This document shows positions 1 through 64,000 of a stretch of 64,000 bases of DNA, piece by piece. Position 1 is the stretch's first letter; every line of letters starts with the position of its first letter. This DNA comes from Siphonobacter curvatus (GTDB lineage: Bacteria > Bacteroidota > Bacteroidia > Cytophagales > Spirosomataceae). Below the pieces are notes generated by a model, which saw only the letters and a program-made list of their open reading frames with translations, did no database searches and had not been told where the DNA came from. Location: the NCBI RefSeq assembly GCF_002943425.1, contig NZ_PTRA01000007.1, forward strand, positions 1 to 64,000, in the 5' to 3' direction. The position numbers and the translations under genes are program-made.

Positions 1-29
1 AGGTAAGTCATTTACTCGCCGCTTGTCAA
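1..29 (-). promoter_or_regulatory. rrn-like promoter P2, cut by the window edge
   Basis: On the minus strand there is a TTGACA box (24-29). Twenty-one bases after its TTG comes TACCT (5 to 1), the first five bases of a Bacteroidota TAnnTTTG -7 box. The rest of the box would lie outside the window. The layout and the flanking CTTGACAAG are the same as in P1 at 153-184, so these look like tandem strong promoters for an operon to the left, plausibly rRNA. Confidence 0.5.
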
Positions 30-152
30 GAAAAAAGTGAAAATTTATTTTCTTCCTTTTCTTAACTTCCCATCGCCTCATCCGCTACTTAACTGCCTTT
101 GCCTCAAGTATTTACACTCACTTCCAAGTGCCTTTCCCGTCGTTTGGGAGTG

Positions 153-184
153 CAAAGATATCACTCAAAAACCGCCCTTGTCAA
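153..184 (-). promoter_or_regulatory. rrn-like promoter P1 firing leftward
   Basis: The minus strand carries TTGACA (179-184) and an exact TAnnTTTG -7 box, TATCTTTG (153-160), with 21 bases between TTG and TA. The bases just after the box, CACTCCC, resemble those of the tRNA-Tyr promoter at 47841-47871 (CAACTCC). An AT-rich stretch lies upstream (about 185-210). No coding region follows inside the window, so the target is off the left edge. An rRNA or tRNA operon is the best guess. Confidence 0.6.
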
Positions 185-195
185 GTGTGAAATCA

Positions 196-512
196 AAATA
201 ATTAATAGCCCATCAAACCAATCGCTGATTATCAGTGTTTTAAGTCCAAAAAAAGTTGCGATGTGATTCAAAAAATCCACATCCACGGCCCCTTTTACCT
301 CAGCATCTTCGTCAAAACATTCCTTACGGGTAGCTAGTTTCTACGGTTTGGGCCCTTACGAAAGGAGCGACTGTTTGATGAACAGTCGCTCCTTTCAAGT
401 TCTATAATCGTAATCTCGCTTCTAAGTCAGGTTACTCAGGTCCTATAAATCGTTTCGGTACCTTAAGCTCGTTTACTAGATCCCTTCTATCTATATATAT
501 AGTATGCTCTAT
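196..512. other. Non-coding stretch between rrn-like promoters and trpA
   Basis: No credible gene is seen on either strand. The stretch holds the hairpin at 361-395 and, next to the trpA stop, a short AT-rich direct repeat. The part at 240-350 has no structure that I could interpret. Confidence 0.6.
361..395 (-). terminator. Hairpin downstream of trpA
   Basis: A perfect 15-bp stem (AAAGGAGCGACTGTT paired with its complement) closes a 5-base loop. The stem ends in A/T runs but no long U tract follows on either strand. It is the only strong hairpin after trpA, about 118 bases past its stop, and probably ends the trpBA transcript. Confidence 0.55.
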
Positions 513-519
513 CTATATA
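486..519. repeat. 12-bp AT-rich direct repeat at the trpA 3' end
   Basis: TCTATCTATATA occurs at 486-497 and again at 508-519, the second copy overlapping the trpA stop codon. This is a low-complexity duplication with no evident function. Confidence 0.5.
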
Positions 520-1301
520 ATAGTAACAGGACCTTTGATTCCCTGTACGAATGTTTGAATGGTACTGGGTAAATCGCTGCCTTGACTAATGGCTTTGATA
601 AAGGCACTTCCGATAATAGCTCCATTTGCATTTTTGCTAGCCTGCTCGAAAGACTGATTATCGGAGATACCGAATCCGATCAGACGCGGATTCTTCAGGT
701 TCAGGTTGGCAATGCGGTCGAAGTAGGCTTCCTGTTCGGCACTGATGCCCGTCTTAGCTCCGGTGATACTGGCCGACGATACCATATAAATAAAGCCCTG
801 CGATACCTCATCGATATACAGGATTCGTTTCTCGGTGGTTTGCGGCGTAATCAGGAAGATGTTGAGCAGACCGTATTTTTCAAACGTAGGTTTGAATTCT
901 TCTTCATAGACATCCGCCGGAATATCGGGTAGGATTAGCCCATCTACACCTACCTCCTGACACTTCTGGCAAAAGGCCTCCACGCCGAACTGCAGTACGG
1001 GATTGATATAGCCCATCAATAAGACAGGCACGTGGATCTCGTCCCGCATGCCTTCCAGTTGACTAAATAATACTTTCAGCGACATGCCATTTTCCAGAGC
1101 CCGTTGATTGGAAGCCTGAATGGTTTCTCCATCCGCTACCGGATCCGAGTACGGCATTCCGATTTCTACTAGATCGGCCCCCGCTTCCTGCAGATTCTTT
1201 AAAATGGTACGGGTATCGTTAAGTTGGGGATAACCCGCCGTAAAATATACATTGAGCAACTTTTGCGATTGCTGCTGAAAAAGCTGAGTAATGCGATTCA
1301 T
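513..1301 (-). CDS. trpA: Tryptophan synthase alpha chain
   Basis: TrpA cleaves indole-3-glycerol phosphate to indole and glyceraldehyde 3-phosphate and passes indole through the tunnel to TrpB. The 262-residue protein has the usual length of the TIM-barrel family. The two catalytic acids are visible as Glu46 in VEIGMPYSDP and Asp57 in PVADG, matching Glu49 and Asp60 of the enteric enzyme. The phosphate-binding segment near the C-terminus (GFGIS, then GAIIGSAFIKAI) is present. It starts with ATG 27 bases after trpB on the same strand, so trpB and trpA form one transcript under the attenuator at 2558-2677. Confidence 0.97.
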   Translation of the reverse strand: MNRITQLFQQQSQKLLNVYFTAGYPQLNDTRTILKNLQEAGADLVEIGMPYSDPVADGETIQASNQRALENGMSLKVLFSQLEGMRDEIHVPVLLMGYINPVLQFGVEAFCQKCQEVGVDGLILPDIPADVYEEEFKPTFEKYGLLNIFLITPQTTEKRILYIDEVSQGFIYMVSSASITGAKTGISAEQEAYFDRIANLNLKNPRLIGFGISDNQSFEQASKNANGAIIGSAFIKAISQGSDLPSTIQTFVQGIKGPVTII

Positions 1302-1328
1302 CGATTGCTTCGGTTTGATGGTTGGGGC

Positions 1329-2543
1329 TTACAGGTATTTCATATAGGTAGCTAAATCCTTGTCACCGCGACCGGACAGATTCACTACGACTACTTCATC
1401 GGGCGAAGCATTCAGAGTTTTTAAACAAGCCAGAGCGTGGGCTGATTCCAAAGCCGGAATAATTCCTTCCAGTTTAGCCAGTTGAAAGCCGGAAGCCAGG
1501 GCTTCTTCATCGGTAATGGCCTTGAAAATGCCGCGACCGCTCGTGGCCAAGTTGGCGTGCATGGGACCGATTCCGGGATAATCCAGACCCGCCGAAATCG
1601 AGAAAGGTTCTACGACCTGGCCATCTTCTGTTTGCATGAGGATACTGCGACTTCCGTGTAACACGCCGGGTTTTCCTAGAAAGGTAGTCGCTGCCGAATG
1701 CCCCGATTCCACACCCATACCCGCTGCCTCCGCCGCTACCAGTTTTACCGATGCATCGTTCAGAAAGTGATAGAAAGCTCCCGCCGCATTGGAACCGCCG
1801 CCAACGCAGGCAATCACGTAATCGGGTAACTCAGAACCCGTTTTTTCAGCGAGTTGGTTGCGTATCTCTTCCGAGATGACCGACTGAAAGCGGGCTACCA
1901 TATCCGGGTACGGGTGCGGACCTACGACACTACCTATTATATAATGCGTATCGACGGGGTTATTAATCCAGTGACGCATGGCTTCGTTGGTGGCATCTTT
2001 CAGGGTGCGCGAACCGCTCGTGGCGGGTCGTACTTCCGCACCCAGCATTTTCATCCGGGCTACGTTGGGAGCTTGCCGTTCGATGTCGATCTCGCCCATG
2101 TATACAATACATTCGATGCCCATCAGAGCACACACCGTTGCCGTTGCTACGCCGTGCTGACCAGCTCCGGTTTCGGCTACGATTTTGTTTTTACCCAAAC
2201 GTTTCGCCAGCAAAATCTGACCGATGGTATTGTTGACTTTGTGAGCACCGGTATGACAAAGGTCTTCCCGCTTGAGATAGATTTTCGTGTTGTACACCTC
2301 CGAAAGACGCTCGGCCAAGTACAAGGGCGTTGGGCGACCGACGTAATCCCGTAACAGGTATTCGAATTCGGCCTGAAACGAAGGATCGGCCATGATCGTT
2401 AAATAGTTCTCCCGTAACTCTTCCACGTTCGGGTACAACATTTCAGGAATGAAGGCTCCACCATAAGGTCCGTAATATCCTCGCTCGTTCACCTGAAAAG
2501 CACTGGTAACCTGGTCTGCAATTTTCATACGATTCGAATGCAT
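1329..2543 (-). CDS. trpB: Tryptophan synthase beta chain
   Basis: TrpB is the PLP enzyme that condenses indole with serine to give tryptophan. The PLP lysine is Lys102 in [10 protein letters not shown], the catalytic glutamate is Glu124 in [10 protein letters not shown], and the phosphate-binding GGGSNA loop is present. The length (404) is normal for the type-1 enzyme. Two ATG starts are possible: 2543 gives MHSNRM, and 2528 gives MKIADQV, which looks closer to the usual N-terminus. The 2543 codon is only nine bases after the U-run of the terminator at 2558-2581, so the attenuator abuts the gene. Confidence 0.97.
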
Positions 2544-2551
2544 TGGCTAAT

Positions 2552-2581
2552 AAAAAACCCGCTGTTCGGCTGAACAGCGGG
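2552..2581 (-). terminator. trp attenuator terminator (segments 3:4)
   Basis: On the minus-strand RNA a perfect 10-bp stem (CCCGCUGUUC with GAACAGCGGG, loop AGCC, 2558-2581) is followed directly by six U (2552-2557). This is a textbook intrinsic terminator placed between the leader peptide and trpB. Its 5' arm and loop (2566-2578) can instead pair with 2619-2631, which would dissolve it. Confidence 0.9.
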
Positions 2582-2644
2582 CGTGTATATAAGGACTAGT
2601 CCATGTACGCAAAAGAAGGCTGCTCAACCGAGATTTCTCAGCTG
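2566..2644 (-). promoter_or_regulatory. trp attenuator: pause hairpin and antiterminator
   Basis: Two competing structures can be read in the minus-strand RNA. The pause hairpin 1:2 is CAGCUGAG (2644-2637), loop AAAU, CUCGGUUG (2632-2625), eight pairs including wobbles. The antiterminator 2:3 is UCGGUUGAGCAGC (2631-2619) paired with GCUGUUCAGCCGA (2578-2566), 13 pairs with two wobbles, and it uses the 5' arm of the terminator. A ribosome stalled on the three Trp codons (2645-2653) would cover segment 1 and free segment 2 to form the antiterminator. A ribosome reaching the UGA stop (2624-2626) covers segment 2 and lets the terminator form. The arrangement follows the classical ribosome-mediated model; that it works this way here is inference. 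Confidence 0.85.
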
Positions 2645-2677
2645 CCACCACCATGCTTTTGCGAATGAATTGTTCAT
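2624..2677 (-). CDS. trpL: trp leader peptide, 17 residues with a Trp triplet
   Basis: This very short reading frame begins with ATG at 2677 and ends with TGA at 2624-2626. It encodes MNNSFAKAWWWQLRNLG. Three consecutive TGG codons (2653 to 2645) in 17 codons are far beyond chance and are the hallmark of a tryptophan-sensing leader. It lies 80 bases upstream of trpB on the same strand, with pause, antiterminator and terminator pairings placed exactly as in the enteric trp leader. There is no clear Shine-Dalgarno sequence, as usual in Bacteroidota. The peptide itself probably has no function beyond ribosome positioning. Confidence 0.88.
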   Translation of the reverse strand: MNNSFAKAWWWQLRNLG

Positions 2678-2703
2678 GTTTCGTTTGAAATACTTTGATA
2701 AGG

Positions 2704-2711
2704 CAAACTTA
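2704..2711 (-). promoter_or_regulatory. Possible -7 box for trpL-trpBA
   Basis: The minus strand reads TAAGTTTG, an exact TAnnTTTG match, about 27 bases upstream of the trpL start. I see no convincing TTG box 19-21 bases further upstream, so this is tentative. The trp transcript could also come by read-through from the carbohydrate genes, since no terminator follows the gene at 2752. Confidence 0.4.
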
Positions 2712-2751
2712 AAAGTTTTTTGTTTTCTACCCTATTACTTGCCCTATAATT

Positions 2752-5043
2752 TTAAACGCCTTCTTCCTTGTAGACCCGAACTTCCATTAACGCGGCGGGT
2801 ACCGTAGCCGATGGATGCTCCAATTGAATCGTAAGTTGACGAGCTGTGATGGATTTGTCGAAAGTAATCGTGCGTAAGGTCTGATGGTTGGCCTGTTCCT
2901 GGGCTAGGACGTTCCCGTTTTCATCCAGAATCTGGAATCGCTGTACGCAAAAAGGCATAATGCTTTCGGGATGCGTCATGAGTACGTTTTCCATCGGGTG
3001 ATCAAAATCCGCATCGAACGCCAATTCTATCCTACGAATGCGTTGTTTTTCATTCCAGCGTAGCGTTACTCCCGGCTTTGGGTCTGTCAGATCGGCTACG
3101 TAAGCATTGGGATGACTCGTAGGACGTTGCAAGCCATTTCGCAGATTTTCCACCCCAAAAGCGTTGAGTCCTTCCTCTAGCTTCAAGGCCAAATTCAAAC
3201 CTTCCGGACGCCGCTGGGGGCACCAGAATTCAAAGGCATCGACGCCAATGTCTTCCGTAGGTTCCTGTTTTCCGTAATTCGATACGGCAGCATTTACCAG
3301 ATTGAAGACGGAAAGTACACCCGTGATCCGGGTATTTGAATACCGAAACGCTACCTGTTCGTTTTTACGGAAAACCAGAAAAGCGTAGGTCGGTTCGTTA
3401 ATCGTTACATCAAATTCCAGCTTCATGCAGTTTCGTCCCGGTTGCAGGGCCAAGGACTGAGTAGCTACTACTACATCGGGCGTATGATTTTCTGGACGAC
3501 TGCTCAGGCGTAATTCCACTTCCAGGGTCGTAGCTTCCGCCGCGTAGGGATGCACAATCAGGGCAGGGAAACGACCCGCCGCTACCGGCAATAGTTGAGC
3601 TACGGAATACACCATGGGTCGGGGCTCAGTATCTTCGGTCAGCTCCGTAAGTACCAGTTCCGAGCTAGCCGTAAGCTGGGCTTCCTGTACCAGATCCAGG
3701 GGATCGTGGAGTTGTAAGCCAGGAATGTGCTGCCCCCGTTTTTGCAACGCCTGCTGGAGTTGAGTAATTTTTTCGGGCGAAGAAAAATCCCGAGGAAGCA
3801 GGCCCTGCTGCGTACACAACACGGCCGCCATACCAACAGCCTGTCCGCCGTACGCACTCGTGGCCATGACCCGAGCCGAACCAAAGGCGACGTGACTGGC
3901 GGAAATGATTCGTCCCGCCAGGAAAAGATTCTTAATATTTCGGGAATAATAACTGCGGTAAGGAATCCCGTAAAGTCCTTTGCTATGCCATTGATTACAA
4001 CCCGGTTTTTCACTAAAAACCCCGTCCGCGGGATGTAAATCGATGCTCCAGCCACCATAAGCTACGTCGTCATAATGACTTCGCTGCTCGACAATATCCT
4101 GCTGAATGAGCATGTAATCTCCCTCAAAGCGGCGGCTTTCGCGTTTACCGGGAATGGTACCGACCCATTCCAGGGTCATGGTTTCCGCTTCGGGAAACTG
4201 GCCGGAGTTTTTGATGTAATCCCAGACGCCGTACACGACTTTCCACAATTCCCACTTGATTTTTTCCGTATCGTGAACGGTATCCAGCCGACCGCCGTAC
4301 TCCAGCCACCAGAGCTGACAACCTTGCTCCTTGGCGGTGAAGCGGCGGAATCGAGGCACTTCTTTCGTGACGTCAATCGCATAACTCGGAGGAACAAACC
4401 GAACCGGTTTCCCCGTATCCTTGGAATAGAAATACATGGAATGACCCAGCAACTCGCCGTATTCCTGACTTGGGGCGAACTTCTCGCCAAACTCGTCGCT
4501 GGATTCGGCCCCCATTCGAAAGGCAGCACCCGCTAGAAAGCCTACAATTCCATCGCCCGAAGCATCACAGAATAGCGGTGCGGACAATTCGTAACTGGTG
4601 GAATTTTGACTACAGAAAGCAAATACTTTCGAAATAGTATCCGGGTCAGACTTCTCCAGATCATGTACAGCCGTGTTGAGCAAGAGGGTAATGTTAGGCT
4701 CCTGTACGACTTTCTCCAGAATAACGGTATCAAAAATCAGTGGATTCCCCTCCGGATTGCGGTACATATTTTCCACCAGCAATTCATCCAGCACACCCCC
4801 TTCCCTGGCCCAGCGGTTGTTATTGCCCATGTGGGAAGTAGCCCCTAATACCCAGAGTCGTACTTCACTGGACGCATTTCCACCCAGTACTGGTCGGTCG
4901 GTTACCAGGATGACGCGAATACCCGCCCGAGCCGCCGTAATTGCACAACAGGTTCCGGATAACCCACCTCCGACTACTACTAAATCGGCGTTTAGTGAAA
5001 CGGTGGCGGGATTTCTTTTCTCACTTACGTCAGATCGGATCAT
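2752..5043 (-). CDS. FAD-dependent oxidoreductase with C-terminal beta domain
   Basis: This is a flavoprotein of the FAD_oxidored type (PF12831-like) common in Bacteroidota sugar loci and often mislabelled xanthan lyase. Near the N-terminus it has the dinucleotide-binding motif VVVGGGLSG, followed by GGNASSEVRLW, then CDASGDGIVGFLAG and FLAGRIISASHVAFGSARVM near the end of the flavin domain. The C-terminal 250 residues look like beta-rich modules similar to discoidin folds. I chose ATG 5043 (763 residues): a longer frame from 5172 would overlap the preceding GH2 gene and add an unrelated N-terminus. No clear signal peptide is seen from this start. It is the last gene of the minus-strand carbohydrate operon. 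The substrate is unknown; a role in oxidising a sugar or uronic acid is a guess. Confidence 0.85.
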   Translation of the reverse strand: MIRSDVSEKRNPATVSLNADLVVVGGGLSGTCCAITAARAGIRVILVTDRPVLGGNASSEVRLWVLGATSHMGNNNRWAREGGVLDELLVENMYRNPEGNPLIFDTVILEKVVQEPNITLLLNTAVHDLEKSDPDTISKVFAFCSQNSTSYELSAPLFCDASGDGIVGFLAGAAFRMGAESSDEFGEKFAPSQEYGELLGHSMYFYSKDTGKPVRFVPPSYAIDVTKEVPRFRRFTAKEQGCQLWWLEYGGRLDTVHDTEKIKWELWKVVYGVWDYIKNSGQFPEAETMTLEWVGTIPGKRESRRFEGDYMLIQQDIVEQRSHYDDVAYGGWSIDLHPADGVFSEKPGCNQWHSKGLYGIPYRSYYSRNIKNLFLAGRIISASHVAFGSARVMATSAYGGQAVGMAAVLCTQQGLLPRDFSSPEKITQLQQALQKRGQHIPGLQLHDPLDLVQEAQLTASSELVLTELTEDTEPRPMVYSVAQLLPVAAGRFPALIVHPYAAEATTLEVELRLSSRPENHTPDVVVATQSLALQPGRNCMKLEFDVTINEPTYAFLVFRKNEQVAFRYSNTRITGVLSVFNLVNAAVSNYGKQEPTEDIGVDAFEFWCPQRRPEGLNLALKLEEGLNAFGVENLRNGLQRPTSHPNAYVADLTDPKPGVTLRWNEKQRIRRIELAFDADFDHPMENVLMTHPESIMPFCVQRFQILDENGNVLAQEQANHQTLRTITFDKSITARQLTIQLEHPSATVPAALMEVRVYKEEGV

Positions 5044-5111
5044 ATACTCTTTTCTAGTTAGGGTTGACAGTACGCCGTAGTTCGCTGGCTCCTTGCCAGA
5101 GCTGACAGTTC

Positions 5112-7136
5112 CTACTTCGTTTCGGTTAAGTGGATGGTTTCGGTCAAAATGGGGATGCCCGTCGGTTTCCATACGTCCAGCGTCAGCATTCGGTCAAAGC
5201 CGACGACGGGAACGCGAACCTCGACAGAGGCTCCGGGCTTTAATTCCGGAATCGGTATGGTTTGATCGGATGTCTTGATCTGGTAGTTGCGAAGCGTATA
5301 GGCTGGGAAATCGCCCCGAGCCGTTACTTTGATGATTAGCTCATGTACCCCCTGCCCGCCGGGTTGCCAGCGTACTTTTTCGAGGGTAAGGGGTGCCATT
5401 TCGCTGCGGTACACGGCATACGCGGGTCGGGGCGTACGGTCGGGGCCTACCAGTCCCCAGGGGCGGTACCCGTTCGGAGCGGTACCCACGTAACGACTCT
5501 GGTAATCGTTGTACGTCCACCACGACGCTCCAACTACGTACGGCCGTTTACGGATCAGCTCGGCTACCTCTGAAATATGTTTGGCCTGTCCCGCTTCACC
5601 ACCACTGGCATCGGCCCGAACGCCCCACTCACTGATCAATACAGGTTTGTCGGGATACAGCGAATGAATGTGATCCAGGGCTCGGGCGTGGTTGCCGTAG
5701 GTGTTGGTCGAAACAAAATCGCAGTATTGAGAAGCTTCGTCTTCGGCTCTTTTCGGCAGGATATTGAGTCGCATACTGGCGAAGGTGTAGAGTCGCGTGG
5801 GATCCAGTTCGCGACTCCAGGCAATCAGATCTTTCGTCCAGCGTTGACCGGCGGGCTGCTCTGACAAATACTCATTTCCAACGCTGTAGGCGATGATGCT
5901 GGGGTGATTCCAGTCCCGTTGCATCATTTCAGTAAACTGCTGTTTGAATTTGTTCCGAATGGTATCACTATCCATTTGCTTGGGCGTGAGTTGCCAATTG
6001 CCCGCTTCGGCGATGATGAGCATACCGTATTGATCGGCCAGTTCGTAGAATCGTTCGCTGGGCGTATAGTGCGTCAGCCGCTGGAATTCCATACCGGCTT
6101 CTTTCATCAGGCGAAAGTCTTTTTCAATGAGCCAGTCTGGTTCGAGCGAGCCTAAGCCTGGGTAGTCCACAACGCGGTTGGCTCCGGCTAGTTTCAAAGG
6201 TTGACCATTGAGTAGCAGTTGCGTTCCTTTCACTTCCACTTTCCGTATGCCAAAGCTTGTTTTCAGCGTATCGCCCGCAATAGCCACTCGCAACTGATAC
6301 AGATTCGGATCATCCAGATCCCAGCGTTTGACATCTGCCGCTTTGAGACTGGTTTCTGCCTCCAGTACACCGCTTTGACTCCCGGCGATGGAGGTACTTA
6401 ACATTTTCCAGGATACCGGGATGGTACGGTGCTTCTGTTGGAGTGTGAAGGAAAGTTTGGGAGCATTAGCCTGCTGCGAAGCATTCCGAATAAAGGCTTT
6501 CACTTTCAATGTAGCCGTACCTTTAACCAGATCGGGCGTGGCCTCTACCTTGAGGTTCTGCAGGTAAACTTCGGGTTCAATGGTCAGGTACACCGGACGA
6601 ATCAGACCGCCGTAGTTCATCCAGCCCATAAAAGGATCGTTGGGCGAATCGCCATCTTTCGAGCCGGGAATGGACCCTTCTTGCCAGGTATCATTAGTAA
6701 TGGATAGGGCTAGCAGGTTTTCTCCATTTTTTAGAAAATCTGTAATGTCGAAGGAAAAGGGCGTATATCCTCCCTCGTGCGTACCGACTTTCTGGTCATT
6801 CAGCCAGAGCGTTGTTGCGTAGTAAGCCGCATCAAAATGCAAAATCACCCGCTTGCCCGTCTGTACCTGCCAGGGAAAACTCTTTTTGTACCAGACCAAG
6901 CCCGTGAAGAATTGATACCGGGGGTCGGCCGAAAAGCAGTGCGGTACCGTAACCTGATCCCAGTTGCGTCCTTGTGCGTTGGAAGCCAGGGTATACCAGC
7001 CCTTCTGCACGCCTACCTGGCGGGGGTCCATGGCAAACAGCCATTTGCCGTGCAAGGGAATCGCATTCGACTCGCGGATGGTGTACTGGGCGGATACCGA
7101 GAAGGATACGAAAAGAAAGAAAAGGAATGATTTCAT
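5112..7136 (-). CDS. Glycoside hydrolase family 2 enzyme
   Basis: This is an exo-acting beta-glycosidase of the beta-galactosidase/glucuronidase/mannosidase family. A Sec signal peptide (residues 1-17, ending SVSAQ) sends it to the periplasm. The sugar-binding jelly-roll domain (about 20-190), the Ig-like domain (about 190-300) and the TIM barrel (about 300-570) occur in the usual order. The acid/base is Glu422 in YSVGNE and the nucleophile Glu503 in LISEWG. At 674 residues it is a short GH2 without the extra beta-galactosidase domains. It lies 30 bases after the symporter gene and 68 before the oxidoreductase. The exact sugar specificity cannot be read from sequence; beta-glucuronidase or beta-galactosidase are the likeliest. 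Confidence 0.9.
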   Translation of the reverse strand: MKSFLFFLFVSFSVSAQYTIRESNAIPLHGKWLFAMDPRQVGVQKGWYTLASNAQGRNWDQVTVPHCFSADPRYQFFTGLVWYKKSFPWQVQTGKRVILHFDAAYYATTLWLNDQKVGTHEGGYTPFSFDITDFLKNGENLLALSITNDTWQEGSIPGSKDGDSPNDPFMGWMNYGGLIRPVYLTIEPEVYLQNLKVEATPDLVKGTATLKVKAFIRNASQQANAPKLSFTLQQKHRTIPVSWKMLSTSIAGSQSGVLEAETSLKAADVKRWDLDDPNLYQLRVAIAGDTLKTSFGIRKVEVKGTQLLLNGQPLKLAGANRVVDYPGLGSLEPDWLIEKDFRLMKEAGMEFQRLTHYTPSERFYELADQYGMLIIAEAGNWQLTPKQMDSDTIRNKFKQQFTEMMQRDWNHPSIIAYSVGNEYLSEQPAGQRWTKDLIAWSRELDPTRLYTFASMRLNILPKRAEDEASQYCDFVSTNTYGNHARALDHIHSLYPDKPVLISEWGVRADASGGEAGQAKHISEVAELIRKRPYVVGASWWTYNDYQSRYVGTAPNGYRPWGLVGPDRTPRPAYAVYRSEMAPLTLEKVRWQPGGQGVHELIIKVTARGDFPAYTLRNYQIKTSDQTIPIPELKPGASVEVRVPVVGFDRMLTLDVWKPTGIPILTETIHLTETK

Positions 7137-7166
7137 TCGAAAAGAAGGTAAGAGGTCAAGAGGCGG

Positions 7167-8879
7167 TTAGTGGACTTTGGCAGGCAGTTCCGCTTCCGTG
7201 GCTGAGAAAGTAATTTTCCGCGAAGCTTGCCAGGGAATGAGTGCTCCGAGTAAGACGACCACCGCAATACCTGCCGTAATGCCCGCTCCGGAAGGTGTCA
7301 GCAAGCTAAGTATGCCTAGCATCAGGGCCACAAAAACGAGTGATCCGGCAATGACCTGGAGACCAAACTGATTTTGTTTTTTGATTTCGTAGGACTCTTC
7401 CTCGGCCTGAGCTTCGGCTTTTTTGGCGGATCGGGTACGTAGATACCCCTCGTATTCCTCCGCAATCCATCCTTTCGAACGGGCGTAGAGTTCGTACGTC
7501 AGTAATAGCAATAGCGGCAGACCAATGCCGATGATGGTTTCAGCCCCACGGGAAAGTTTGTAAGAAAAGAGCGTCGGCGACAATACCTTGAAGTACAGAT
7601 TGACAAGCAATCCGATGATGGTAATCCAGAACGTCGTCTTCCCATTGATGCGTTTGGAAAACAGGGCCCAAAGCGGCGGAGCCAGTAAGGGGCCGCCCGA
7701 AATGGCAGATATACTCAATACTACTTCGACAATTCCTCCCGCCGCGGGAACCAGCAAGGCAATGATAATCATTCCGATGCCGAAACCCCAGGACGAAAGC
7801 CGGGCCACGCGAATAAGCTTCTCGTCGGAAGCCTGTGGATTGATAAAGCCCTTGTAAATGTCGTTGGTGAATACGGCGGAGACGACATTAAGCGTCGTAT
7901 TGGCACTGGCGGACGTAGAGAAGTACATGCCCGTCAGCATCAATCCCAGCAGTCCCGGTGGCAATACGAGTTTGCAAATCATCAGATAGGCGTTCTCCGT
8001 ATCCAAGCCCGAAAGTGTAGGATTAATCGACTGGTAGATCATGGGTGGCAACATCCAGATCATGGGACTGACCAGATACAAAGCCGCAAATAGAAAGGCA
8101 ACTTTCCGGGCCGATTTAGGCGAATCGACACTGGTATACCGCTGCACAAACGTCCAATTTCCCCCGATGTAGGCAATGTGATAAAACACGAAAGCCATCA
8201 CAAAACCAAAGGTGTACTCGCCGTGCAGGAAATTAAAAAAATCGTCGGGTACCTTTTGGGTGAATGTATCGAAGCCGCCCGCTTTCTCCAGCGACAAGGG
8301 TAAGAGAATAAATACGGCCGCCGTCAGAATGACAAACTGAAGAATATCGGTAACCATGACCGCCCAGAGTCCCCCTACCGCCGTATAGGCAATCATGAAA
8401 ATGCCCAGTACAATGGTGCATTCCACCAGGGGGAATCCCAGAGATACGCTTACTAATTTGGCTACGGGATAGAGTACGGAGCCTTTAATAAAAAGCGATA
8501 CGAGCGTAAAAATGCCGATGTAGGTTTTCTGTACCCGCTCCCCCAGTCGTTCCCGGATGAACTCAGCAGCCGTTAGATTGCCGGTAGCTTTCCAACGAGG
8601 AGCCAGAAATAAACCTGTCACCAGAGCTCCGATGCACATCGTCCACTGAATCGTGATCGCTACCCAACCGTGTTTGTAGGCAATCGAACCCCAGGCTACG
8701 AACGTACCCGCCGAGAAAAAAGACATGAACAGCGATAGCCCCCCAATGAACCAGGGTACGGCTTCGCCACCGGCAAAGAACGATTTCAGGTTACGACCCG
8801 TCCGGGCAAAGAGCAGACCGATGGCCAGTACAAAGGCAGAAAAAACAAAAATGACGGTGGTATCAATGACAGAGTTCAT
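7167..8879 (-). CDS. Sodium/solute symporter (SSS family)
   Basis: This is an inner-membrane Na+-coupled uptake carrier of the SSS family (LeuT fold), with roughly 13-14 hydrophobic segments over 570 residues. The first helix is VIFVFSAFVLAIGLLFA. Family features include FFAGGEAVPWFIGGLSLFMSFFSAGTF in pieces near residues 34-60, and an acidic/basic cytoplasmic loop around residues 470-500 (RSAKKAEAQAEEES). Its place between the acetylesterase and GH2 genes suggests that it imports the monosaccharide or uronic acid released in the periplasm. SSS members of this kind in Bacteroidota sugar loci are often annotated as sialic acid or galactose carriers; specificity here is unknown. Confidence 0.9.
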   Translation of the reverse strand: MNSVIDTTVIFVFSAFVLAIGLLFARTGRNLKSFFAGGEAVPWFIGGLSLFMSFFSAGTFVAWGSIAYKHGWVAITIQWTMCIGALVTGLFLAPRWKATGNLTAAEFIRERLGERVQKTYIGIFTLVSLFIKGSVLYPVAKLVSVSLGFPLVECTIVLGIFMIAYTAVGGLWAVMVTDILQFVILTAAVFILLPLSLEKAGGFDTFTQKVPDDFFNFLHGEYTFGFVMAFVFYHIAYIGGNWTFVQRYTSVDSPKSARKVAFLFAALYLVSPMIWMLPPMIYQSINPTLSGLDTENAYLMICKLVLPPGLLGLMLTGMYFSTSASANTTLNVVSAVFTNDIYKGFINPQASDEKLIRVARLSSWGFGIGMIIIALLVPAAGGIVEVVLSISAISGGPLLAPPLWALFSKRINGKTTFWITIIGLLVNLYFKVLSPTLFSYKLSRGAETIIGIGLPLLLLLTYELYARSKGWIAEEYEGYLRTRSAKKAEAQAEEESYEIKKQNQFGLQVIAGSLVFVALMLGILSLLTPSGAGITAGIAVVVLLGALIPWQASRKITFSATEAELPAKVH

Positions 8880-8914
8880 TGGTTCTTGAGATTGCCAGGT
8901 ACAAGACCAGGGGT

Positions 8915-9727
8915 TCAGTTGTTCAGGGTTACGATGCGTTCGGCAACGGTTTTCCCAATATCATTCAGGGCTTGCTGGTTGTAATGCACAAAGTCCTTCA
9001 TCCAGTGTTTCTTTGCAAAATGCTCGGCCTGTTCGTATACGACGAAGACCTGAGTCAATCGCCGGGCCACGTTTCGCTGGGCCTGCCGAACGGCGGTGTT
9101 CCCGATGGGTTCGCGGCCCTGCTGATTGCCCGTCAACACGAGGTAAAAAGGGACTACGGCCCCTAAGCCGTTTCGAAACCGTCCGATCAACCCTTCCAGA
9201 GCCCCTTCGTAGGCTTCCGCCGTTAACTGCTGATCGAAAATTGCATTGGCATCGCGTTCGCCCTGGATCCAGATGATGCCCTGGATGGGAGTCCCCACTT
9301 TTGCTTCCGCCCGATGGATCTTCTCCAGAGCGTTAGCCAGTAAGGGCTTATGACCCTCGGCAGCCCAGGTACCCAGTTCATTCAACTCGGCTTTCTGATG
9401 AGCCGAACTGCCCCCGCGTGCGGCGGCTACGAGGATGACTTGCTGGCCCGTTAATTCCTGGTACCGCTGAGCGAAAGCGGGCCAGGCACTGCCCGTATTG
9501 GCCGCCTGAAATTCCAGAGCGTTCTCACCCACGGGATCCCGAAGGGCTACCAATGAGTCGCTTTGGTAGCGGTACTCCAGGGCTCCTGTTACCCGGACGG
9601 ATTGTTCGGCGTTGCCTTGCCCGACGGCGTTGCTTTGTCCCGCTACGACAAAGAGGGCTTTGGTCTGTGCAACCGCCGGGAGTACGTATCCCAAGCTCAT
9701 CGTCAGCAAGAGTAGGATCGTTTTCAT
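8915..9727 (-). CDS. SGNH-type carbohydrate acetylesterase
   Basis: This belongs to the sialate O-acetylesterase-like SGNH superfamily (SASA domain, CE6-like). Residues 1-20 form a signal peptide, so the enzyme is periplasmic. The nucleophile is Ser32 in VVAGQSNAVGQGN, block III is the GERD segment (Glu157-Asp159) in IIWIQGERDAN, and the catalytic His is probably His248 in DFVHYN. It should remove acetyl groups from a polysaccharide or oligosaccharide before glycosidases act. Its start overlaps the stop of the upstream gene by four bases (ATGA), so the two are translationally coupled. CE6-type acetylxylan esterase is an alternative to sialate esterase; sialic-acid genes are not otherwise present here. 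Confidence 0.85.
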   Translation of the reverse strand: MKTILLLLTMSLGYVLPAVAQTKALFVVAGQSNAVGQGNAEQSVRVTGALEYRYQSDSLVALRDPVGENALEFQAANTGSAWPAFAQRYQELTGQQVILVAAARGGSSAHQKAELNELGTWAAEGHKPLLANALEKIHRAEAKVGTPIQGIIWIQGERDANAIFDQQLTAEAYEGALEGLIGRFRNGLGAVVPFYLVLTGNQQGREPIGNTAVRQAQRNVARRLTQVFVVYEQAEHFAKKHWMKDFVHYNQQALNDIGKTVAERIVTLNN

Positions 9728-12288
9728 GGCAGATCAATGGCTAGTACCTCCACGCCAAAACCCGGTAGTTCGTAGGCCGTACCCGCCGCTTTACCAGTAG
9801 TTAAACTCCGCAGCGTTTTCGCTCGGGTACCCGCCGGCATGGATTCAGTCGATAGGTTGAGGTTGAAGGTGGTGGCTTGCTGACGATTATTGAGCAGGAT
9901 GACGTAGAGTCGATTCGCCGATTCGGATTTGGCCAAAATGTAATCAATCACCGGACTGCTCGGTTTTACCACACCTTCGCGAATGAATACACGGGCCTTA
10001 TCACCGTAAATCATGCCCGGTTCGAACCCGTAGGTCTGGTGCGGCCCTACTTTTGGCGTGACGAAACCACGGGGAAAGTGAACCTTCCCTTGCGTACGTA
10101 ATTCGGCTTCGGCCATCAGATAATCCGTGATCCAGCCTACTTGCCACCAGGCGTGGTGCGGATACGGGCCGGCTCCTTTATTCATTGCGTTCCAGTAGTA
10201 CGAAGCGACGCTGGTTTTCGCATCCACAAACGCATCGCGACCCAGGGCTCCGGCTCGGGCCATATCGGCAAACAAAGGTTCGTTGGTTAACTGGTAGAGG
10301 CGAATGAACATGCCCGCGTGACTGCATAACTGGATGGGTCCGTGCCGCACGGCTGAACCAAAAATACCGCCGTGTTCAAAGCTGAGTCCAGACTGGGCAA
10401 TCTCCCAATCTTCCCGTTTCACGCCATTCACTTCCTTCACCGTACGGTTTGGAATGGGATGCGTATAAATGGAACTGGTGTAGATTTTCGCGGCCGTCAG
10501 AGCAGCCTGCTTGTATTGCTCGGCTTTGGTCAGCTCGTATAAATCCAGTAAGGCCTGAGCAGATTGACCCGTAGCAAAGTCCGGGGCGTACCGGGCATCG
10601 CCGCAAACACCAAGAAACGAACCCGTTTCAATCGATTCTTTGATCAACCAGTCGGCTCCTTTCTGAGCAGCCGCCAGATACCTTGGCTCCCGCAGGATTC
10701 GGTACGCGACCAGTAAGCCGTAAAACGTAGGCCGAACGTCGGGAATGTCTTTAAACAATTCCTGATCCGTATGATGATCGTAGGCGACGGCCCAACTGCC
10801 ATTTGGTTTTTGGGTACGCAGCAGAAACTCGGCTCCAGCTTTTAGTTTTTCTTTCAGCTCAGTATTCGTAGGTTCGAAGAGTAACAGATTACCAATGTCC
10901 AGCATCGTATAATACGTTACGGCAATGGGTTCGACGACTTCCCCCCATTCTTCTACGAATTTCTTTGATTGAGCCAGGTAGTACTGCCCTTCGACGGCTC
11001 CCTTGAAAAAACCCGTATCCGTTTGCTGGGCCAATTTGAAATTCAGGGCATACGGCAATACCTTTTGGATCAGTTTCGGATCAGCCGTGGCCGTAGAGAG
11101 ATACCACATCGCTCCGTAATCGGCGTTTTTCATCGCATCCTTATTCGAACCTACTACACCTCCCAGATACGACTGAGCCCCGATTTGTAATCCTTTGTAG
11201 GATTCAACCCTCCACAGGGACGTCACCGGATCGGTCAGGTAGTGGTGCATGTTCTCCACCCGATTACTCAGGGCCTGGGTACTCTGCCGCAACGCCAGAC
11301 TTTCCTTAAACTGATAAATATCGTAGACGGCATGATTAATGGCCTTGAACCAATCGCCCGGCATCAGACTGTAGCGAAAGCCGTACTGAATCGTTTCGCC
11401 CGAAGCTAAGCCTGAGTTTGTTTCCCCTAACACGGGGTAATACAGCGTAGGGCTTAATTCCGACCGGCGGTTTTTGTGCGAGAGTCCGAGTAGCCAATCC
11501 GTTTGCGTACTGTGATCTTTTGCCCAGGGGTCGCGGCCCAGACCGGGGTCGGGAATGATGGAAAGCGTTACGCCGTTTTTCGTAGATACCAGCGGACACA
11601 AAGTACTCGCACAACGCTCGCGATACACCACGGGCAGTTCGGGCACGCCCATTCCATAGGCATACGCTTTAACGAAATCCTTTTGAATGGCTTTTCCCTG
11701 GAAGTACCCCGGCACCGTCGCCCAGGCTAGTTGCGATTCGCTTACGGTAGCCAGCGTAGGACTGGCTAATGAATAATATCCTTTTTGTTTCGCTTTCAGG
11801 GTTTGATGCACCTGCACATCCGTTGGGAAACGATCATCCAATTGCCAATCCGTGATAATGGTAGCCTGCGGGGTTTCCGCTTCAAGCCGTACCTGCCGGG
11901 GATTGATTTGCTGTCCTTTGCTAAACCGGAAATGTTCAGCCTGCCCAGCTGTATTCAGCGACACAGCGTTGATACTTTCCTTCCACTGCTCCTTTTGGTA
12001 ATGATAACTCGGCTCCGGAAACGTACCACCGGTACTCAACTGAAAGCTTCGGGCGGCCCCAGGATTCGGCTTTTCAGGGGCAAAAAGTAAGGTGCCTTCT
12101 CCCGAAGGATTAGCCAAAGCTTCCCAGTTTTTCCCTTTCTTGACGGCTAGACGCGTTAACTGCCACCCCCCCTGTTTCCGTTGCCACACCAATTCCAACT
12201 GCTCATTTTTCAAGGAAAGCGATTGCTGAGCCTGACTGCTTAGCCAACTCGTCATCACCCAGCAAACCAAAGCCATTAGATATTTCAT
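9724..12288 (-). CDS. Large secreted protein, probably (alpha/alpha)6-barrel carbohydrate-active
   Basis: I do not recognise a named family with certainty. From ATG 12288 the protein has 854 residues and a signal peptide (MKYLMALVCWVMTSWLSSQAQ split at about residue 20). A start at 12339 would add an unlikely leader. The first third is beta-rich, and from about residue 330 to 700 it shows helical-hairpin repeats with aromatic and acidic patches (GSWAVAYDHHTDQELF, CGDARYAPDFATGQSAQALL, HAWWQVGWITDYL). Such patches are typical of six-hairpin glycosidases, lyases and epimerases. A small beta domain ends the protein. It is co-transcribed with the acetylesterase and SusCD1, so a role in backbone cleavage is plausible but unproven. 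Confidence 0.7.
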   Translation of the reverse strand: MKYLMALVCWVMTSWLSSQAQQSLSLKNEQLELVWQRKQGGWQLTRLAVKKGKNWEALANPSGEGTLLFAPEKPNPGAARSFQLSTGGTFPEPSYHYQKEQWKESINAVSLNTAGQAEHFRFSKGQQINPRQVRLEAETPQATIITDWQLDDRFPTDVQVHQTLKAKQKGYYSLASPTLATVSESQLAWATVPGYFQGKAIQKDFVKAYAYGMGVPELPVVYRERCASTLCPLVSTKNGVTLSIIPDPGLGRDPWAKDHSTQTDWLLGLSHKNRRSELSPTLYYPVLGETNSGLASGETIQYGFRYSLMPGDWFKAINHAVYDIYQFKESLALRQSTQALSNRVENMHHYLTDPVTSLWRVESYKGLQIGAQSYLGGVVGSNKDAMKNADYGAMWYLSTATADPKLIQKVLPYALNFKLAQQTDTGFFKGAVEGQYYLAQSKKFVEEWGEVVEPIAVTYYTMLDIGNLLLFEPTNTELKEKLKAGAEFLLRTQKPNGSWAVAYDHHTDQELFKDIPDVRPTFYGLLVAYRILREPRYLAAAQKGADWLIKESIETGSFLGVCGDARYAPDFATGQSAQALLDLYELTKAEQYKQAALTAAKIYTSSIYTHPIPNRTVKEVNGVKREDWEIAQSGLSFEHGGIFGSAVRHGPIQLCSHAGMFIRLYQLTNEPLFADMARAGALGRDAFVDAKTSVASYYWNAMNKGAGPYPHHAWWQVGWITDYLMAEAELRTQGKVHFPRGFVTPKVGPHQTYGFEPGMIYGDKARVFIREGVVKPSSPVIDYILAKSESANRLYVILLNNRQQATTFNLNLSTESMPAGTRAKTLRSLTTGKAAGTAYELPGFGVEVLAIDLP

Positions 12289-12351
12289 GCGTTCGTTGTT
12301 CCTGATTTCGGTTGAATAGATGGCCAACCACCTGTTCAACCCTATCGTTCT

Positions 12352-13824
12352 TTATTGCCAATCCGGATTCTGCACCAATTGCGGATTCGCGTTGATTTCG
12401 TCCTGCGGAATGGGGAAATACCGATTCCGGGCCTGAGGGTTTCGGGTAGGATAGACGTTATTGACGGCTTTAGTAACCACCGACATAAAGGTATTGGTGC
12501 GGGTCAGGTCGTACCAGCGATCGCCCTCGGCAAAGAATTCCCAGGCCCGTTCCTGCAGGATGGCTTCTATAAAAGCGTCCTTACTCAGACCCGCTGGTAC
12601 ATCCTCGAGTCCGGCCCGTTTCCGAATTTGATTGAGGTAACTGTACGCGACGGCGGTGGCTCCATTCTGCCGGGCTTCCGCTTCCGCCGCAATTAGAATG
12701 ACATCGGCGTAGCGGAAAATGGGAATATTCACCGCGTATACGTTTCCGTTGGAATTGGGGTCACGGTATTTTTTCACCAGTACCCCCTGCGTCGTCACGG
12801 GCGTAATGCTGCGTTGCGGCACGATGTTTCCGTTGTTGGCAATGTAGGTAGTATCCAGCAACTGGCGACGCTTGTCTTTCGGGTTGAACGAAGTATAGAA
12901 GGACTGATAAGCGAAGGCGGAACCGTACGAGACGCGTCCGTACTCTTTTCCATTACTGTTGGCCGGACCGTACAATGATCCGATCTGAGAGGTCTGCCCC
13001 GGCTGAAAACTCTCGCTTTCAAAGGCCCACATATTTTCTACGCGAGCCTGATCCTCTTTCGTCACATCGTATACATCCAGTACATTCGTTAACAGTATGT
13101 GTTTGCCTCCATTGATTACTTCCTGGGCTTTGGCCAAAGACGTAGCCCAGTCTTCGTTGTACAGGGCCGCTTTCGCGTACAGAGCCAGAGCCGTTTCTTT
13201 GGAGGCTCGTCCCTTCACGAGCGAAGCGGAATAGGAAGGCAGACGTTTGACCGCCTCATCTAGGTCTTTATAGATTTGCTGGTATACTTCGGCTCGGGTG
13301 CTTTTTGCCTGATAGGCTTCGGTCAAATTCGTACTGGCCTTCGTCTTTACAATGATATCGCCAAAGTTTTTAGTCAGCATCCAGTGATAGAAGGCCCGCA
13401 AGTAATAGGCTTCTCCCAGAATTTCCTCCCGGCGTTGCGTATTCATCGTAATGGCGGGCACCCGATCGAGTACCCAGTTGGCTTTTTCGATCCCACTGTA
13501 GGCCCGCCAGATTTGCAACGGCGATTCATTGGTTCGGTCAAAGCTTTTAGCCGCCGAATATTGTTTGTCGTATGAGAACAACGTATACGTATCACGACCC
13601 ACCACGGGACGGGCGTATACCTGATCCGCACTAAAGTCACTGGCAATCAGGGGTGCAGGTCCACCATATAAAGCACCCAAGGTTCCATATACCGCGGTAA
13701 TGGCGGCTTCGGCATCTTCGGCCGTTTTATAAAAGTTATCCGTAAAAATGGAGGAATAAGGGGTTTCTTCTAGCTGACATCCGGCCATTAGCAGGGCGAT
13801 CAGTGGAATAAATATTTTTCTCAT
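12352..13824 (-). CDS. SusD/RagB-family outer-membrane lipoprotein (pair 1)
   Basis: SusD-like lipoproteins sit on the outer membrane as a lid over their SusC partner and bind oligosaccharides. The lipobox is LLMAGC with the lipidated Cys16. The N-terminal TPR-like helices (AEAAITAVYGTLGAL) and the typical C-terminal RagB segment are present (RYADVILIAAEAEARQ, then QERAWEFFAEGDRWYDLTR). Length (490) is normal. It follows susC1 by 13 bases and is followed by the six-hairpin-like gene after 63 bases, so it belongs to the first carbohydrate operon. Confidence 0.95.
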   Translation of the reverse strand: MRKIFIPLIALLMAGCQLEETPYSSIFTDNFYKTAEDAEAAITAVYGTLGALYGGPAPLIASDFSADQVYARPVVGRDTYTLFSYDKQYSAAKSFDRTNESPLQIWRAYSGIEKANWVLDRVPAITMNTQRREEILGEAYYLRAFYHWMLTKNFGDIIVKTKASTNLTEAYQAKSTRAEVYQQIYKDLDEAVKRLPSYSASLVKGRASKETALALYAKAALYNEDWATSLAKAQEVINGGKHILLTNVLDVYDVTKEDQARVENMWAFESESFQPGQTSQIGSLYGPANSNGKEYGRVSYGSAFAYQSFYTSFNPKDKRRQLLDTTYIANNGNIVPQRSITPVTTQGVLVKKYRDPNSNGNVYAVNIPIFRYADVILIAAEAEARQNGATAVAYSYLNQIRKRAGLEDVPAGLSKDAFIEAILQERAWEFFAEGDRWYDLTRTNTFMSVVTKAVNNVYPTRNPQARNRYFPIPQDEINANPQLVQNPDWQ

Positions 13825-13837
13825 AGAGGTCTAGCGA

Positions 13838-16800
13838 TCAAAAGGTTACCTGAATACCACCCAAAAAGGATTTGGCCGTTGGATAGACCATGTTATCAAT
13901 ACCAATCTGCGTGTTTGAATTGCCGAAGCTGTTTACTTCGGGATCGTAGCCACTGTAGTTGGTAAAGGTGAATAGATTGTTTCCGCTCACGTAAATACGG
14001 GCATTGCCGACGCCTTTGATTTTGGGCAGGTTATACCCGAGCGTAATGTTCTTGCAACGCAGAAAGGAGCCATCTTCCATGAATCGGTCGCTGATGGGCA
14101 GGCGTCCCCCCTGCAATACGCCCGGATATTCATTATTTGGATTGGTAGGCGTCCAGTGATTGGCCGTTTCGGCGAACAGATTTCGTCCGCCCAGTGGATT
14201 TTCAAACGTATAGCGGATGAGGTTATACACCTTATTTCCTTGTACACCCGAGAAAAGGGCACTCAAATCGAAATTTTTGTAGTGTACGTCCGTTGAAAAG
14301 CCGTAGATAAACTTTGGATTCGCTTCGCCGGTAATGGTTCGATCCTCATCCGTAATCGCTCCATCGCCATTGAGATCCTTGACTTTCGTTCCTCCGACAC
14401 GAATATCGTTACCCTTGGGAAGCGATTCTCCGTTTTGGTAAATGCCATCAAAAATGAAGGTTTTAAACAAGCCTAACGAACGACCCACTTGCAGGACCGT
14501 ATAGTTAGAGACGACGTATTCCTGAATACCGCCACCCAGGGAAAGTAATTTGTTTCGATTGACCGTTGTATTAGCAGAGACATTCCACTTAACGGGCCCG
14601 TCCAGAATGCGTCCGTTGATAGCCAGTTCGATGCCCTTATTTTCCAGCGAAGCGAAATTTCCGGTGATGGTGGTGTAGCCCGAAGAAAGCGGCAACTGTT
14701 GGACGAACAGTAGATCATTGGTCCGCTTGTGGTACACATCCATAATAAAGCTCAAGCGGTTGTTCAATACGCTCAAATCAAAACCCAGGTTAAGTTGCGT
14801 GGATTTCTCCCACTTCAAATCGGGGTTTGGAATGCCCGTGGGATTGATACCTGTAGCCAGCACGTGATCAAAAATGTAGTTACTGCCCGAGCTAACCAGG
14901 GCAAGCGATTGGTACGGGTCAATGGCCCCGGCATTTCCGGTCATACCGTAACTTCCCCGCAATTTTAAATCAGAAAGCCAGGATACACTTTTCAGGAAAG
15001 GTTCTTCGATGATTCGCCAACCCGCCGATACCGCGGGAAAGAATCCGTATTTGTTGTTATTACCAAACTTACTGGCTCCATCCGCCCGGGCCGTTAAATC
15101 CAGAAAATATTTGTCTTTGTACCCATAATTGATCCGGCCCATGTAGGAGTCCAGTCGACTTTTGCTACGACCACTGGTTACGGTTCGATCCGTAGCCAGT
15201 TGCACCGCTTCGTTAAGCGTAGCATCGTTGGGAAACTTGGAAGCGGAGATGTTATTGTAATTGTTGTCGTCCTTTTGCGTAGCAAATAAACCCGTAAACT
15301 TCAGGGAGTGGTTTTCACCAATTTTCGTCACATACGTCAACACGCTTTCGTGTAACAAGCCCGTGAAGTTCGAATTATTTTTACTGGCACTTCCACCACC
15401 GGACACTAATTCAACCTGACTCTGGATGAACCGGGGGCGGTACACATCTCCCAGACTACTCATTAAATTCACATTCAAGGAAGCCCGGTAACTTAACCCT
15501 TTCGCAATACTAAAATCCGCGTAGATATTGGCAATGGTCCGGCGTTCTGTGTTGCGGTTGAGGATGGAAGCCAGTCCTAATGGATTAGCGACTTCGCGGT
15601 ATCGCTGGTTGAACTGATCGCCGAAGGGATATACGGTTCCGTCCTCCCGGTAGGGTACCAAGGTTGGCGGAGCCCCAATCGCTGCGGCTAGCAGGTTGGA
15701 ACTCGAGGCTCCATCCAGTCCTCCCCCTACGGACGGCACCCGGTTATTGACCGAATACACCCCGAGGATGCTCGTACCTACCTTGAGCACTTTATTGACC
15801 CGGTGATCTAGGTTCAACCGGAAGGAGTAGCGAGTGAAATCCGAATTAATCAAGATACCATCCTGCTTGAAGTAGTTACCGGAAAGCGATAACTGCGTTT
15901 TTTCCGAACCGCCCATAATCGAGATTTGATGATTCTGCATGGCAGCCTGACGGAAAATCAGATTCTGCCAGTTCGTACCTTCACCGAGGGACGCCGGATC
16001 GGCGTATACGTTCGTTTTAAATATTTCATTTTCCAGTTGGGCAAACTGACTGGCATTCAAGGCCGCTAGCTTTTTGGTGGTTTCCTGCACCCCGTAATAT
16101 CCTTCGTAGGTAACCGTCGAGACACCCGCTTTACCGCGTTTGGTGGTGATGAGTACCACACCATTGGCAGCCCGGGCTCCGTAAATAGCCGTGGCTGAAG
16201 CATCTTTCAGTACTTCCACCGACTCAATGTCATTAGGGTTGATCTGGGAAAGCGGACTTAGACTGTTGGCATCACCACCGTTGGAAAACTGAATGCCGTC
16301 GATGACGTATAGGGGCTCGGAAGATCCGTTGATGGAATTCGTACCCCGAATCCGAACGCTGATGTTACCACCCGGGGCCGCCGAGTTTTGCGTCACCTGC
16401 ATCCCGGCTACCCGAGCCTGTAAGCCCTGGGCGACGTTCGCCACCGGTGTTTGCAGGATTTCAGCGGCTTTGACGGAAACAATAGAGCCCGTGGTTTCAA
16501 CTTTTCGCTGGGTGCCGTAGCCGACGACCACGACTTCATCCAAGCCTTTTTCATCGGCTTGCAGGACAACATCGATGACCGTTTTTCCACCCACGGTGAT
16601 TTCCTGACTAACGTAACCCACCGAAGAAAAAACCAGCGTTGCTTCCGCGGGTACATTACTCAGGGTATACATCCCTTCTGCGTTGGTGTTGGTACCCCGG
16701 GTTGTGCCTTTAATGGCTACACTGACACCGGGAATCCCACCTTCATTGCCGGCGGTAACCTTACCCCGAAGGCTGAGCTGTTGGGCCTGGGCGACTCCGG

Positions 16801-16855
16801 GAGTCATCCAGGCCAAGCCCAGGATTACGAAACAGGTACGTAAGAATAATTGCAT
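13838..16855 (-). CDS. SusC/RagA-family TonB-dependent transporter (pair 1)
   Basis: This is an outer-membrane TonB-dependent oligosaccharide channel. After a signal peptide (MQLFLRTCFVILGLAWM, cleaved near AQAQQ) come the carboxypeptidase-regulatory-like domain (about 25-100), the plug with the SusC signature VVVGYGTQ, and a 22-strand barrel ending in VTF. It has no STN domain, so it should not signal to an anti-sigma factor, in contrast to pair 2. I use ATG 16855 (1005 residues) since it gives a clean signal peptide; a frame from 16888 would add eleven residues. The divergent LacI-type regulator and an operator-like repeat lie upstream. Confidence 0.95.
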   Translation of the reverse strand: MQLFLRTCFVILGLAWMTPGVAQAQQLSLRGKVTAGNEGGIPGVSVAIKGTTRGTNTNAEGMYTLSNVPAEATLVFSSVGYVSQEITVGGKTVIDVVLQADEKGLDEVVVVGYGTQRKVETTGSIVSVKAAEILQTPVANVAQGLQARVAGMQVTQNSAAPGGNISVRIRGTNSINGSSEPLYVIDGIQFSNGGDANSLSPLSQINPNDIESVEVLKDASATAIYGARAANGVVLITTKRGKAGVSTVTYEGYYGVQETTKKLAALNASQFAQLENEIFKTNVYADPASLGEGTNWQNLIFRQAAMQNHQISIMGGSEKTQLSLSGNYFKQDGILINSDFTRYSFRLNLDHRVNKVLKVGTSILGVYSVNNRVPSVGGGLDGASSSNLLAAAIGAPPTLVPYREDGTVYPFGDQFNQRYREVANPLGLASILNRNTERRTIANIYADFSIAKGLSYRASLNVNLMSSLGDVYRPRFIQSQVELVSGGGSASKNNSNFTGLLHESVLTYVTKIGENHSLKFTGLFATQKDDNNYNNISASKFPNDATLNEAVQLATDRTVTSGRSKSRLDSYMGRINYGYKDKYFLDLTARADGASKFGNNNKYGFFPAVSAGWRIIEEPFLKSVSWLSDLKLRGSYGMTGNAGAIDPYQSLALVSSGSNYIFDHVLATGINPTGIPNPDLKWEKSTQLNLGFDLSVLNNRLSFIMDVYHKRTNDLLFVQQLPLSSGYTTITGNFASLENKGIELAINGRILDGPVKWNVSANTTVNRNKLLSLGGGIQEYVVSNYTVLQVGRSLGLFKTFIFDGIYQNGESLPKGNDIRVGGTKVKDLNGDGAITDEDRTITGEANPKFIYGFSTDVHYKNFDLSALFSGVQGNKVYNLIRYTFENPLGGRNLFAETANHWTPTNPNNEYPGVLQGGRLPISDRFMEDGSFLRCKNITLGYNLPKIKGVGNARIYVSGNNLFTFTNYSGYDPEVNSFGNSNTQIGIDNMVYPTAKSFLGGIQVTF

Positions 16856-17006
16856 AGATTCAGAGGTTAATATCTTATAATAATACAATTTAACAAAGAG
16901 AAAGCTTTTGAATAGCGCTGAGCCGTACGAGAGCTTGAATGCTGGAACCTACTGTGTTTTATACTAAAAACAATATAAATAGTTAAATAAAAGCCTTAAA
17001 AACTAC

Positions 17007-17032
17007 CGGGAATGTTCCCGAAAATGTTCCCG
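17007..17032. promoter_or_regulatory. Operator-like inverted and direct repeat between susC1 and the LacI gene
   Basis: CGGGAA-TG-TTCCCG (17007-17020) is a 14-bp inverted repeat with 6-bp arms. Its right side, AATGTTCCCG (17011-17020), is repeated exactly at 17023-17032, a 12-bp spacing. The site is in the 297-base divergent intergenic region, 121 bases before the regulator gene and about 150 before susC1. It is the best candidate binding site for the LacI-type protein; no protein contact data can be read from the sequence. Confidence 0.55.
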
Positions 17033-17152
17033 ATAGGTACATTTAAGAAAAATAAGTATCTTGAAGACGCTTTAGTGAATCAATCTGGAAGGTTGGTACA
17101 GAGACGCACCACCAAAGGACTTTATTAATAAAATACAATTTTAGCTATTACT

Positions 17153-18304
17153 ATGATTCATTGTCCGAAATGCCATCAAGTCGATTCGATTAACAAAGCC
17201 GGTATGGTGCGGGGTAAACAGCGCTACTACTGCAAATCCTGCCAGCGTCATTTTTCCTTTGCCGATACGCCCAAACCTCGCTCAAAGCATCAGGTAACGA
17301 TTGTGGATATGGCTCGTGAATTAGGTATTTCTAAATCGACGGTATCTAGGGCACTCCGAGACCAGAGCGATATTCATCCCAGTACCCGGAAGGCCGTGGT
17401 AGAGCTGGCCCAGCAATTGGATTATCAGCCTAACCTGTTAGCGTATGGTCTGGTGAAAAGCCGCACGAATACCGTCGGCATGATTGTTCCGGAATTTCAT
17501 CACTACTTCTTTCCGGAAGTCATTATTGGCACGCAGGAAGTGTTACAGGCGGCGGGATATAATCTGATGATCTGTCAGTCGAATGAATCCTATCAGACGG
17601 AAGTAGCCAACGTGAAAGCATTGATGGCTAGTCGGGTCGATGGGTTGATTGTCTCCATGACGAGCGAAACCAACAACATTGACCATTTCAAAGCCCTCGA
17701 AAATAAAGGCACGCCCCTGATTTTCTTTAATCGCATTTGTCCGGAATTGGAAACCCATCGGGTTGTCGTAGATGATTACGAAGGAGCCTACCGGGCCGTC
17801 ACCCATTTGCTGGAGCAAGGCTATCGACGCATTGCTCATATCGCGGGTCCGGGTAGTTTGTTGATTAGTCGGCTCCGGCAGAAAGGCTATACGGATGCTC
17901 TGGCCTCGTACGGTATTGAACTCGATCCCGAGCTGATTATTACCTATGACCTTACCGATGAAAAGGCTCGTATTTACGCTACGTATTTGCTGGACTTGCC
18001 TACCCCACCAGATGCCATTTTTGCGGTCAATGATCCGACGGCCATTCAGGTCATGCTGGTTGCCAAAGCCAAAGGCGTTCGAATTCCCGAAGAACTGGCC
18101 GTTGTGGGTTTTAGTAATGATCCCATTTCAGCAATCATTGAACCCGGCCTGACAACCGTCAGCCAACCCGTAGGTGAAATCGGTCGTACGGCAGCCCGCC
18201 TCTTTCTGGAAACCATTCGCCTGGGCGAGCAAACCGTCCCCCGGACAGAAACGTTGAAGACCGAATTGATCATTCGCGGTTCATCGGTAGTCAGGCCTGC
18301 GTAG
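17153..18304 (+). CDS. LacI-family regulator with N-terminal zinc ribbon
   Basis: Residues 1-34 form a four-cysteine zinc ribbon (Cys4, Cys7, Cys27, Cys30: HCPKC ... RYYCKSCQRHF) of the kind found at the N-terminus of IS1-type InsA proteins. After a short basic linker comes a LacI helix-turn-helix (about 47-70, VTIVDMARELGISKSTVSRALRD) with the hinge NLLAYGLVKSRT. A periplasmic-binding-protein-like sensor domain follows (about 75-380; IGTQEVLQAAGYN, DGLIVSM, AVNDPTAIQVM, TTVSQPVGEIG). Ordinary LacI proteins have about 340 residues; the extra 45 are the ribbon and linker. It is divergent from susC1 and probably controls that operon in response to a sugar. Confidence 0.92.
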   Translation: MIHCPKCHQVDSINKAGMVRGKQRYYCKSCQRHFSFADTPKPRSKHQVTIVDMARELGISKSTVSRALRDQSDIHPSTRKAVVELAQQLDYQPNLLAYGLVKSRTNTVGMIVPEFHHYFFPEVIIGTQEVLQAAGYNLMICQSNESYQTEVANVKALMASRVDGLIVSMTSETNNIDHFKALENKGTPLIFFNRICPELETHRVVVDDYEGAYRAVTHLLEQGYRRIAHIAGPGSLLISRLRQKGYTDALASYGIELDPELIITYDLTDEKARIYATYLLDLPTPPDAIFAVNDPTAIQVMLVAKAKGVRIPEELAVVGFSNDPISAIIEPGLTTVSQPVGEIGRTAARLFLETIRLGEQTVPRTETLKTELIIRGSSVVRPA

Positions 18305-18321
18305 TATCCAGCCGATTACTG

Positions 18322-18377
18322 AAAAGTCGAGCCTGCGATCCCTTTCCTTTCAGAAAAGAACCGCAGGCTCGACTTTT
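18322..18377. terminator. Bidirectional terminator between the LacI gene and susD2
   Basis: A perfect 16-bp stem, AAAAGTCGAGCCTGCG (18322-18337) with its complement (18362-18377), encloses a 24-base loop. The A/T ends give a U-run in both directions. It separates the convergent LacI-type gene (stop 18304) and susD2 (stop 18403). Confidence 0.8.
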
Positions 18378-18402
18378 AGACTACACGTTAATTTGCTTTC
18401 CG

Positions 18403-20220
18403 CTATTGTTCAATCTTCGTTAACGCCGGAACGTTTTCTTCGTAGCCCGAATAGCCTTTGTTCTGATTGATTCGTCCCTGCGTATTGGAGCGAATGGCGT
18501 TACGGGGAATCGGCCAGAGCACGTGATACGGGCTCATGGTATAGCGATCGCCGTGGTTGGTTACGACGCCTTTGTTGTAAAACTCATTCTTCTCCATGAT
18601 CCGGTCATAGAAGAAATTGTTCTCCGAAAAGTTCTCCAGATTGTACGTTTTCCCGTTGTAGGCCGCCTTTCCGGTTAGGGCAAAGAGGTAGGCGATCCGG
18701 GTTAGTTCTGTTTTTCGACCTTCTTCGTAGTACAGCTCCCGGGCCCGCTCGTCGAGAATGGTACCGATGTTAACGTCCGCCGGAGCCATCTCCTTGGCTC
18801 CCGCCCGCGTCCGCACGGCATTCAAATCCATTGCGGCACTAGCGAGATTCCCTTTCCAGTAATAGGCTTCCGCTCGCAGCAGATACGTTTCGGCCAGGCG
18901 GAATACGTACCAATCCGAGTTACCGCCACGAGCGGGTTTATTCTGCGGATCGGGTACGTATAGCTTATAATGCGGCCAGCCAAACCAACTCCGAATCGTG
19001 TCCGTACTCAGGCGTACGCCGGTGGCGTTGTAGAGTTGCAGGGGTTTTCCGTAATACGGATCGTTGTTTTTTTTCAGGTCTGGATGGTTGTACACCAGAT
19101 CTTCCATCGTCATCCAGTTACCCTTCACGTGGCGTAAGTCCTTGGGGTCCGTCCAAATGTTTTGGGTACTGTAGCGAGTTCCCCGGCAACGACCCAGGCC
19201 GCGACCATAAATGGTCGACTGGTCGAGTTCAATGTCGGCGGCGTCACTGGTACCTTTGCGACCACTGGGCGTATTGATGGTGTTGTACCACTGCGGTACG
19301 GTTTGCCGCATAATCTGCATGCCGCCTTCGAAATTTCCATCCATATTGATGCGGTCGATCACCAGCATCAGGGCTTCGCGGTTTTCGGCCAGTGATTTAT
19401 TTTCCGGACGGTGCAAATCCCAGATCACGTTGCGGGAGGCGTTATTCCGGTCCACGCCAAAACGGTTTTTCATCAACGTGTACACGCCCCCGTCAATCAC
19501 GTTACTAGCCGACTTGATGGCGTCGTCGAATTTGCCGAGAGCCAGATTTATTTTCGTCAGCAAATGACTGACCGCCCCTTTCGTTACTTCGCCCTTATCC
19601 ACATTATCGGGTACCCACTGCTCGGCAAACTCCAGGTCTTCTTTCATTTGCTGTAAGATGACCTCGCGTTTGGTCGAATAGAAATCCAGCTTGGGTTCGG
19701 TGATTTCTTTTAGGATTAACGGAACATCCCCAAATTGCTGGGTCAGTTTGTAGTACCGGTAGGCCCGGTGGAAATAAGCCTTCCCGAGTACGGCGTTGCG
19801 TTCCGCTTCCGAGGCATACTTGGCATCGTCAATTCGCGAAATCACTACGTTGGCGTACTTGACACCTTTAAATCCTTCATACCAGTACCAGCCAATCTTA
19901 TTGTAGTCCGTCGAATTAAGGTTCGCGTCGGGCGTAATCATCAAATTCAGGTCCTGAGCCGGACCTGACTTATCGGTCGTTCCTTCGATGGCTACTTCCG
20001 AAAATATGGTTTCTGTAATGATCGGGGCTCCGTCGCCGTACCATTCATACCGCATGTTGCGAAGACAAGCCACCAGGGCTCCTTCCATGCCATTAGCATC
20101 GATGAACGTGTTTTCAGGAGCGTAAAAAGAGAGCGGTTTGGGAGTCAGCCAGTCTTTGGCACATCCACTACCCAGGGCTAGTAAAGCCGCCAGCAGTACG
20201 CCATTGGTATATTTTTTCAT
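18403..20220 (-). CDS. SusD/RagB-family outer-membrane lipoprotein (pair 2)
   Basis: This is the surface glycan-binding lipoprotein partner of susC2. The lipobox is ALGSGC with lipidated Cys20. The RagB architecture is present: N-terminal helical repeats ([20 protein letters not shown]) and the C-terminal part with [18 protein letters not shown] and [19 protein letters not shown]. At 605 residues it is longer than the product of susD1, and the two share only family features, so they are not recent duplicates. It is 21 bases downstream of susC2 and is the last gene of that unit before the terminator at 18322-18377. Confidence 0.94.
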
Positions 20221-20241
20221 ACGTGTTTCGTCTAGAGGCTT

Positions 20242-23200
20242 TTACAGAGTCAGATTTAATCCCAGCGTATAGGTTCGTGGGGTAGGTCCGGTGATGGCGT
20301 TGTTATCCGAATCCCGTAAGCCGTTTTCCGGATCCCAGTAGTTCCACTGGGGAGCGTAGAATCCTACGTTTCGAACCGAGAAATAAGCCCGTACCCGTTG
20401 CATATTCACTTTCTGAATCAGTGCTTTCGGGAGGTTGTAGGACATGGAAATATTGTCCAGTCGAACGAATGACTTCTTGCGGTAGACGCTGAAGTTGGCA
20501 CTTCCATTGCTGGAGGCCAGCCGGGCGTAGTCGTTGGTAGGGTTCTCCGCGGTCCAATACGGAAACACGTACGAAGACGTTCGATCGGCTAAGCCCTGAT
20601 TTTTGGCGATATTAAACGAACTCACGTGTCCCCAGTACGAGTACATCATAAAAGAGATGTCGAAGTTTTTGAACAGCGTAAATTCATTACGTAAGGTCCA
20701 GCGGAATCGCGGTGCCGTGTACCCCAGGAACTGACGGTCGGCATCCGTGTATTTATAATCGCCGTTGACATCCTGTACTTTGAAATCACCGGGTCGTACG
20801 CCGTACTTGGCTGCCTCCTCGGCTTCGGAGGTTTGCCAGACGCCAACCACTTTCTGATCCCAGACGCGGTCCAGCGCTTGGCCAATAAACCAGCGGTTCG
20901 AAATATCATCGGCCTCCCGCTGCCCGGTTACGTTGCCGTTCGCGTCCGTTACGTTGATCTTATCGCCGTAGAGATGCACCACTTTGTTACGGTTAAGCGA
21001 GAAGTTGACACTAGCCCGCCAGGAAAAATTCTGCTGCTGAAGAATCCGACCGTTCAGGTTAACTTCCATCCCTTTGTTCTGTACTTCACCCAGGTTATCC
21101 CAGACGTAACTAAAACCCAGAATATCGGGCAGCGTCCGTTGCACCAGCAAATCCTGAGTAGACATGCGGTACATTTCCAGCGAACCATCCAGCTTGCCGT
21201 TGAAGAGCGAGAAATCCAGACCAAAGTTATAGGCTGTGGTTTTTTCCCATTTCAGGTTTTTGTTGTTCATCCGGTTCACGTAGAGCTGGGATACCTGATA
21301 CACCGTTCCGTCGTTGCGAACCATGAGGTATTTCCCCGTCGTCAGATCAGAAAGGGCGACGTACCGACCAATATCCCGGTTCCCGTTGATGCCCCAGGAC
21401 AGTCGCAGCTTCCCGTAATTGAGCCAGGAGCTTTTGGCGAAATTTTCATCGCTGAATACCCAGCCCCCCGCAATCGAAGGAAACCAGGCCCGTGGATTGG
21501 CCTGCCCGAACGCCGAATAGCCATCCCGGCGTACGGATAAGGTCAGCAGGTATTTTTGCTTGAGTGAATAGAACAGTCGTCCCATCAGGGCATCGGCGGT
21601 ACTGTACTCATCATTACTACTCACGATGGGATTGATACCAGCCTCGACGCGGTGATAGCCCAGGTTATCGCTGGGTTCAAAACCGTTATTGCGGATGCTG
21701 TTGTTCCAGCTCTGAAATTTCTCCGCGTTGATCAGCATCGTCACATCGAAGTTGTGGATGTCGGCAACCGTTTTGTTCCACTTGAATAAGTTATCAACCT
21801 GCCAGTTGTACACCATGTTCTGCTCCCGCGAAGCCCGTCCGCCCACGTTGGCCCATTCGGGGTGTTTGGACGATTCGTGGTTGAAGTTCCGGTACCACTC
21901 AAACCGGGGCGTGAAATTGACCTGATACGTAATTCCCAGCGGCAAGGTCACCTTAGCAAATAGCGTAGAGATCAGCGTATTGTATTTGCGAAGCCGATCG
22001 GTGTATTTCATGGACAGAAAGGGGTGGCGACTACCGCCGCCGGGATCGTCCTGGGGACTCCAGCGGTAATTGCCCTGAGCATCGTATTCGGAACCGTAGG
22101 GCGAGGCTTTGGTAATCTGCGTCCAGTCGGCGGCTACCTGACTTTCATCCCGGTCGGAGAACTGGGCGTTGATCCCAGCAGAAAGGAAGGAAGCGATTTT
22201 ACCCTCTAAATTGAACCGGGAACGAATGGTCGAAAACTTATCGCCAGTGATGATCCCTTCGTTGTTGAGATACCCCAACGAATAGTAGTACGAAATGTCG
22301 TTTTTCTTTCCGGAAATGCTGACGTTGTAATCCTGCCGACGGGCCGCCTGGAACACTTTATCGTACCAGTTGACCGACCGTCCGGCCTTGTAGTTTTCAA
22401 TCTCAATCGGTTGAAATTTCAGGCGGTTCAGCCAGACGTCCGTTGGGTTACCCGTTGACCCGTCGTAACCCAGCCATTGCTGTAAAGGCACGTCCGAAGG
22501 CAAGTTATCCGGATTGGAAAACTGGTACGGCTTGGCAGTTACGTTCTGGCTTTTCAGCACATCTTCCCGCCAGCGTACGTAGCCTTCCGGCCCGTATACG
22601 GGCTGATTGCGAGCGACCGTACTGATACCCACATTTCCGTCTACACTGATGGTTGGTTTTTCACTTTTGCCCCGTTTGGTCGTTATCAGAATAACGCCGC
22701 TGGCCGCTTTTGCTCCGAATACGGCGGCCGAACTGGCATCTTTCAGGACATCCAGCGTTTCAATATCATTGGGGTTGATGTCTGACAAAGCCCCATAGTA
22801 AATGACGCCATCGACGACTAACAAGGGCGAAGAACTGGCATTGAGCGAAGTCCGACCGCGTACCTGTAAATCACCCCCACCCTTCGCCGAAGCATCGTAC
22901 CCTACGTTCAAACCGGCCGCATTTCCCCGGAGCATGTCCTGTACGGTATTCGGATTTTCGTTTTCAATCTGGGCTGCTTTGATCTGGGATACGGCCCCGG
23001 TCAAATCCCGCTTTTGCTGGGTTCCGTAACCGATGACCACTACTTCCGTAAGGGCCTGCGTCGTTTCCTTGATCGTAAAATCGACAACGGACCGGCTACC
23101 GACTTCCACTTCTCCCCCCTGGTATCCGATGGATGAAAACACCAGAATGGCCCCCGATTCGGGTACGGAAAGTTTATACTTCCCTTTGCTATCGGTCGTC

Positions 23201-23685
23201 GTACCCCGGTTCCGATCTTTGATCTGAACGTTTACGCCGGGAATGGCCTGCCCTTTCTCATCAACGACGGTACCGCTGATGATCCGATCTTTCGGGGCTA
23301 CGTCGACCAGCTCTTCCGTAGTGTTGACCCGCCGGAGAATAACCTGATGATCGATCAGTTCGTAGGTGAGGTTATTCGGACGCAGCAATCGTTCGAGTAC
23401 CGTTAGCAGAACTTCTTCGTTGGCATTCAAAGAAATAAGTCGATTGGCCTGAATGAGCTGGGGACTGTACATGAACCGTATACCGGCCGTCTGTTCAATC
23501 TTTTCGAGTGCTTTTTCCATGTTAAGATTGGAAACATGCACGGTAATCTTTTGATTAAGTACTTCCTGGGCACGGCCGTCTTTCGCCAGTGAAAGCGTAG
23601 CAAAGACAGTGGCCAGAATGAATTGTGGTAGAGCGATTCGCATGATTTTCAGCAGAATCCGACAGGAATGTCTACGTTTTACCAT
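20242..23685 (-). CDS. SusC-family TonB-dependent transducer with STN domain (pair 2)
   Basis: This is a TonB-dependent outer-membrane transporter that also signals. After a long signal peptide (ending DGRAQ) comes an STN domain (about residues 45-100; KALEKIEQTAGIRFMYS and NEEVLLTVLERLL). A carboxypeptidase-regulatory-like domain follows, then the plug with VVIGYGTQ and the barrel ending in LNLTL. The STN domain contacts the FecR-type anti-sigma factor when ligand is bound. The matching FecR and ECF sigma genes lie just upstream. I use ATG 23685 (MVKRRHSC...), 1147 residues; 23739 adds an unlikely leader, and 23643 would leave a weaker n-region. Confidence 0.93.
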   Translation of the reverse strand: MVKRRHSCRILLKIMRIALPQFILATVFATLSLAKDGRAQEVLNQKITVHVSNLNMEKALEKIEQTAGIRFMYSPQLIQANRLISLNANEEVLLTVLERLLRPNNLTYELIDHQVILRRVNTTEELVDVAPKDRIISGTVVDEKGQAIPGVNVQIKDRNRGTTTDSKGKYKLSVPESGAILVFSSIGYQGGEVEVGSRSVVDFTIKETTQALTEVVVIGYGTQQKRDLTGAVSQIKAAQIENENPNTVQDMLRGNAAGLNVGYDASAKGGGDLQVRGRTSLNASSSPLLVVDGVIYYGALSDINPNDIETLDVLKDASSAAVFGAKAASGVILITTKRGKSEKPTISVDGNVGISTVARNQPVYGPEGYVRWREDVLKSQNVTAKPYQFSNPDNLPSDVPLQQWLGYDGSTGNPTDVWLNRLKFQPIEIENYKAGRSVNWYDKVFQAARRQDYNVSISGKKNDISYYYSLGYLNNEGIITGDKFSTIRSRFNLEGKIASFLSAGINAQFSDRDESQVAADWTQITKASPYGSEYDAQGNYRWSPQDDPGGGSRHPFLSMKYTDRLRKYNTLISTLFAKVTLPLGITYQVNFTPRFEWYRNFNHESSKHPEWANVGGRASREQNMVYNWQVDNLFKWNKTVADIHNFDVTMLINAEKFQSWNNSIRNNGFEPSDNLGYHRVEAGINPIVSSNDEYSTADALMGRLFYSLKQKYLLTLSVRRDGYSAFGQANPRAWFPSIAGGWVFSDENFAKSSWLNYGKLRLSWGINGNRDIGRYVALSDLTTGKYLMVRNDGTVYQVSQLYVNRMNNKNLKWEKTTAYNFGLDFSLFNGKLDGSLEMYRMSTQDLLVQRTLPDILGFSYVWDNLGEVQNKGMEVNLNGRILQQQNFSWRASVNFSLNRNKVVHLYGDKINVTDANGNVTGQREADDISNRWFIGQALDRVWDQKVVGVWQTSEAEEAAKYGVRPGDFKVQDVNGDYKYTDADRQFLGYTAPRFRWTLRNEFTLFKNFDISFMMYSYWGHVSSFNIAKNQGLADRTSSYVFPYWTAENPTNDYARLASSNGSANFSVYRKKSFVRLDNISMSYNLPKALIQKVNMQRVRAYFSVRNVGFYAPQWNYWDPENGLRDSDNNAITGPTPRTYTLGLNLTL

Positions 23686-23787
23686 AAATTTGAACGGGTT
23701 TGTTGGTTCTCCAGAATTAGCAAATACAATCCCTTCCATCCGTTCCAGCGGATGTTCCGGTCGACCGAAAAATGAAGGGAAAAGACC

Positions 23788-23820
23788 ATCGGCGAATGTT
23801 CCAGCATTCGCCGATTTTTT
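23788..23820 (+). terminator. Terminator-like hairpin between FecR gene and susC2
   Basis: An 11-bp perfect stem, ATCGGCGAATG, with loop TTCCAG is followed on the plus strand by a T-run (23816-23820). The flanking genes are both on the minus strand, where only a weaker CTTTT tail follows. It may attenuate read-through from the regulator genes into susC2 or stop antisense transcription. Confidence 0.6.
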
Positions 23821-23901
23821 GGTCAGGCAAGCAGCACTACTTCATAGATTAAGCAAGAGGTTTAGCGTATATAGGTTTAGAGATTAAGCAGAAAGGTTTC
23901 T

Positions 23902-24972
23902 TCAACGACAGCCCTGCCCTTTCACGGTAATCAGACTATCGGTTAGGGTATAACTAGCTTCTACTGTACGGCAGATTAAATTCATTTTTTCTGAAAGCGG
24001 CTCATCCCCGAGCAAAGCCGTCAGTTGGCAGTTACCCAGTGTTTCTTTATCATAGCGAATGGTGACGCCGTAGGCCTTTTCCAAGGTGGCAAATACCTGC
24101 GATAAGGGCGTTCGCTTGAAATCAAAATTCAGTTTCTGAATGGGCAAGGGTAAATACTCGGGCGTTTGAACATTCGTAAACTTCAACTGATCGGATTGAT
24201 ACGTCAATTGCTGATTGGGTGTCAGTACTAGGCCAGTTAGCTCCGTACTCGCCTGGGCGGCTTCCTTCTCTTTATCTGGGAACAAGGCTACGCGGCCTGT
24301 TTTCACAATTATTGTTACATTCCGGTTCCGAGCAATGATGTTGAAACTCGTACCGAGCACCTTGGCTACCAGTCCCTGAGCGTATACAAAAAAGGGTTGC
24401 TTCGGGTTTTTAGCGACTTCAAAAAAGGCCTCTCCTTCCAGTATGACTTCCCGCCGGGCCGGATCAAACGATTTGGGTACCCGAATCCGGCTCTGGGATT
24501 GTAGAAGTACGGTACTCCCATCGTCGAGCGAAAGCAATAAGGGCCGTGATCCGGTGTTTTCCTTTTCCCAGAAGGGAACCTCCTCGAACCGTTGACTGAC
24601 CAGCGATGCCGTTTCTTCTCGTCCAGATTGATAAAACAGCCAGCCTGCTACCCCTAAACCCAGCACCAGTACCGCCGCTACCCTGGAGACTATACGCGGC
24701 CAGTTGATCAAGCGACGCGGCGTACGCTGTCGAGCGGTTTCGACTAATCGATTCATTTCTTCGTCCACCTCTTCTTCCGCCACGTCTTCATACGCTTCGT
24801 GCAACGAAAGAATCCAGTTACGGGCTTGCGTCATGGCCGCCTGCTGCTGGGGGTGCGTGGCATAATACGTTTCCCAGAAGGCTTGCTCTTCCGGCTGGGC
24901 CTTCTTCAGTATCCACTGCTGAAAGGAATAATCCTGGGCAAATGCGTTTGCTCCGTATGAAGAATAATCCAT
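23902..24972 (-). CDS. FecR-family anti-sigma factor
   Basis: This is an inner-membrane anti-sigma factor that holds the ECF sigma factor inactive until the STN domain of SusC2 contacts its periplasmic part. The cytoplasmic N-terminal segment spans about residues 1-80. One transmembrane helix lies at about 87-107 (VSRVAAVLVLGLGVAGWLF). The FecR domain covers about 135-235, with SRIRVPKSFDPARREVILEGEAFFEV, shown here in two parts: SRIRVPKSF and REVILEGEAFFEV. The C-terminal DUF4974-type domain is about 270-345 (FDFKRTPLSQVFATLEKAYG). It is encoded 167 bases after the sigma gene and 216 before susC2. Confidence 0.93.
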   Translation of the reverse strand: MDYSSYGANAFAQDYSFQQWILKKAQPEEQAFWETYYATHPQQQAAMTQARNWILSLHEAYEDVAEEEVDEEMNRLVETARQRTPRRLINWPRIVSRVAAVLVLGLGVAGWLFYQSGREETASLVSQRFEEVPFWEKENTGSRPLLLSLDDGSTVLLQSQSRIRVPKSFDPARREVILEGEAFFEVAKNPKQPFFVYAQGLVAKVLGTSFNIIARNRNVTIIVKTGRVALFPDKEKEAAQASTELTGLVLTPNQQLTYQSDQLKFTNVQTPEYLPLPIQKLNFDFKRTPLSQVFATLEKAYGVTIRYDKETLGNCQLTALLGDEPLSEKMNLICRTVEASYTLTDSLITVKGQGCR

Positions 24973-25139
24973 AGTTGAGGCGTTACTGTATGAAACAGTA
25001 CCTTCTCCCCTAGTTCTACTGATGTTTTTGTAAAAATTTTATAAAAAATAGTGAAATGCCCGCAAAGTCTTCACGGATGGCCCATTGGTCCTCGGTAAAA
25101 CCCGGTTTGTTAGGAAGAAGAACTCATAGTTGGCAGCTT

Positions 25140-25754
25140 TCAATTCGCCGACAAAAGCTGGTACAAGGCCAGAAAGAAAAGATTAGACTCAGGTATCCAG
25201 GAAGTCTTTAGTTGTTTGAGTGCTGAATGCAGCAGATTATAAACCGACTGCGGATTGATTTTCATAACTTCCGTGATTTCCTCTGCACTTAAGCCTTCGT
25301 AAAAGCGTAGAAAAATAATTTCCTGCTGACGCGGCGATAATTGAGCCAATGCTGCTTTAAGTCGATCCTGATTTTCCTGGGAAACCTCCCACTGAATCGT
25401 CTGACTTTCGGGCGTCAGCCAGTCGGGTACATCCTGGCTTTCCACGGATTCAGCCTCCAGGAGCCATTTATCCTGCCGAAGTTTTCGCAGTAAATTATTA
25501 CGAAGGGCTTTTAGTAGATAAATCGTTACGAAAGGTGATTCGCGGAGGCCTTCCCGTCGGCTCCATAATTCTAAGAATAAATCCTGAATCCCATCTTTAA
25601 TGAATTCCCGATCTTTTGTAAACTGAAGGCCATAGTTAAAAAGTAGCCTGAAGTGCGAACGAGCCAACACGCCTAAGGCCTCGGCATCCCCGGTTTTAAA
25701 GCGTAGCCAAAGCTCGTTCTGCTCCTGTTCAGATAAGTCCACTTTCTTTTTCAT
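25140..25754 (-). CDS. ECF sigma factor, FecI-like
   Basis: This is an extracytoplasmic-function sigma factor of the Bacteroidota FecI type. Region 2 spans about residues 28-95 (LFNYGLQFTKDREFIKDGIQDLFLELW read in parts: DREFIKDGIQDLFLELW). Region 4 spans about 130-185 (LSPRQQEIIFLRFYEGLSAEEI and MKINPQSVYNLLHSALKQL). Length 204 is normal. The adjacent FecR gene and the STN-bearing SusC2 make a complete cell-surface signalling set. Its likely targets are susC2-susD2 and perhaps more of the locus. Confidence 0.93.
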   Translation of the reverse strand: MKKKVDLSEQEQNELWLRFKTGDAEALGVLARSHFRLLFNYGLQFTKDREFIKDGIQDLFLELWSRREGLRESPFVTIYLLKALRNNLLRKLRQDKWLLEAESVESQDVPDWLTPESQTIQWEVSQENQDRLKAALAQLSPRQQEIIFLRFYEGLSAEEITEVMKINPQSVYNLLHSALKQLKTSWIPESNLFFLALYQLLSAN

Positions 25755-25863
25755 TGGTAGAGCCGGGTAATAATAGCCGATGGGTAGCTAATGCAGCTGC
25801 TAAAAAGACATTAAATATAATTATTTCACCTATGAATTGTACGGAACATTTTGACTTTTCACA

Positions 25864-25901
25864 AAAAACCGCCTTCCCGAACGTACGAAAAGGCGGTTTT
25901 T
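25864..25901. terminator. Terminator after trpF
   Basis: A perfect 12-bp stem (AAAAACCGCCTT with AAGGCGGTTTTT) has a 14-base loop. On the minus strand it is followed by a U-run and lies just after trpF (stop 25923). It separates the trpCF unit from the ECF sigma gene. Confidence 0.85.
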
Positions 25902-25922
25902 CTAGTACTTACTCAATCACTC

Positions 25923-26570
25923 TTAGGCTTCAATCGCTTCCACTTTCAGTCGTTCGATGAATGCCCGAAGTGCTTCGACATTTTTAATACCGGGCTGCGT
26001 CTCGAATTTGCTATTGACATCAACGGCGTGAATCCGGAGGTTACTACGTTCTTTCAGTTCCAGAATCGTTTCGGCATCTTCCAGGCCAATACCGCCCGAC
26101 AGGAAAAAAGGCTTTTCGTTATCGTATCGCTCTAGCAAACGCCAGTCGAAGGAAAGACCGGTGCCACCGTAAGCCGCCGCTTTCGTATCAAACAAAAAGT
26201 AATCACAAACGGGTTTATAATTATTCAGTTGTGTAAAATTGAATGTCTCATCTACCCGAAAAGCTTTAATAATGTTAATCCCTTTAAATTGAAGACTCCG
26301 GCAAAAATCCGGTGTTTCCTCACCGTGTAACTGCACAAAATCCAATCCGTATTTTTTCACCGTACGCAGAATCTGATCGATACTGGCGTTGACAAATACA
26401 CCCACTTTTCGACTGGACTTCGGCAGATCTTTGACCACCTCGGCGTCAAGCGTCTCCCCCATAAAACGGGGCGACTTTTCGTAAAAAATGAACCCTACGT
26501 AATCCGGTTGTAACTCGAGTACGTCCCGAAGGTTTTCCTCATCTTTCATTCCGCATACTTTAATTCGCAT
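25923..26570 (-). CDS. trpF: Phosphoribosylanthranilate isomerase
   Basis: TrpF catalyses the Amadori rearrangement of phosphoribosylanthranilate to CdRP, the fourth step of tryptophan synthesis. The 215-residue TIM barrel begins with MRIKVCGM, in which Cys6 is the general base; the general acid Asp lies in IHAVDVNSKFE. The phosphate-binding segments FLSGGIGLED are present. It is a stand-alone enzyme rather than a TrpC-TrpF fusion. It is 49 bases downstream of trpC and followed by a terminator, so this half-operon ends here. trpB and trpA are 23 kb further along on the same strand. Confidence 0.96.
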   Translation of the reverse strand: MRIKVCGMKDEENLRDVLELQPDYVGFIFYEKSPRFMGETLDAEVVKDLPKSSRKVGVFVNASIDQILRTVKKYGLDFVQLHGEETPDFCRSLQFKGINIIKAFRVDETFNFTQLNNYKPVCDYFLFDTKAAAYGGTGLSFDWRLLERYDNEKPFFLSGGIGLEDAETILELKERSNLRIHAVDVNSKFETQPGIKNVEALRAFIERLKVEAIEA

Positions 26571-26619
26571 AGGTGTCTCGGATTTATAGGTTCAACAAAG
26601 GGGAAAAACTGTAAGTACG

Positions 26620-27420
26620 CTATAAGGTTACGTATTGCAAGCCTCCCACCAAGTCAGCGAGAGCATTTCCGGGAACGGGCGTTTTCATGAAGTTTTCTCC
26701 AATCAAGAAGCCCCGGTATCCGGCTGCGTATAACTGATGAATCGTCTCCACACTGCTCAGGCCACTTTCTGACACTTTAACAAACTCATTGGGGATTTGT
26801 TCAACCAGTTGCAGCGAGGTATCGACTGAAACCTGAAACGTTTTCAGATCCCGGTTATTAACGCCTACCAGATTCAGATACGGATTCAGGCTGCGTTCGA
26901 GTTCTTCTTGATCATGTACTTCCAGTAGTACTTCCAGATTCAGGGATTGAGCAAACTGCCCTAAGTGCTTGATTTCTTCGGGACTAAGGCAGGCGGCAAT
27001 CAACAGAATAACGTCGGCACCCCAGGCTTTGGCTTCCAGAATCTGGTACTCATCCACGATGAAATCCTTGCGTAAGATCGGTGTTTGGGGGTTTGATTTA
27101 CGGGCCAGCTTTAAATCGTCGGCATCTCCGCCGAAAAACTCTTCGTCCGTCAATACCGATAATCCCGCGGCTCCGGCCTGAGCGTAGGCCAGGGTCACTT
27201 CTTCTACCTGTACCCGATCGTTGATCGTACCTTTCGAGGGTGACTTACGCTTAAACTCGGCGATGATTCCCGTGGAGTTTTCTTTCCGTAACTGACCGCT
27301 CAGCGAATTTCCGGTACGGCTAAAAGCGGGAAACAACTCCAGTTCGCGGGCTGCAATGTTGGCTTTGGCCTGGGAAATTTCTTTTCTTTTGTGCAGAACG
27401 ATCTTTTCAAGAATATTCAT
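26620..27420 (-). CDS. trpC: Indole-3-glycerol phosphate synthase
   Basis: TrpC closes the indole ring to make indole-3-glycerol phosphate, the substrate of TrpA. The family motifs IIAEFKRKSPSKG (catalytic Lys region), ILRKDFIVDEYQI, LVGVNNRDLKTF and VSESGL are all present in a 266-residue TIM barrel of normal length. It is 24 bases after the pseudouridine synthase gene and may be co-transcribed with it. No Trp-codon leader was seen upstream, and trpE, trpG and trpD are not in the window. Confidence 0.96.
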   Translation of the reverse strand: MNILEKIVLHKRKEISQAKANIAARELELFPAFSRTGNSLSGQLRKENSTGIIAEFKRKSPSKGTINDRVQVEEVTLAYAQAGAAGLSVLTDEEFFGGDADDLKLARKSNPQTPILRKDFIVDEYQILEAKAWGADVILLIAACLSPEEIKHLGQFAQSLNLEVLLEVHDQEELERSLNPYLNLVGVNNRDLKTFQVSVDTSLQLVEQIPNEFVKVSESGLSSVETIHQLYAAGYRGFLIGENFMKTPVPGNALADLVGGLQYVTL

Positions 27421-27444
27421 AGGGGTAGATGCGGTACTGACTGG

Positions 27445-28161
27445 TTATCCGTGAAAAATAGCTTCGTTTACTTCTTCATCAAATTCCAGGAATTCTTCCC
27501 AGAACGAATTTTGGGGTACGGCCGCTTTGCAGATAATCGGTTCATTCTTGATGGGATGAATAAAGTACAGGCGGCGAGCGTGCAGGTTAATACTGGCATC
27601 GGGGTTCGGCCGGGGGTACCCGTATTTCAGGTCCCCGCGAATGGGGCAACCCATGGAAGCCAACTGTACGCGAATCTGATGCGGACGACCCGTTACCGGA
27701 TTTACTTCCAGTAAAAAGTGGTGGTTCATTTCGCCAATTAGCTTGTAGGTCAACTCCGCTTTCTGAGAACCGGGTCGTTCGTAATCGTAGGCCGTTACTA
27801 CGTTTCGGGCTTCGTCTTTCACGAGCCAGTGCGTAAGTTTACCGCTTTTCTGCTCGGGGCGTTTGCCCACTACTGCCCAGTAGGTTTTCTGAATGTCCCG
27901 ACGACGGAAGAGTTCGTTCATCCGCTCGAGTCCTTTCGAGGTACGGGCAAACACGACCAGACCACTCACTGGGCGGTCCAGACGGTGTACCGTACCCAGA
28001 AATACGGCTCCGGGTTTATTGTATTTTACGCTGATGTAGTCTTTAACGTAATCGGAAAGAGTCTTGTCACCCGTTTGATCCCCCTGCACCAACACGCCGG
28101 CGGCTTTGTTGACGATAATCAGGTGGTTGTCTTCGTAGACGACATTAAATGGTTTTGCCAT
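27445..28161 (-). CDS. RluA-family pseudouridine synthase
   Basis: This enzyme isomerises uridine to pseudouridine in rRNA or tRNA. The catalytic motif HRLDRPVSGL carries the essential Asp, and the family segments PFNVVYEDNHLIIVNKAAG and GRPHQIRVQLASMGCPI (in parts) are present. There is no N-terminal S4 domain, so it resembles short RluA/RluC/TruC-like members rather than RluD. I use ATG 28161 (238 residues) since the longer frame from 28185 adds an atypical leader. An exact TAnnTTTG box occurs at 28183-28190 upstream. The precise target uridine cannot be assigned. Confidence 0.9.
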   Translation of the reverse strand: MAKPFNVVYEDNHLIIVNKAAGVLVQGDQTGDKTLSDYVKDYISVKYNKPGAVFLGTVHRLDRPVSGLVVFARTSKGLERMNELFRRRDIQKTYWAVVGKRPEQKSGKLTHWLVKDEARNVVTAYDYERPGSQKAELTYKLIGEMNHHFLLEVNPVTGRPHQIRVQLASMGCPIRGDLKYGYPRPNPDASINLHARRLYFIHPIKNEPIICKAAVPQNSFWEEFLEFDEEVNEAIFHG

Positions 28162-28309
28162 GGAGTGTACTTGGGAAAAGAACAAAGTTACACATTCTCA
28201 GGTAGAAATGATACGATATGCGACGAATGGCCGAAGCGGTTTTCGCGGAGCGGGAATTAAAATTCGGCAATCCGCATGCCTCCACCGGCATTCGTCTTAA
28301 CTTGGTAGT

Positions 28310-30805
28310 ATGAATCAACTCGATTTTCAGGAAGAAGTCACCCAGTTCGCCGACGTCATTCTGCCGATTCCCGTCCCCCGCTTATTTACGTACCGCGTTC
28401 CCCGCGAATTTGCCGGACAAATTCAGATTGGTGCCCGCGTCATTGTTCAGTTTGGTAAAACGAAAATTGTTACCGCCCTGGTTGCCCGGGTGCACACGCA
28501 GCCGCCCAAACAATATCAGGCCAAATATATTCTGGAAGTACTCGACGAAACGCCGCTGGTCACCCGCTGGCAACTAGAATTGTTCAGCTGGATTTCAGAG
28601 TACTACATGTGCCACATTGGCGAAGTGATGAACGTAGCTTTGCCTTCGGGATTGAAAATTTCCAGCCAGTCGAAAGTACAGTACAACCCGGATTTCGAAC
28701 ACCCCGATTTGCTGACGGCCCGGGAGAAGGAAATTGTGGAGGAAATCAAGGCCAAGCAATCGCTGACCTACGACGAACTCGCTCGCTTTGCCGATGTTAA
28801 AAACGTGTATCACCTCATCAAGTCACTGATTGGTAAACGGGCCATTATTGTCTTTGAAGAAGTACGCGAAAAATATTCGCCCAAGGTCGTTCGTAAAATT
28901 CGGCTGACGTCGTTCTACGCCGATCCAGAAAACCTGAAGGCTCTCATTGGGCAACTCGAAAAGTCACCCAAGCAACTGGATATTCTCCTGGAATACCTCC
29001 GCTACGTACCGGCCTTACGCGATCCGGAAAAGAATACGGAAGGTACCCCCAAATCCACGTTTTCCCGGAATGACGAGCTTTCGGATTCTTCCCTGGAAAC
29101 CTTACTCAAGAAGGGCATTTTTGAAAGTTTTGATGTGGTCGTCAGTCGCTTTGCGGAGGATACCGGTACCATCGCTACGATGCCTACGCTGTCCGAGCCG
29201 CAGCAACGAGCCGTACAGGAAGTAACGCAGGCTTTTCAGGAAAAAGATACGGTATTGCTGCACGGCGTTACGGGAGCGGGAAAAACGGAAGTATACATTC
29301 ACCTGATTGAACAGGCTCTGGAGAGTGGTTCTCAGGTGCTATATCTGTTGCCCGAAATTGCGTTGACCACGCAGATTGTCATTCGACTGAAGAAAATTTT
29401 TGGGGAACGGGTGGGCATTTACCACTCCAAATTTTCGGATAATGAACGCGTGGAAGTTTGGAAAGGTGTACTGTCCGGGCGTTTTCAGTTTGTCATTGGT
29501 GTTCGTTCGGCCATTTTCCTTCCCTTCGACAGTCTGGGTCTGATCATTGTGGACGAAGAACACGAAGCCAGCTACAAACAGTACGATCCCGCTCCCCGCT
29601 ACCACGCCCGCGATTCGGCCCTGGTTATTGCCCGGATGCAGGGAGCTAAAGTACTACTGGGCTCGGCCACGCCTTCCATCGAAAGCTTTTACCACGCGCA
29701 GCAGGGTCGGTATGGACTGGTACAATTGAAGGAACGGTTTGGGAATGCGGCTCTGCCCGCGATTGAACTCATTGACATCAGACAGGCCCGAAAAAACCGG
29801 GAAATGAAAGGTGATTTTTCGGGTGAACTACTACGTCAACTGGAACAAAACCTGGAGAAAAAAGAGCAGACCATTCTGTTTCAGAACCGACGCGGCTATT
29901 CGCCTTACCTGACCTGCGACGATTGTAGCTGGATTTCTAAATGCGATAACTGCGATGTAAGCCTGACCTACCACCAACGCGACGGCGAACTTCGCTGCCA
30001 TTACTGCGGCCATAAAGAACACTTGCCCCGTACCTGCCCGGCTTGCGGCAGTACGAAAATCCGTACGCAGGGCTTTGGTACCGAAAAGCTGGAAGAAGAT
30101 TTACAGTTGCATTTTCCTGCCGCCCGCATTCAACGCATGGATTTAGATACGACGCGTTCGAAAACGGCTTTTCAGCAAATGATCACCGATTTTGAACAGG
30201 GTGAAACGGATATGCTGGTGGGTACGCAAATGGTTTCGAAAGGTCTGGATTTCGATAAGGTTAGTCTGGTCGCCATTTTCGATGCGGACCGAATGATCAA
30301 TTTTCCCGATTTTCGCTCTACCGAACGGTCCTTTCAGTTGCTTACCCAAGTATCCGGACGAGCGGGACGACGTAAAGAACGAGCCGGGCGCGTACTGATC
30401 CAAACCAACAATACCCAGCATCCCATTCTGGCCAAGATCATTCATAATGATTACGAAGGTTTCTACGCCGAAGAAATCGAGGAACGGCAGGCTTACGGCT
30501 ATCCACCCTTTACCCGCATTATTCGGCTGACCACTCGTCATCTGGAACAGCAAACGGCTCAGGCCGCAGCTCAGAAACTGGCAACCTTGTTACTGCAAAA
30601 AGTAGGTACTGACCGGGTGAAAGGTCCGGAATCACCCTTGGTTGAGCGTATTCGGAATCAGTTTCTGTTTGACGTACTGTTAAAGTTCGAGCGAAATCTG
30701 AATTTGAAAGCCATTAAGGAATTTGTAAAAGAAACGATTGAGGAGGTCGTAACGACGAAGGAGTTTAAAGGGATTAGTATTGTCATTGATGTAGACCCCG
30801 TGTAA
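28310..30805 (+). CDS. priA: Primosomal protein N' (PriA helicase)
   Basis: PriA is the 3'-to-5' DNA helicase that restarts stalled replication forks and loads the replicative helicase. The N-terminal 3'-DNA-binding domain spans about residues 1-110. The Walker A motif is GVTGAGKTEVY and the DEAH-type box is VDEEHEASYKQ. The zinc-binding insert has the paired cysteines (CDDC, CDNC, CHYC, CPAC), and helicase motifs V and VI (GTQMVSKGLDF, TQVSGRAGR) are present. Length (831) is normal for Bacteroidota. It is divergent from the pseudouridine synthase gene. Confidence 0.97.
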   Translation: MNQLDFQEEVTQFADVILPIPVPRLFTYRVPREFAGQIQIGARVIVQFGKTKIVTALVARVHTQPPKQYQAKYILEVLDETPLVTRWQLELFSWISEYYMCHIGEVMNVALPSGLKISSQSKVQYNPDFEHPDLLTAREKEIVEEIKAKQSLTYDELARFADVKNVYHLIKSLIGKRAIIVFEEVREKYSPKVVRKIRLTSFYADPENLKALIGQLEKSPKQLDILLEYLRYVPALRDPEKNTEGTPKSTFSRNDELSDSSLETLLKKGIFESFDVVVSRFAEDTGTIATMPTLSEPQQRAVQEVTQAFQEKDTVLLHGVTGAGKTEVYIHLIEQALESGSQVLYLLPEIALTTQIVIRLKKIFGERVGIYHSKFSDNERVEVWKGVLSGRFQFVIGVRSAIFLPFDSLGLIIVDEEHEASYKQYDPAPRYHARDSALVIARMQGAKVLLGSATPSIESFYHAQQGRYGLVQLKERFGNAALPAIELIDIRQARKNREMKGDFSGELLRQLEQNLEKKEQTILFQNRRGYSPYLTCDDCSWISKCDNCDVSLTYHQRDGELRCHYCGHKEHLPRTCPACGSTKIRTQGFGTEKLEEDLQLHFPAARIQRMDLDTTRSKTAFQQMITDFEQGETDMLVGTQMVSKGLDFDKVSLVAIFDADRMINFPDFRSTERSFQLLTQVSGRAGRRKERAGRVLIQTNNTQHPILAKIIHNDYEGFYAEEIEERQAYGYPPFTRIIRLTTRHLEQQTAQAAAQKLATLLLQKVGTDRVKGPESPLVERIRNQFLFDVLLKFERNLNLKAIKEFVKETIEEVVTTKEFKGISIVIDVDPV

Positions 30806-30859
30806 CGCATATTACTGACAATCAGGATTATACTAAATCTTTCATTGACCGCTCTACCT

Positions 30860-32035
30860 ATGTCAGCCTCACCTTTAGCACGGGTTCGTATCGAAAGCAT
30901 TGATGTGGTCCGGGGCCTGATCATGATTCTCATGGCCCTGGATCATACGCGGGAATATTTGCACGTTAATGCTTTTTTTTCCAATCCACTGGATTTAAAT
31001 CAGCCTTCTTACATTCTCTACTTTACCCGCTGGGTCACGCATTTCTGTGCTCCTAATTTCATCCTGCTAGCTGGGCTATCCGCCTACCTTTCCGGACAGA
31101 AGAAAACGCGGGCTCAGCAACGCTGGTTTTTATTGAGTCGCGGGCTCTGGTTAATTTTTCTGGAACTGACCGTTATTACCTTCGGACTTTGGTTCGATGT
31201 GAAGTTTTCGTTCCTCACGTTACAGGTTATCTGGGCTACGGGCATGGGGTTTATCCTTTTGAGTGCACTTCTGGGCTTGCCGCTCTGGGCAATAGCGGGC
31301 CTGGGGATAGGCATTGTTGCGGGGCATAATGCACTCGACGGCTTAACTTTCCCCAAAGGTTCTACGGCAGAAACCGTTCTTTTTCTGCTGCACCAACCCG
31401 GTCCCATTCCCCTATCGCCGGAACGACTCCTCCTGAATTTGTATCCATTTCTAGCCTGGGTCGGCATTATGCTTTGCGGGTACGCGTTGGGGAGCTGGTA
31501 TCGAAGGGACGCCTCGTCGGTGCAGCGACAAAAGAAGCTACTATATCTGGGCTCAGGGTTAGTTTTGACCTTTATCCTACTACGGTTGGTGAATACGTAT
31601 GGCGATCCCGCTCCCTGGCAACCGCAGACCTCGCCGGGTGTCACCTTGCTTTCTTTTCTCAACACCACTAAGTACCCGCCTTCGCTGCTGTACGCACTCA
31701 TGACGACGGGGCCGGCTTTGTTGTTACTGGCTTTTCTGGAACGTAAACCACGCTGGAGCTGGATGAGCATTTACGGCAAAGTGCCGCTTTTTTATTACCT
31801 CATCCACTTTTATATTCTTCATTCGCTGGCCATTCTGGTGCATCTGTACCAGGGAATACCCTGGGCGAAGATTAACTTTCAGAATGGCACCGCAGGTATT
31901 GAACCGAATATTGGACTTTCATTAGCAGGTGTCTACCTGGTTTGGCTGGGCGTGGTTGCTTTTTTCTATCCACTCTGTAAGCGTTACGCCGCCTTTAAGC
32001 AACGGCAAACGCATGCAATCTGGCGTTATTTGTAA
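30860..32035 (+). CDS. DUF1624/HGSNAT-like multi-pass membrane protein
   Basis: This is an integral membrane protein with about ten helices in 391 residues. The N-terminal signature RIESIDVVRGLIMILMALDHTR (read as IDVVRGLIMILMALDHTR) matches the heparan-alpha-glucosaminide N-acetyltransferase-like DUF1624 family. Such proteins are thought to transfer acyl groups across the membrane to sugars, but few members have been tested. The ATG at 30860 is preferred over a TTG at 30845. It follows priA by 54 bases and may be co-transcribed with it. Substrate unknown. Confidence 0.8.
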   Translation: MSASPLARVRIESIDVVRGLIMILMALDHTREYLHVNAFFSNPLDLNQPSYILYFTRWVTHFCAPNFILLAGLSAYLSGQKKTRAQQRWFLLSRGLWLIFLELTVITFGLWFDVKFSFLTLQVIWATGMGFILLSALLGLPLWAIAGLGIGIVAGHNALDGLTFPKGSTAETVLFLLHQPGPIPLSPERLLLNLYPFLAWVGIMLCGYALGSWYRRDASSVQRQKKLLYLGSGLVLTFILLRLVNTYGDPAPWQPQTSPGVTLLSFLNTTKYPPSLLYALMTTGPALLLLAFLERKPRWSWMSIYGKVPLFYYLIHFYILHSLAILVHLYQGIPWAKINFQNGTAGIEPNIGLSLAGVYLVWLGVVAFFYPLCKRYAAFKQRQTHAIWRYL

Positions 32036-32132
32036 TAGTAGTCCCCCTTTGATCACCTTATCCCTACTGGGGAAAAGCGTACTTTGGAACGACCTTTTTA
32101 CTGATGAGGGCTCAACCAACCACGAAAAAATC

Positions 32133-32384
32133 ATGAGCCGTCATTCAGCGAATACTAAAGACCCTAATGTAGAATCAGTCCCAACGGCTGAGCTGCCCGA
32201 AGGAACGCCCGAATTAACGGAAGTAGAGCGTACGGGTGAAATGCCGATTGTGGATACCGTTGCCGATGGAGAAGGCGATGCCACCCATGAAACCAAAGCA
32301 TCTACCCTGGAAAAACAGAAAGTAGATGAGATTTTGGATGAAGAGGAAGCCCGCGAACGGGAAAAACATACTAAGAAAAAATAG
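32133..32384 (+). CDS. Small acidic hypothetical protein
   Basis: From ATG 32133 the frame gives an 83-residue, very acidic, apparently disordered protein, rich in Glu, Thr and Asp, with a basic tail (EREKHTKKK). No cysteine, membrane helix or known motif is seen. It follows the DUF1624-like gene by 97 bases and ends before a terminator. Codon use looks natural, but coding status rests only on the open frame and its position, so it could be spurious. Confidence 0.5.
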   Translation: MSRHSANTKDPNVESVPTAELPEGTPELTEVERTGEMPIVDTVADGEGDATHETKASTLEKQKVDEILDEEEAREREKHTKKK

Positions 32385-32439
32385 TTGTTGGTGGTTTGTA
32401 CAAGTAATTCTTAAGCTGTCAACTAAAAACCAACAACTA
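32382..32439. repeat. 11-bp inverted repeat overlapping the stop of the acidic-protein gene
   Basis: TAGTTGTTGGT (32382-32392) is complemented exactly by ACCAACAACTA (32429-32439). The left arm begins with the TAG stop codon. It touches the terminator that follows, so a larger two-hairpin structure is possible. Confidence 0.55.
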
Positions 32440-32475
32440 AAAAACCCCGACTGGTCAGACCAATCGGGGTTTTTC
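32439..32475. terminator. Bidirectional terminator between convergent genes and rpoC
   Basis: AAAAACCCCGACTGGTC pairs with GACCAATCGGGGTTTTT around a one-base centre, with a single mismatch. The A and T runs make it usable in both directions: for the plus-strand genes ending at 32384 and for rpoC, whose stop is at 32494 on the minus strand. Confidence 0.85.
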
Positions 32476-32493
32476 ATTTATCGATTATTCAGC

Positions 32494-35400
32494 TTACGCC
32501 AGTTCTTTCCGCTTGCGGGAAGACGTCTTGGTTTCGGTGAATTTTTCGCCTTCTTCGGGATTCGTTACTAACAGATCCTGGTAGCGACGTACCCCCGTAC
32601 CGGCCGGAATGAGGTGACCTACGATCACGTTCTCTTTCAGACCTTCGAGTCGGTCGGCCTTCGCCCGTACGGCAGCTTCGGAAAGTACTTTCGTCGTTTC
32701 CTGGAACGACGCCGCAGAGATGAAGGATTCCGTACCTAAAGACGCCTGCGTGATACCCATCAACGTCGGACGGGATACGGCTGGCATGGCATCGCGAACG
32801 AGTACCAGTGCTTTATCCTGACGTTTCAGTGAGGAGTTTTCATCGCGTAGCTGACGAGCGGTAATGATCTGACCTACTTTTACGTTAGCCGAATCACCCG
32901 CGTCGATAACCACTTTACGATCTAGGATCGCATCGTTTTCGCTACGGAACGTCCACTTATCTACACCTTGGTTTTCCAGGAAGTTGGTGTCGCCTGAATC
33001 GATAATCTCCACTTTCTGCATCATCTGACGAACGATACATTCGATGTGTTTATCGTTGATTTTTACCCCTTGCAGACGGTAAACTTCCTGAATTTCATTC
33101 ACCAGATACTCCTGAACGGCGGTCGGTCCTTTGATGGACAGAATGTCGGCCGGAGTGATGGCTCCATCGGAAAGCGGCAGACCCGCCTTGATGAAGTCAT
33201 TGTTCTGAACGAGAATGTGTTTCGAGGTAGATACGAGGTATTTTTTCTCGGTTTCATCCTTACCACGAACGAAGATTTCACGGTTACCGCGTTTCACGGC
33301 TCCCAGCGTTACTACGCCGTCGATTTCAGAAACAACCGCCGGGTTCGACGGGTTACGAGCTTCGAACAATTCCGTTACCCGGGGCAGACCACCCGTAATG
33401 TCACGGGTTTTACCTACGGAACGAGGAATCTTGGCCAGGATGTGACCTGGTTTGATTTCTGCTCCAACCTCTGCCGCCAGACGAGCACCTACGGGCATAT
33501 TATACCCACGTGAGCCATCTTCGGAATCATTTTTCACCCAAACCGTCGGGTTTTTCGTACGGTCACGGCTTTCTACGATTACCTTCTCTTTAAAGCCCGT
33601 CGTTTCATCGAATTCTTCTTTGAACGTCAGACCATCTTCGATGGCTTCGTATTCTACCTTACCACTGATTTCGCTCAAGATGACGGCGTTATACGGATCC
33701 CAGGCACAAAGTTCTTGGCCTTTCGTTACTGTTTCGCCATCTTTCACGCTCAGGTACGCACCGTAAGGAACGTTGTTGGCGATCAATACCTGACCCGCAT
33801 ACGTCGTTCCGGGAGCTCCAATGATTTGAAGTTCGCCTGAACGGCCCATGACGACTAGCGTATCTTCACCCGTTGGACGTTGCGTTTCCAGCGTCCGTAA
33901 TTCTTCGAATCGTACGATACCGTCGAACTTGGCCCGGATGCTGGCATCCAGAGCAATGTTTTGAGCAGTACCCCCTACGTGGAACGTACGAAGCGTCAGC
34001 TGCGTACCAGGTTCCCCGATGGATTGCGAAGCAATAACCCCAACGGCTTCACCAATGTTAACCAGACGGCCCGTTGCCAGGTTGCGTCCGTAACACTTAG
34101 CACAAACACCATTACGGGTTTCGCAAGTCAGTACCGAACGAATTTCCACACTTTCGATGCTCGTTTCGTCGATATGCTTGGCTTTATCTTCATCGATGAT
34201 TTCACCCGCGTGAACAATCGTATTACCCGTTAAAGGATCAACGACATCATACGTAGTTACCCGACCGAGAATACGTTCCGACAGCGGTTCAACGACGTCA
34301 TCATTTTCTTTCAATGCTGAAATCGTAATACCCCGCAGCGTCTGGCAATCCTCTTCGTTGATAACCACATCCTGAGCTACGTCATGGAGACGACGGGTCA
34401 AGTAACCAGCATCGGCCGTTTTCAAAGCCGTATCCGCCAGACCTTTCCGGGCACCGTGCGTAGAGATGAAGTACTCCAATACGTCCAGACCTTCTTTAAA
34501 GTTCGAACGGATCGGGTTTTCGATGATTTCCCCAACCGAACCTTGTAAGTTCTTCTGAGGTTTCGCCATCAGACCCCGCATACCACCCAACTGACGAATC
34601 TGCTCCCGAGAACCCCGGGCACCGGAGTGCATCATCATGTAGATGGAGTTAAATCCACCCTGATCGGTCTCGAGTTGCTTCATCAGCGTATCAGTGATTT
34701 TCGAGTTCACCCGCGTCCAGATATCAATGATCTGGTTGTAACGCTCGTTATCCGTGATCAGACCCATGTAGTAGTTGTCCCACACGCCCTGAACTTCACC
34801 TTCCGCACCAACGAGTAATTCGTCTTTTACTTCCGGAATTTTAATATCATTCAGACCGATCGACAGACCACCTTTGAATGCCATCCGGAAACCTAATTCC
34901 TTGATGTCATCCAGGAACTGAGCCGTACGGGCTACACCAGCAATTTTGAAGACGTGTGAAATGATTTGTTGCAGTTTTTTCTTCGTCAACAATTCATTCA
35001 GGTAACCTACTTCTTCAGGAACGGCCTGGTTAAAGAGTACACGACCCGCTACAGTTTCAATGATTTTGGTTTCGAACGTACCATCTTCATTACGAACCCG
35101 TACCTTACATTTGATATTGGCGTGTTTCGAGATACGTCCTTCGTTCACGGCGATGATTACTTCTTCCGCACCGTAGAACGTCATGCCTTCGCCAGCGATT
35201 GGATATTCGGGCGTATGCACACGGCCTTTGGTTACGTAGTACAGACCAAGAACCATGTCTTGAGAAGGTACCGTAATCGGAGCACCGTTAGCCGGGTTCA
35301 GAATGTTGTGCGAAGCCAGCATTAACAGAGAGGCTTCCAGAACGGCTTCATGTCCTAGGGGAACGTGAACGGCCATCTGGTCACCGTCAAAGTCAGCGTT

Positions 35401-36813
35401 GAATGCCGTACAAACCAGTGGGTGCAACTGAATCGCTTTACCTTCGATCAGCTTGGGCTGGAAAGCCTGGATACCCAGACGGTGCAGCGTTGGAGCCCGG
35501 TTCAGCAGTACAGGGTGACCTTTCAATACGTTTTCCAGAATGTCCCAAACGACGGGGTCTTTCCGGTCTACGATTTTCTTCGCTGATTTTACCGTTTTCA
35601 CGATACCACGCTCGATGAGTTTGCGGATGATAAACGGCTTGAATAACTCAGCCGCCATATCTTTAGGAAGACCGCATTCGTGCAATTTCAGCTCAGGACC
35701 TACTACGATTACCGAACGACCGGAGTAGTCAACCCGCTTACCTAACAAGTTCTGACGGAAACGACCCTGCTTACCTTTCAGCATGTCTGAAAGTGATTTC
35801 AGCGCACGGTTACCTTCGGAACGAACGGCGTTTACTTTCCGTGAGTTATCGAAGAGCGAATCCACGGCTTCCTGCAACATCCGTTTTTCGTTCCGGAGAA
35901 TTACTTCGGGAGCCTTGATTTCGATCAGACGTTTCAGACGGTTGTTACGAATGATTACCCGACGGTATAAGTCGTTCAAATCAGACGTAGCAAAACGACC
36001 TCCGTCCAGAGGGACGAGCGGACGCAGTTCGGGAGGAATTACCGGTACCATACGGATTACCATCCACTCGGGACGATTTTCGATACGGGTCTTTGCGTCA
36101 CGAAGGGCTTCTACTACCTTCAGACGTTTCAGGGCTTCCTGTTTCCGTTGTTGTGACGTATCGTTAGCAGCGGAGTGACGCAGTTCGTATGAAAGCTCAT
36201 CCAACTGGATACGTGACAGTAACATTTCCAGGGCTTCGGCACCCATTTTCGCGATAAACTTGTTCGCGTCGGTGTCGGGCAGCAACTGGTTTTCGCGGGG
36301 CAGCTTGTCAATGATGTCCAGGTATTCGTCTTCCGTTAAGAAGTCGAGCGTCTGAACGCCATCTTCAGCTTTAGCACCGGGTTGAACGACCACGTACCGT
36401 TCGTAGTAAATAATTTGGTCGAGCTTCTTGGAAGAGATACCGAGCAGGTAGCCAATTTTGTTAGGCAAGCTGCGGAAGTACCAGATGTGAGCAACGGGAA
36501 CCACCAGTTCAATGTGACCCATCCGCTCGCGACGTACTTTCTTCTCGGTTACTTCCACTCCGCAACGGTCGCAGATGATGCCTTTGTAGCGAATCCGCTT
36601 GTATTTGCCACAGTGACACTCCCAGTCTTTTACGGGACCGAAGATCCGCTCACAGAACAAACCACCCATTTCGGGTTTGTAAGTCCGGTAGTTGATCGTT
36701 TCGGGCTGGGTCACTTCACCGAACGAATTCTCGAGAATTGATTCGGGAGACGCCAAACTAATAGTGATCTTCGAGAAGTCGCTATTTAGTTTTTTGTTTT
36801 TCTTTAATGACAT
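32494..36813 (-). CDS. rpoC: RNA polymerase beta' subunit
   Basis: RpoC forms the catalytic half of RNA polymerase with RpoB. The zinc ribbon near the N-terminus ([20 protein letters not shown], in parts CHCGKY and CDRCG), the Mg-binding [15 protein letters not shown] and the second cysteine cluster ([13 protein letters not shown]) are visible. The trigger-loop region [16 protein letters not shown] is intact. The start is ATG 36813 ([10 protein letters not shown]), giving 1439 residues; a TTG two codons upstream is less likely. Unusually, it is not adjacent to rpoB: an acyltransferase gene and a large palindrome lie between them. Confidence 0.98.
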
Positions 36814-36991
36814 TTTCAAATATGGTTTTGGAATGAAAATGATGCTGTATTAGGCTTTTCAAAGGAATCAATCAGCCTTTAACCATCGGGATCAGAAAGC
36901 GGTTTTACCAACTTTCAAATCGCTAGGGATATCCCTTATTCCAATGCTATTTTACTGGTAACGTGAACCGACTGCTTTAGATTTCAAACGA

Positions 36992-38089
36992 TTACATTTT
37001 AAAGTACTTCTTTAAATCCGTAAATCGTTTTTCGAACAGGTACCAGGATAAACTGGCTAGTACGAGTAAGAAAATAAAGCAAAACGTAACGTAAGTACTT
37101 TGATTACTGGTAATGAGTTGCGTAATTCTGGCTGGCGTGTACGTCAAAAACTTGGGAACAAATACACTGGGAATAAGCATGTGAAACACGTAGAGTCCGT
37201 AACTTATTTTACCAATGTAAATCAGCACTTCACTATTCAAGATCCGGCCAAATAGTCCTTTAAACTCCAGACAAGCCCCGCTAACCAAGTACATCGAAAT
37301 AGCGGCAATTGAAAAACGTTTAAATACCAGTACGAACCAAGAGCCTGAATCTAGGGCCATACAGGCCGCAAACAGAACTAGACCAATGGCTAACGTCCAG
37401 TTATTCTTTTTTTGAATTGCTTCCTTCGTGTCTTTACTATTGGTGAACAAGTAGGCAAACAAGGCTCCAATTCCGAAAGCATCTAAGCAGTACACGGTTG
37501 CCAGCCCGTCCTGACCACTTCCGGATAAAGCCAACAGCACTCTTGATCCCAGCCCAATACCGATGGCTGCCAGTATGAAATAGGGCTGTCGTTTGGCCGG
37601 AGACAGCAACAACATCAGCGGCCAGAAAATGTAAAACTGTTCCTCCACGGATAAACTCCAAAAGGGCGAAAGTAAATCCGACCAGTTTCCGGTGGAGTCC
37701 AGGTAATGATTGTATAAATAGAAAAAGTAATACAGCGGATGTTTAAAAAGGTCCGTTTCAATCGTTACATGAGCAAACTTGCGTAAGGCAAAAACCCCGA
37801 ATAAGATCCCATAATACAGGGGGAAAATTCGTAACGCTCGCCGCACAAAGAAGTTCTTGTACTCGGTTTTGAAACTTCGTTCATTCCGCTCTATCCGGTT
37901 TCTCGCCATCATCAAAATACGAGAAACCAAAAAACCGCTAATTACAAAAAATAGAGTAACTCCAATGGTGCCGTTCGGTAATGCATTAATCCAACTATCT
38001 TTCGAAAACCAGTGAAAAACAATTACTGATAATACTGCGTAGGCTCGTAGGGAATCTATTTGTTTGAAATACCCGGTCTTTAATTCCAT
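36992..38089 (-). CDS. OafA/YrhL-type membrane acyltransferase between rpoB and rpoC
   Basis: This is an acyltransferase-3 family integral membrane protein (365 residues, about ten helices) that would O-acylate a cell-surface or exported glycan. The family start YFKQIDSLRAYAVLSVIVFHWF contains the conserved His; the segments LFFVISGFLVSRILM, RRALRIFPLYYG and FWSLSVEEQFYIFWP are diagnostic. It sits 71 bases after rpoB and 178 before the rpoC start on the same strand. By eye it is somewhat more AT-rich than rpoB and rpoC. This placement suggests an insertion into the rpoBC operon. Confidence 0.92.
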   Translation of the reverse strand: MELKTGYFKQIDSLRAYAVLSVIVFHWFSKDSWINALPNGTIGVTLFFVISGFLVSRILMMARNRIERNERSFKTEYKNFFVRRALRIFPLYYGILFGVFALRKFAHVTIETDLFKHPLYYFFYLYNHYLDSTGNWSDLLSPFWSLSVEEQFYIFWPLMLLLSPAKRQPYFILAAIGIGLGSRVLLALSGSGQDGLATVYCLDAFGIGALFAYLFTNSKDTKEAIQKKNNWTLAIGLVLFAACMALDSGSWFVLVFKRFSIAAISMYLVSGACLEFKGLFGRILNSEVLIYIGKISYGLYVFHMLIPSVFVPKFLTYTPARITQLITSNQSTYVTFCFIFLLVLASLSWYLFEKRFTDLKKYFKM

Positions 38090-38113
38090 TTATTGGGGTA
38101 ATTATCACGAGAA

Positions 38114-38151
38114 GAATTAATCAGGGAGGAAGCTTCCTCCCTGATTAATTC
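38114..38151. terminator. 38-bp perfect palindrome after rpoB
   Basis: GAATTAATCAGGGAGGAAG (38114-38132) is followed without a spacer by its exact complement (38133-38151). In RNA this folds to a long hairpin nine bases past the rpoB stop. No U-run follows on the minus strand, so it may be a processing or stability element rather than a full terminator. It lies at the rpoB/acyltransferase junction. Confidence 0.7.
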
Positions 38152-38160
38152 CGCATTTTA

Positions 38161-41100
38161 TTAATCGAGTGTGATCTCTAAAGCCAGACCACGTAATTCG
38201 TGAATCAATACGTTGAATGATTCCGGAATGTTCGGCTTGGGCAGGTTTTCACCTTTCACGATGGCTTCGTACGCTTTCGCACGGCCCTGCACGTCATCCG
38301 ACTTCACGGTCAGGATTTCTTGCAGAATGTGCGAGGCTCCGAAGGCCTCGAGTGCCCATACCTCCATCTCACCAAAACGCTGACCCCCGAACTGAGCTTT
38401 ACCACCCAGCGGCTGTTGCGTAATGAGCGAGTAAGGTCCAATCGAACGGGCGTGCATCTTGTCATCGACTAAGTGACCCAGCTTCAGCATGTACATCAGA
38501 CCTACCGTTACGGGTTGATCGAAACGATCCCCTGATAAACCATCGTAGAGGTACGTACGGCCGAACGGAGGCAGACCTGCCGCGTTCAATTCCGTTACTA
38601 CTTCTTCTTCGGTAGCACCATCGAAGATCGGCGTTGCGTATTTCTTACCCAGCTTCAAACCAGCCCAAGCCAATACGGTTTCGTAGATCTGACCGATGTT
38701 CATCCGTGAAGGTACCCCTAGTGGGTTCAGGACGATGTTAACGGGCGTACCATCTTCAAGGAACGGCATGTCTTCTTCACGTACAATCCGGGCTACTACC
38801 CCTTTGTTACCGTGACGACCAGCCATTTTATCCCCTACCTTCAGCTTACGCTTCTTGGCGATGTACACTTTCGCTAACTGTACAATACCAGCAGGTAATT
38901 CATCGCCTACTTCCAGAGCAAAACGTTCCCGTTTGAAGTGACCCGCTACTTCACTACGATTCTTGATGTAGTTTTTCACCAGGGTTACCAGCAATTCATT
39001 CAGGTGAGCGTCATCCGTCCAGCCATTCAGGTCAAGATCCGTTAGCATATTCACCTCTTCAGGAACTGCATAGTTACTTTCGTCACGGTACGGGTTCTTC
39101 TCAGGGAACAAGTATGTTTCGATGTTCGCACGCGTGAAACGAGTCGTTTTCGGCATTACTTCTTCACCGAATTTGTGTTTCACCCCTTGTGAAGCTTTAC
39201 CTTCCAGCAAAGTAGCCAGCTTGTCAATCATCGTGTCCTTGATTTTATTCAGGTCACGGCTGTACTGCTTCATCAGTACTTTGAGGTCCGCTTTCGCTTT
39301 CTCGCGTACTTCTTTCTCCTTGCTTGGACGTTTGAAGAGCTTCGTATCAATAACTACCCCTTTGAGTGATGGGGGTGCTTTTTTGGAAGCATCCTTCACG
39401 TCACCAGCTTTGTCACCAAAGATGGCACGGAGCAGTTTTTCTTCCGGAGTCGGATCGGTTTCTCCTTTTGGCGTAATCTTACCGATCAGGATGTCACCTT
39501 CTTTTACTTCAGAACCGATGCGGATGATACCCGTTTCATCGAGGTTTTTCACCATGTCTTCGGATACGTTCGGAATTTCAGAAGTCAATTCTTCTTCACC
39601 CCGTTTGGTATCACGAACTTCCAGGTCAAACTCTTCGATGTGGATCGACGTAAATACGTCATCACGAACGATTTTCTCCGAGATTACAATAGCATCCTCA
39701 AAGTTGTATCCTTGCCAGGGCATGAAAGCCACCAACAGGTTACGACCGAGTGCCAGCTCACCTTGCTGCGTAGCGTAACCTTCCGTCAGGATTTGACCTT
39801 TCACTACTCGCTCGCCTTTGAATACAATCGGCTTGAGGTTGATACAGGTATCCTGGTTGGTCCGGCGGAATTTCACCAGATTGTAGGTACGCACTTCGCT
39901 GTCGAAGCTTACCAGTTTCTCTTCATCCGTCAGGTCGTAGCGAACCACTACTTTCGTAGCATCCACGAACTCGATCACCCCGTCTCCTTCTGCTGCCACC
40001 ATGGCACGTGAATCTTCAGCTACACGAGCTTCCAGACCCGTACCTACGATAGGAGCTTCCGGACGCAACAGCGGTACCGCCTGACGTTGCATGTTCGATC
40101 CCATCAAAGCCCGGTTAGCATCATCGTGCTCCAGGAACGGAATCAACGAGGCAGCTACCGATACAATCTGGTTCGAAGCAATATCCATCAACTGCGTTTC
40201 GGCAGGGGCTGCCATCGGGAAGTCACCTTCGAAACGCGTTTTAATCTTGTCAACTTTGAAGTTGCCCTTGTCGTCAATCGCGGCATTAGCCTGAGCGATG
40301 TACTGGCCATCTTCTTCTTCAGCCGTCAGGAACCGTAACTCGTCCGTTACTTTTCCGTCCTTAATCACCCGATACGGCGTTTCAATGAAGCCCATGGAGT
40401 TGATTTTCGCGTGCACGCACAACGAAGAAATCAGACCAATGTTCGGACCTTCCGGAGTCTCGATGGTACACAAACGACCGTAGTGCGTATAGTGAACGTC
40501 ACGAACCTCGAAACCGGCACGCTCGCGAGACAGACCACCAGGTCCCAAAGCTGACATCCGACGCTTGTGCGTGATTTCAGCCAGCGGGTTGGTCTGGTCC
40601 ATGAACTGAGACAGCTGGTTGGTACCGAAGAACGAGTTGATGACCGAAGACAGCGTACGAGCGTTGATCAAGTCAACGGGTTTGAAATCTTCGTTATCAC
40701 GTACGTTCATCCGCTCCTTGATGGTACGAGCCATCCGGGAGAGACCGACACCAAACTGAGCGTATAACTGCTCCCCTACGGTACGTACCCGACGGTTTGA
40801 CAAGTGGTCAATATCATCGACTACCGCTTTGGAGTTGATCAGTCCGATCAGATACTTCACGATGGATACAATATCTTCGGTCGTTAGGACCTTCGTATCC
40901 ATCGAGATGTCCAATTGCAGTTTCTTATTGATCCGGTACCGACCTACGTCACCTAAATCGTAACGTTTATCGGAGAAGAACAGGCTTTGGATAATATCCC
41001 GGGCCGTTTGTTCATCCGGAGCTTCCGTATTCCGCAACTGCCGATAAATCTGCTCAACGGCTTCTTTTTCGGAGTTCGCAGAATCTTTCTGCAAGGTGTT

Positions 41101-42024
41101 ATAAATGATGTTGTAATCGGCGATGTTCATATCTTCCTTGTGCAGGATGATCGACTTCACGCCGCTTTCCAAAATCATGTCTACGTCTTCGGCCGATACC
41201 ACAGAATCCCGTTCCATCAGGATTTCGTTCCGGTCGATTGACATTACCTCTCCCGTATCTTCATCCACGAAGTCTTCCTGCCAGGTACGCAAAACACGAG
41301 CGGCCAGCTTACGACCCAACGCTCTTTTCAGCGCAGCAGGCGTAGCGGGAAGTTCTTCTGATAAGCCGAAGAGGTCAAGAATTTCTTTATCAGAACCGAA
41401 ACCAATCGCCCGTAACAGCGTCGTAACCGGGAATTTCTTCTTCCGGTCAATGTACGCGTACATGACGTTGTTGATATCGGTTGAGAATTCAATCCAGGAT
41501 CCTTTGAAAGGAATAATCCGGGCTGAATACAGTTTAGAACCGTTCGTGTGCTTGCTCATCGAGAAGAACACACCCGGTGAACGGTGCAATTGTGATACGA
41601 TAACCCGCTCCGCTCCATTGATAACAAAGGAACCACGCTCGGTCATGTAAGGAATATTTCCTAAGAAAACTTCCTGTTCAATCGTTTCGAAATCTTCGTT
41701 GTCCGGATCTTCACTCCGCAAACGCAGCTTCGCCTTCAAGGGCAATGCATACGTTAAACCCCGGTCGATACTTTCATCAACGGAGTATTTAGGAGGATCA
41801 ATCGAGAAGTCAACGAATTCGAGAATGTAATTTTCCCGTGAATCAGTAATCGGGAAGTTTTCAGCAAAAACTTTGAAAAGTCCTTCGTTTTTGCGGCGAT
41901 CCGCCGGAGTTTCCAATTGGAAAAACTCCTTGAAAGACTTGACCTGCAGGTCCAGAAAGTCAGGATAATCGATGACAGCCTGGATGCGGGCAAAGTTGTG
42001 TCTGGAAGTTTTGTTTGTTGCCAA
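38161..42024 (-). CDS. rpoB: RNA polymerase beta subunit (TTG start)
   Basis: RpoB forms the other half of the RNA polymerase catalytic centre and binds rifampicin. The N-terminal [21 protein letters not shown], the rifampicin region ([24 protein letters not shown], in parts [12 protein letters not shown] and [14 protein letters not shown]) and [15 protein letters not shown] are all intact. Length is 1287 residues. The start is TTG at 42024 (Met-Ala-Thr-Asn-Lys): the frame upstream reaches a TAA five codons earlier with no ATG or GTG between, and the next Met is far downstream. It is separated from rplL by 401 bases. Confidence 0.98.
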
Positions 42025-42425
42025 GGCACTACGGTTTTAAAGTCCGAATCTGACTATTTGTTACTGAATAAAGAGCGATCGCTGCTTTATTCTCAAATAA
42101 GTACCTCGTAGTTGACAGAATTACTTCCCTTTGCGATTCCCCTACGAATGGAATCGTGTTTCAGCAGTAATTCTCGGGGGTAAGAACGCTTGGGATAAAC
42201 CCTTAGATCATATCAGGCGTGTTGCCTGTATAAGATAGAACGCAATACGTACGCAGTTAGTTTCCAGCCAAAGACTTTTGTAGGTGATGAGCTTAGTACT
42301 GGCTATCAGTCAATTAGCTACGAAAGAACGGGTTGCTGAAAACTTTAACCTTTTAACGCAGGAAAGACCCAGCCAAATGACCGGGTCTATCCTGTGATAG
42401 AATGAATCTTCTATCGTAGCGTGAA
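42025..42425 (-). other. 401-base non-coding region between rplL and rpoB
   Basis: No gene is seen. On the minus strand, just after rplL, come a 7-bp stem (GATAGAA with TTCTATC, 42396-42415) and then an imperfect stem around AGACCC/GGGTCT (42365-42388). These could be processing or partial termination signals comparable in position to the enteric rplL-rpoB attenuator. The remaining 300 bases to the rpoB start are unexplained and may hold an rpoB promoter, but no clear TAnnTTTG box with a partner was found. Confidence 0.6.
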
Positions 42426-42809
42426 TTACTTCACTTCTACTTCAGCACCAGCTTCTTCCAAAGATTTCTTCAGAGCTTCAGCTTCGTCTTTGCTTACGCC
42501 TTCTTTAACGGCTTTAGGAGCACCGTCAACGAGTTCTTTCGCTTCTTTCAGGCCCAGACCGGTCAGGTCTTTCACCACTTTCACCACTTGAAGTTTACCA
42601 GCACCAGCTGACTTCAGGATTACGTCGAAAGAAGTTTTTTCTTCAGCTGCAGGAGCAGCGTCTCCACCAGCAGCACCACCAGCTACCATTACGGGAGCAG
42701 CAGCAGCAGGCTCGATGCCATACTCATCCTTCAGGATTTGTGCCAGTTCGTTAACTTCTTTAACCGTCAGGTTTACAAGCTGCTCAGCGAATGCTTTTAA
42801 ATCTGCCAT
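42426..42809 (-). CDS. rplL: Ribosomal protein bL12 (L7/L12)
   Basis: This is the ribosomal stalk protein that recruits translation factors. The 127-residue protein has an N-terminal dimerisation part, an Ala/Gly-rich hinge at about 38-56 ([16 protein letters not shown]), and the C-terminal domain with [20 protein letters not shown]. It is 121 bases after rplJ in the standard ribosomal operon order. Confidence 0.97.
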
Positions 42810-42930
42810 TTTATTATGCTTTAAATTTTTTCGAAATGATTAAAAACAGAGTGATATATATTCAGGCTTGGAAGCCAAATCAATGTTCAGGGCCAGCTTC
42901 GGAAATGGATTCTTCAGCCGACTTACTGAA

Positions 42931-43467
42931 TTACTCAGGACGCTCAGAAAGCGTTTTGAGGATACCAGCCAGTTTGTTGCCGCCACTCTGCAGACCGCTG
43001 ATAACGTTCTTGGCAGGTGATTGTAACAGACCGATGATTTCGCCAACGAGTTCTTGTTTCGATTTCAGAGAAATCAGGGTTTCGAGTTGGTCTTCACCAG
43101 CAAATACGCTGTAATCAACCGAAGCACCTTTGAACTTAAGTTTGTTGGCTTTACCAGATTCCTTAATGAAATCCTTGATCAGTTTCGCAGGTACTTTGCC
43201 TGATTCCGTGTGGAACATAATTCCGCTGAAACCTTTCAGTACGCCTTCGTTAAAGGCCGAATAGTCCGTATCTAATTGCTCAAGAGCTTTTGCAATCAGT
43301 GTGTTTTTTACTACCCGGTACTCAACGCCAGCCTGGAAACATTTCCGACGAAGGTCGTTTGTCTGCGCTACAGACATGCCAGCCGCGTCGGTGATATAGA
43401 AGTAAGGAGTAGACTTGAACTTTTCAGCCAGCTCCTCAATGATCGCACCTTTTTCTTCTCTCGTCAT
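42931..43467 (-). CDS. rplJ: Ribosomal protein uL10
   Basis: L10 anchors the L7/L12 stalk to 23S rRNA. The N-terminal TREEKGAIIEELAEKFKSTP and the central RRKCFQAGVEYRVVKNTLIAKAL (in parts VEYRVVKNTLIAKAL) are typical, and the length is 178. It starts three bases after rplA ends, so rplA and rplJ are tightly coupled. In other bacteria the L10-L12 complex represses its own mRNA; no such site could be defined here. Confidence 0.96.
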   Translation of the reverse strand: MTREEKGAIIEELAEKFKSTPYFYITDAAGMSVAQTNDLRRKCFQAGVEYRVVKNTLIAKALEQLDTDYSAFNEGVLKGFSGIMFHTESGKVPAKLIKDFIKESGKANKLKFKGASVDYSVFAGEDQLETLISLKSKQELVGEIIGLLQSPAKNVISGLQSGGNKLAGILKTLSERPE

Positions 43468-43470
43468 GAC

Positions 43471-44169
43471 TTACAGACCGTTTACAGTGTTTTTATCGAT
43501 TTCTACACTCGGGCTCATGGTACTAGACAGGAAGATGCTCTTCACATAGGTACCTTTGGCCGAAGAAGGCTTCAGTTTAACCAGGGTATTGATTACTTCC
43601 TGGGCATTCTCAGCCAACTTATTCGCATCAAAAGATACTTTACCAATCGAAGTATGGATGATACCTGTTTTATCTACTTTGAAGTCGATTTTACCGGCTT
43701 TCACCTCGCGAACGGCGTTACCTACTTCCAGCGTAACGGTACCAGATTTAGGGTTAGGCATCAAACCACGGGGACCGAGGATTTTACCTAAACGACCGAT
43801 TTTAGCCATTACCGTAGGCATCGTGATGATTACATCGATGTCCGTCCAACCACCCATGATCTTTTCGATATACTCGTCCAGACCTACGTAGTCAGCACCG
43901 GCAGCCTTCGCTTCTTCCACTTTGTCGGGAGTACAAAGAACCAGTACCCGAACGTCTTTACCCGTTCCGTGGGGAAGGGCAACTACGCCACGTACCATTT
44001 GATCCGCTTTACGGGGATCTACACCTAAACGAACATCAATGTCAATTGAAGCATCGAATTTGGTGTAAGAAATCTCTTTCAAAATCGCCGCAGCTTTCTC
44101 CAGTTCATATGCCTGAGCCTGGTCGAATTTTGAACGAGCTTCTTTTTGCTTTTTAGTTAACTTTGCCAT
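43471..44169 (-). CDS. rplA: Ribosomal protein uL1
   Basis: L1 forms the mobile L1 stalk and helps release deacylated tRNA. The 232-residue protein contains [27 protein letters not shown] (in parts [11 protein letters not shown] and LPHGTGK) and [12 protein letters not shown], the L1 signature. It follows rplK by 69 bases. In other bacteria free L1 represses the rplK-rplA mRNA. Confidence 0.97.
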
Positions 44170-44238
44170 GTTTATGGACTATTTTGGGGTGGTGACGAGC
44201 TTTCCTACAAGTAGGTCTGCTCTCCCCCGTTGGGAAAA

Positions 44239-44682
44239 TTATTCTTGCCAGGGGGCAGTACCTGAAACCGTGATCCCCATACTGCGAGCCGTTCCAGCAA
44301 CCATTTTCATAGCAGCTTCGATCGTAAAGCAGTTCAAATCGGGCATTTTCGTTTCAGCAATCGTTTTCACCTGATCCCAGCTTACTGAGCCCACTTTCTT
44401 CAAGTTAGGCTGAGCAGAACCCAGTTTCACTTTAGAAGCTTCGAGCAGCAGGTTAGCAGCAGGAGGCGTTTTGATTACGAAATCAAACGACTTATCTGAA
44501 TAGTAGGTAATCAGTACAGGCAATACCTGACCCATTTTATCTTGGGTACGAGCATTGAACTGCTTGCAGAATTCCATGATGTTCAGACCTTTGGAACCCA
44601 GTGCCGGCCCAATTGGGGGCGATGGGTTAGCCTGTCCACCTTTCACTTGCAATTTGACGTATCCGGTGATTTGCTTAGCCAT
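44239..44682 (-). CDS. rplK: Ribosomal protein uL11
   Basis: L11 is part of the GTPase-associated centre. The protein begins [20 protein letters not shown] and includes [19 protein letters not shown], the L11 signature. I use ATG 44682 (147 residues, the standard length); an upstream ATG at 44724 would add fourteen residues unlike the family. It is 145 bases after nusG, as is usual in this operon. Confidence 0.97.
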
Positions 44683-44827
44683 TGTTTGGATAAAATTTTG
44701 GGCTGTATCCAGCCCACGTTGCATCTATCGAAAGAAGCAGAAACGAAACTTGGGCAACTCTTTGGAAGCTTGAACTGCCATCTACCCCGGTGGCTCACAA
44801 CACCCTGGGATAAGCTATGTGTTCGTC

Positions 44828-45388
44828 TTAGCTTTCTTTTTCTACTTGAGCGTAACTTAACTCGACGGGGGTATTACGGCCGAAGATTTTAACCGTTACG
44901 TGAAGTTTCTTCTTATCGTCGAAGATCTCTTCAATGGTTCCTGTAAAGCCGCTGAAAGGACCATCCATTACTTTAACCGATTCGCCTTTCAGGAAGGAGA
45001 CCGATGAAGCAGAAGTCTCTTCGACGACCTCATCCACCTGGCCTAGCATTCGCTTTACTTCAGAAGCTCGCAGGGGAACAGGAATTTTGGAATTCTTGTC
45101 TTTATCATTACTACCCAGAAACCCAATTACACCGGGCATACTGGTAATCAAGTGCATTACTTCTCCGTTGGACAAGTCCGCTGAAATCATGATATAACCG
45201 GGGAAAAATGCTTTTTCACGGATGCGTTTTTTGCCATTCCGCATTTCCACAATTTTCTCCGACGGAATCAGAATTTGCGGTACAGAGTCTTGTAATTCTT
45301 GTCTGGCTACTTCATTCTCCAGATAAGACTTTACTTTTTTCTCCTGACCGGAAACGGCCCGCAAAACATACCAATTCACGTTACTCAT
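44828..45388 (-). CDS. nusG: Transcription termination/antitermination factor NusG
   Basis: NusG binds RNA polymerase and couples it to the ribosome or Rho. The NGN domain spans about 1-120 (WYVLRAVSGQEKKVKSYLE, FFPGYIMISADL, PGVIGFLGS) and the KOW domain about 130-186 (GESVKVMDGPFSGFTGTIEE). Length 186 is normal. NusG-mediated coupling is relevant to the trp attenuator proposed in this window. The gene lies between secE and rplK as in most bacteria. Confidence 0.96.
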   Translation of the reverse strand: MSNVNWYVLRAVSGQEKKVKSYLENEVARQELQDSVPQILIPSEKIVEMRNGKKRIREKAFFPGYIMISADLSNGEVMHLITSMPGVIGFLGSNDKDKNSKIPVPLRASEVKRMLGQVDEVVEETSASSVSFLKGESVKVMDGPFSGFTGTIEEIFDDKKKLHVTVKIFGRNTPVELSYAQVEKES

Positions 45389-45392
45389 ATTC

Positions 45393-45479
45393 TTCTCAGT
45401 TTTCAGTTTCCAATTCTCAGTTTTCAGTAAACGCTGCTTGGATGTACCAACTGTAAACTGACCACTGCCAACTGTAAAC
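45393..45479. repeat. Two 21-bp-period direct repeats between secE and nusG
   Basis: TTCTCAGTTTTCAGT occurs at 45393-45407 and 45414-45428; CCAACTGTAAAC occurs at 45447-45458 and 45468-45479. Both pairs have a 21-base period. They fill most of the 98-base gap between secE and nusG. Similar low-complexity intergenic sequence is, to my knowledge, scattered in Cytophagales genomes. Confidence 0.7.
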
Positions 45480-45486
45480 GCGTTAC

Positions 45487-45681
45487 TTACTTGGAGAGGC
45501 TATAGAAAAGATCCAGCAAATTCTGGAAACCGGCATCCATCAGTCCTACTACGATCGCGAAGATCAATGAAGCAATCAGTACTAACCAGGAGCTTGATTG
45601 GAGATCTTTGAACGGAGGCCAGGTGATATGCTGCGTCACTTCGTCCCAGGAAGCTTTAAACAAAGACGTTACCTTTTCCAT
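45487..45681 (-). CDS. secE: Preprotein translocase subunit SecE
   Basis: SecE is the small essential subunit that clamps SecY in the inner membrane. The 64-residue protein has the short amphipathic segment ASWDEVTQHITWPPFKDLQ followed by one membrane helix (about 28-50). It sits between tRNA-Trp and nusG, the standard location. Confidence 0.93.
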   Translation of the reverse strand: MEKVTSLFKASWDEVTQHITWPPFKDLQSSSWLVLIASLIFAIVVGLMDAGFQNLLDLFYSLSK

Positions 45682-45694
45682 GTGTTTAGTTTAA

Positions 45695-45770
45695 AGTTTT
45701 CAGGTTTAAAGTTTAAAGTCTGACGAAAAGTGTTTCATCAAGGGGTACTTTAAACTTTAAACCTGAAACT
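45695..45770. repeat. Long hairpin between tRNA-Trp and secE
   Basis: TTTCAGGTTTAAAGTTTAAAGT (written here as two parts, TTTCAGGTTTAAAG and TTTAAAGT; 45698-45719) pairs perfectly with 45747-45768, a 22-bp stem extended by two more pairs across a one-base bulge. The loop has 27 bases. It could be a processing site separating the tRNA from the secE message. Confidence 0.7.
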
Positions 45771-45776
45771 TAGTTG

Positions 45777-45847
45777 CACGGGCACCAGGATTCGAACCCA
45801 GACCGAAGGTTTTGGAGACCTCTGTACTACCCTTATACTATGCCCGT
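45777..45847 (-). tRNA. tRNA-Trp (CCA)
   Basis: A cloverleaf can be folded on the minus strand: acceptor ACGGGCA/TGCCCGT, D stem GTAT/GTAC, anticodon stem GAGGT/ACCTT with loop CTCCAAA (anticodon CCA) and T loop TTCGAAT. The discriminator base is G; the CCA tail is not encoded. It is placed between tuf and secE as in other Bacteroidota. Charging of this tRNA is what the trpL leader peptide would sense. Confidence 0.95.
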
Positions 45848-45956
45848 GTGTGCATGTACTCTTATTTTGGGACTGCAAAAATAGAGTTTTGTTTTGAGTT
45901 CGTCAACTATCTGGGCAATTATTTTCCAGTAAACTGAAAACTTTTTCTCTATAAAT

Positions 45957-45989
45957 AAAGAAAGCGTCCCGAAACGAGACGCTTTCTTT
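45957..45989 (-). terminator. Hairpin after tuf
   Basis: A perfect 12-bp stem (AAAGAAAGCGTC with GACGCTTTCTTT, nine-base loop) lies 16 bases past the tuf stop. On the minus strand the tail is TTTATTTATAG. It likely terminates or attenuates the tuf transcript ahead of tRNA-Trp. Confidence 0.75.
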
Positions 45990-46004
45990 ACGAGTATACT
46001 AAAA

Positions 46005-47189
46005 TTACAGGATTTCAGTAACCTGACCAGCACCTACGGTACGGCCACCTTCGCGAATTGCGAAACGCAGACCTTTATCCATAGCAATGGGGTTAATCAG
46101 GGTTACGTCAATCGTGATGTTATCACCAGGCATAACCATTTCTACGTTCTCAGGTAACATGATCTCGCCCGTTACGTCCGTGGTACGGAAGTAGAACTGA
46201 GGACGGTATTTGTTAAAGAACGGCGTGTGACGACCACCTTCTTCTTTAGAGAGGATATACACCTCAGCTTTGAAGTGGTTGTGAGGCTTCACTGAACCAG
46301 GCTTACAGATAACCATACCACGACGGATATCGGTTTTCTCAACACCACGGAGCAAAAGACCTACGTTGTCACCAGCTTCTCCACGGTCAAGGATTTTGCG
46401 GAACATTTCCACACCCGTTACCGTAGATTTCAGGTTTTCTGCACCCATACCCAGGATCTCAACAGGATCACCAGAGTTGATTACACCCGTTTCGATACGA
46501 CCGGTAGCTACCGTTCCACGACCCGTGATTGAGAATACGTCCTCAACCGGCATCAAGAAAGGCTTGTCCGTTTCACGAGCAGGCGTTGGGATCCAGCTAT
46601 CTACAGCGTCCATCAGTTGTTCGATGGTAGCAACCCATTTGGGTTCGCCATTCAAACCACCCAGAGCAGAACCTTGGATTACAGGAATGTTATCACCGTC
46701 GAATTGGTAGAAGCTCAACAGATCACGGATTTCCATTTCAACGAGTTCCAACAATTCTGGATCGTCTACCATGTCAACCTTGTTCATGAATACTACCAGC
46801 TGGGGTACACCAACCTGACGAGCGAGCAGGATGTGCTCACGAGTCTGGGGCATCGGACCATCCGTAGCAGCTACTACGATGATAGCACCGTCCATTTGAG
46901 CAGCACCCGTTACCATGTTCTTCACATAATCCGCGTGACCAGGGCAGTCAACGTGAGCATAGTGACGATTTTCAGTTTGGTATTCTACGTGTGCCGTATT
47001 GATCGTGATACCACGTTCACGTTCTTCAGGAGCGTTGTCAATTTGGGAGAAGTCTCTCTTCTCGGCCAGACCTTTCTCAGAAAGAACTTTAGTGATCGCA
47101 GCAGTCAAAGTCGTCTTACCGTGGTCAACGTGACCAATTGTACCAATGTTGACGTGCGGTTTCGAGCGGTCAAAAGTCTCCTTTGCCAT
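46005..47189 (-). CDS. tuf: Elongation factor Tu
   Basis: EF-Tu delivers aminoacyl-tRNA to the ribosome. GTPase motifs [17 protein letters not shown] and NKVD, and domains 2 and 3, are complete over 394 residues. It lies between tRNA-Thr and tRNA-Trp. A hairpin-plus-U terminator 94 bases upstream suggests its own promoter, though none could be pinned down. Confidence 0.98.
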
Positions 47190-47276
47190 TTTTTAAGAGA
47201 ATTATCGGTTTCGCGATTGGGTTTAATATTGATGAAAGTGTACTTGCGAAATGAGTCACTTGCACCTTTCCTTACG

Positions 47277-47305
47277 AAAAAAGTCCCTCTCTATGCGGAG
47301 AGGGA
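47277..47305 (-). terminator. Terminator between tRNA-Thr and tuf
   Basis: On the minus strand an 8-bp stem (TCCCTCTC with GAGAGGGA, loop of six) is followed by C and a run of six T. This looks like an intrinsic terminator for the tRNA-Tyr-Gly-Thr transcript, placed about 90 bases before the tuf start. Confidence 0.75.
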
Positions 47306-47354
47306 TTTCGCAATGCCTGATCTTTCAACCTAAACTACGGAAAGAAAGTTTCAG

Positions 47355-47426
<72 letters not shown>

Positions 47427-47571
47427 AATAATCTTTACTTACGTTTGAGATCTACTGTGTAAGTAGCAAATCTCCGTTGTAATGGGTAAATCTTACGAGC
47501 GTAACTGAAACTTTACACAAAAATTCTTCCCGAATGGAAAGAATTTTAAAAACTAAACGCTCAAATGTTTG

Positions 47572-47644
47572 AGCGGGCGACGAGGCTCGAACCCGCGACC
47601 TGCAGCTTGGAAGGCTGCCGCTCTACCAACTGAGCTACGCCCGC
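47572..47644 (-). tRNA. tRNA-Gly (TCC)
   Basis: On the minus strand the acceptor is GCGGGCG/CGCCCGC and the anticodon stem GCAGC/GCTGC with loop CTTCCAA (anticodon TCC). The T loop is TTCGAGC. It is second in the array. Confidence 0.95.
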
Positions 47645-47660
47645 ATACGACTAAACTAAA

Positions 47661-47688
47661 ATAAGAACCCGACCCAACGGGTTCTTAT
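47661..47688. repeat. Hairpin between tRNA-Tyr and tRNA-Gly
   Basis: A perfect 11-bp stem (ATAAGAACCCG with CGGGTTCTTAT) has a six-base loop. It fills the spacer between the two tRNAs and is probably an RNA-processing feature rather than a terminator, since no U-run follows on the minus strand. Confidence 0.65.
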
Positions 47689-47694
47689 CAATTG

Positions 47695-47777
47695 TGGGGC
47701 GAGATGGATTCGAACCACCGTAAGCATACGCTAGCAGATTTACAGTCTGCCCCATTTGGCCACTCTGGTATCGCCCC
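47695..47777 (-). tRNA. tRNA-Tyr (GTA)
   Basis: This is a class II tRNA with a long variable arm. The acceptor is GGGGCGA/TCGCCCC, the anticodon GTA lies in GACTGTAAATC, and the T loop is TTCGAAT. The discriminator is A. It is the first tRNA after the promoter at 47841-47871. Confidence 0.95.
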
Positions 47778-47840
47778 AAATGGTAATTCTTTAATCTTGT
47801 ATCAGAGAACTTTTTCCCGTTACCTTCCGGTTTGGAGTTG

Positions 47841-47871
47841 CAAAAGTACAGTGATCTTTCGCCCATGTCAA
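47841..47871 (-). promoter_or_regulatory. Promoter of the tRNA-Tyr-Gly-Thr array
   Basis: The minus strand has TTGACA (47866-47871) and TACTTTTG (47841-47848), an exact TAnnTTTG box, with 20 bases between TTG and TA. The next bases, CAACTCC, resemble the initiation region of promoter P1 at 153-184. An AT-rich T-run lies upstream. tRNA-Tyr begins about 64 bases downstream. Confidence 0.7.
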
Positions 47872-47989
47872 TACCCTACTTAAAAAAAATTCTTGTCGGT
47901 TTCCTTTTCTACTCCCCCATTAGTCGCTAATGCTTTCATTGTCAAACCTTTCAGCTTTTATGCTTTGTTGAAAAAAATTTCTGTTTTAT

Positions 47990-48027
47990 AAAAAAGGAGT
48001 AGCCGATTCCTCCGCTACTCCTTTTTA
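47990..48027. terminator. Terminator after the outer-membrane barrel gene
   Basis: AAAAAAGGAGTAGC pairs with GCTACTCCTTTTT around a ten-base loop, with A and T runs on both sides. It lies 16 bases past the stop of the gene at 48043 on the minus strand. Confidence 0.8.
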
Positions 48028-48042
48028 ACTCTTCCGTTAAGC

Positions 48043-49023
48043 CTAGTTCAGGCGAACGCCGAAACTAACGGCTTGTACTTTGGGACCACGAGCTTCCTGA
48101 TATAGTTCATTCAGATCATATTGAAAAAACAGATCAACAGAGTTACGGAAACCAATTTCCGCCATCAGGCCGTACCGGAAATCATTCAGCCAGTAACCAG
48201 CGTGATTATGATCCTTCTTATTATTCTGCGTCTTGGTTTTCGTGTAACTATCCAGTCGGTAGCCCACGTATCCTCCAGCCCCAATGTGCGAAATCACGCC
48301 TTTTCGTATAGCAATGGTTGGCATAACGGGCACGGTCACGTAACATACCGTCAACTTGCTCTTTTTCAATGGTTCCGTAGCTTCGGTGAACTCAATGCGT
48401 TCCGCTCCTTTTCGAGCTACGTTGTTACCTTCAAACATGAAATTATACCAAGTGAATTCAAACCCTAATCGCATGCGTAAGGCAACGTCCTCTCCCCTAA
48501 TCAGCGTAGGATTTCGGTAAAATCCGAGCGAGAAAAACCGCGATCCCAGGGGCCGTAAATCGTAGTCCTGAGCATTGTAGTTGAGGTCTTCTTTTTTACC
48601 GTACGCGTTTAATCCAAAGGATATTACGAAATTATCCTGATCGTTCTGCCACCACGGACGCGTACGTTTTACGCGTTTGATCTGATAAGTCGTATCTCCG
48701 TTGGCTTCAATGGTAATCTGGCGGTCTTGAATAGTAATGGTACCGCGGCCTCTCTTGCGGTATTTGTCCCCATCAACTTCGCCTAAAATTACTCGCGTTG
48801 TACCCTCTTGAGAAGTAGAGTCAATCTTTCCCCCTACATCCTTCAGTAATCGATTTACATCGTAGTTAAGGAGCTTTTTCAACTCCTCTTTATTTTCTCC
48901 GTAGATGATAATGCGGGACTTGTCTCCCATCACCACAATAATCGAATCCCGAACAATATCACTGGCTGAAGCCATGCCCAGCGTTCCTAGAAAGGCCAGC
49001 AAAACGGTAACGATGCGTTTCAT
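48043..49023 (-). CDS. Outer-membrane beta-barrel protein (PorT-like)
   Basis: After a signal peptide (cleaved near ASASD) comes a soluble, beta-rich domain and then a C-terminal half with alternating hydrophobic strands typical of an eight-stranded barrel (FVISFGLNAYG, SLGFYRNPTL, ALRMRLGFEFTWYNFMF, YGLMAEIGF). The last residues, VSFGVRLN, resemble a barrel end. No enzymatic motif is seen. It is the last gene of a sigma/anti-sigma operon, so it is likely a regulated envelope protein. Function unknown. Confidence 0.65.
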   Translation of the reverse strand: MKRIVTVLLAFLGTLGMASASDIVRDSIIVVMGDKSRIIIYGENKEELKKLLNYDVNRLLKDVGGKIDSTSQEGTTRVILGEVDGDKYRKRGRGTITIQDRQITIEANGDTTYQIKRVKRTRPWWQNDQDNFVISFGLNAYGKKEDLNYNAQDYDLRPLGSRFFSLGFYRNPTLIRGEDVALRMRLGFEFTWYNFMFEGNNVARKGAERIEFTEATEPLKKSKLTVCYVTVPVMPTIAIRKGVISHIGAGGYVGYRLDSYTKTKTQNNKKDHNHAGYWLNDFRYGLMAEIGFRNSVDLFFQYDLNELYQEARGPKVQAVSFGVRLN

Positions 49024-49076
49024 AAGATATTTCTAACGATTTAACTTCCAGATGTCCGATCAGTATGAAAGGTTGC

Positions 49077-49856
49077 TTAATTCTTTTTAAAAAGATTGTC
49101 TTCGGTTCGGGCCATAATCGTTTTTCCGTCTAGACCCACTTCTTTCCATTCGCCTTCCTGAATGTGCTTAATGCCTTTAGCCAGGCGAGAGAAGAACTTA
49201 CCCTTCGAACGTTTACCGAGGGCTTCGTCTCGGGCTACACCCGAGGCCGCTTCGTCGGTTTCCGTTACTTTGACTATAAACACTTTTTGCTCAGCTACTT
49301 CCTGGGTTTTCGTAGCCGCCTGAGCGACCATTTCTACCGGTGCACTGGGGGCGACGGATACGGAAGGTTTGGTATCTAATGTTTGCGGTGTAGGGCTCGT
49401 CACGGGTGTGGCAGCTACCAGCTGTTCTTGGGCCGGTATGGCCTGCGGCCTTGGCTCTAGGGCTTTCGCTCGCGGTTCTTTCTTTTTTGTGGCAGCCAGC
49501 TCTACCTGCGGTGCCCTTTCAGGAGTTATTTCAACGGGATTGGGAGTAACTACAGGTTCTGCTTCTTGCGGAGGAGTAGTGATAGGCCTTACTACTTGAG
49601 GCTTTTCTACTGCTAACTCTGGCCCCATAGCTGTCGTAGCGGGTTGAATCATCCACCAACCCGCTAGTAGCAGTACGGCTACGGAAGCTGCTGCCGAGTA
49701 CTTAGCCCACAAAGGCAATCCTTTCCGCTGCGTATGGCTATTATTCAGCCGTGACTCCAGCTTATTCCAGGCCTCAGATCGGGGGGCTTGCTCGTGGTCC
49801 TTTAATTTTCGGGCGAACAAGTGGTCAATCGGATGATTTTCTTTCGGTTCTTTCAT
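49077..49856 (-). CDS. Probable anti-sigma factor, single-pass
   Basis: The 259-residue protein has a short cytoplasmic N-terminal segment (HPIDHLFARKLKDHEQAPRSEAWNKLESRL, in parts IDHLFARKLKDHEQ and SEAWNKLESRL) of the kind that binds ECF sigma factors in Bacteroidota. One membrane helix follows (about 50-68), then a long Pro/Ala/Glu-rich periplasmic stretch (about 80-190) and a basic C-terminus. It begins four bases after the sigma gene ends. The family is inferred from layout, not from a named domain. Confidence 0.65.
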   Translation of the reverse strand: MKEPKENHPIDHLFARKLKDHEQAPRSEAWNKLESRLNNSHTQRKGLPLWAKYSAAASVAVLLLAGWWMIQPATTAMGPELAVEKPQVVRPITTPPQEAEPVVTPNPVEITPERAPQVELAATKKKEPRAKALEPRPQAIPAQEQLVAATPVTSPTPQTLDTKPSVSVAPSAPVEMVAQAATKTQEVAEQKVFIVKVTETDEAASGVARDEALGKRSKGKFFSRLAKGIKHIQEGEWKEVGLDGKTIMARTEDNLFKKN

Positions 49857-49860
49857 ACGA

Positions 49861-50427
49861 TTAATAATTTATTGACAACCGGGCATCGGTTTCGGTAATG
49901 AGCCGTTGTAACAACGCTCTAGCCCGGTGTAATTGCGATTTGGACGTACTCTCGGTTATTTGCAAGGTACGAGCAATTTCTTCATGGCTGTACCCATCAA
50001 TGGCGTATAAGTTAAATACCGTTCGGTATCCCGTAGGCAGCTGATCAATCAGTTTAAGCAGGTCCGCTACTTCCAGAGACGTCTCAGGAAGCTGCGGATC
50101 GGGTTCATACAGGATTTCATCATAACTCGTTTGCCAGCCCAGCTGTTTTTTCGAACGCAATGCCATCAAACATTCATTGACTACAATTCGACGAATCCAA
50201 CCTTCAAAACTTCCTTCCAGCTTAAATTGACTGATGCGTTCAAACACTTTCACAAACCCTTCCACCATGCATTCTTCCGCTTCATACTCATCTTTGAAAT
50301 ATCTTCGGCAAACGGCTAGCATCCGGGCCGAGTACTTTTCGTACACCCGTCGCTGCGCTTTAGGGTCAGCCTTCTGACAGGCCTTTACCAGTTGCTCTTC
50401 CGTTTGAAATAAAGATAAAATTTTCAC
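49861..50427 (-). CDS. ECF sigma factor (GTG start)
   Basis: This is an RpoE-type sigma factor of 188 residues. Region 2 includes RYFKDEYEAEECMVEGFVKVFERI and region 4 includes LPTGYRTVFNLYAIDGYSHEEIA and ITESTSKSQLHRARALLQRL (each quoted in part). The start is GTG at 50427; no ATG is available nearby in frame. It is the first gene of a three-gene unit with the anti-sigma-like and barrel proteins and probably controls envelope functions. Confidence 0.9.
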   Translation of the reverse strand: MKILSLFQTEEQLVKACQKADPKAQRRVYEKYSARMLAVCRRYFKDEYEAEECMVEGFVKVFERISQFKLEGSFEGWIRRIVVNECLMALRSKKQLGWQTSYDEILYEPDPQLPETSLEVADLLKLIDQLPTGYRTVFNLYAIDGYSHEEIARTLQITESTSKSQLHRARALLQRLITETDARLSINY

Positions 50428-50523
50428 AAGACGGGATAAGGGTAGTTTTACTGTTTAGTAGATGCAGAGCCCTTTGCAAAGGTTGCAAGCCCTTTTAAAA
50501 TTTATTGTAAGAAGGTGAAAAAA

Positions 50524-50552
50524 TAAAAACCTCCTAGTCAAAAACTAGGAGG
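50524..50552 (-). terminator. Terminator of the respiratory cluster
   Basis: On the minus strand a 9-bp stem (CCTCCTAGT with ACTAGGAGG, five-base loop) is followed by TTTTTATTTTTT. It lies 40 bases past the stop of the last gene (50592) and ends the long minus-strand respiratory cluster. Confidence 0.85.
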
Positions 50553-50591
50553 CTACTTATCGGCAATAAATCAATCACTACAACTTAACTA

Positions 50592-50861
50592 CTACTGACT
50601 AATCCCTTTCATGCGTTGCCAGAGTGCCATTTTCTGAGCGTATTCCTTTCGGCTACTACGGTACCAGAAGTAAGCAATCAAAGCCACAATCAAATAAGGC
50701 ATTACTAATAAATACAAGATCCCGGTATTCAAACCTGAACCATTTAGGTAATGACCGTCACTATACGTACTTTCTACAGAAGCCCGGCACATGGCACATT
50801 GGGCGAAGGTAAGGGTACAAGAAAGTAGTACCAGTACTCCAGAAGCCAGCAAACGTTTCAT
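50592..50861 (-). CDS. Small membrane protein with secreted CxxC
   Basis: The 89-residue protein has a signal peptide (cleaved near TFAQ), an immediate CAMC motif (Cys22 and Cys25), then one membrane helix (about 48-66) and a basic cytoplasmic tail. I do not know a named family. It is 14 bases after the DUF420 gene and in the same unit as Sco, so a part in copper delivery or disulfide handling for cytochrome oxidase is a reasonable but untested idea. Confidence 0.75.
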   Translation of the reverse strand: MKRLLASGVLVLLSCTLTFAQCAMCRASVESTYSDGHYLNGSGLNTGILYLLVMPYLIVALIAYFWYRSSRKEYAQKMALWQRMKGISQ

Positions 50862-50875
50862 TCGTCTCGAAAACT

Positions 50876-51427
50876 TTATTGGTAATACGGACTAATCATC
50901 AAATAAGCAATCACGCCCGTTACAGATACGTACAGCCATACGGGATACGTCACTTTCACAATTCGCTTGTGCCGGGGAATCTGATTACTCCACGCATAAT
51001 ACACCGCCAGCAGCACAAAAGGTACCACCACAATGGATAATACAATATGGCTAACTAGAATGACATAATAAAAAGTTCGCACGCCCACCCCTACTCCACC
51101 AAAAGCAGTAGATTCATTGGTGAGATGGTATAAAACGTACGAGACCAGAAATAACGAACCCAGCACGAAAGCCGTTTGCATGGCGCGGCGGTGAGCTGCG
51201 ACATTGCCCCGTTTAATCATGATATAACCGATGATCAACAGCACAGCCGTAGCCGTATTGATTAAGGCGTTTAAATGCGGCAGGAGTTTGGTCCATTCGC
51301 CCATCTGTACCTTCGGCACACGCGGATTAAGTAGCACCGCTACGGCCAGGGGAATAACCACCGATAAAATGCGAATGAGTCGCAGGTAGCTCTTTTGCTT
51401 TTCCTGCGGTATGGTTAATGGACTCAT
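50876..51427 (-). CDS. DUF420 membrane protein
   Basis: This is a five-helix integral membrane protein of 183 residues with conserved histidines at the helix ends (LPHLNALINTATAVLLI, AHRRAMQTAFVLG, LVSHIVLSIVVVPF, PRHKRIVKVTYPVWLYVS). DUF420 (CtaM/YozB) members in Firmicutes are needed for cytochrome aa3 maturation, and here the gene overlaps the Sco gene by four bases (ATGA). A role in oxidase assembly is likely. Confidence 0.88.
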   Translation of the reverse strand: MSPLTIPQEKQKSYLRLIRILSVVIPLAVAVLLNPRVPKVQMGEWTKLLPHLNALINTATAVLLIIGYIMIKRGNVAAHRRAMQTAFVLGSLFLVSYVLYHLTNESTAFGGVGVGVRTFYYVILVSHIVLSIVVVPFVLLAVYYAWSNQIPRHKRIVKVTYPVWLYVSVTGVIAYLMISPYYQ

Positions 51428-52140
51428 TTGGATTCTCGTTTTTTATAAATATCCAGCAGTACTCTAACTTCAAGAATTAAGCGATCAATTTCTTCCTTAT
51501 CCTCACCATCGTAATAGCCCCGTATGACGCCTTCTTTGTCCACTAGTACTAGTTTGCTATCATGCGTAAAAGCGTCCGCCGTTTGGGCATGATCATCCTG
51601 TACCGCTAGTTTATAGCCTTTGATAGCCAACTGATAAATTTGAGCTTTATCACCCGTTAGAAAAACCCATTTCCCTGGTTCAGCGTCGTAGCGTTTTCCG
51701 TACGCACGAAGCACCGAGGGCGTATCATGCGTAGGATCAATGGAATGAGAAACGATCAATACATCTGGATTATTGAGGAATATATCCTGAATCCGGTTCA
51801 ATTGCGTAGACATCTTCGGACAAATCGTTGGACAACGACTAAAGAAGAAATCGGCTACGACAATTTTTCCTTTCAGTAAATCACCAGTGACCCAGGTACT
51901 ATCCTGATTCAGTAAATTGAATGCTGGAATCGTATGATAAAGCGTATCCTGTTCAGGTTCCCACCAGGCTCGATTCGGGCCATTTTTTTTGATGATTACC
52001 TGATTCGTTAAGGTATCCCGTAGTGGAAAATACCGGGGTAGCGAATAATGATTGACGCCACCGAAACGAATCCACAAAAAGAATAAAACCGGAATCACTA
52101 ACATCAAGATTAGGATTCCGGCTTTTTTAATATTCCACAT
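51424..52140 (-). CDS. Sco1/SenC copper chaperone
   Basis: Sco proteins deliver copper to the CuA site of oxidase subunit II. A membrane anchor (about 8-26) is followed by a thioredoxin-like domain with the copper-binding pair Cys103 and Cys107 in FFSRCPTICPKM and the ligand His in DAFTHDSKLVLVD near residue 190. Length 238 is normal. It is located between the oxidase structural genes and DUF420. Confidence 0.93.
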   Translation of the reverse strand: MWNIKKAGILILMLVIPVLFFLWIRFGGVNHYSLPRYFPLRDTLTNQVIIKKNGPNRAWWEPEQDTLYHTIPAFNLLNQDSTWVTGDLLKGKIVVADFFFSRCPTICPKMSTQLNRIQDIFLNNPDVLIVSHSIDPTHDTPSVLRAYGKRYDAEPGKWVFLTGDKAQIYQLAIKGYKLAVQDDHAQTADAFTHDSKLVLVDKEGVIRGYYDGEDKEEIDRLILEVRVLLDIYKKRESK

Positions 52141-52196
52141 AGCTATTGCTCCTCATGAAGCGAATGTACGCTTCTGATTCGTTCTAGACCGAACGC

Positions 52197-52529
52197 TTAG
52201 TAAGAAGAGATGAAACCACCTTCCATCAGCAGAGCCAGTACTAACCACGCGATGAAAACGAGCGGAACAATAATGGTCCAGAATAAACTCTTGGTTTCAC
52301 CCGACAAGTGCATGAATTCACCCATGATGTATGCTGCCTTTACAATGGTCATACCCACGAAGATGGATACTTTCAGCAAGTGCATATGGTGAGGTAACGA
52401 AAACGCTACGACGAATTCCAGAACAGTAATGATCAATAGAATCCAGAAGGTACGCCAAATCTTCTTGGTTTGCGGTTTGGCTACCATCTTACCGTTCTTC
52501 TCTACATATTCAGTGTATTCCGATGCCAT
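52197..52529 (-). CDS. Cytochrome c oxidase subunit IV
   Basis: This is a 110-residue three-helix protein of the prokaryotic subunit IV type (CtaF/CyoD-like; KIWRTFWILLIITVLEFVVAF, HLLKVSIFVGMTIVKAAYIMGEFMHL in parts). It is an accessory subunit of the terminal oxidase and is encoded 12 bases after subunit III. Confidence 0.88.
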   Translation of the reverse strand: MASEYTEYVEKNGKMVAKPQTKKIWRTFWILLIITVLEFVVAFSLPHHMHLLKVSIFVGMTIVKAAYIMGEFMHLSGETKSLFWTIIVPLVFIAWLVLALLMEGGFISSY

Positions 52530-52541
52530 ATTTCTTTTCGA

Positions 52542-53303
52542 TTATACCAGGTAAAAAAATGTAAATACAAAGACCCAGACCAGATCCACAAAGTGCCAGT
52601 ACAGACCGACTTTTTCAACCATCTCGTAGTGTCCGCGACGTTCGTAAAGACCCATACAAACGTTAAAGAAAACGATAATGTTTAGAATAACGCCGGACGT
52701 TACGTGCGTACCATGGAAACCCGTAATAAAGAAGAAGAAATCAGCAAAGGGCTGCGGACCGTACTGGTTCACGTGCAGGTTCGCTCCGAATACTTCTTTC
52801 GTTACCTGTACGCCGTTAATGACATCCGTTAAAATGGTCGGCTTATCCGTACCCGTGATGAAGTGACCCCATTCCCAAGCTTGTGAGCCCAAGAAAGTGA
52901 TACCACCCAGGATCGTCCACAACATCCATTTTTCAACATCAGCTTTATCTTTCCGGTGACCAGCTTCCACTGCTAATACCATCGTTACTGAACTGAAGAT
53001 CAAAATGAAGGTCATTAAGCCTACGAAAACCAGGGGTAACTGATAACCGTGGAAAAAAGGAACCGCTTCAAATACGCGTTCTGGAATCGGCCAGTACTGA
53101 TTCGAAAAAACGAAATTTTCCACATCCCCGTCGTATGCTGGGTGGGCGTAACGCACCAGTCCATATGCAATTAACAGGCCAGAGAAAGAAAAGGCATCTG
53201 ATAAGAGGAACAACCACATCATCAGTTTACCATAGCTGGCTTTCATCGGTTCGGCACCGCCCAGCCATAGTTGTTTCGGTTCAGCAGCAGCGTGTGTTGC
53301 CAT
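52542..53303 (-). CDS. Cytochrome c oxidase subunit III (long paralogue)
   Basis: Subunit III supports the stability of the oxidase core. The 253-residue protein has about six or seven helices and the family segments QAWEWGHFI, FFFITGFHGTHVTSGV and YWHFVDLVWVFVFTFFYL. It is 74 bases downstream of a second, shorter subunit III gene. Two subunit III genes in series are common in Bacteroidota. Confidence 0.93.
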   Translation of the reverse strand: MATHAAAEPKQLWLGGAEPMKASYGKLMMWLFLLSDAFSFSGLLIAYGLVRYAHPAYDGDVENFVFSNQYWPIPERVFEAVPFFHGYQLPLVFVGLMTFILIFSSVTMVLAVEAGHRKDKADVEKWMLWTILGGITFLGSQAWEWGHFITGTDKPTILTDVINGVQVTKEVFGANLHVNQYGPQPFADFFFFITGFHGTHVTSGVILNIIVFFNVCMGLYERRGHYEMVEKVGLYWHFVDLVWVFVFTFFYLV

Positions 53304-53377
53304 GTACGCTAATTCAGTTTACAGTTAATAATTTCGTTTTTCGCTCCGTTGAGAGGCGTAATATCGTGGCTTTTTTA

Positions 53378-53971
53378 CTAGCGGAAATTCAGCAAAAAGA
53401 TGAAAAGGTACAGCCATAAAGCATCTAAAAAGTGCCAATACATCGCTGCCATTTCAATACGGTCTCTTTTCTTGGCGTGGATTTGCATTCGCCAGGCTGC
53501 CACAAAAGCAAAGATTAAAACAATCAGACCACTAATGATGTGCAGGCCGTGAATGAAAATCAATACGTCAAAAAAAGAAACGGCTGGATTGCCAACCAGG
53601 AATAATTTCTGATGAACTAACTCGTAGAAACCTTCTACTTGCAGATACAGAAACACCAAGCCGAGTGCAAAAGTAATCGAAATCGCTGTTTTGAGTTGGC
53701 CAAATTGGTCTTTTTTTGCAGCTCGTACCGATAAATGCATAAAAAGACTGCTGACCAGCAGAACGCCAGTACTATACCAGAAAATCATTGGTATTTCAAA
53801 CTCAAGCCAGTTGCCTTCTGCCCGACGTACCAAATACGCACTCGTCCAGCCCGCAAAGGACATGGTGATGGCGGCTATGGTCAGCCAGAGCATGAATTTT
53901 TTAGGATGGAACGAAAAGGTGGGTTTGGCTTCTTCCATCAAACTTGGAGCAGATGTTATTTCAGTATTCAT
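53378..53971 (-). CDS. Cytochrome c oxidase subunit III (short paralogue)
   Basis: This 197-residue, five-helix member of the subunit III family shows the segments LMLWLTIAAITMSFAGW (read FMLWLTIAAITMSFAGW), IFIHGLHIISGLIVLIF and MYWHFLDALWLYLFIFL. It differs clearly from the 253-residue paralogue. It lies after ctaB and before the longer copy in the same unit. Confidence 0.92.
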   Translation of the reverse strand: MNTEITSAPSLMEEAKPTFSFHPKKFMLWLTIAAITMSFAGWTSAYLVRRAEGNWLEFEIPMIFWYSTGVLLVSSLFMHLSVRAAKKDQFGQLKTAISITFALGLVFLYLQVEGFYELVHQKLFLVGNPAVSFFDVLIFIHGLHIISGLIVLIFAFVAAWRMQIHAKKRDRIEMAAMYWHFLDALWLYLFIFLLNFR

Positions 53972-54008
53972 GACGATGTAAATGCTGCGATTACGTTAAA
54001 AAGCTACG

Positions 54009-54899
54009 TTAAGCTTTATCCAATAAAAACACGATTTGGAGAATCGGCAGATAGGTAATGGAAACAAAAAACAAGCGGCGAGCGGCGGCATCACTAATTT
54101 CTCGCTTTAAGTAAAAGGCATGGCCCAAGAAAAGAAGTCCACCCAGCGTAGCGATGATGGCTGAAGCGATGCCCGTAATTCCTAACTCATAAGGAATCCA
54201 GCCTAGGGGTACGAGAAACAAGGTATAGCCAATGATAGCCCGGGCCGTTTTCGCTCCTTTGTCTCCTTTGTAGGGTAATAACTGAATTCCCGCCTGTTTG
54301 TAATCTTCATCGATCATCCAGGCTAGTGCCCAGAAATGCGGAAACTGCCAGAAAAACTGGATGGCAAACAGTACACCTGGTTCCCAACCAAATTGATTCG
54401 TAGCGGCTACCCAGCCAATCATCGGAGGTAAAGCTCCGGGAATGGCTCCTACGAATACAGCAATCGGTCCAGAACGCTTTAAGGGCGTATAGACAAACCC
54501 GTATAAGATGACCGAAAGAATAGCTACAATAGCTGAGCGAAAATTGAAGAAATGGACGAATAGAAAAAGACTGAACACAATCAGCAACAAACAATAGATC
54601 GTGGCCTCACGTACCGTCAATCGTCCCGAAGGTAGAGGCCGATTACGCGTACGTTTCATCAACGCATCGCTGTCTTTCTCGTAAATCTGATTGATGATGT
54701 TCGAAGCGGCTGTAATGAAGAATCCGGCGATTGTAATGAGGATTAGTTTCGCCCAGTCTACTTCTTTAACCGCCAAATAATAACCGAAGGCTCCGGACAA
54801 AGCAACAAAGCTACTCAGGCGATGCTTGAGTAATTCAACATATGCTTTCGCTTTTTCCTGCCAGGTAAGTTCTAATACACTCGTTTTTACTTCAGACAT
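54009..54899 (-). CDS. ctaB: Protoheme IX farnesyltransferase (heme O synthase)
   Basis: This enzyme attaches a farnesyl group to heme B to make heme O, the precursor of heme A. The prenyl-binding motif NIINQIYEKDSDALMKRTRNRPL (read as NQIYEKDSDALMKRT) and the second motif WALAWMIDEDYKQAGI are present in a 296-residue protein with nine helices. Its start overlaps the ctaA stop by eight bases. Confidence 0.95.
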   Translation of the reverse strand: MSEVKTSVLELTWQEKAKAYVELLKHRLSSFVALSGAFGYYLAVKEVDWAKLILITIAGFFITAASNIINQIYEKDSDALMKRTRNRPLPSGRLTVREATIYCLLLIVFSLFLFVHFFNFRSAIVAILSVILYGFVYTPLKRSGPIAVFVGAIPGALPPMIGWVAATNQFGWEPGVLFAIQFFWQFPHFWALAWMIDEDYKQAGIQLLPYKGDKGAKTARAIIGYTLFLVPLGWIPYELGITGIASAIIATLGGLLFLGHAFYLKREISDAAARRLFFVSITYLPILQIVFLLDKA

Positions 54900-55905
54900 T
54901 GCTCGTTCCTAAGGCCGCTGAATACGAATCAGTCGATGCCGCTTTAATGGTACCGAACACACGTTCGGCATTCAGTAGTAAATAAGCTACAAATTGTACG
55001 CCCAGCATAACCAATGCCAGTGTAAGGTGTACGGGCTGTAAGTAAGCAGGAATGGAGAAGTACGCCATTCCTATACCCGTCAGAATTTCAACAACCACTA
55101 AAGCCAACATTGCTTTAGCGTAGGATTTCAGTAAGCCGTCCTGACGGGTAGACTGCCACAGGGCTTTGATAAACCAACCATGGACGAAAAGAACAAGTAG
55201 TGAAAAAGACCGGTGTACGTAAAACCAAAGCCCGGATTGACTAGCCTGTTCGATCCATTGGCTACGATTCTCGTAACCAATGCGGAAGATAACTTCATCA
55301 ATCGCTTCACGTACCTGGGTACCCATCAAGACCTGAACTACCGACAAAGCAATAGCCCAAGCCAATACTCGATTCAGTAAGGGTTTGTTCTGTACCTTCT
55401 CTACTTGCGTTACCCGCGAATAGGCTCTGGCTACGGCGTAAATCAATACGAAAATAATGACGATTGCCACTAGCATATGGAGCGTAATGATCAAAGGCTT
55501 CAATTCGGTGGAAACCACTTTGGCTCCTAACCAGCCTTGAAAACCCATTAATACAAAGCTCACCAGCGAAAGCCAGAACAGCGAACGGTCTTTATTCCAG
55601 TATTTGAGTGACGTCAATAACGTAGCAAATACAAAAAGGCCCGCTAGTACGCCTACAAGTCGGTTTATGTATTCAGTCCAGGTTTTCACTGGATTAAACA
55701 GCACCTCCCCTTTGAGTTTGGCACCAAAGATTTCCTGATAATTTGCGGGTAATTGAGAGATATCCGTAGGTGGTACCCAAGTTCCGAAACATCGGGGCCA
55801 GTCGGGACAACCCATACCCGCTCCCGTACTTCGCACCACGCCACCTGCTACGACTACTAAGTACACAACAACAATCGTAGCAATGCCTAATTTTCTAAAG
55901 TTCAT
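54892..55905 (-). CDS. ctaA: Heme A synthase (COX15/CtaA)
   Basis: CtaA oxidises heme O to heme A. The eight-helix protein has the conserved histidines in ITLHMLVAIVIIF and VHRSFSLLVLFVHGW, and the periplasmic loop with GMGCPDWPRCFG and WTEYINRLVGVL. I use ATG 55905 (337 residues); a TTG start at 55935 is less likely. It is 161 bases downstream of ctaD, across a long hairpin. Confidence 0.94.
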   Translation of the reverse strand: MNFRKLGIATIVVVYLVVVAGGVVRSTGAGMGCPDWPRCFGTWVPPTDISQLPANYQEIFGAKLKGEVLFNPVKTWTEYINRLVGVLAGLFVFATLLTSLKYWNKDRSLFWLSLVSFVLMGFQGWLGAKVVSTELKPLIITLHMLVAIVIIFVLIYAVARAYSRVTQVEKVQNKPLLNRVLAWAIALSVVQVLMGTQVREAIDEVIFRIGYENRSQWIEQASQSGLWFYVHRSFSLLVLFVHGWFIKALWQSTRQDGLLKSYAKAMLALVVVEILTGIGMAYFSIPAYLQPVHLTLALVMLGVQFVAYLLLNAERVFGTIKAASTDSYSAALGTSNV

Positions 55906-56000
55906 AGCGGCACGCTTGCTTCTACTAGGCAACAAAGATACAATCGAAATTATTCCCCCGATAAAAAGATTTCAATCCGTTGATTGGCTTGAATGCTAGA

Positions 56001-56050
56001 ACGCATAAAAAAGAAAGGGCTCTGGAAGGAGCCCTTTCTTTTTTATGCGT
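56001..56050. terminator. 22-bp hairpin between ctaD and ctaA
   Basis: ACGCATAAAAAAGAAAGGGC plus TC (56001-56022) is complemented exactly by 56029-56050, with a six-base loop. The stem contains A and T runs usable as a terminator in both directions. It lies 16 bases after the ctaD stop and may split the oxidase structural genes from the heme and assembly genes. Confidence 0.8.
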
Positions 56051-56066
56051 TTGGTCAGCTACCGAA

Positions 56067-57962
56067 TTAATGACCACCTGATTTGGCAGACACTTCTTTC
56101 TGGAAGACATGTAATTCTTCAATAGCTTTCTCTAAAGCAATTTGCTCCGTTTCTTCCGGTAAGTTAGACTCGGGCGTTGAAGAGAAAGGTACCGTTTGAG
56201 GAATATAGTCTTCTACTGCACCTGGTTTTGAATAATCGTAAGGCCAACGATATACGGCAGGGATAGGTCCTTCCCAGTTACCGTGACCCGGTACCACAGG
56301 AGCCGTCCATTCGATCGTGTTCGAACGCCAGGGGTTTTGTACGGACTTCTTACCCTTAAACATAGAGTAGAAGAAGTTCCAGGCAAAGAGACCCTGTGAA
56401 GCGAACGTAACGATAGCTGCTACACTGATGAACATGTTCAAATCAGCAAAAGAGTTCGTTAGATCGTACGTTGAGAACGAATAGTAACGACGGGGGAAAC
56501 CGGCGATACCGATGTAGTGCATGGGGAAAAACACGCAGAATACCCCGATGAATGTAAGCCAGAAGTGAATGTAACCCAGCGTATCATTCATCATACGGCC
56601 ATACATTTTAGGGAACCAGTGGTATACCCCAGCCATCAGTCCAAAGAAGGAGGCAGAACCCATTACTAAGTGGAAGTGAGCCACTACAAAGTACGTATCG
56701 TGTAATTGGATATCCAGAGCGGCATTACCCAAGATAATACCCGTAACCCCACCCGCAACGAAAAGCGATACCAGACCGATGGAGAACAACATAGCCGGTG
56801 TAAAGACGATGTTACCTTTCCACAGCGTAGTGATGTAGTTAAAGGCTTTTACAGCAGAGGGCACCGCAATGATCAGCGTCAGGAACATAAACACCGAACC
56901 CAGGAAGGGGTTCATACCCGATACGAACATGTGGTGAGCCCATACGATAAAGGCCAGTAAGGTAATTCCTAACATCGAACCAATCATGGCTCGGTAACCG
57001 AAGATAGGCTTACGAGAGTTCGTAGCAATAACTTCAGAAGTAATACCCAAGGCTGGTAATAATACGATGTATACTTCAGGGTGACCCAGGAACCAGAACA
57101 AGTGCTGGAACAGAATGGCCGATCCACCTTGCTGAGGCAACGCTTCACCACCGATGTAGATTTCAGAGATGTAGAAGCTCGTACCGAAGCTACGGTCAAA
57201 AATCAATAACAGAGCTGCCGCTAACAGTACAGGGAATGAAAGCAGACCCAATACGGCAGTCAAGAAGAATGACCAAATCGTCAGCGGAAGCTTGCTAAAA
57301 GACATACCCCGCGTACGCAGGTTGATAATCGTCGTGATGTAGTTCAAACCTCCCATCAACTGAGAAACAATGAACAAAGCCATCGAAATCAACCAAAGCG
57401 TCATCCCCATTCCTGAGCCATTAGAAGCCGTTGGAATAGCCGATAAAGGCGGATAAATTACCCAACCCCCGGCAGCTGGTCCCGTTGAAATAAACAGGGA
57501 AGCAAACATGATCAAACCAGCGACTAGGAAGAACCAGAACGAAAGCATGTTCAGGAATCCGGAAGCCATATCACGTGCTCCAATTTGTAAAGGAATCAAG
57601 AAGTTCGAGAACGTACCACTCAAACCTGCCGTCAGTACGAAGAATACCATGATGGTACCGTGCATCGTAACTAAAGCCAGATAGAATTCTGTTTCCAGTT
57701 TTCCTTCTGCATTGATCCAGTTGCCTAAAAGCCACCGCAGTCCATCCAGTTTCAAATCAGGAAAACCTAATTGAAGACGGAACAGAATGGAAAGCAATCC
57801 ACCAATGAATGCCCAGATAATACCCGTTACCAGATACTGTTTGGCAATCATTTTATGGTCTTCCGAGAAGACGTACTTCTGGATGAAAGTTTGCTCGTGA
57901 TGCTCATGCTCGTGCTCATGAACGTCATGAACGTCGTGATGATCGTCGTGAGTCAGTGCCAT
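56067..57962 (-). CDS. ctaD: Cytochrome c oxidase subunit I
   Basis: This is the catalytic subunit of a heme-copper oxidase, with heme a, heme a3 and CuB. The motif WFLGHPEVYIVLLPALG retains the Glu of A1-type oxidases, and HDTYFVVAHFHLVMG carries the heme ligands; WAHHMFVSGM is also present. Length is 631. The N-terminus is strikingly His/Asp/Glu-rich, with nine His among the first 22 residues (HDDHHDVHDVHEHEHEHHE). It follows subunit II by 30 bases. Confidence 0.97.
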   Translation of the reverse strand: MALTHDDHHDVHDVHEHEHEHHEQTFIQKYVFSEDHKMIAKQYLVTGIIWAFIGGLLSILFRLQLGFPDLKLDGLRWLLGNWINAEGKLETEFYLALVTMHGTIMVFFVLTAGLSGTFSNFLIPLQIGARDMASGFLNMLSFWFFLVAGLIMFASLFISTGPAAGGWVIYPPLSAIPTASNGSGMGMTLWLISMALFIVSQLMGGLNYITTIINLRTRGMSFSKLPLTIWSFFLTAVLGLLSFPVLLAAALLLIFDRSFGTSFYISEIYIGGEALPQQGGSAILFQHLFWFLGHPEVYIVLLPALGITSEVIATNSRKPIFGYRAMIGSMLGITLLAFIVWAHHMFVSGMNPFLGSVFMFLTLIIAVPSAVKAFNYITTLWKGNIVFTPAMLFSIGLVSLFVAGGVTGIILGNAALDIQLHDTYFVVAHFHLVMGSASFFGLMAGVYHWFPKMYGRMMNDTLGYIHFWLTFIGVFCVFFPMHYIGIAGFPRRYYSFSTYDLTNSFADLNMFISVAAIVTFASQGLFAWNFFYSMFKGKKSVQNPWRSNTIEWTAPVVPGHGNWEGPIPAVYRWPYDYSKPGAVEDYIPQTVPFSSTPESNLPEETEQIALEKAIEELHVFQKEVSAKSGGH

Positions 57963-57992
57963 ATCTTCTTTTTTAGTTTTTAAGATGCAAAA

Positions 57993-59123
57993 TTAACGTA
58001 GGGAAGCAGTAGCACCCGAAGCAGCGGCCGTACTATCAGCCGGAGCTGCTTCTCCTTCAGGGGCAGACTCACCCGCGGGAGCTTCTTCAGCCGACTCCGT
58101 ATACTTCATTGCTTTTGCTTTCAAACGAGCCGGTACACGATCCAAATAGCTAGTATTGGTAGCCAAGAAAGATTTCTGGGTTTTCAACCAAGCTTTGAAG
58201 TCGTCTTCTTCCAATACCACTACGTTCATTTTCATAGAGAAGTGACCCTGGCCACAAATCTCCGTACAGTTGAGACGATACTCGAATTTAGGATCGTTCG
58301 TCTCGGCTTTCATCTCGTCCGTTGTTTTCGTTGCCGTAAACCAGAATTTGGTAGGCATACCTGGCACCGCATCCATTTTCACCCGTAAGTGAGGAAGGAA
58401 CACGCTGTGCAGTACGTCACGTGCACGAATTTTCAATAATACCGGCACCCCTTTGGGGAGGTACAAGGTATTGCTGATTACGTCATCAAAGGCTGCTTCA
58501 TCAGAAAGATCAATACCTACTTCATTGGTAGCATCAATCAGTTTGTAGTTGTAGCTACCTAACTTATTGTCATCTACACCGGGATAACGAGCAATCCAGT
58601 TAAACTGCTTACCCGTTACTTCAATCACATACGCATCAGCGGGAGCTTCCGTAGTAATATCCCGCCAAACCCGCCAGCCCATGAATACCATGATTGCCAT
58701 GATGATGGCCGGAATTACTGTCCAAGCCAACTCCAAGCGGTGATTCACGGGATAGAACGTAGCCCGACGTTTAGGATCGTACTGATACTTAAATGAGAAC
58801 GCAAATAATAATACGCTCGTTAAAAAGAAAGCGGTGGTAACGATTCCCATGAACCACCAAAACATCGTATCGATCTCTTTACCATGAGTCGACGAAGGAT
58901 CGGGCAGAAATTTAGGAGCCGCTTCCATAAACGACCATACCCCTGCAATGCTACCCAACACGAACACAATCGGCAACAGGGCCGCATTGATTTTGTTTGC
59001 TAATCCCGGTTCATTGCTAGCCGAAGGCGAAGCAAAACCTTTGGTGAATACGGACATCCGATTGAGTACTACCAAAGTAAGTACCAACAGAACGGCCGCC
59101 AGCAAACCAACGATATAAACCAT
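57993..59123 (-). CDS. ctaC: Cytochrome c oxidase subunit II
   Basis: This subunit carries the binuclear CuA centre that receives electrons. Three hydrophobic segments (about 1-20, 47-66, 90-110), plus one at about 133-150, precede the cupredoxin domain. The CuA ligands His239, Cys286, Cys290, His294 and Met297 lie in VLHSVFLPH and CTEICGQGHFSM. The last 40 residues are Ala/Glu/Pro-rich and probably disordered. No cytochrome c domain is fused, so it is aa3-type rather than caa3. Confidence 0.96.
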   Translation of the reverse strand: MVYIVGLLAAVLLVLTLVVLNRMSVFTKGFASPSASNEPGLANKINAALLPIVFVLGSIAGVWSFMEAAPKFLPDPSSTHGKEIDTMFWWFMGIVTTAFFLTSVLLFAFSFKYQYDPKRRATFYPVNHRLELAWTVIPAIIMAIMVFMGWRVWRDITTEAPADAYVIEVTGKQFNWIARYPGVDDNKLGSYNYKLIDATNEVGIDLSDEAAFDDVISNTLYLPKGVPVLLKIRARDVLHSVFLPHLRVKMDAVPGMPTKFWFTATKTTDEMKAETNDPKFEYRLNCTEICGQGHFSMKMNVVVLEEDDFKAWLKTQKSFLATNTSYLDRVPARLKAKAMKYTESAEEAPAGESAPEGEAAPADSTAAASGATASLR

Positions 59124-59192
59124 GACAATCTTTGTTTTTGATACTTTTCTATTTCAGAACACCTAGGATAAATGCAACGTTCGGTTCGACTA

Positions 59193-60512
59193 CTAAATAT
59201 CGTGGTGAACGGCTTCTTCCAGCATGGGGTGGTTTTTAGCTACCAACGAAGCTTTCGTTAACTGAGCCGATATTACATAAATAAAGGCACTGGCAAAAAA
59301 CAACGTCGTACCCCACTCAATCAAACCAAATCCTCCGTTTGCTCCTACCAGACCCGGCATCATCATTTGATAGAAATCGAAATAGTGAGCAATGATGATG
59401 GCAAAAGATCCTACTTTCAGGAATACGAAGTTCCGTTTTGCATCACGCGTCATGAACCACAAGAAAGGTACCAAGAAGCCCATGAACAAGTTGATGAAGA
59501 AGGGAGCTTTGTAAATTCCACCGTAACCACTGAAACGCTCTTTGTAGTAAATCGTCTCTTCTGGAAGGTTAGCGTAGTAAATCAGCAGAAACTGAGCAAA
59601 CCATACATAGGTCCAGAAAATAGAGAAAGCAAACATGAATTTACCTAAATCGTGCAGGTGGTTTTCGTTTACTGCGGGCAGGTAACCTTTCTCTTTCAGA
59701 GAGATTACCGTCAACGTAGTAACGGCCAAACCGGTTACGTGCCAGGAAGCAAAGTGGTACCAGCCAAACATCGTTGAGAACCAGTGCGTATCAATAGACA
59801 TCGCCCAATCCCATGCACTGGTAGAAGACGTTACGGCAAATACCAGAATGAAGATCCGAGATAGATACTTCATTTTGTACCACCATTCCGTACCACCAAT
59901 CGCATCTTCCTGCTTAGACAAATTACGCAGGTACATCCACAACACATACCAAGAAGCTAGGTAAAGGACCGTACGGATTAAGAAGAAAGCATTATTCAGA
60001 TACCAGCTTTTACCGGCAATGATTGCATCGTAATGCTCGCTTTCTGGATCCATGATGCCTTCATGACGCCAGTGAAAAATTTCATGACCAAAAACTAAAT
60101 ACAGAACGATCATGATCGCTCCCGAAAAAGGAATAAAAGCTGGGAACGCTTCAGGAATTCTTTTAATGATGGACGACCAACCTGCCCAGGATAAATACTG
60201 AATGGCTACGAAGAACATACCGATTACTGAAATACCGGTAAAGAATTCTGCGTTCATCCAAAGGTTACCTACGACACGCTTTGCCCACGCGGGTAAACCG
60301 TGATGAGCTTCGTGTCCATGAGCCGCATGTTCAGCATGCTCATGTACGTGATTAAGTCCGATTCCCCAACCTTTTGATAATAAAAACGCACCAATCAAAA
60401 GAGTAGCCAGACCTGCCAGCATACCGATAATCAGCTTACGCTTTGAAGAGGAGGTAAAGTCATACCATTCTTCCATCTCCGCTGGATCAAAATGGTGATT
60501 GTGCTCTGCCAT
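59193..60512 (-). CDS. actF: Alternative Complex III subunit ActF
   Basis: ActF is one of the two large NrfD-like membrane subunits of the quinol:cytochrome c oxidoreductase ACIII. About ten helices are spread over 439 residues; ATG 60512 (MAEHNHHF) is preferred to 60554. A His-rich segment follows the first helix, with eight His between residues 55 and 71 (HVHEHAEHAAHGHEAHH). Segments such as SSTSAWDWAMSIDTHWFSTM and WYHFASWHVTGLAV are typical of the family. It is between actE and the oxidase genes. Confidence 0.92.
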   Translation of the reverse strand: MAEHNHHFDPAEMEEWYDFTSSSKRKLIIGMLAGLATLLIGAFLLSKGWGIGLNHVHEHAEHAAHGHEAHHGLPAWAKRVVGNLWMNAEFFTGISVIGMFFVAIQYLSWAGWSSIIKRIPEAFPAFIPFSGAIMIVLYLVFGHEIFHWRHEGIMDPESEHYDAIIAGKSWYLNNAFFLIRTVLYLASWYVLWMYLRNLSKQEDAIGGTEWWYKMKYLSRIFILVFAVTSSTSAWDWAMSIDTHWFSTMFGWYHFASWHVTGLAVTTLTVISLKEKGYLPAVNENHLHDLGKFMFAFSIFWTYVWFAQFLLIYYANLPEETIYYKERFSGYGGIYKAPFFINLFMGFLVPFLWFMTRDAKRNFVFLKVGSFAIIIAHYFDFYQMMMPGLVGANGGFGLIEWGTTLFFASAFIYVISAQLTKASLVAKNHPMLEEAVHHDI

Positions 60513-60591
60513 TATACTTTCGTTATTCGTTATCAGTTGTTCGCTAATCGTCAATAAATCATTAACGATTTCCAGTTAACTCTTTAATAGA

Positions 60592-61218
60592 TTAGGGTTC
60601 TTGCTGAAGTTTGTGCACGTACTGAACGATTTTCCAGCGATCTTCAGGTGATACCTGCGAACCATGCGGCCACATCCGGCCTTTACCGTAGGTAATGACG
60701 TGATAGATATGTCCGTCGTTCAGATTTTTCAAAGCGTCGCTCGAATACACGGGTACCCCGCCGTATTTCTTTCCTACTAAGCCATCCCCTTTACCCGTAC
60801 CACCATGGCAGTGCAGACAGTAGCGACCGTAGAGTAACTCGCCTTGTTTCAATGATTTGTCAGTAGTCGCAATAGGATTCGAAAGAACTGCTTCTGACAT
60901 GGCAATACTGTCAGCCGGAACATTCCGTGCGATCAGATCCATCCGCTCCAGTGCTGACACCGTCGTATCACCCAGCGTAGTCGTAAAGCTTTGCTGAGGA
61001 ATAGTGCCTTTTACCGGTACCCGCATGTTCAGGTTACCTTTTCCTGTAGCACTGTTAATGGGGTTAGCATCAATTTGTGACAGGGGTTCGTAGCCCACGG
61101 GATAGTACATGTTAGGAGCAAATTCCCAGGCCTGGTGTTGAGGATCACGTTTCAGGGATGCCAGCAAAACCACCACAAGGGAAGCTGCAATCCACACAAA
61201 CGGTAGGTATTTTTTCAT
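60592..61218 (-). CDS. actE: Alternative Complex III monoheme cytochrome ActE
   Basis: ActE is the membrane-anchored monoheme cytochrome c of ACIII. An N-terminal anchor (about 5-22) is followed by a linker and one heme site, Cys134-Cys137-His138 in RYCLHCHGG. The probable distal Met is in GKGRMWPHGSQV. It passes electrons from the pentaheme/iron-sulfur subunits toward the oxidase. It is 67 bases after actD. Confidence 0.92.
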   Translation of the reverse strand: MKKYLPFVWIAASLVVVLLASLKRDPQHQAWEFAPNMYYPVGYEPLSQIDANPINSATGKGNLNMRVPVKGTIPQQSFTTTLGDTTVSALERMDLIARNVPADSIAMSEAVLSNPIATTDKSLKQGELLYGRYCLHCHGGTGKGDGLVGKKYGGVPVYSSDALKNLNDGHIYHVITYGKGRMWPHGSQVSPEDRWKIVQYVHKLQQEP

Positions 61219-61285
61219 TGTCCAATCAAGTTGATATTAACGCTCGATAGAGTGGCATCTGGCACCAGATGCCCTATCCTTTCAC

Positions 61286-61825
61286 TTAGTCTTCTTCCTC
61301 AACAATTTCTTTTACATTGATTTCGATGGCACCAGTTTCCCGAAGAGCCTTCTCAATCTCCGCTTCTGATTTCTGGTTGGAAGCAGTATCGATAGCCATA
61401 ACGAACTTATCGTCGGTACTACGCAAATCGAAAATGACCGCTTTATTACCCCACCACAATCCATTGGTAATAAAGAAGGTAAATACCATACCAAAGGCCG
61501 TAAACAATACCGTAAACTCAAACATCGGTGGAATAAAGTCCGGCAAAGCATAGTAGTCTTTACCCCCAATGTTCATAGGCCAGTCTAAACGCATGGTGTA
61601 CAGCGTGAAGACAAACATCGTTATTAAACCCAGCGTACCGAACATAAAGGCAACTACCGGAATCCGAGTACGGGGATGGCCGATGGCTTTATCCAAGCCG
61701 TGTACGGGGAATGGAGTATACACGTCATGAATCTTGATGCCGCTGGCCCGTACCGTTTTCACGGCCGCCATCACCTCGTCATCATCATCGTACACTCCTA
61801 CTAAAAATCTCTTGTTGGTATCCAT
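61286..61825 (-). CDS. actD: Alternative Complex III subunit ActD (DUF3341)
   Basis: ActD is a two-helix subunit of ACIII. The N-terminal soluble part begins FLVGVYDDDDEVMAAVKTVR and contains VYTPFPVHGLDKAIGHPRTR (in part), both typical of DUF3341. Membrane helices are at about 58-78 and 100-120. Length is 179. It lies 31 bases after actC. Confidence 0.92.
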   Translation of the reverse strand: MDTNKRFLVGVYDDDDEVMAAVKTVRASGIKIHDVYTPFPVHGLDKAIGHPRTRIPVVAFMFGTLGLITMFVFTLYTMRLDWPMNIGGKDYYALPDFIPPMFEFTVLFTAFGMVFTFFITNGLWWGNKAVIFDLRSTDDKFVMAIDTASNQKSEAEIEKALRETGAIEINVKEIVEEED

Positions 61826-61856
61826 GAGGATTGAATGCTTTTTCCTTGAATTGAGC

Positions 61857-63269
61857 TTATTCGGTTACGTGTTGTCCAGGTTTCTTCGAGCTGGGTTTCA
61901 CTTTGTAAGGGAAACGCTCGGAAGAACTCTTCATTACTGCTTTTACTTCCGCCATGTTGATTACGGGTAAATACTTGGCAAACAACAGGAACAGCACGAA
62001 GAACAGACCGAACGTAAACACGTAATCCCCGATGTCAATCAGTGTCGGTGAGAACATCGCCCAGCTTGAAGGGATATAATCACGGTGCAGAGACGTTACA
62101 ATAATTACGAAACGCTCAAACCACATACCAATGTTTACGACTACGGCTAAAGCAAATGTCCAAGTAATGCTACGACGGATGCCACGAATCCAGAACAGCT
62201 GAGGCGTAACTACGTTACAGGTCATCATCGCCCAGTAAGCCCACCAGTAAGGTCCGGTAGCCCGGTTAATGAACGCGTATTGTTCGTAACTAACTCCTGA
62301 ATATGCGGCAATAAAGAACTCCGTGATGTAAGCGATACCTACGATAGAACCCGTAACGGTGATGATTTTATTCATCGTCTCGATGTGCTCAATCGTAATG
62401 TAATCTTGCAGTTTAAACGTCCAGCGTACAATCAGCAACAGGTTGTTTACCATGGCAAAACCTGAGAAGATAGCCCCTGCTACGAAGTACGGAGGGAAGA
62501 TCGTCGTGTGCCAGCCTGGAATAACAGACGTAGCAAAGTCAAAAGATACGATCGTGTGTACCGAAAGTACCAGCGGTGTAGAAATACCAGCCAGGATCAG
62601 CGATACATATTCGTAACGAGCCCAAGTTTTGGTATTTCCATTCCAGCCCATAGCAAGCAAGCCGTAGATGTATTTGGAAACTTTGCTTTTGGCACGGTCA
62701 CGAATCGTAGCTAAATCTGGAATCAAACCTGCATACCAGAACAAGCAGGATACGGAGAAGTACGTTGAAATAGCAAATACGTCCCAAACCAGAGGTGAGT
62801 TAAAGTTTACCCACAAAGAACCGTACGTATTAGGAATAGGGATACACCAGTAAGCTAACCAAGCCCGACCGGCGTGCATTAAGATGAAGCTAGCGGCACA
62901 AATAACGGCGAAGATCGTCATGGCCTCGGCTGCCCGGTTAACGGACGTCCGCCACTTTTGACGGAACAGCAAAAGAATCGCCGAAATCAGCGTACCTGCG
63001 TGACCAATACCTACCCACCATACGAAGTTGGTAATGTCCCAGGCCCAACCAACGGTTTTATTCAAACCCCAGTTACCCAAACCATCCCACCAAGTCCAGA
63101 ATACCGAAACCGTACCCACGGCTAAAACCAGCGAGGAAATAGCGAAAACGATCTTCCACGAGGTAGTCGGTTTTCCTTCTACCTGCCGGCATACGTCCTC
63201 GGTAATGTCGTGGTAGGATTTTCCACCTGTCACCAAAGGAGGCCTTACAACAGCACTGACGTGTGACAT
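61857..63269 (-). CDS. actC: Alternative Complex III subunit ActC (NrfD-like)
   Basis: ActC is the NrfD/polysulfide-reductase-like membrane subunit that binds menaquinol and may move protons. The 470-residue protein has about ten helices and family segments VGIGHAGTLISAILLL, SVHTIVSFDFATSVIPGWH and GMWFERFVIIVTSLHRDYIPSSW (in parts). The C-terminus is basic. It follows actB by 82 bases with a hairpin between. Confidence 0.93.
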   Translation of the reverse strand: MSHVSAVVRPPLVTGGKSYHDITEDVCRQVEGKPTTSWKIVFAISSLVLAVGTVSVFWTWWDGLGNWGLNKTVGWAWDITNFVWWVGIGHAGTLISAILLLFRQKWRTSVNRAAEAMTIFAVICAASFILMHAGRAWLAYWCIPIPNTYGSLWVNFNSPLVWDVFAISTYFSVSCLFWYAGLIPDLATIRDRAKSKVSKYIYGLLAMGWNGNTKTWARYEYVSLILAGISTPLVLSVHTIVSFDFATSVIPGWHTTIFPPYFVAGAIFSGFAMVNNLLLIVRWTFKLQDYITIEHIETMNKIITVTGSIVGIAYITEFFIAAYSGVSYEQYAFINRATGPYWWAYWAMMTCNVVTPQLFWIRGIRRSITWTFALAVVVNIGMWFERFVIIVTSLHRDYIPSSWAMFSPTLIDIGDYVFTFGLFFVLFLLFAKYLPVINMAEVKAVMKSSSERFPYKVKPSSKKPGQHVTE

Positions 63270-63305
63270 ATTTCTAAATTTTCAGAGTTTCTATTGAATA
63301 ATATA

Positions 63306-63341
63306 ATCCCTTCTGACGGGCCGAAACTCGTCAGAAGGGAT
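63306..63341. terminator. Hairpin between actB and actC
   Basis: A perfect 13-bp stem (ATCCCTTCTGACG with CGTCAGAAGGGAT) has a ten-base loop. The minus-strand tail is TTATATTATT, a weak terminator at best. It may protect or process the act message. Confidence 0.6.
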
Positions 63342-63351
63342 GAGAAATCGG

Positions 63352-64000
63352 TTACGCGTGTTCTTTTACTTTTTTATGCTCGTGACCTTCTCCGTGACCT
63401 TGCTCTTTTTTGTTAGGAGCTACGGAATCGGCGAAATCTTTGTTACGTACTTTCGTCAGATAACTGATTTGGGGCAATACGTTGATTTCTTCCAGCATGG
63501 TAAAGGCACGTCCCTCTTTTTCTACCGCCAGCAGTTGAGAAATGTTACTTTCCGGATTGTTCATGTCACCAAAAACAATCGCTCCTGTGGGGCAAGATTG
63601 CGAACAAGCCACCTGTACTTCATTCGCGTAAGGTCTGCGACGCTCTTTCTTCGCTGCCAGTTTGGTAGCTTGGATACGCTGTACGCAGAAAGAACATTTT
63701 TCCATTACCCCACGGCTACGAACCGTAACTTCAGGGTTGATGACCATTTTACCCAGGTCATTGTTGAAGTGGTAAGGGAAACGATCTTCGTCAAAATATT
63801 TGAACCAGTTAAACCGGCGTACTTTATACGGACAGTTGTTGGCACAGTAACGCGTACCGATACAACGGTTGTAAGTCATTTGGTTCAGACCCTCGTTGCT
63901 GTGCGTGGTAGCCAATACCGGACATACCGTTTCGCAGGGAGCATTCGAGCAGTGCTGGCACAGCATGGGCTGGAATACAACTTCTGGATTTTCAGCCGCT
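63352..64000 (-). CDS. actB: Alternative Complex III subunit ActB, C-terminal part
   Basis: The frame runs open to the window edge, so only the C-terminal 216 residues are seen; the molybdopterin-like domain lies outside. The visible part is the iron-sulfur module with CQHCSNAPCETVCP, CIGTRYCANNCPYKVRRFNW (in part), CSFCVQRI and ACSQSCPTGAIVFGD, which would hold several 4Fe-4S/3Fe-4S clusters. The C-terminal tail is His/Lys-rich (GHGEGHEHKKVKEHA). It passes electrons from quinol toward ActA/ActE. Confidence 0.93.
   Translation of the reverse strand, partial: AAENPEVVFQPMLCQHCSNAPCETVCPVLATTHSNEGLNQMTYNRCIGTRYCANNCPYKVRRFNWFKYFDEDRFPYHFNNDLGKMVINPEVTVRSRGVMEKCSFCVQRIQATKLAAKKERRRPYANEVQVACSQSCPTGAIVFGDMNNPESNISQLLAVEKEGRAFTMLEEINVLPQISYLTKVRNKDFADSVAPNKKEQGHGEGHEHKKVKEHA

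Follow-up and report, generated by a model that had tools for sequence, protein, structure and literature searches.

In the leader of the Escherichia coli trp operon (trpL; Rfam RF00513), which has two Trp codons, the RNA segments pair in the alternatives 1:2, 2:3, and 3:4, and the stop codon of the leader peptide lies in segment 2. For the Bacteroidetes, the accessible portions of three papers describe related predictions: a probable cis-regulatory RNA named Bacteroid-trp (Rfam RF01692) was reported by Weinberg et al. 2010 (PMC2864571); a 2019 paper compared it with the E. coli trp leader and located it in Flavobacterium psychrophilum, upstream of the trp operon (PMC6414381); and a 2021 paper on the same bacterium saw "strong clues" that amino acid operons are attenuated through leader peptides (PMC9723704). 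An earlier note on the DNA analysed here had set trp attenuation in the Gammaproteobacteria against a poorly described control of Bacteroidota trp genes; with Bacteroid-trp already predicted in the phylum, the element is less novel than that implied. Among the literature matches listed, which were mostly open-access, none describes a trp attenuator in Siphonobacter or the Cytophagales.

The window (the whole stretch of DNA analysed) comprises 64,000 nucleotides of Siphonobacter curvatus, the host (contig NZ_PTRA01000007.1, positions 1-64,000), and contains a leader element upstream of trpBA. This leader shares with E. coli trpL the logic of Trp codons, alternative 1:2, 2:3, and 3:4 pairings, and a stop codon in segment 2; unlike trpL, it has three Trp codons, and it is placed before trpBA and again before trpE. 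It shares with RF01692 a Bacteroidetes host and a Trp-rich leader before trpB or trpE, as seen in six RF01692 loci that were fetched from other genomes of the class and carry WWW or WW leaders (genes assigned by eye). The leaders of F. psychrophilum come from the same phylum, but from a flavobacterium and not a cytophagale.

RF01692 has no match in the window at its gathering cut-off (49 bits) and none at 2450-2800 even at E-values up to 10; a large search with stricter filters listed the host genome and four genomes of the same order as unmatched and gave matches in 6 of 149 genomes of the class. RF00513 was rejected (14.8 bits, E = 2.5, against a gathering score of 41), as were three other weak Rfam matches far below cut-off. 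No T-box or other Rfam leader or riboswitch reached its gathering score in the window, where only four tRNAs were matched. We have filed the element under a known kind, the ribosome-mediated trp attenuator of Bacteroidota, of which it would be a member beyond the reach of the RF01692 model.

Anatomy of the trpBA Leader

All features of the element lie on the minus strand. A leader ORF of 17 codons (trpL, 2677-2624) encodes MNNSFAKAWWWQLRNLG followed by TGA; direct reading places its ATG at 2677-2675 and its stop codon at 2626-2624, and the ORF is kept in all six Siphonobacter genomes of the family sample (L089-L094). Three tandem TGG (Trp) control codons, likewise read directly, occupy 2653-2645. 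They are followed by a predicted pause or protector hairpin between segments 1 and 2 (CAGCUGAG/CUCGGUUG, 2644-2625; eight pairs and a loop of 4 nt). Segment 2 (UCGGUUGAGCAGC, 2631-2619) holds the leader stop codon and forms the 5′ side of a putative antiterminator, the 3′ side of which is segment 3 (GCUGUUCAGCCGA, 2578-2566); the two pair over 13 positions, two of them G-U. Segment 3 overlaps the 5′ arm and loop of an intrinsic terminator formed by segments 3 and 4 (CCCGCUGUUC-AGCC-GAACAGCGGG followed by UUUUUU, 2581-2552), with a 10-bp stem and a 4-nt loop; because segment 3 is common to both helices, terminator and antiterminator are mutually exclusive. The coordinates given in the earlier note for the ORF, hairpin, antiterminator, and terminator proved exact to the base, and its placing of the stop codon inside segment 2 was correct.

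Downstream are trpB (tryptophan synthase beta, 1329..2543) and trpA (tryptophan synthase alpha, 513..1301), both on the minus strand; judging by matches in relatives, the start codon of TrpB is probably the ATG at 2528 and not that at 2543. TrpB of Siphonobacter sp. BAB-5405 shares 99% identity with the host protein, in keeping with the earlier note's placing of the DNA among the Cytophagales. Ahead of the leader ORF, a promoter-like motif, TAAGTTTG (2711-2704, minus strand), fits TAnnTTTG, which we take to be the Bacteroidota consensus for promoters of the -7 type, and the motif is present in 9/9 Siphonobacter trpB-leader loci read (representing six genomes). Transcription would start a few bases 3′ of this motif; the earlier note had named a start downstream of 2624 as fatal to its reading, and the motif would place it upstream of the ORF.

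Folding of the 151-nt leader region gave z = -3.8, a stability equalled by 1 of 200 shuffles. When the segment-2 region was shuffled 200 times, no shuffle matched the antiterminator duplex; for the pause hairpin, 5 of 100 shuffles did as well.

Conservation across the Family

TrpE was searched for in 150 genomes of the host's family. Model TIGR00564 gave matches in 150/150, none above its curated cut-off, so trpE was assigned by best score; five genomes (G009, G010, G025, G083, and G128) had no good full TrpE match and were dropped, and from each of the remaining 145 as much as about 600 nt preceding the best match was taken, less where a contig ended early. Upstream of trpE, 140/145 loci have a short ORF containing adjacent Trp codons on the sense strand versus 8/145 on the antisense strand (the WW-containing ORF counted in G136 is not the leader), and WWW in 105/145 versus 0/145. 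Under a stricter rule, 142 of the 145 loci have a leader: 105 with WWW, 32 with WW, and five with a single Trp. As for the other three, G092 and G116 have WW leaders past the distance limit of the rule, and G062 has no leader within the upstream stretch read. The earlier note had made its reading depend on conservation of the TGG run in relatives, and this conservation is what the survey found. Outside the run, the peptide differs strongly between genera, while the run itself is mostly retained.

A terminator of -12 kcal/mol or below follows the leader in 140 of the 142 loci, versus 2/142 in shuffled regions (one shuffle per region); the scan tolerated an A between stem and U tract, and Spirosoma-type terminators have one A there. 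Only the trpE copies of the host (L157) and of G060 (L149) depart from this, their hairpins being without a U tract. In 120/140 leaders, the pairing of segment 2 with the 5′ arm of the terminator beats at least 190 of 200 shuffles, and in 132/140 the distance from the first codon of the Trp run to segment 2 is 22-28 nt, counted from one codon earlier for leaders with one or two Trp. An overlap of stop codon and segment 2 is seen in 105/140 leaders; in the other 35 the stop codon lies outside the computed segment 2, which we count against the classical reading, as we do the fact that just 52/140 pause hairpins outperform 95 or more of 100 shuffles. In the 110 nt preceding the Trp codons, TAnnTTTG occurs in 98/139 trpE leaders versus 27/139 on the antisense strand.

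The five single-Trp leaders (L206, L192, L216, L203, and L207, from G106, G114, G131, G146, and G136, respectively) have retained the terminator; their peptides have the form N-x-W-Q-G, and other members of the same genus, g13, have two Trp.

Covariation of the helices was assessed in an alignment of 56 leaders (53 trpE leaders across genera and three Siphonobacter trpB leaders), and covarying stems, which the earlier note had said should be looked for, are present in the terminator and the antiterminator. In the terminator, 98.7% of cells are paired and 10 of 11 pairs show changes on both sides. In the antiterminator, 77.6% of cells are paired, 11 of 13 pairs show such compensatory changes, and the covariation score was reached by 0/500 shuffles; versions of the helix slid along the alignment have at most 48.7% of cells paired, a comparison biased in favour of the register counted in that the structure was written from the window's own row. 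The two outermost antiterminator pairs have letters in only 17-20 of the 56 rows. The pause hairpin has 68.7% of cells paired and moderate covariation; its score exceeds that of shuffles, but its doubly changed pairs are no better than shuffles (383/500 reach the count), and it is the least supported part of the attenuator.

Proposed Mechanism and Alternatives

We consider it very probable that the trpBA leader is a classical ribosome-mediated transcription attenuator. This claim of the earlier note gains support from the Trp run, the covarying terminator and antiterminator, the nearly fixed spacing of segment 2, the promoter motif, and the trp genes downstream. The transcript would begin ahead of the leader ORF, which a ribosome would translate into MNNSFAKAWWWQLRNLG. 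Under a shortage of charged tRNA-Trp, this ribosome would stall on the three TGG codons and cover segment 1, its reach over the RNA segments being that generally known for stalled ribosomes; segment 2 would be left free to pair with segment 3, the terminator would be blocked, and polymerase would enter trpBA. When tRNA-Trp is charged, the ribosome would reach the stop codon and cover segment 2, hairpin 3:4 would form, and transcription would end at the U tract. In a leader that is not translated, hairpin 1:2 would leave 3:4 free to terminate. We infer the stalling, the release, and the dependence on tRNA-Trp charging from the sequence, and likewise the coupling of transcription to translation at the leader. 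The switch needs a ribosome close behind RNA polymerase, and its wide conservation therefore argues for transcription-translation coupling in the phylum; in the portions of the sources available, no direct test of such coupling in the phylum appears among the literature matches listed.

A chance hairpin next to a chance ORF is ruled out by the family survey, the shuffle control of the terminator, and the covariation; Trp-run ORFs conserved upstream of trpE across the family are the reason why the attenuator is not a product of chance. The terminator sits between two genes of the same strand, as would be expected if it simply ended transcripts of the upstream oxidoreductase gene (2752-5172) and the small ORF were meaningless. 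However, across the family the leader upstream of trpE has been kept, together with its Trp codons and the helix that competes with the terminator, and in BAB-5405 other DNA directly precedes the conserved promoter-leader block. Because the Trp codons and the antiterminator are conserved, we regard this explanation as refuted and its residual probability as negligible.

Two further alternatives accept the leader peptide and give it another role. Being short, containing Trp, and lying before tryptophan-related genes, the peptide could be an arrest peptide like TnaC, sensing free tryptophan and not the charging of tRNA-Trp, but the genes downstream are biosynthetic, and what recurs is a set of adjacent Trp codons before the exclusive 2:3 and 3:4 pair. 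The peptide around the Trp run, moreover, varies between genera, which from what is known of TnaC would be unexpected for an arrest peptide; we think this alternative very unlikely. A role mainly in trans, through the peptide or the terminated RNA, has a precedent in Sinorhizobium, where the trp leader peptide peTrpL is reported to act in this way (accessible portion of PMC7298713). Against it stand the strong variation of the peptide outside the Trp run and the covarying, competing helices, which a role in trans leaves unexplained. It is very unlikely that such action is the main function here, and a trans role in addition to attenuation could exist.

Distribution beyond the Family

A covariance model, R1, was built from the 56 aligned leaders. 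At E ≤ 0.001 it picks out just two places in the 6.39-Mb host genome, namely the leaders of trpE and trpB; within the window it finds the trpB leader and, at 363-408, a match that is weak and partial (17.2 bits, E = 0.12). R1 also matches 6/6 of the RF01692 loci when these are searched directly (30.8-46.6 bits). With E-values that are rough, its matches extend to 74 of 148 genomes in the order (63 belong to families other than the host's) and to 39 of 149 in the class; these 39 include three of the six RF01692 genomes, the other three scoring 30.8-35.4 bits in the direct locus search.

Thirty of the 31 R1 loci outside the family were read, L306 being left out because it duplicates L121. Of the 30, 28 have an ORF with WW or WxW and 25 a trp gene downstream (by eye, 23 trpE-like and two trpD-like); in the remaining five the downstream part is lost at a contig end. 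Because the Trp codons belong to R1, only the downstream genes are independent evidence for these loci.

A Split Pathway with Two Leaders

The trp genes of the host lie in three pieces: trpE, which lies on another contig together with trpG- and trpD-like ORFs (identified by eye); trpBA; and trpC (indole-3-glycerol phosphate synthase, 26620..27420, minus strand). A search of the 450 nt preceding trpC found no Trp-run leader. With an adjoining trpF-like ORF, trpC spans 27420-25923 of the window, and this pair stands behind an ORF resembling an RluA-like pseudouridine synthase (both neighbours identified by eye).

The host trpE leader (MNVSFAKAWWWQLGSLR) and the trpB leader (MNNSFAKAWWWQLRNLG) are clearly related in DNA. 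In a leader tree, the six Siphonobacter leaders (three trpE and three trpB) group together with support 98/92, a long and unsure branch (G007) lying among them; this grouping points to copying within the genus or at its base. In the 98 of 110 trpB loci examined, R1 found the trpB leader in Siphonobacter alone; several of these loci are the same genome from two collections (L105-L108, L110-L114, and L116-L118 were left out of the search); the lone other match at these loci, L020, is weak (27.3 bits) and lies downstream of trpB. In genus g31, which includes Runella, trpB is away from trpE in 11 of 12 genomes read (trpE was not well matched in the g31 genome G128), and R1 matches none of its 12 trpB loci (L095-L104, L109, and L115). 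With g31 split and no trpB leader found there, a split operon is not in itself enough to account for the second leader.

The host trpE copy, the hairpin of which is without a U tract, may not cause intrinsic termination. Between attenuator and trpE, both this copy and that of G060 contain a stretch that by eye resembles the 5′ half of a tRNA. A limited scan of ORFs of 6-45 codons in the 600 nt upstream of the domain matches of hisG and pheA in the host genome, made upstream of each gene itself whatever its place in an operon, revealed no leader with adjacent His codons or with adjacent Phe/Tyr codons. Both this negative and the missing U tract of the host trpE copy weigh against the attenuation reading.

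tRNA Genes beside the Leader

In 32 of 145 trpE loci, a gene for tRNA-Pro(CGG) lies directly upstream of the leader on the same strand (for example, at 305-379 in L178, 278-352 in L226, 307-384 in L164, and 3097-3171 in L128); loose ARAGORN settings gave mostly noise and were excluded from the tRNA calls. TAnnTTTG is absent from the 110 nt upstream of the Trp codons in all 32 of these loci and present there in 98 of the 107 loci without tRNA-Pro, three leaders with short flanks having been left out of the count. The motif starts instead 13-19 nt upstream of the tRNA in 32/32; in the whole stretch from tRNA to Trp codons it occurs in 1/32 (G142), just beyond the 110-nt window. The arrangement fits co-transcription of tRNA-Pro and trp leader, apparently from the tRNA promoter. 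No description of it was found among the literature matches listed, mostly open-access.

One genome of the 145 (G065, locus L205) has a tRNA-Trp(CCA) gene at 249-322 on the minus strand (68 bits), between the attenuator terminator and trpE. From its position, this tRNA-Trp may be controlled by an attenuator that senses it.

The two leaders of Siphonobacter and the tRNA-Pro loci of its relatives can be read jointly as a promoter-leader-terminator cassette that is portable, having been copied in Siphonobacter and being driven by the tRNA-Pro promoter in relatives; we hold this joint reading to be about evenly balanced between right and wrong. On such a reading, trpEGD and trpBA, but not trpCF, would answer a common tRNA-Trp signal through separate leaders. 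In a sizeable set of relatives, Spirosoma among them, the leader would have lost its own promoter and would use that of the upstream tRNA-Pro(CGG), so that the attenuator mRNA would start as the trailer of a tRNA precursor and take its 5′ end from tRNA processing.

Implications

The host's family, missed by RF01692 where tested, gains a well-supported trp attenuator, and R1 provides a more sensitive model for this element than the published one. The tRNA-Pro arrangement is an unusual architecture, and the leaders with one and with two Trp in genus g13 form a natural series of sensitivity. For Siphonobacter, the new details are trp genes in three pieces, two of which have related leaders; this pair of leaders offers a natural test of common control over a dispersed pathway.
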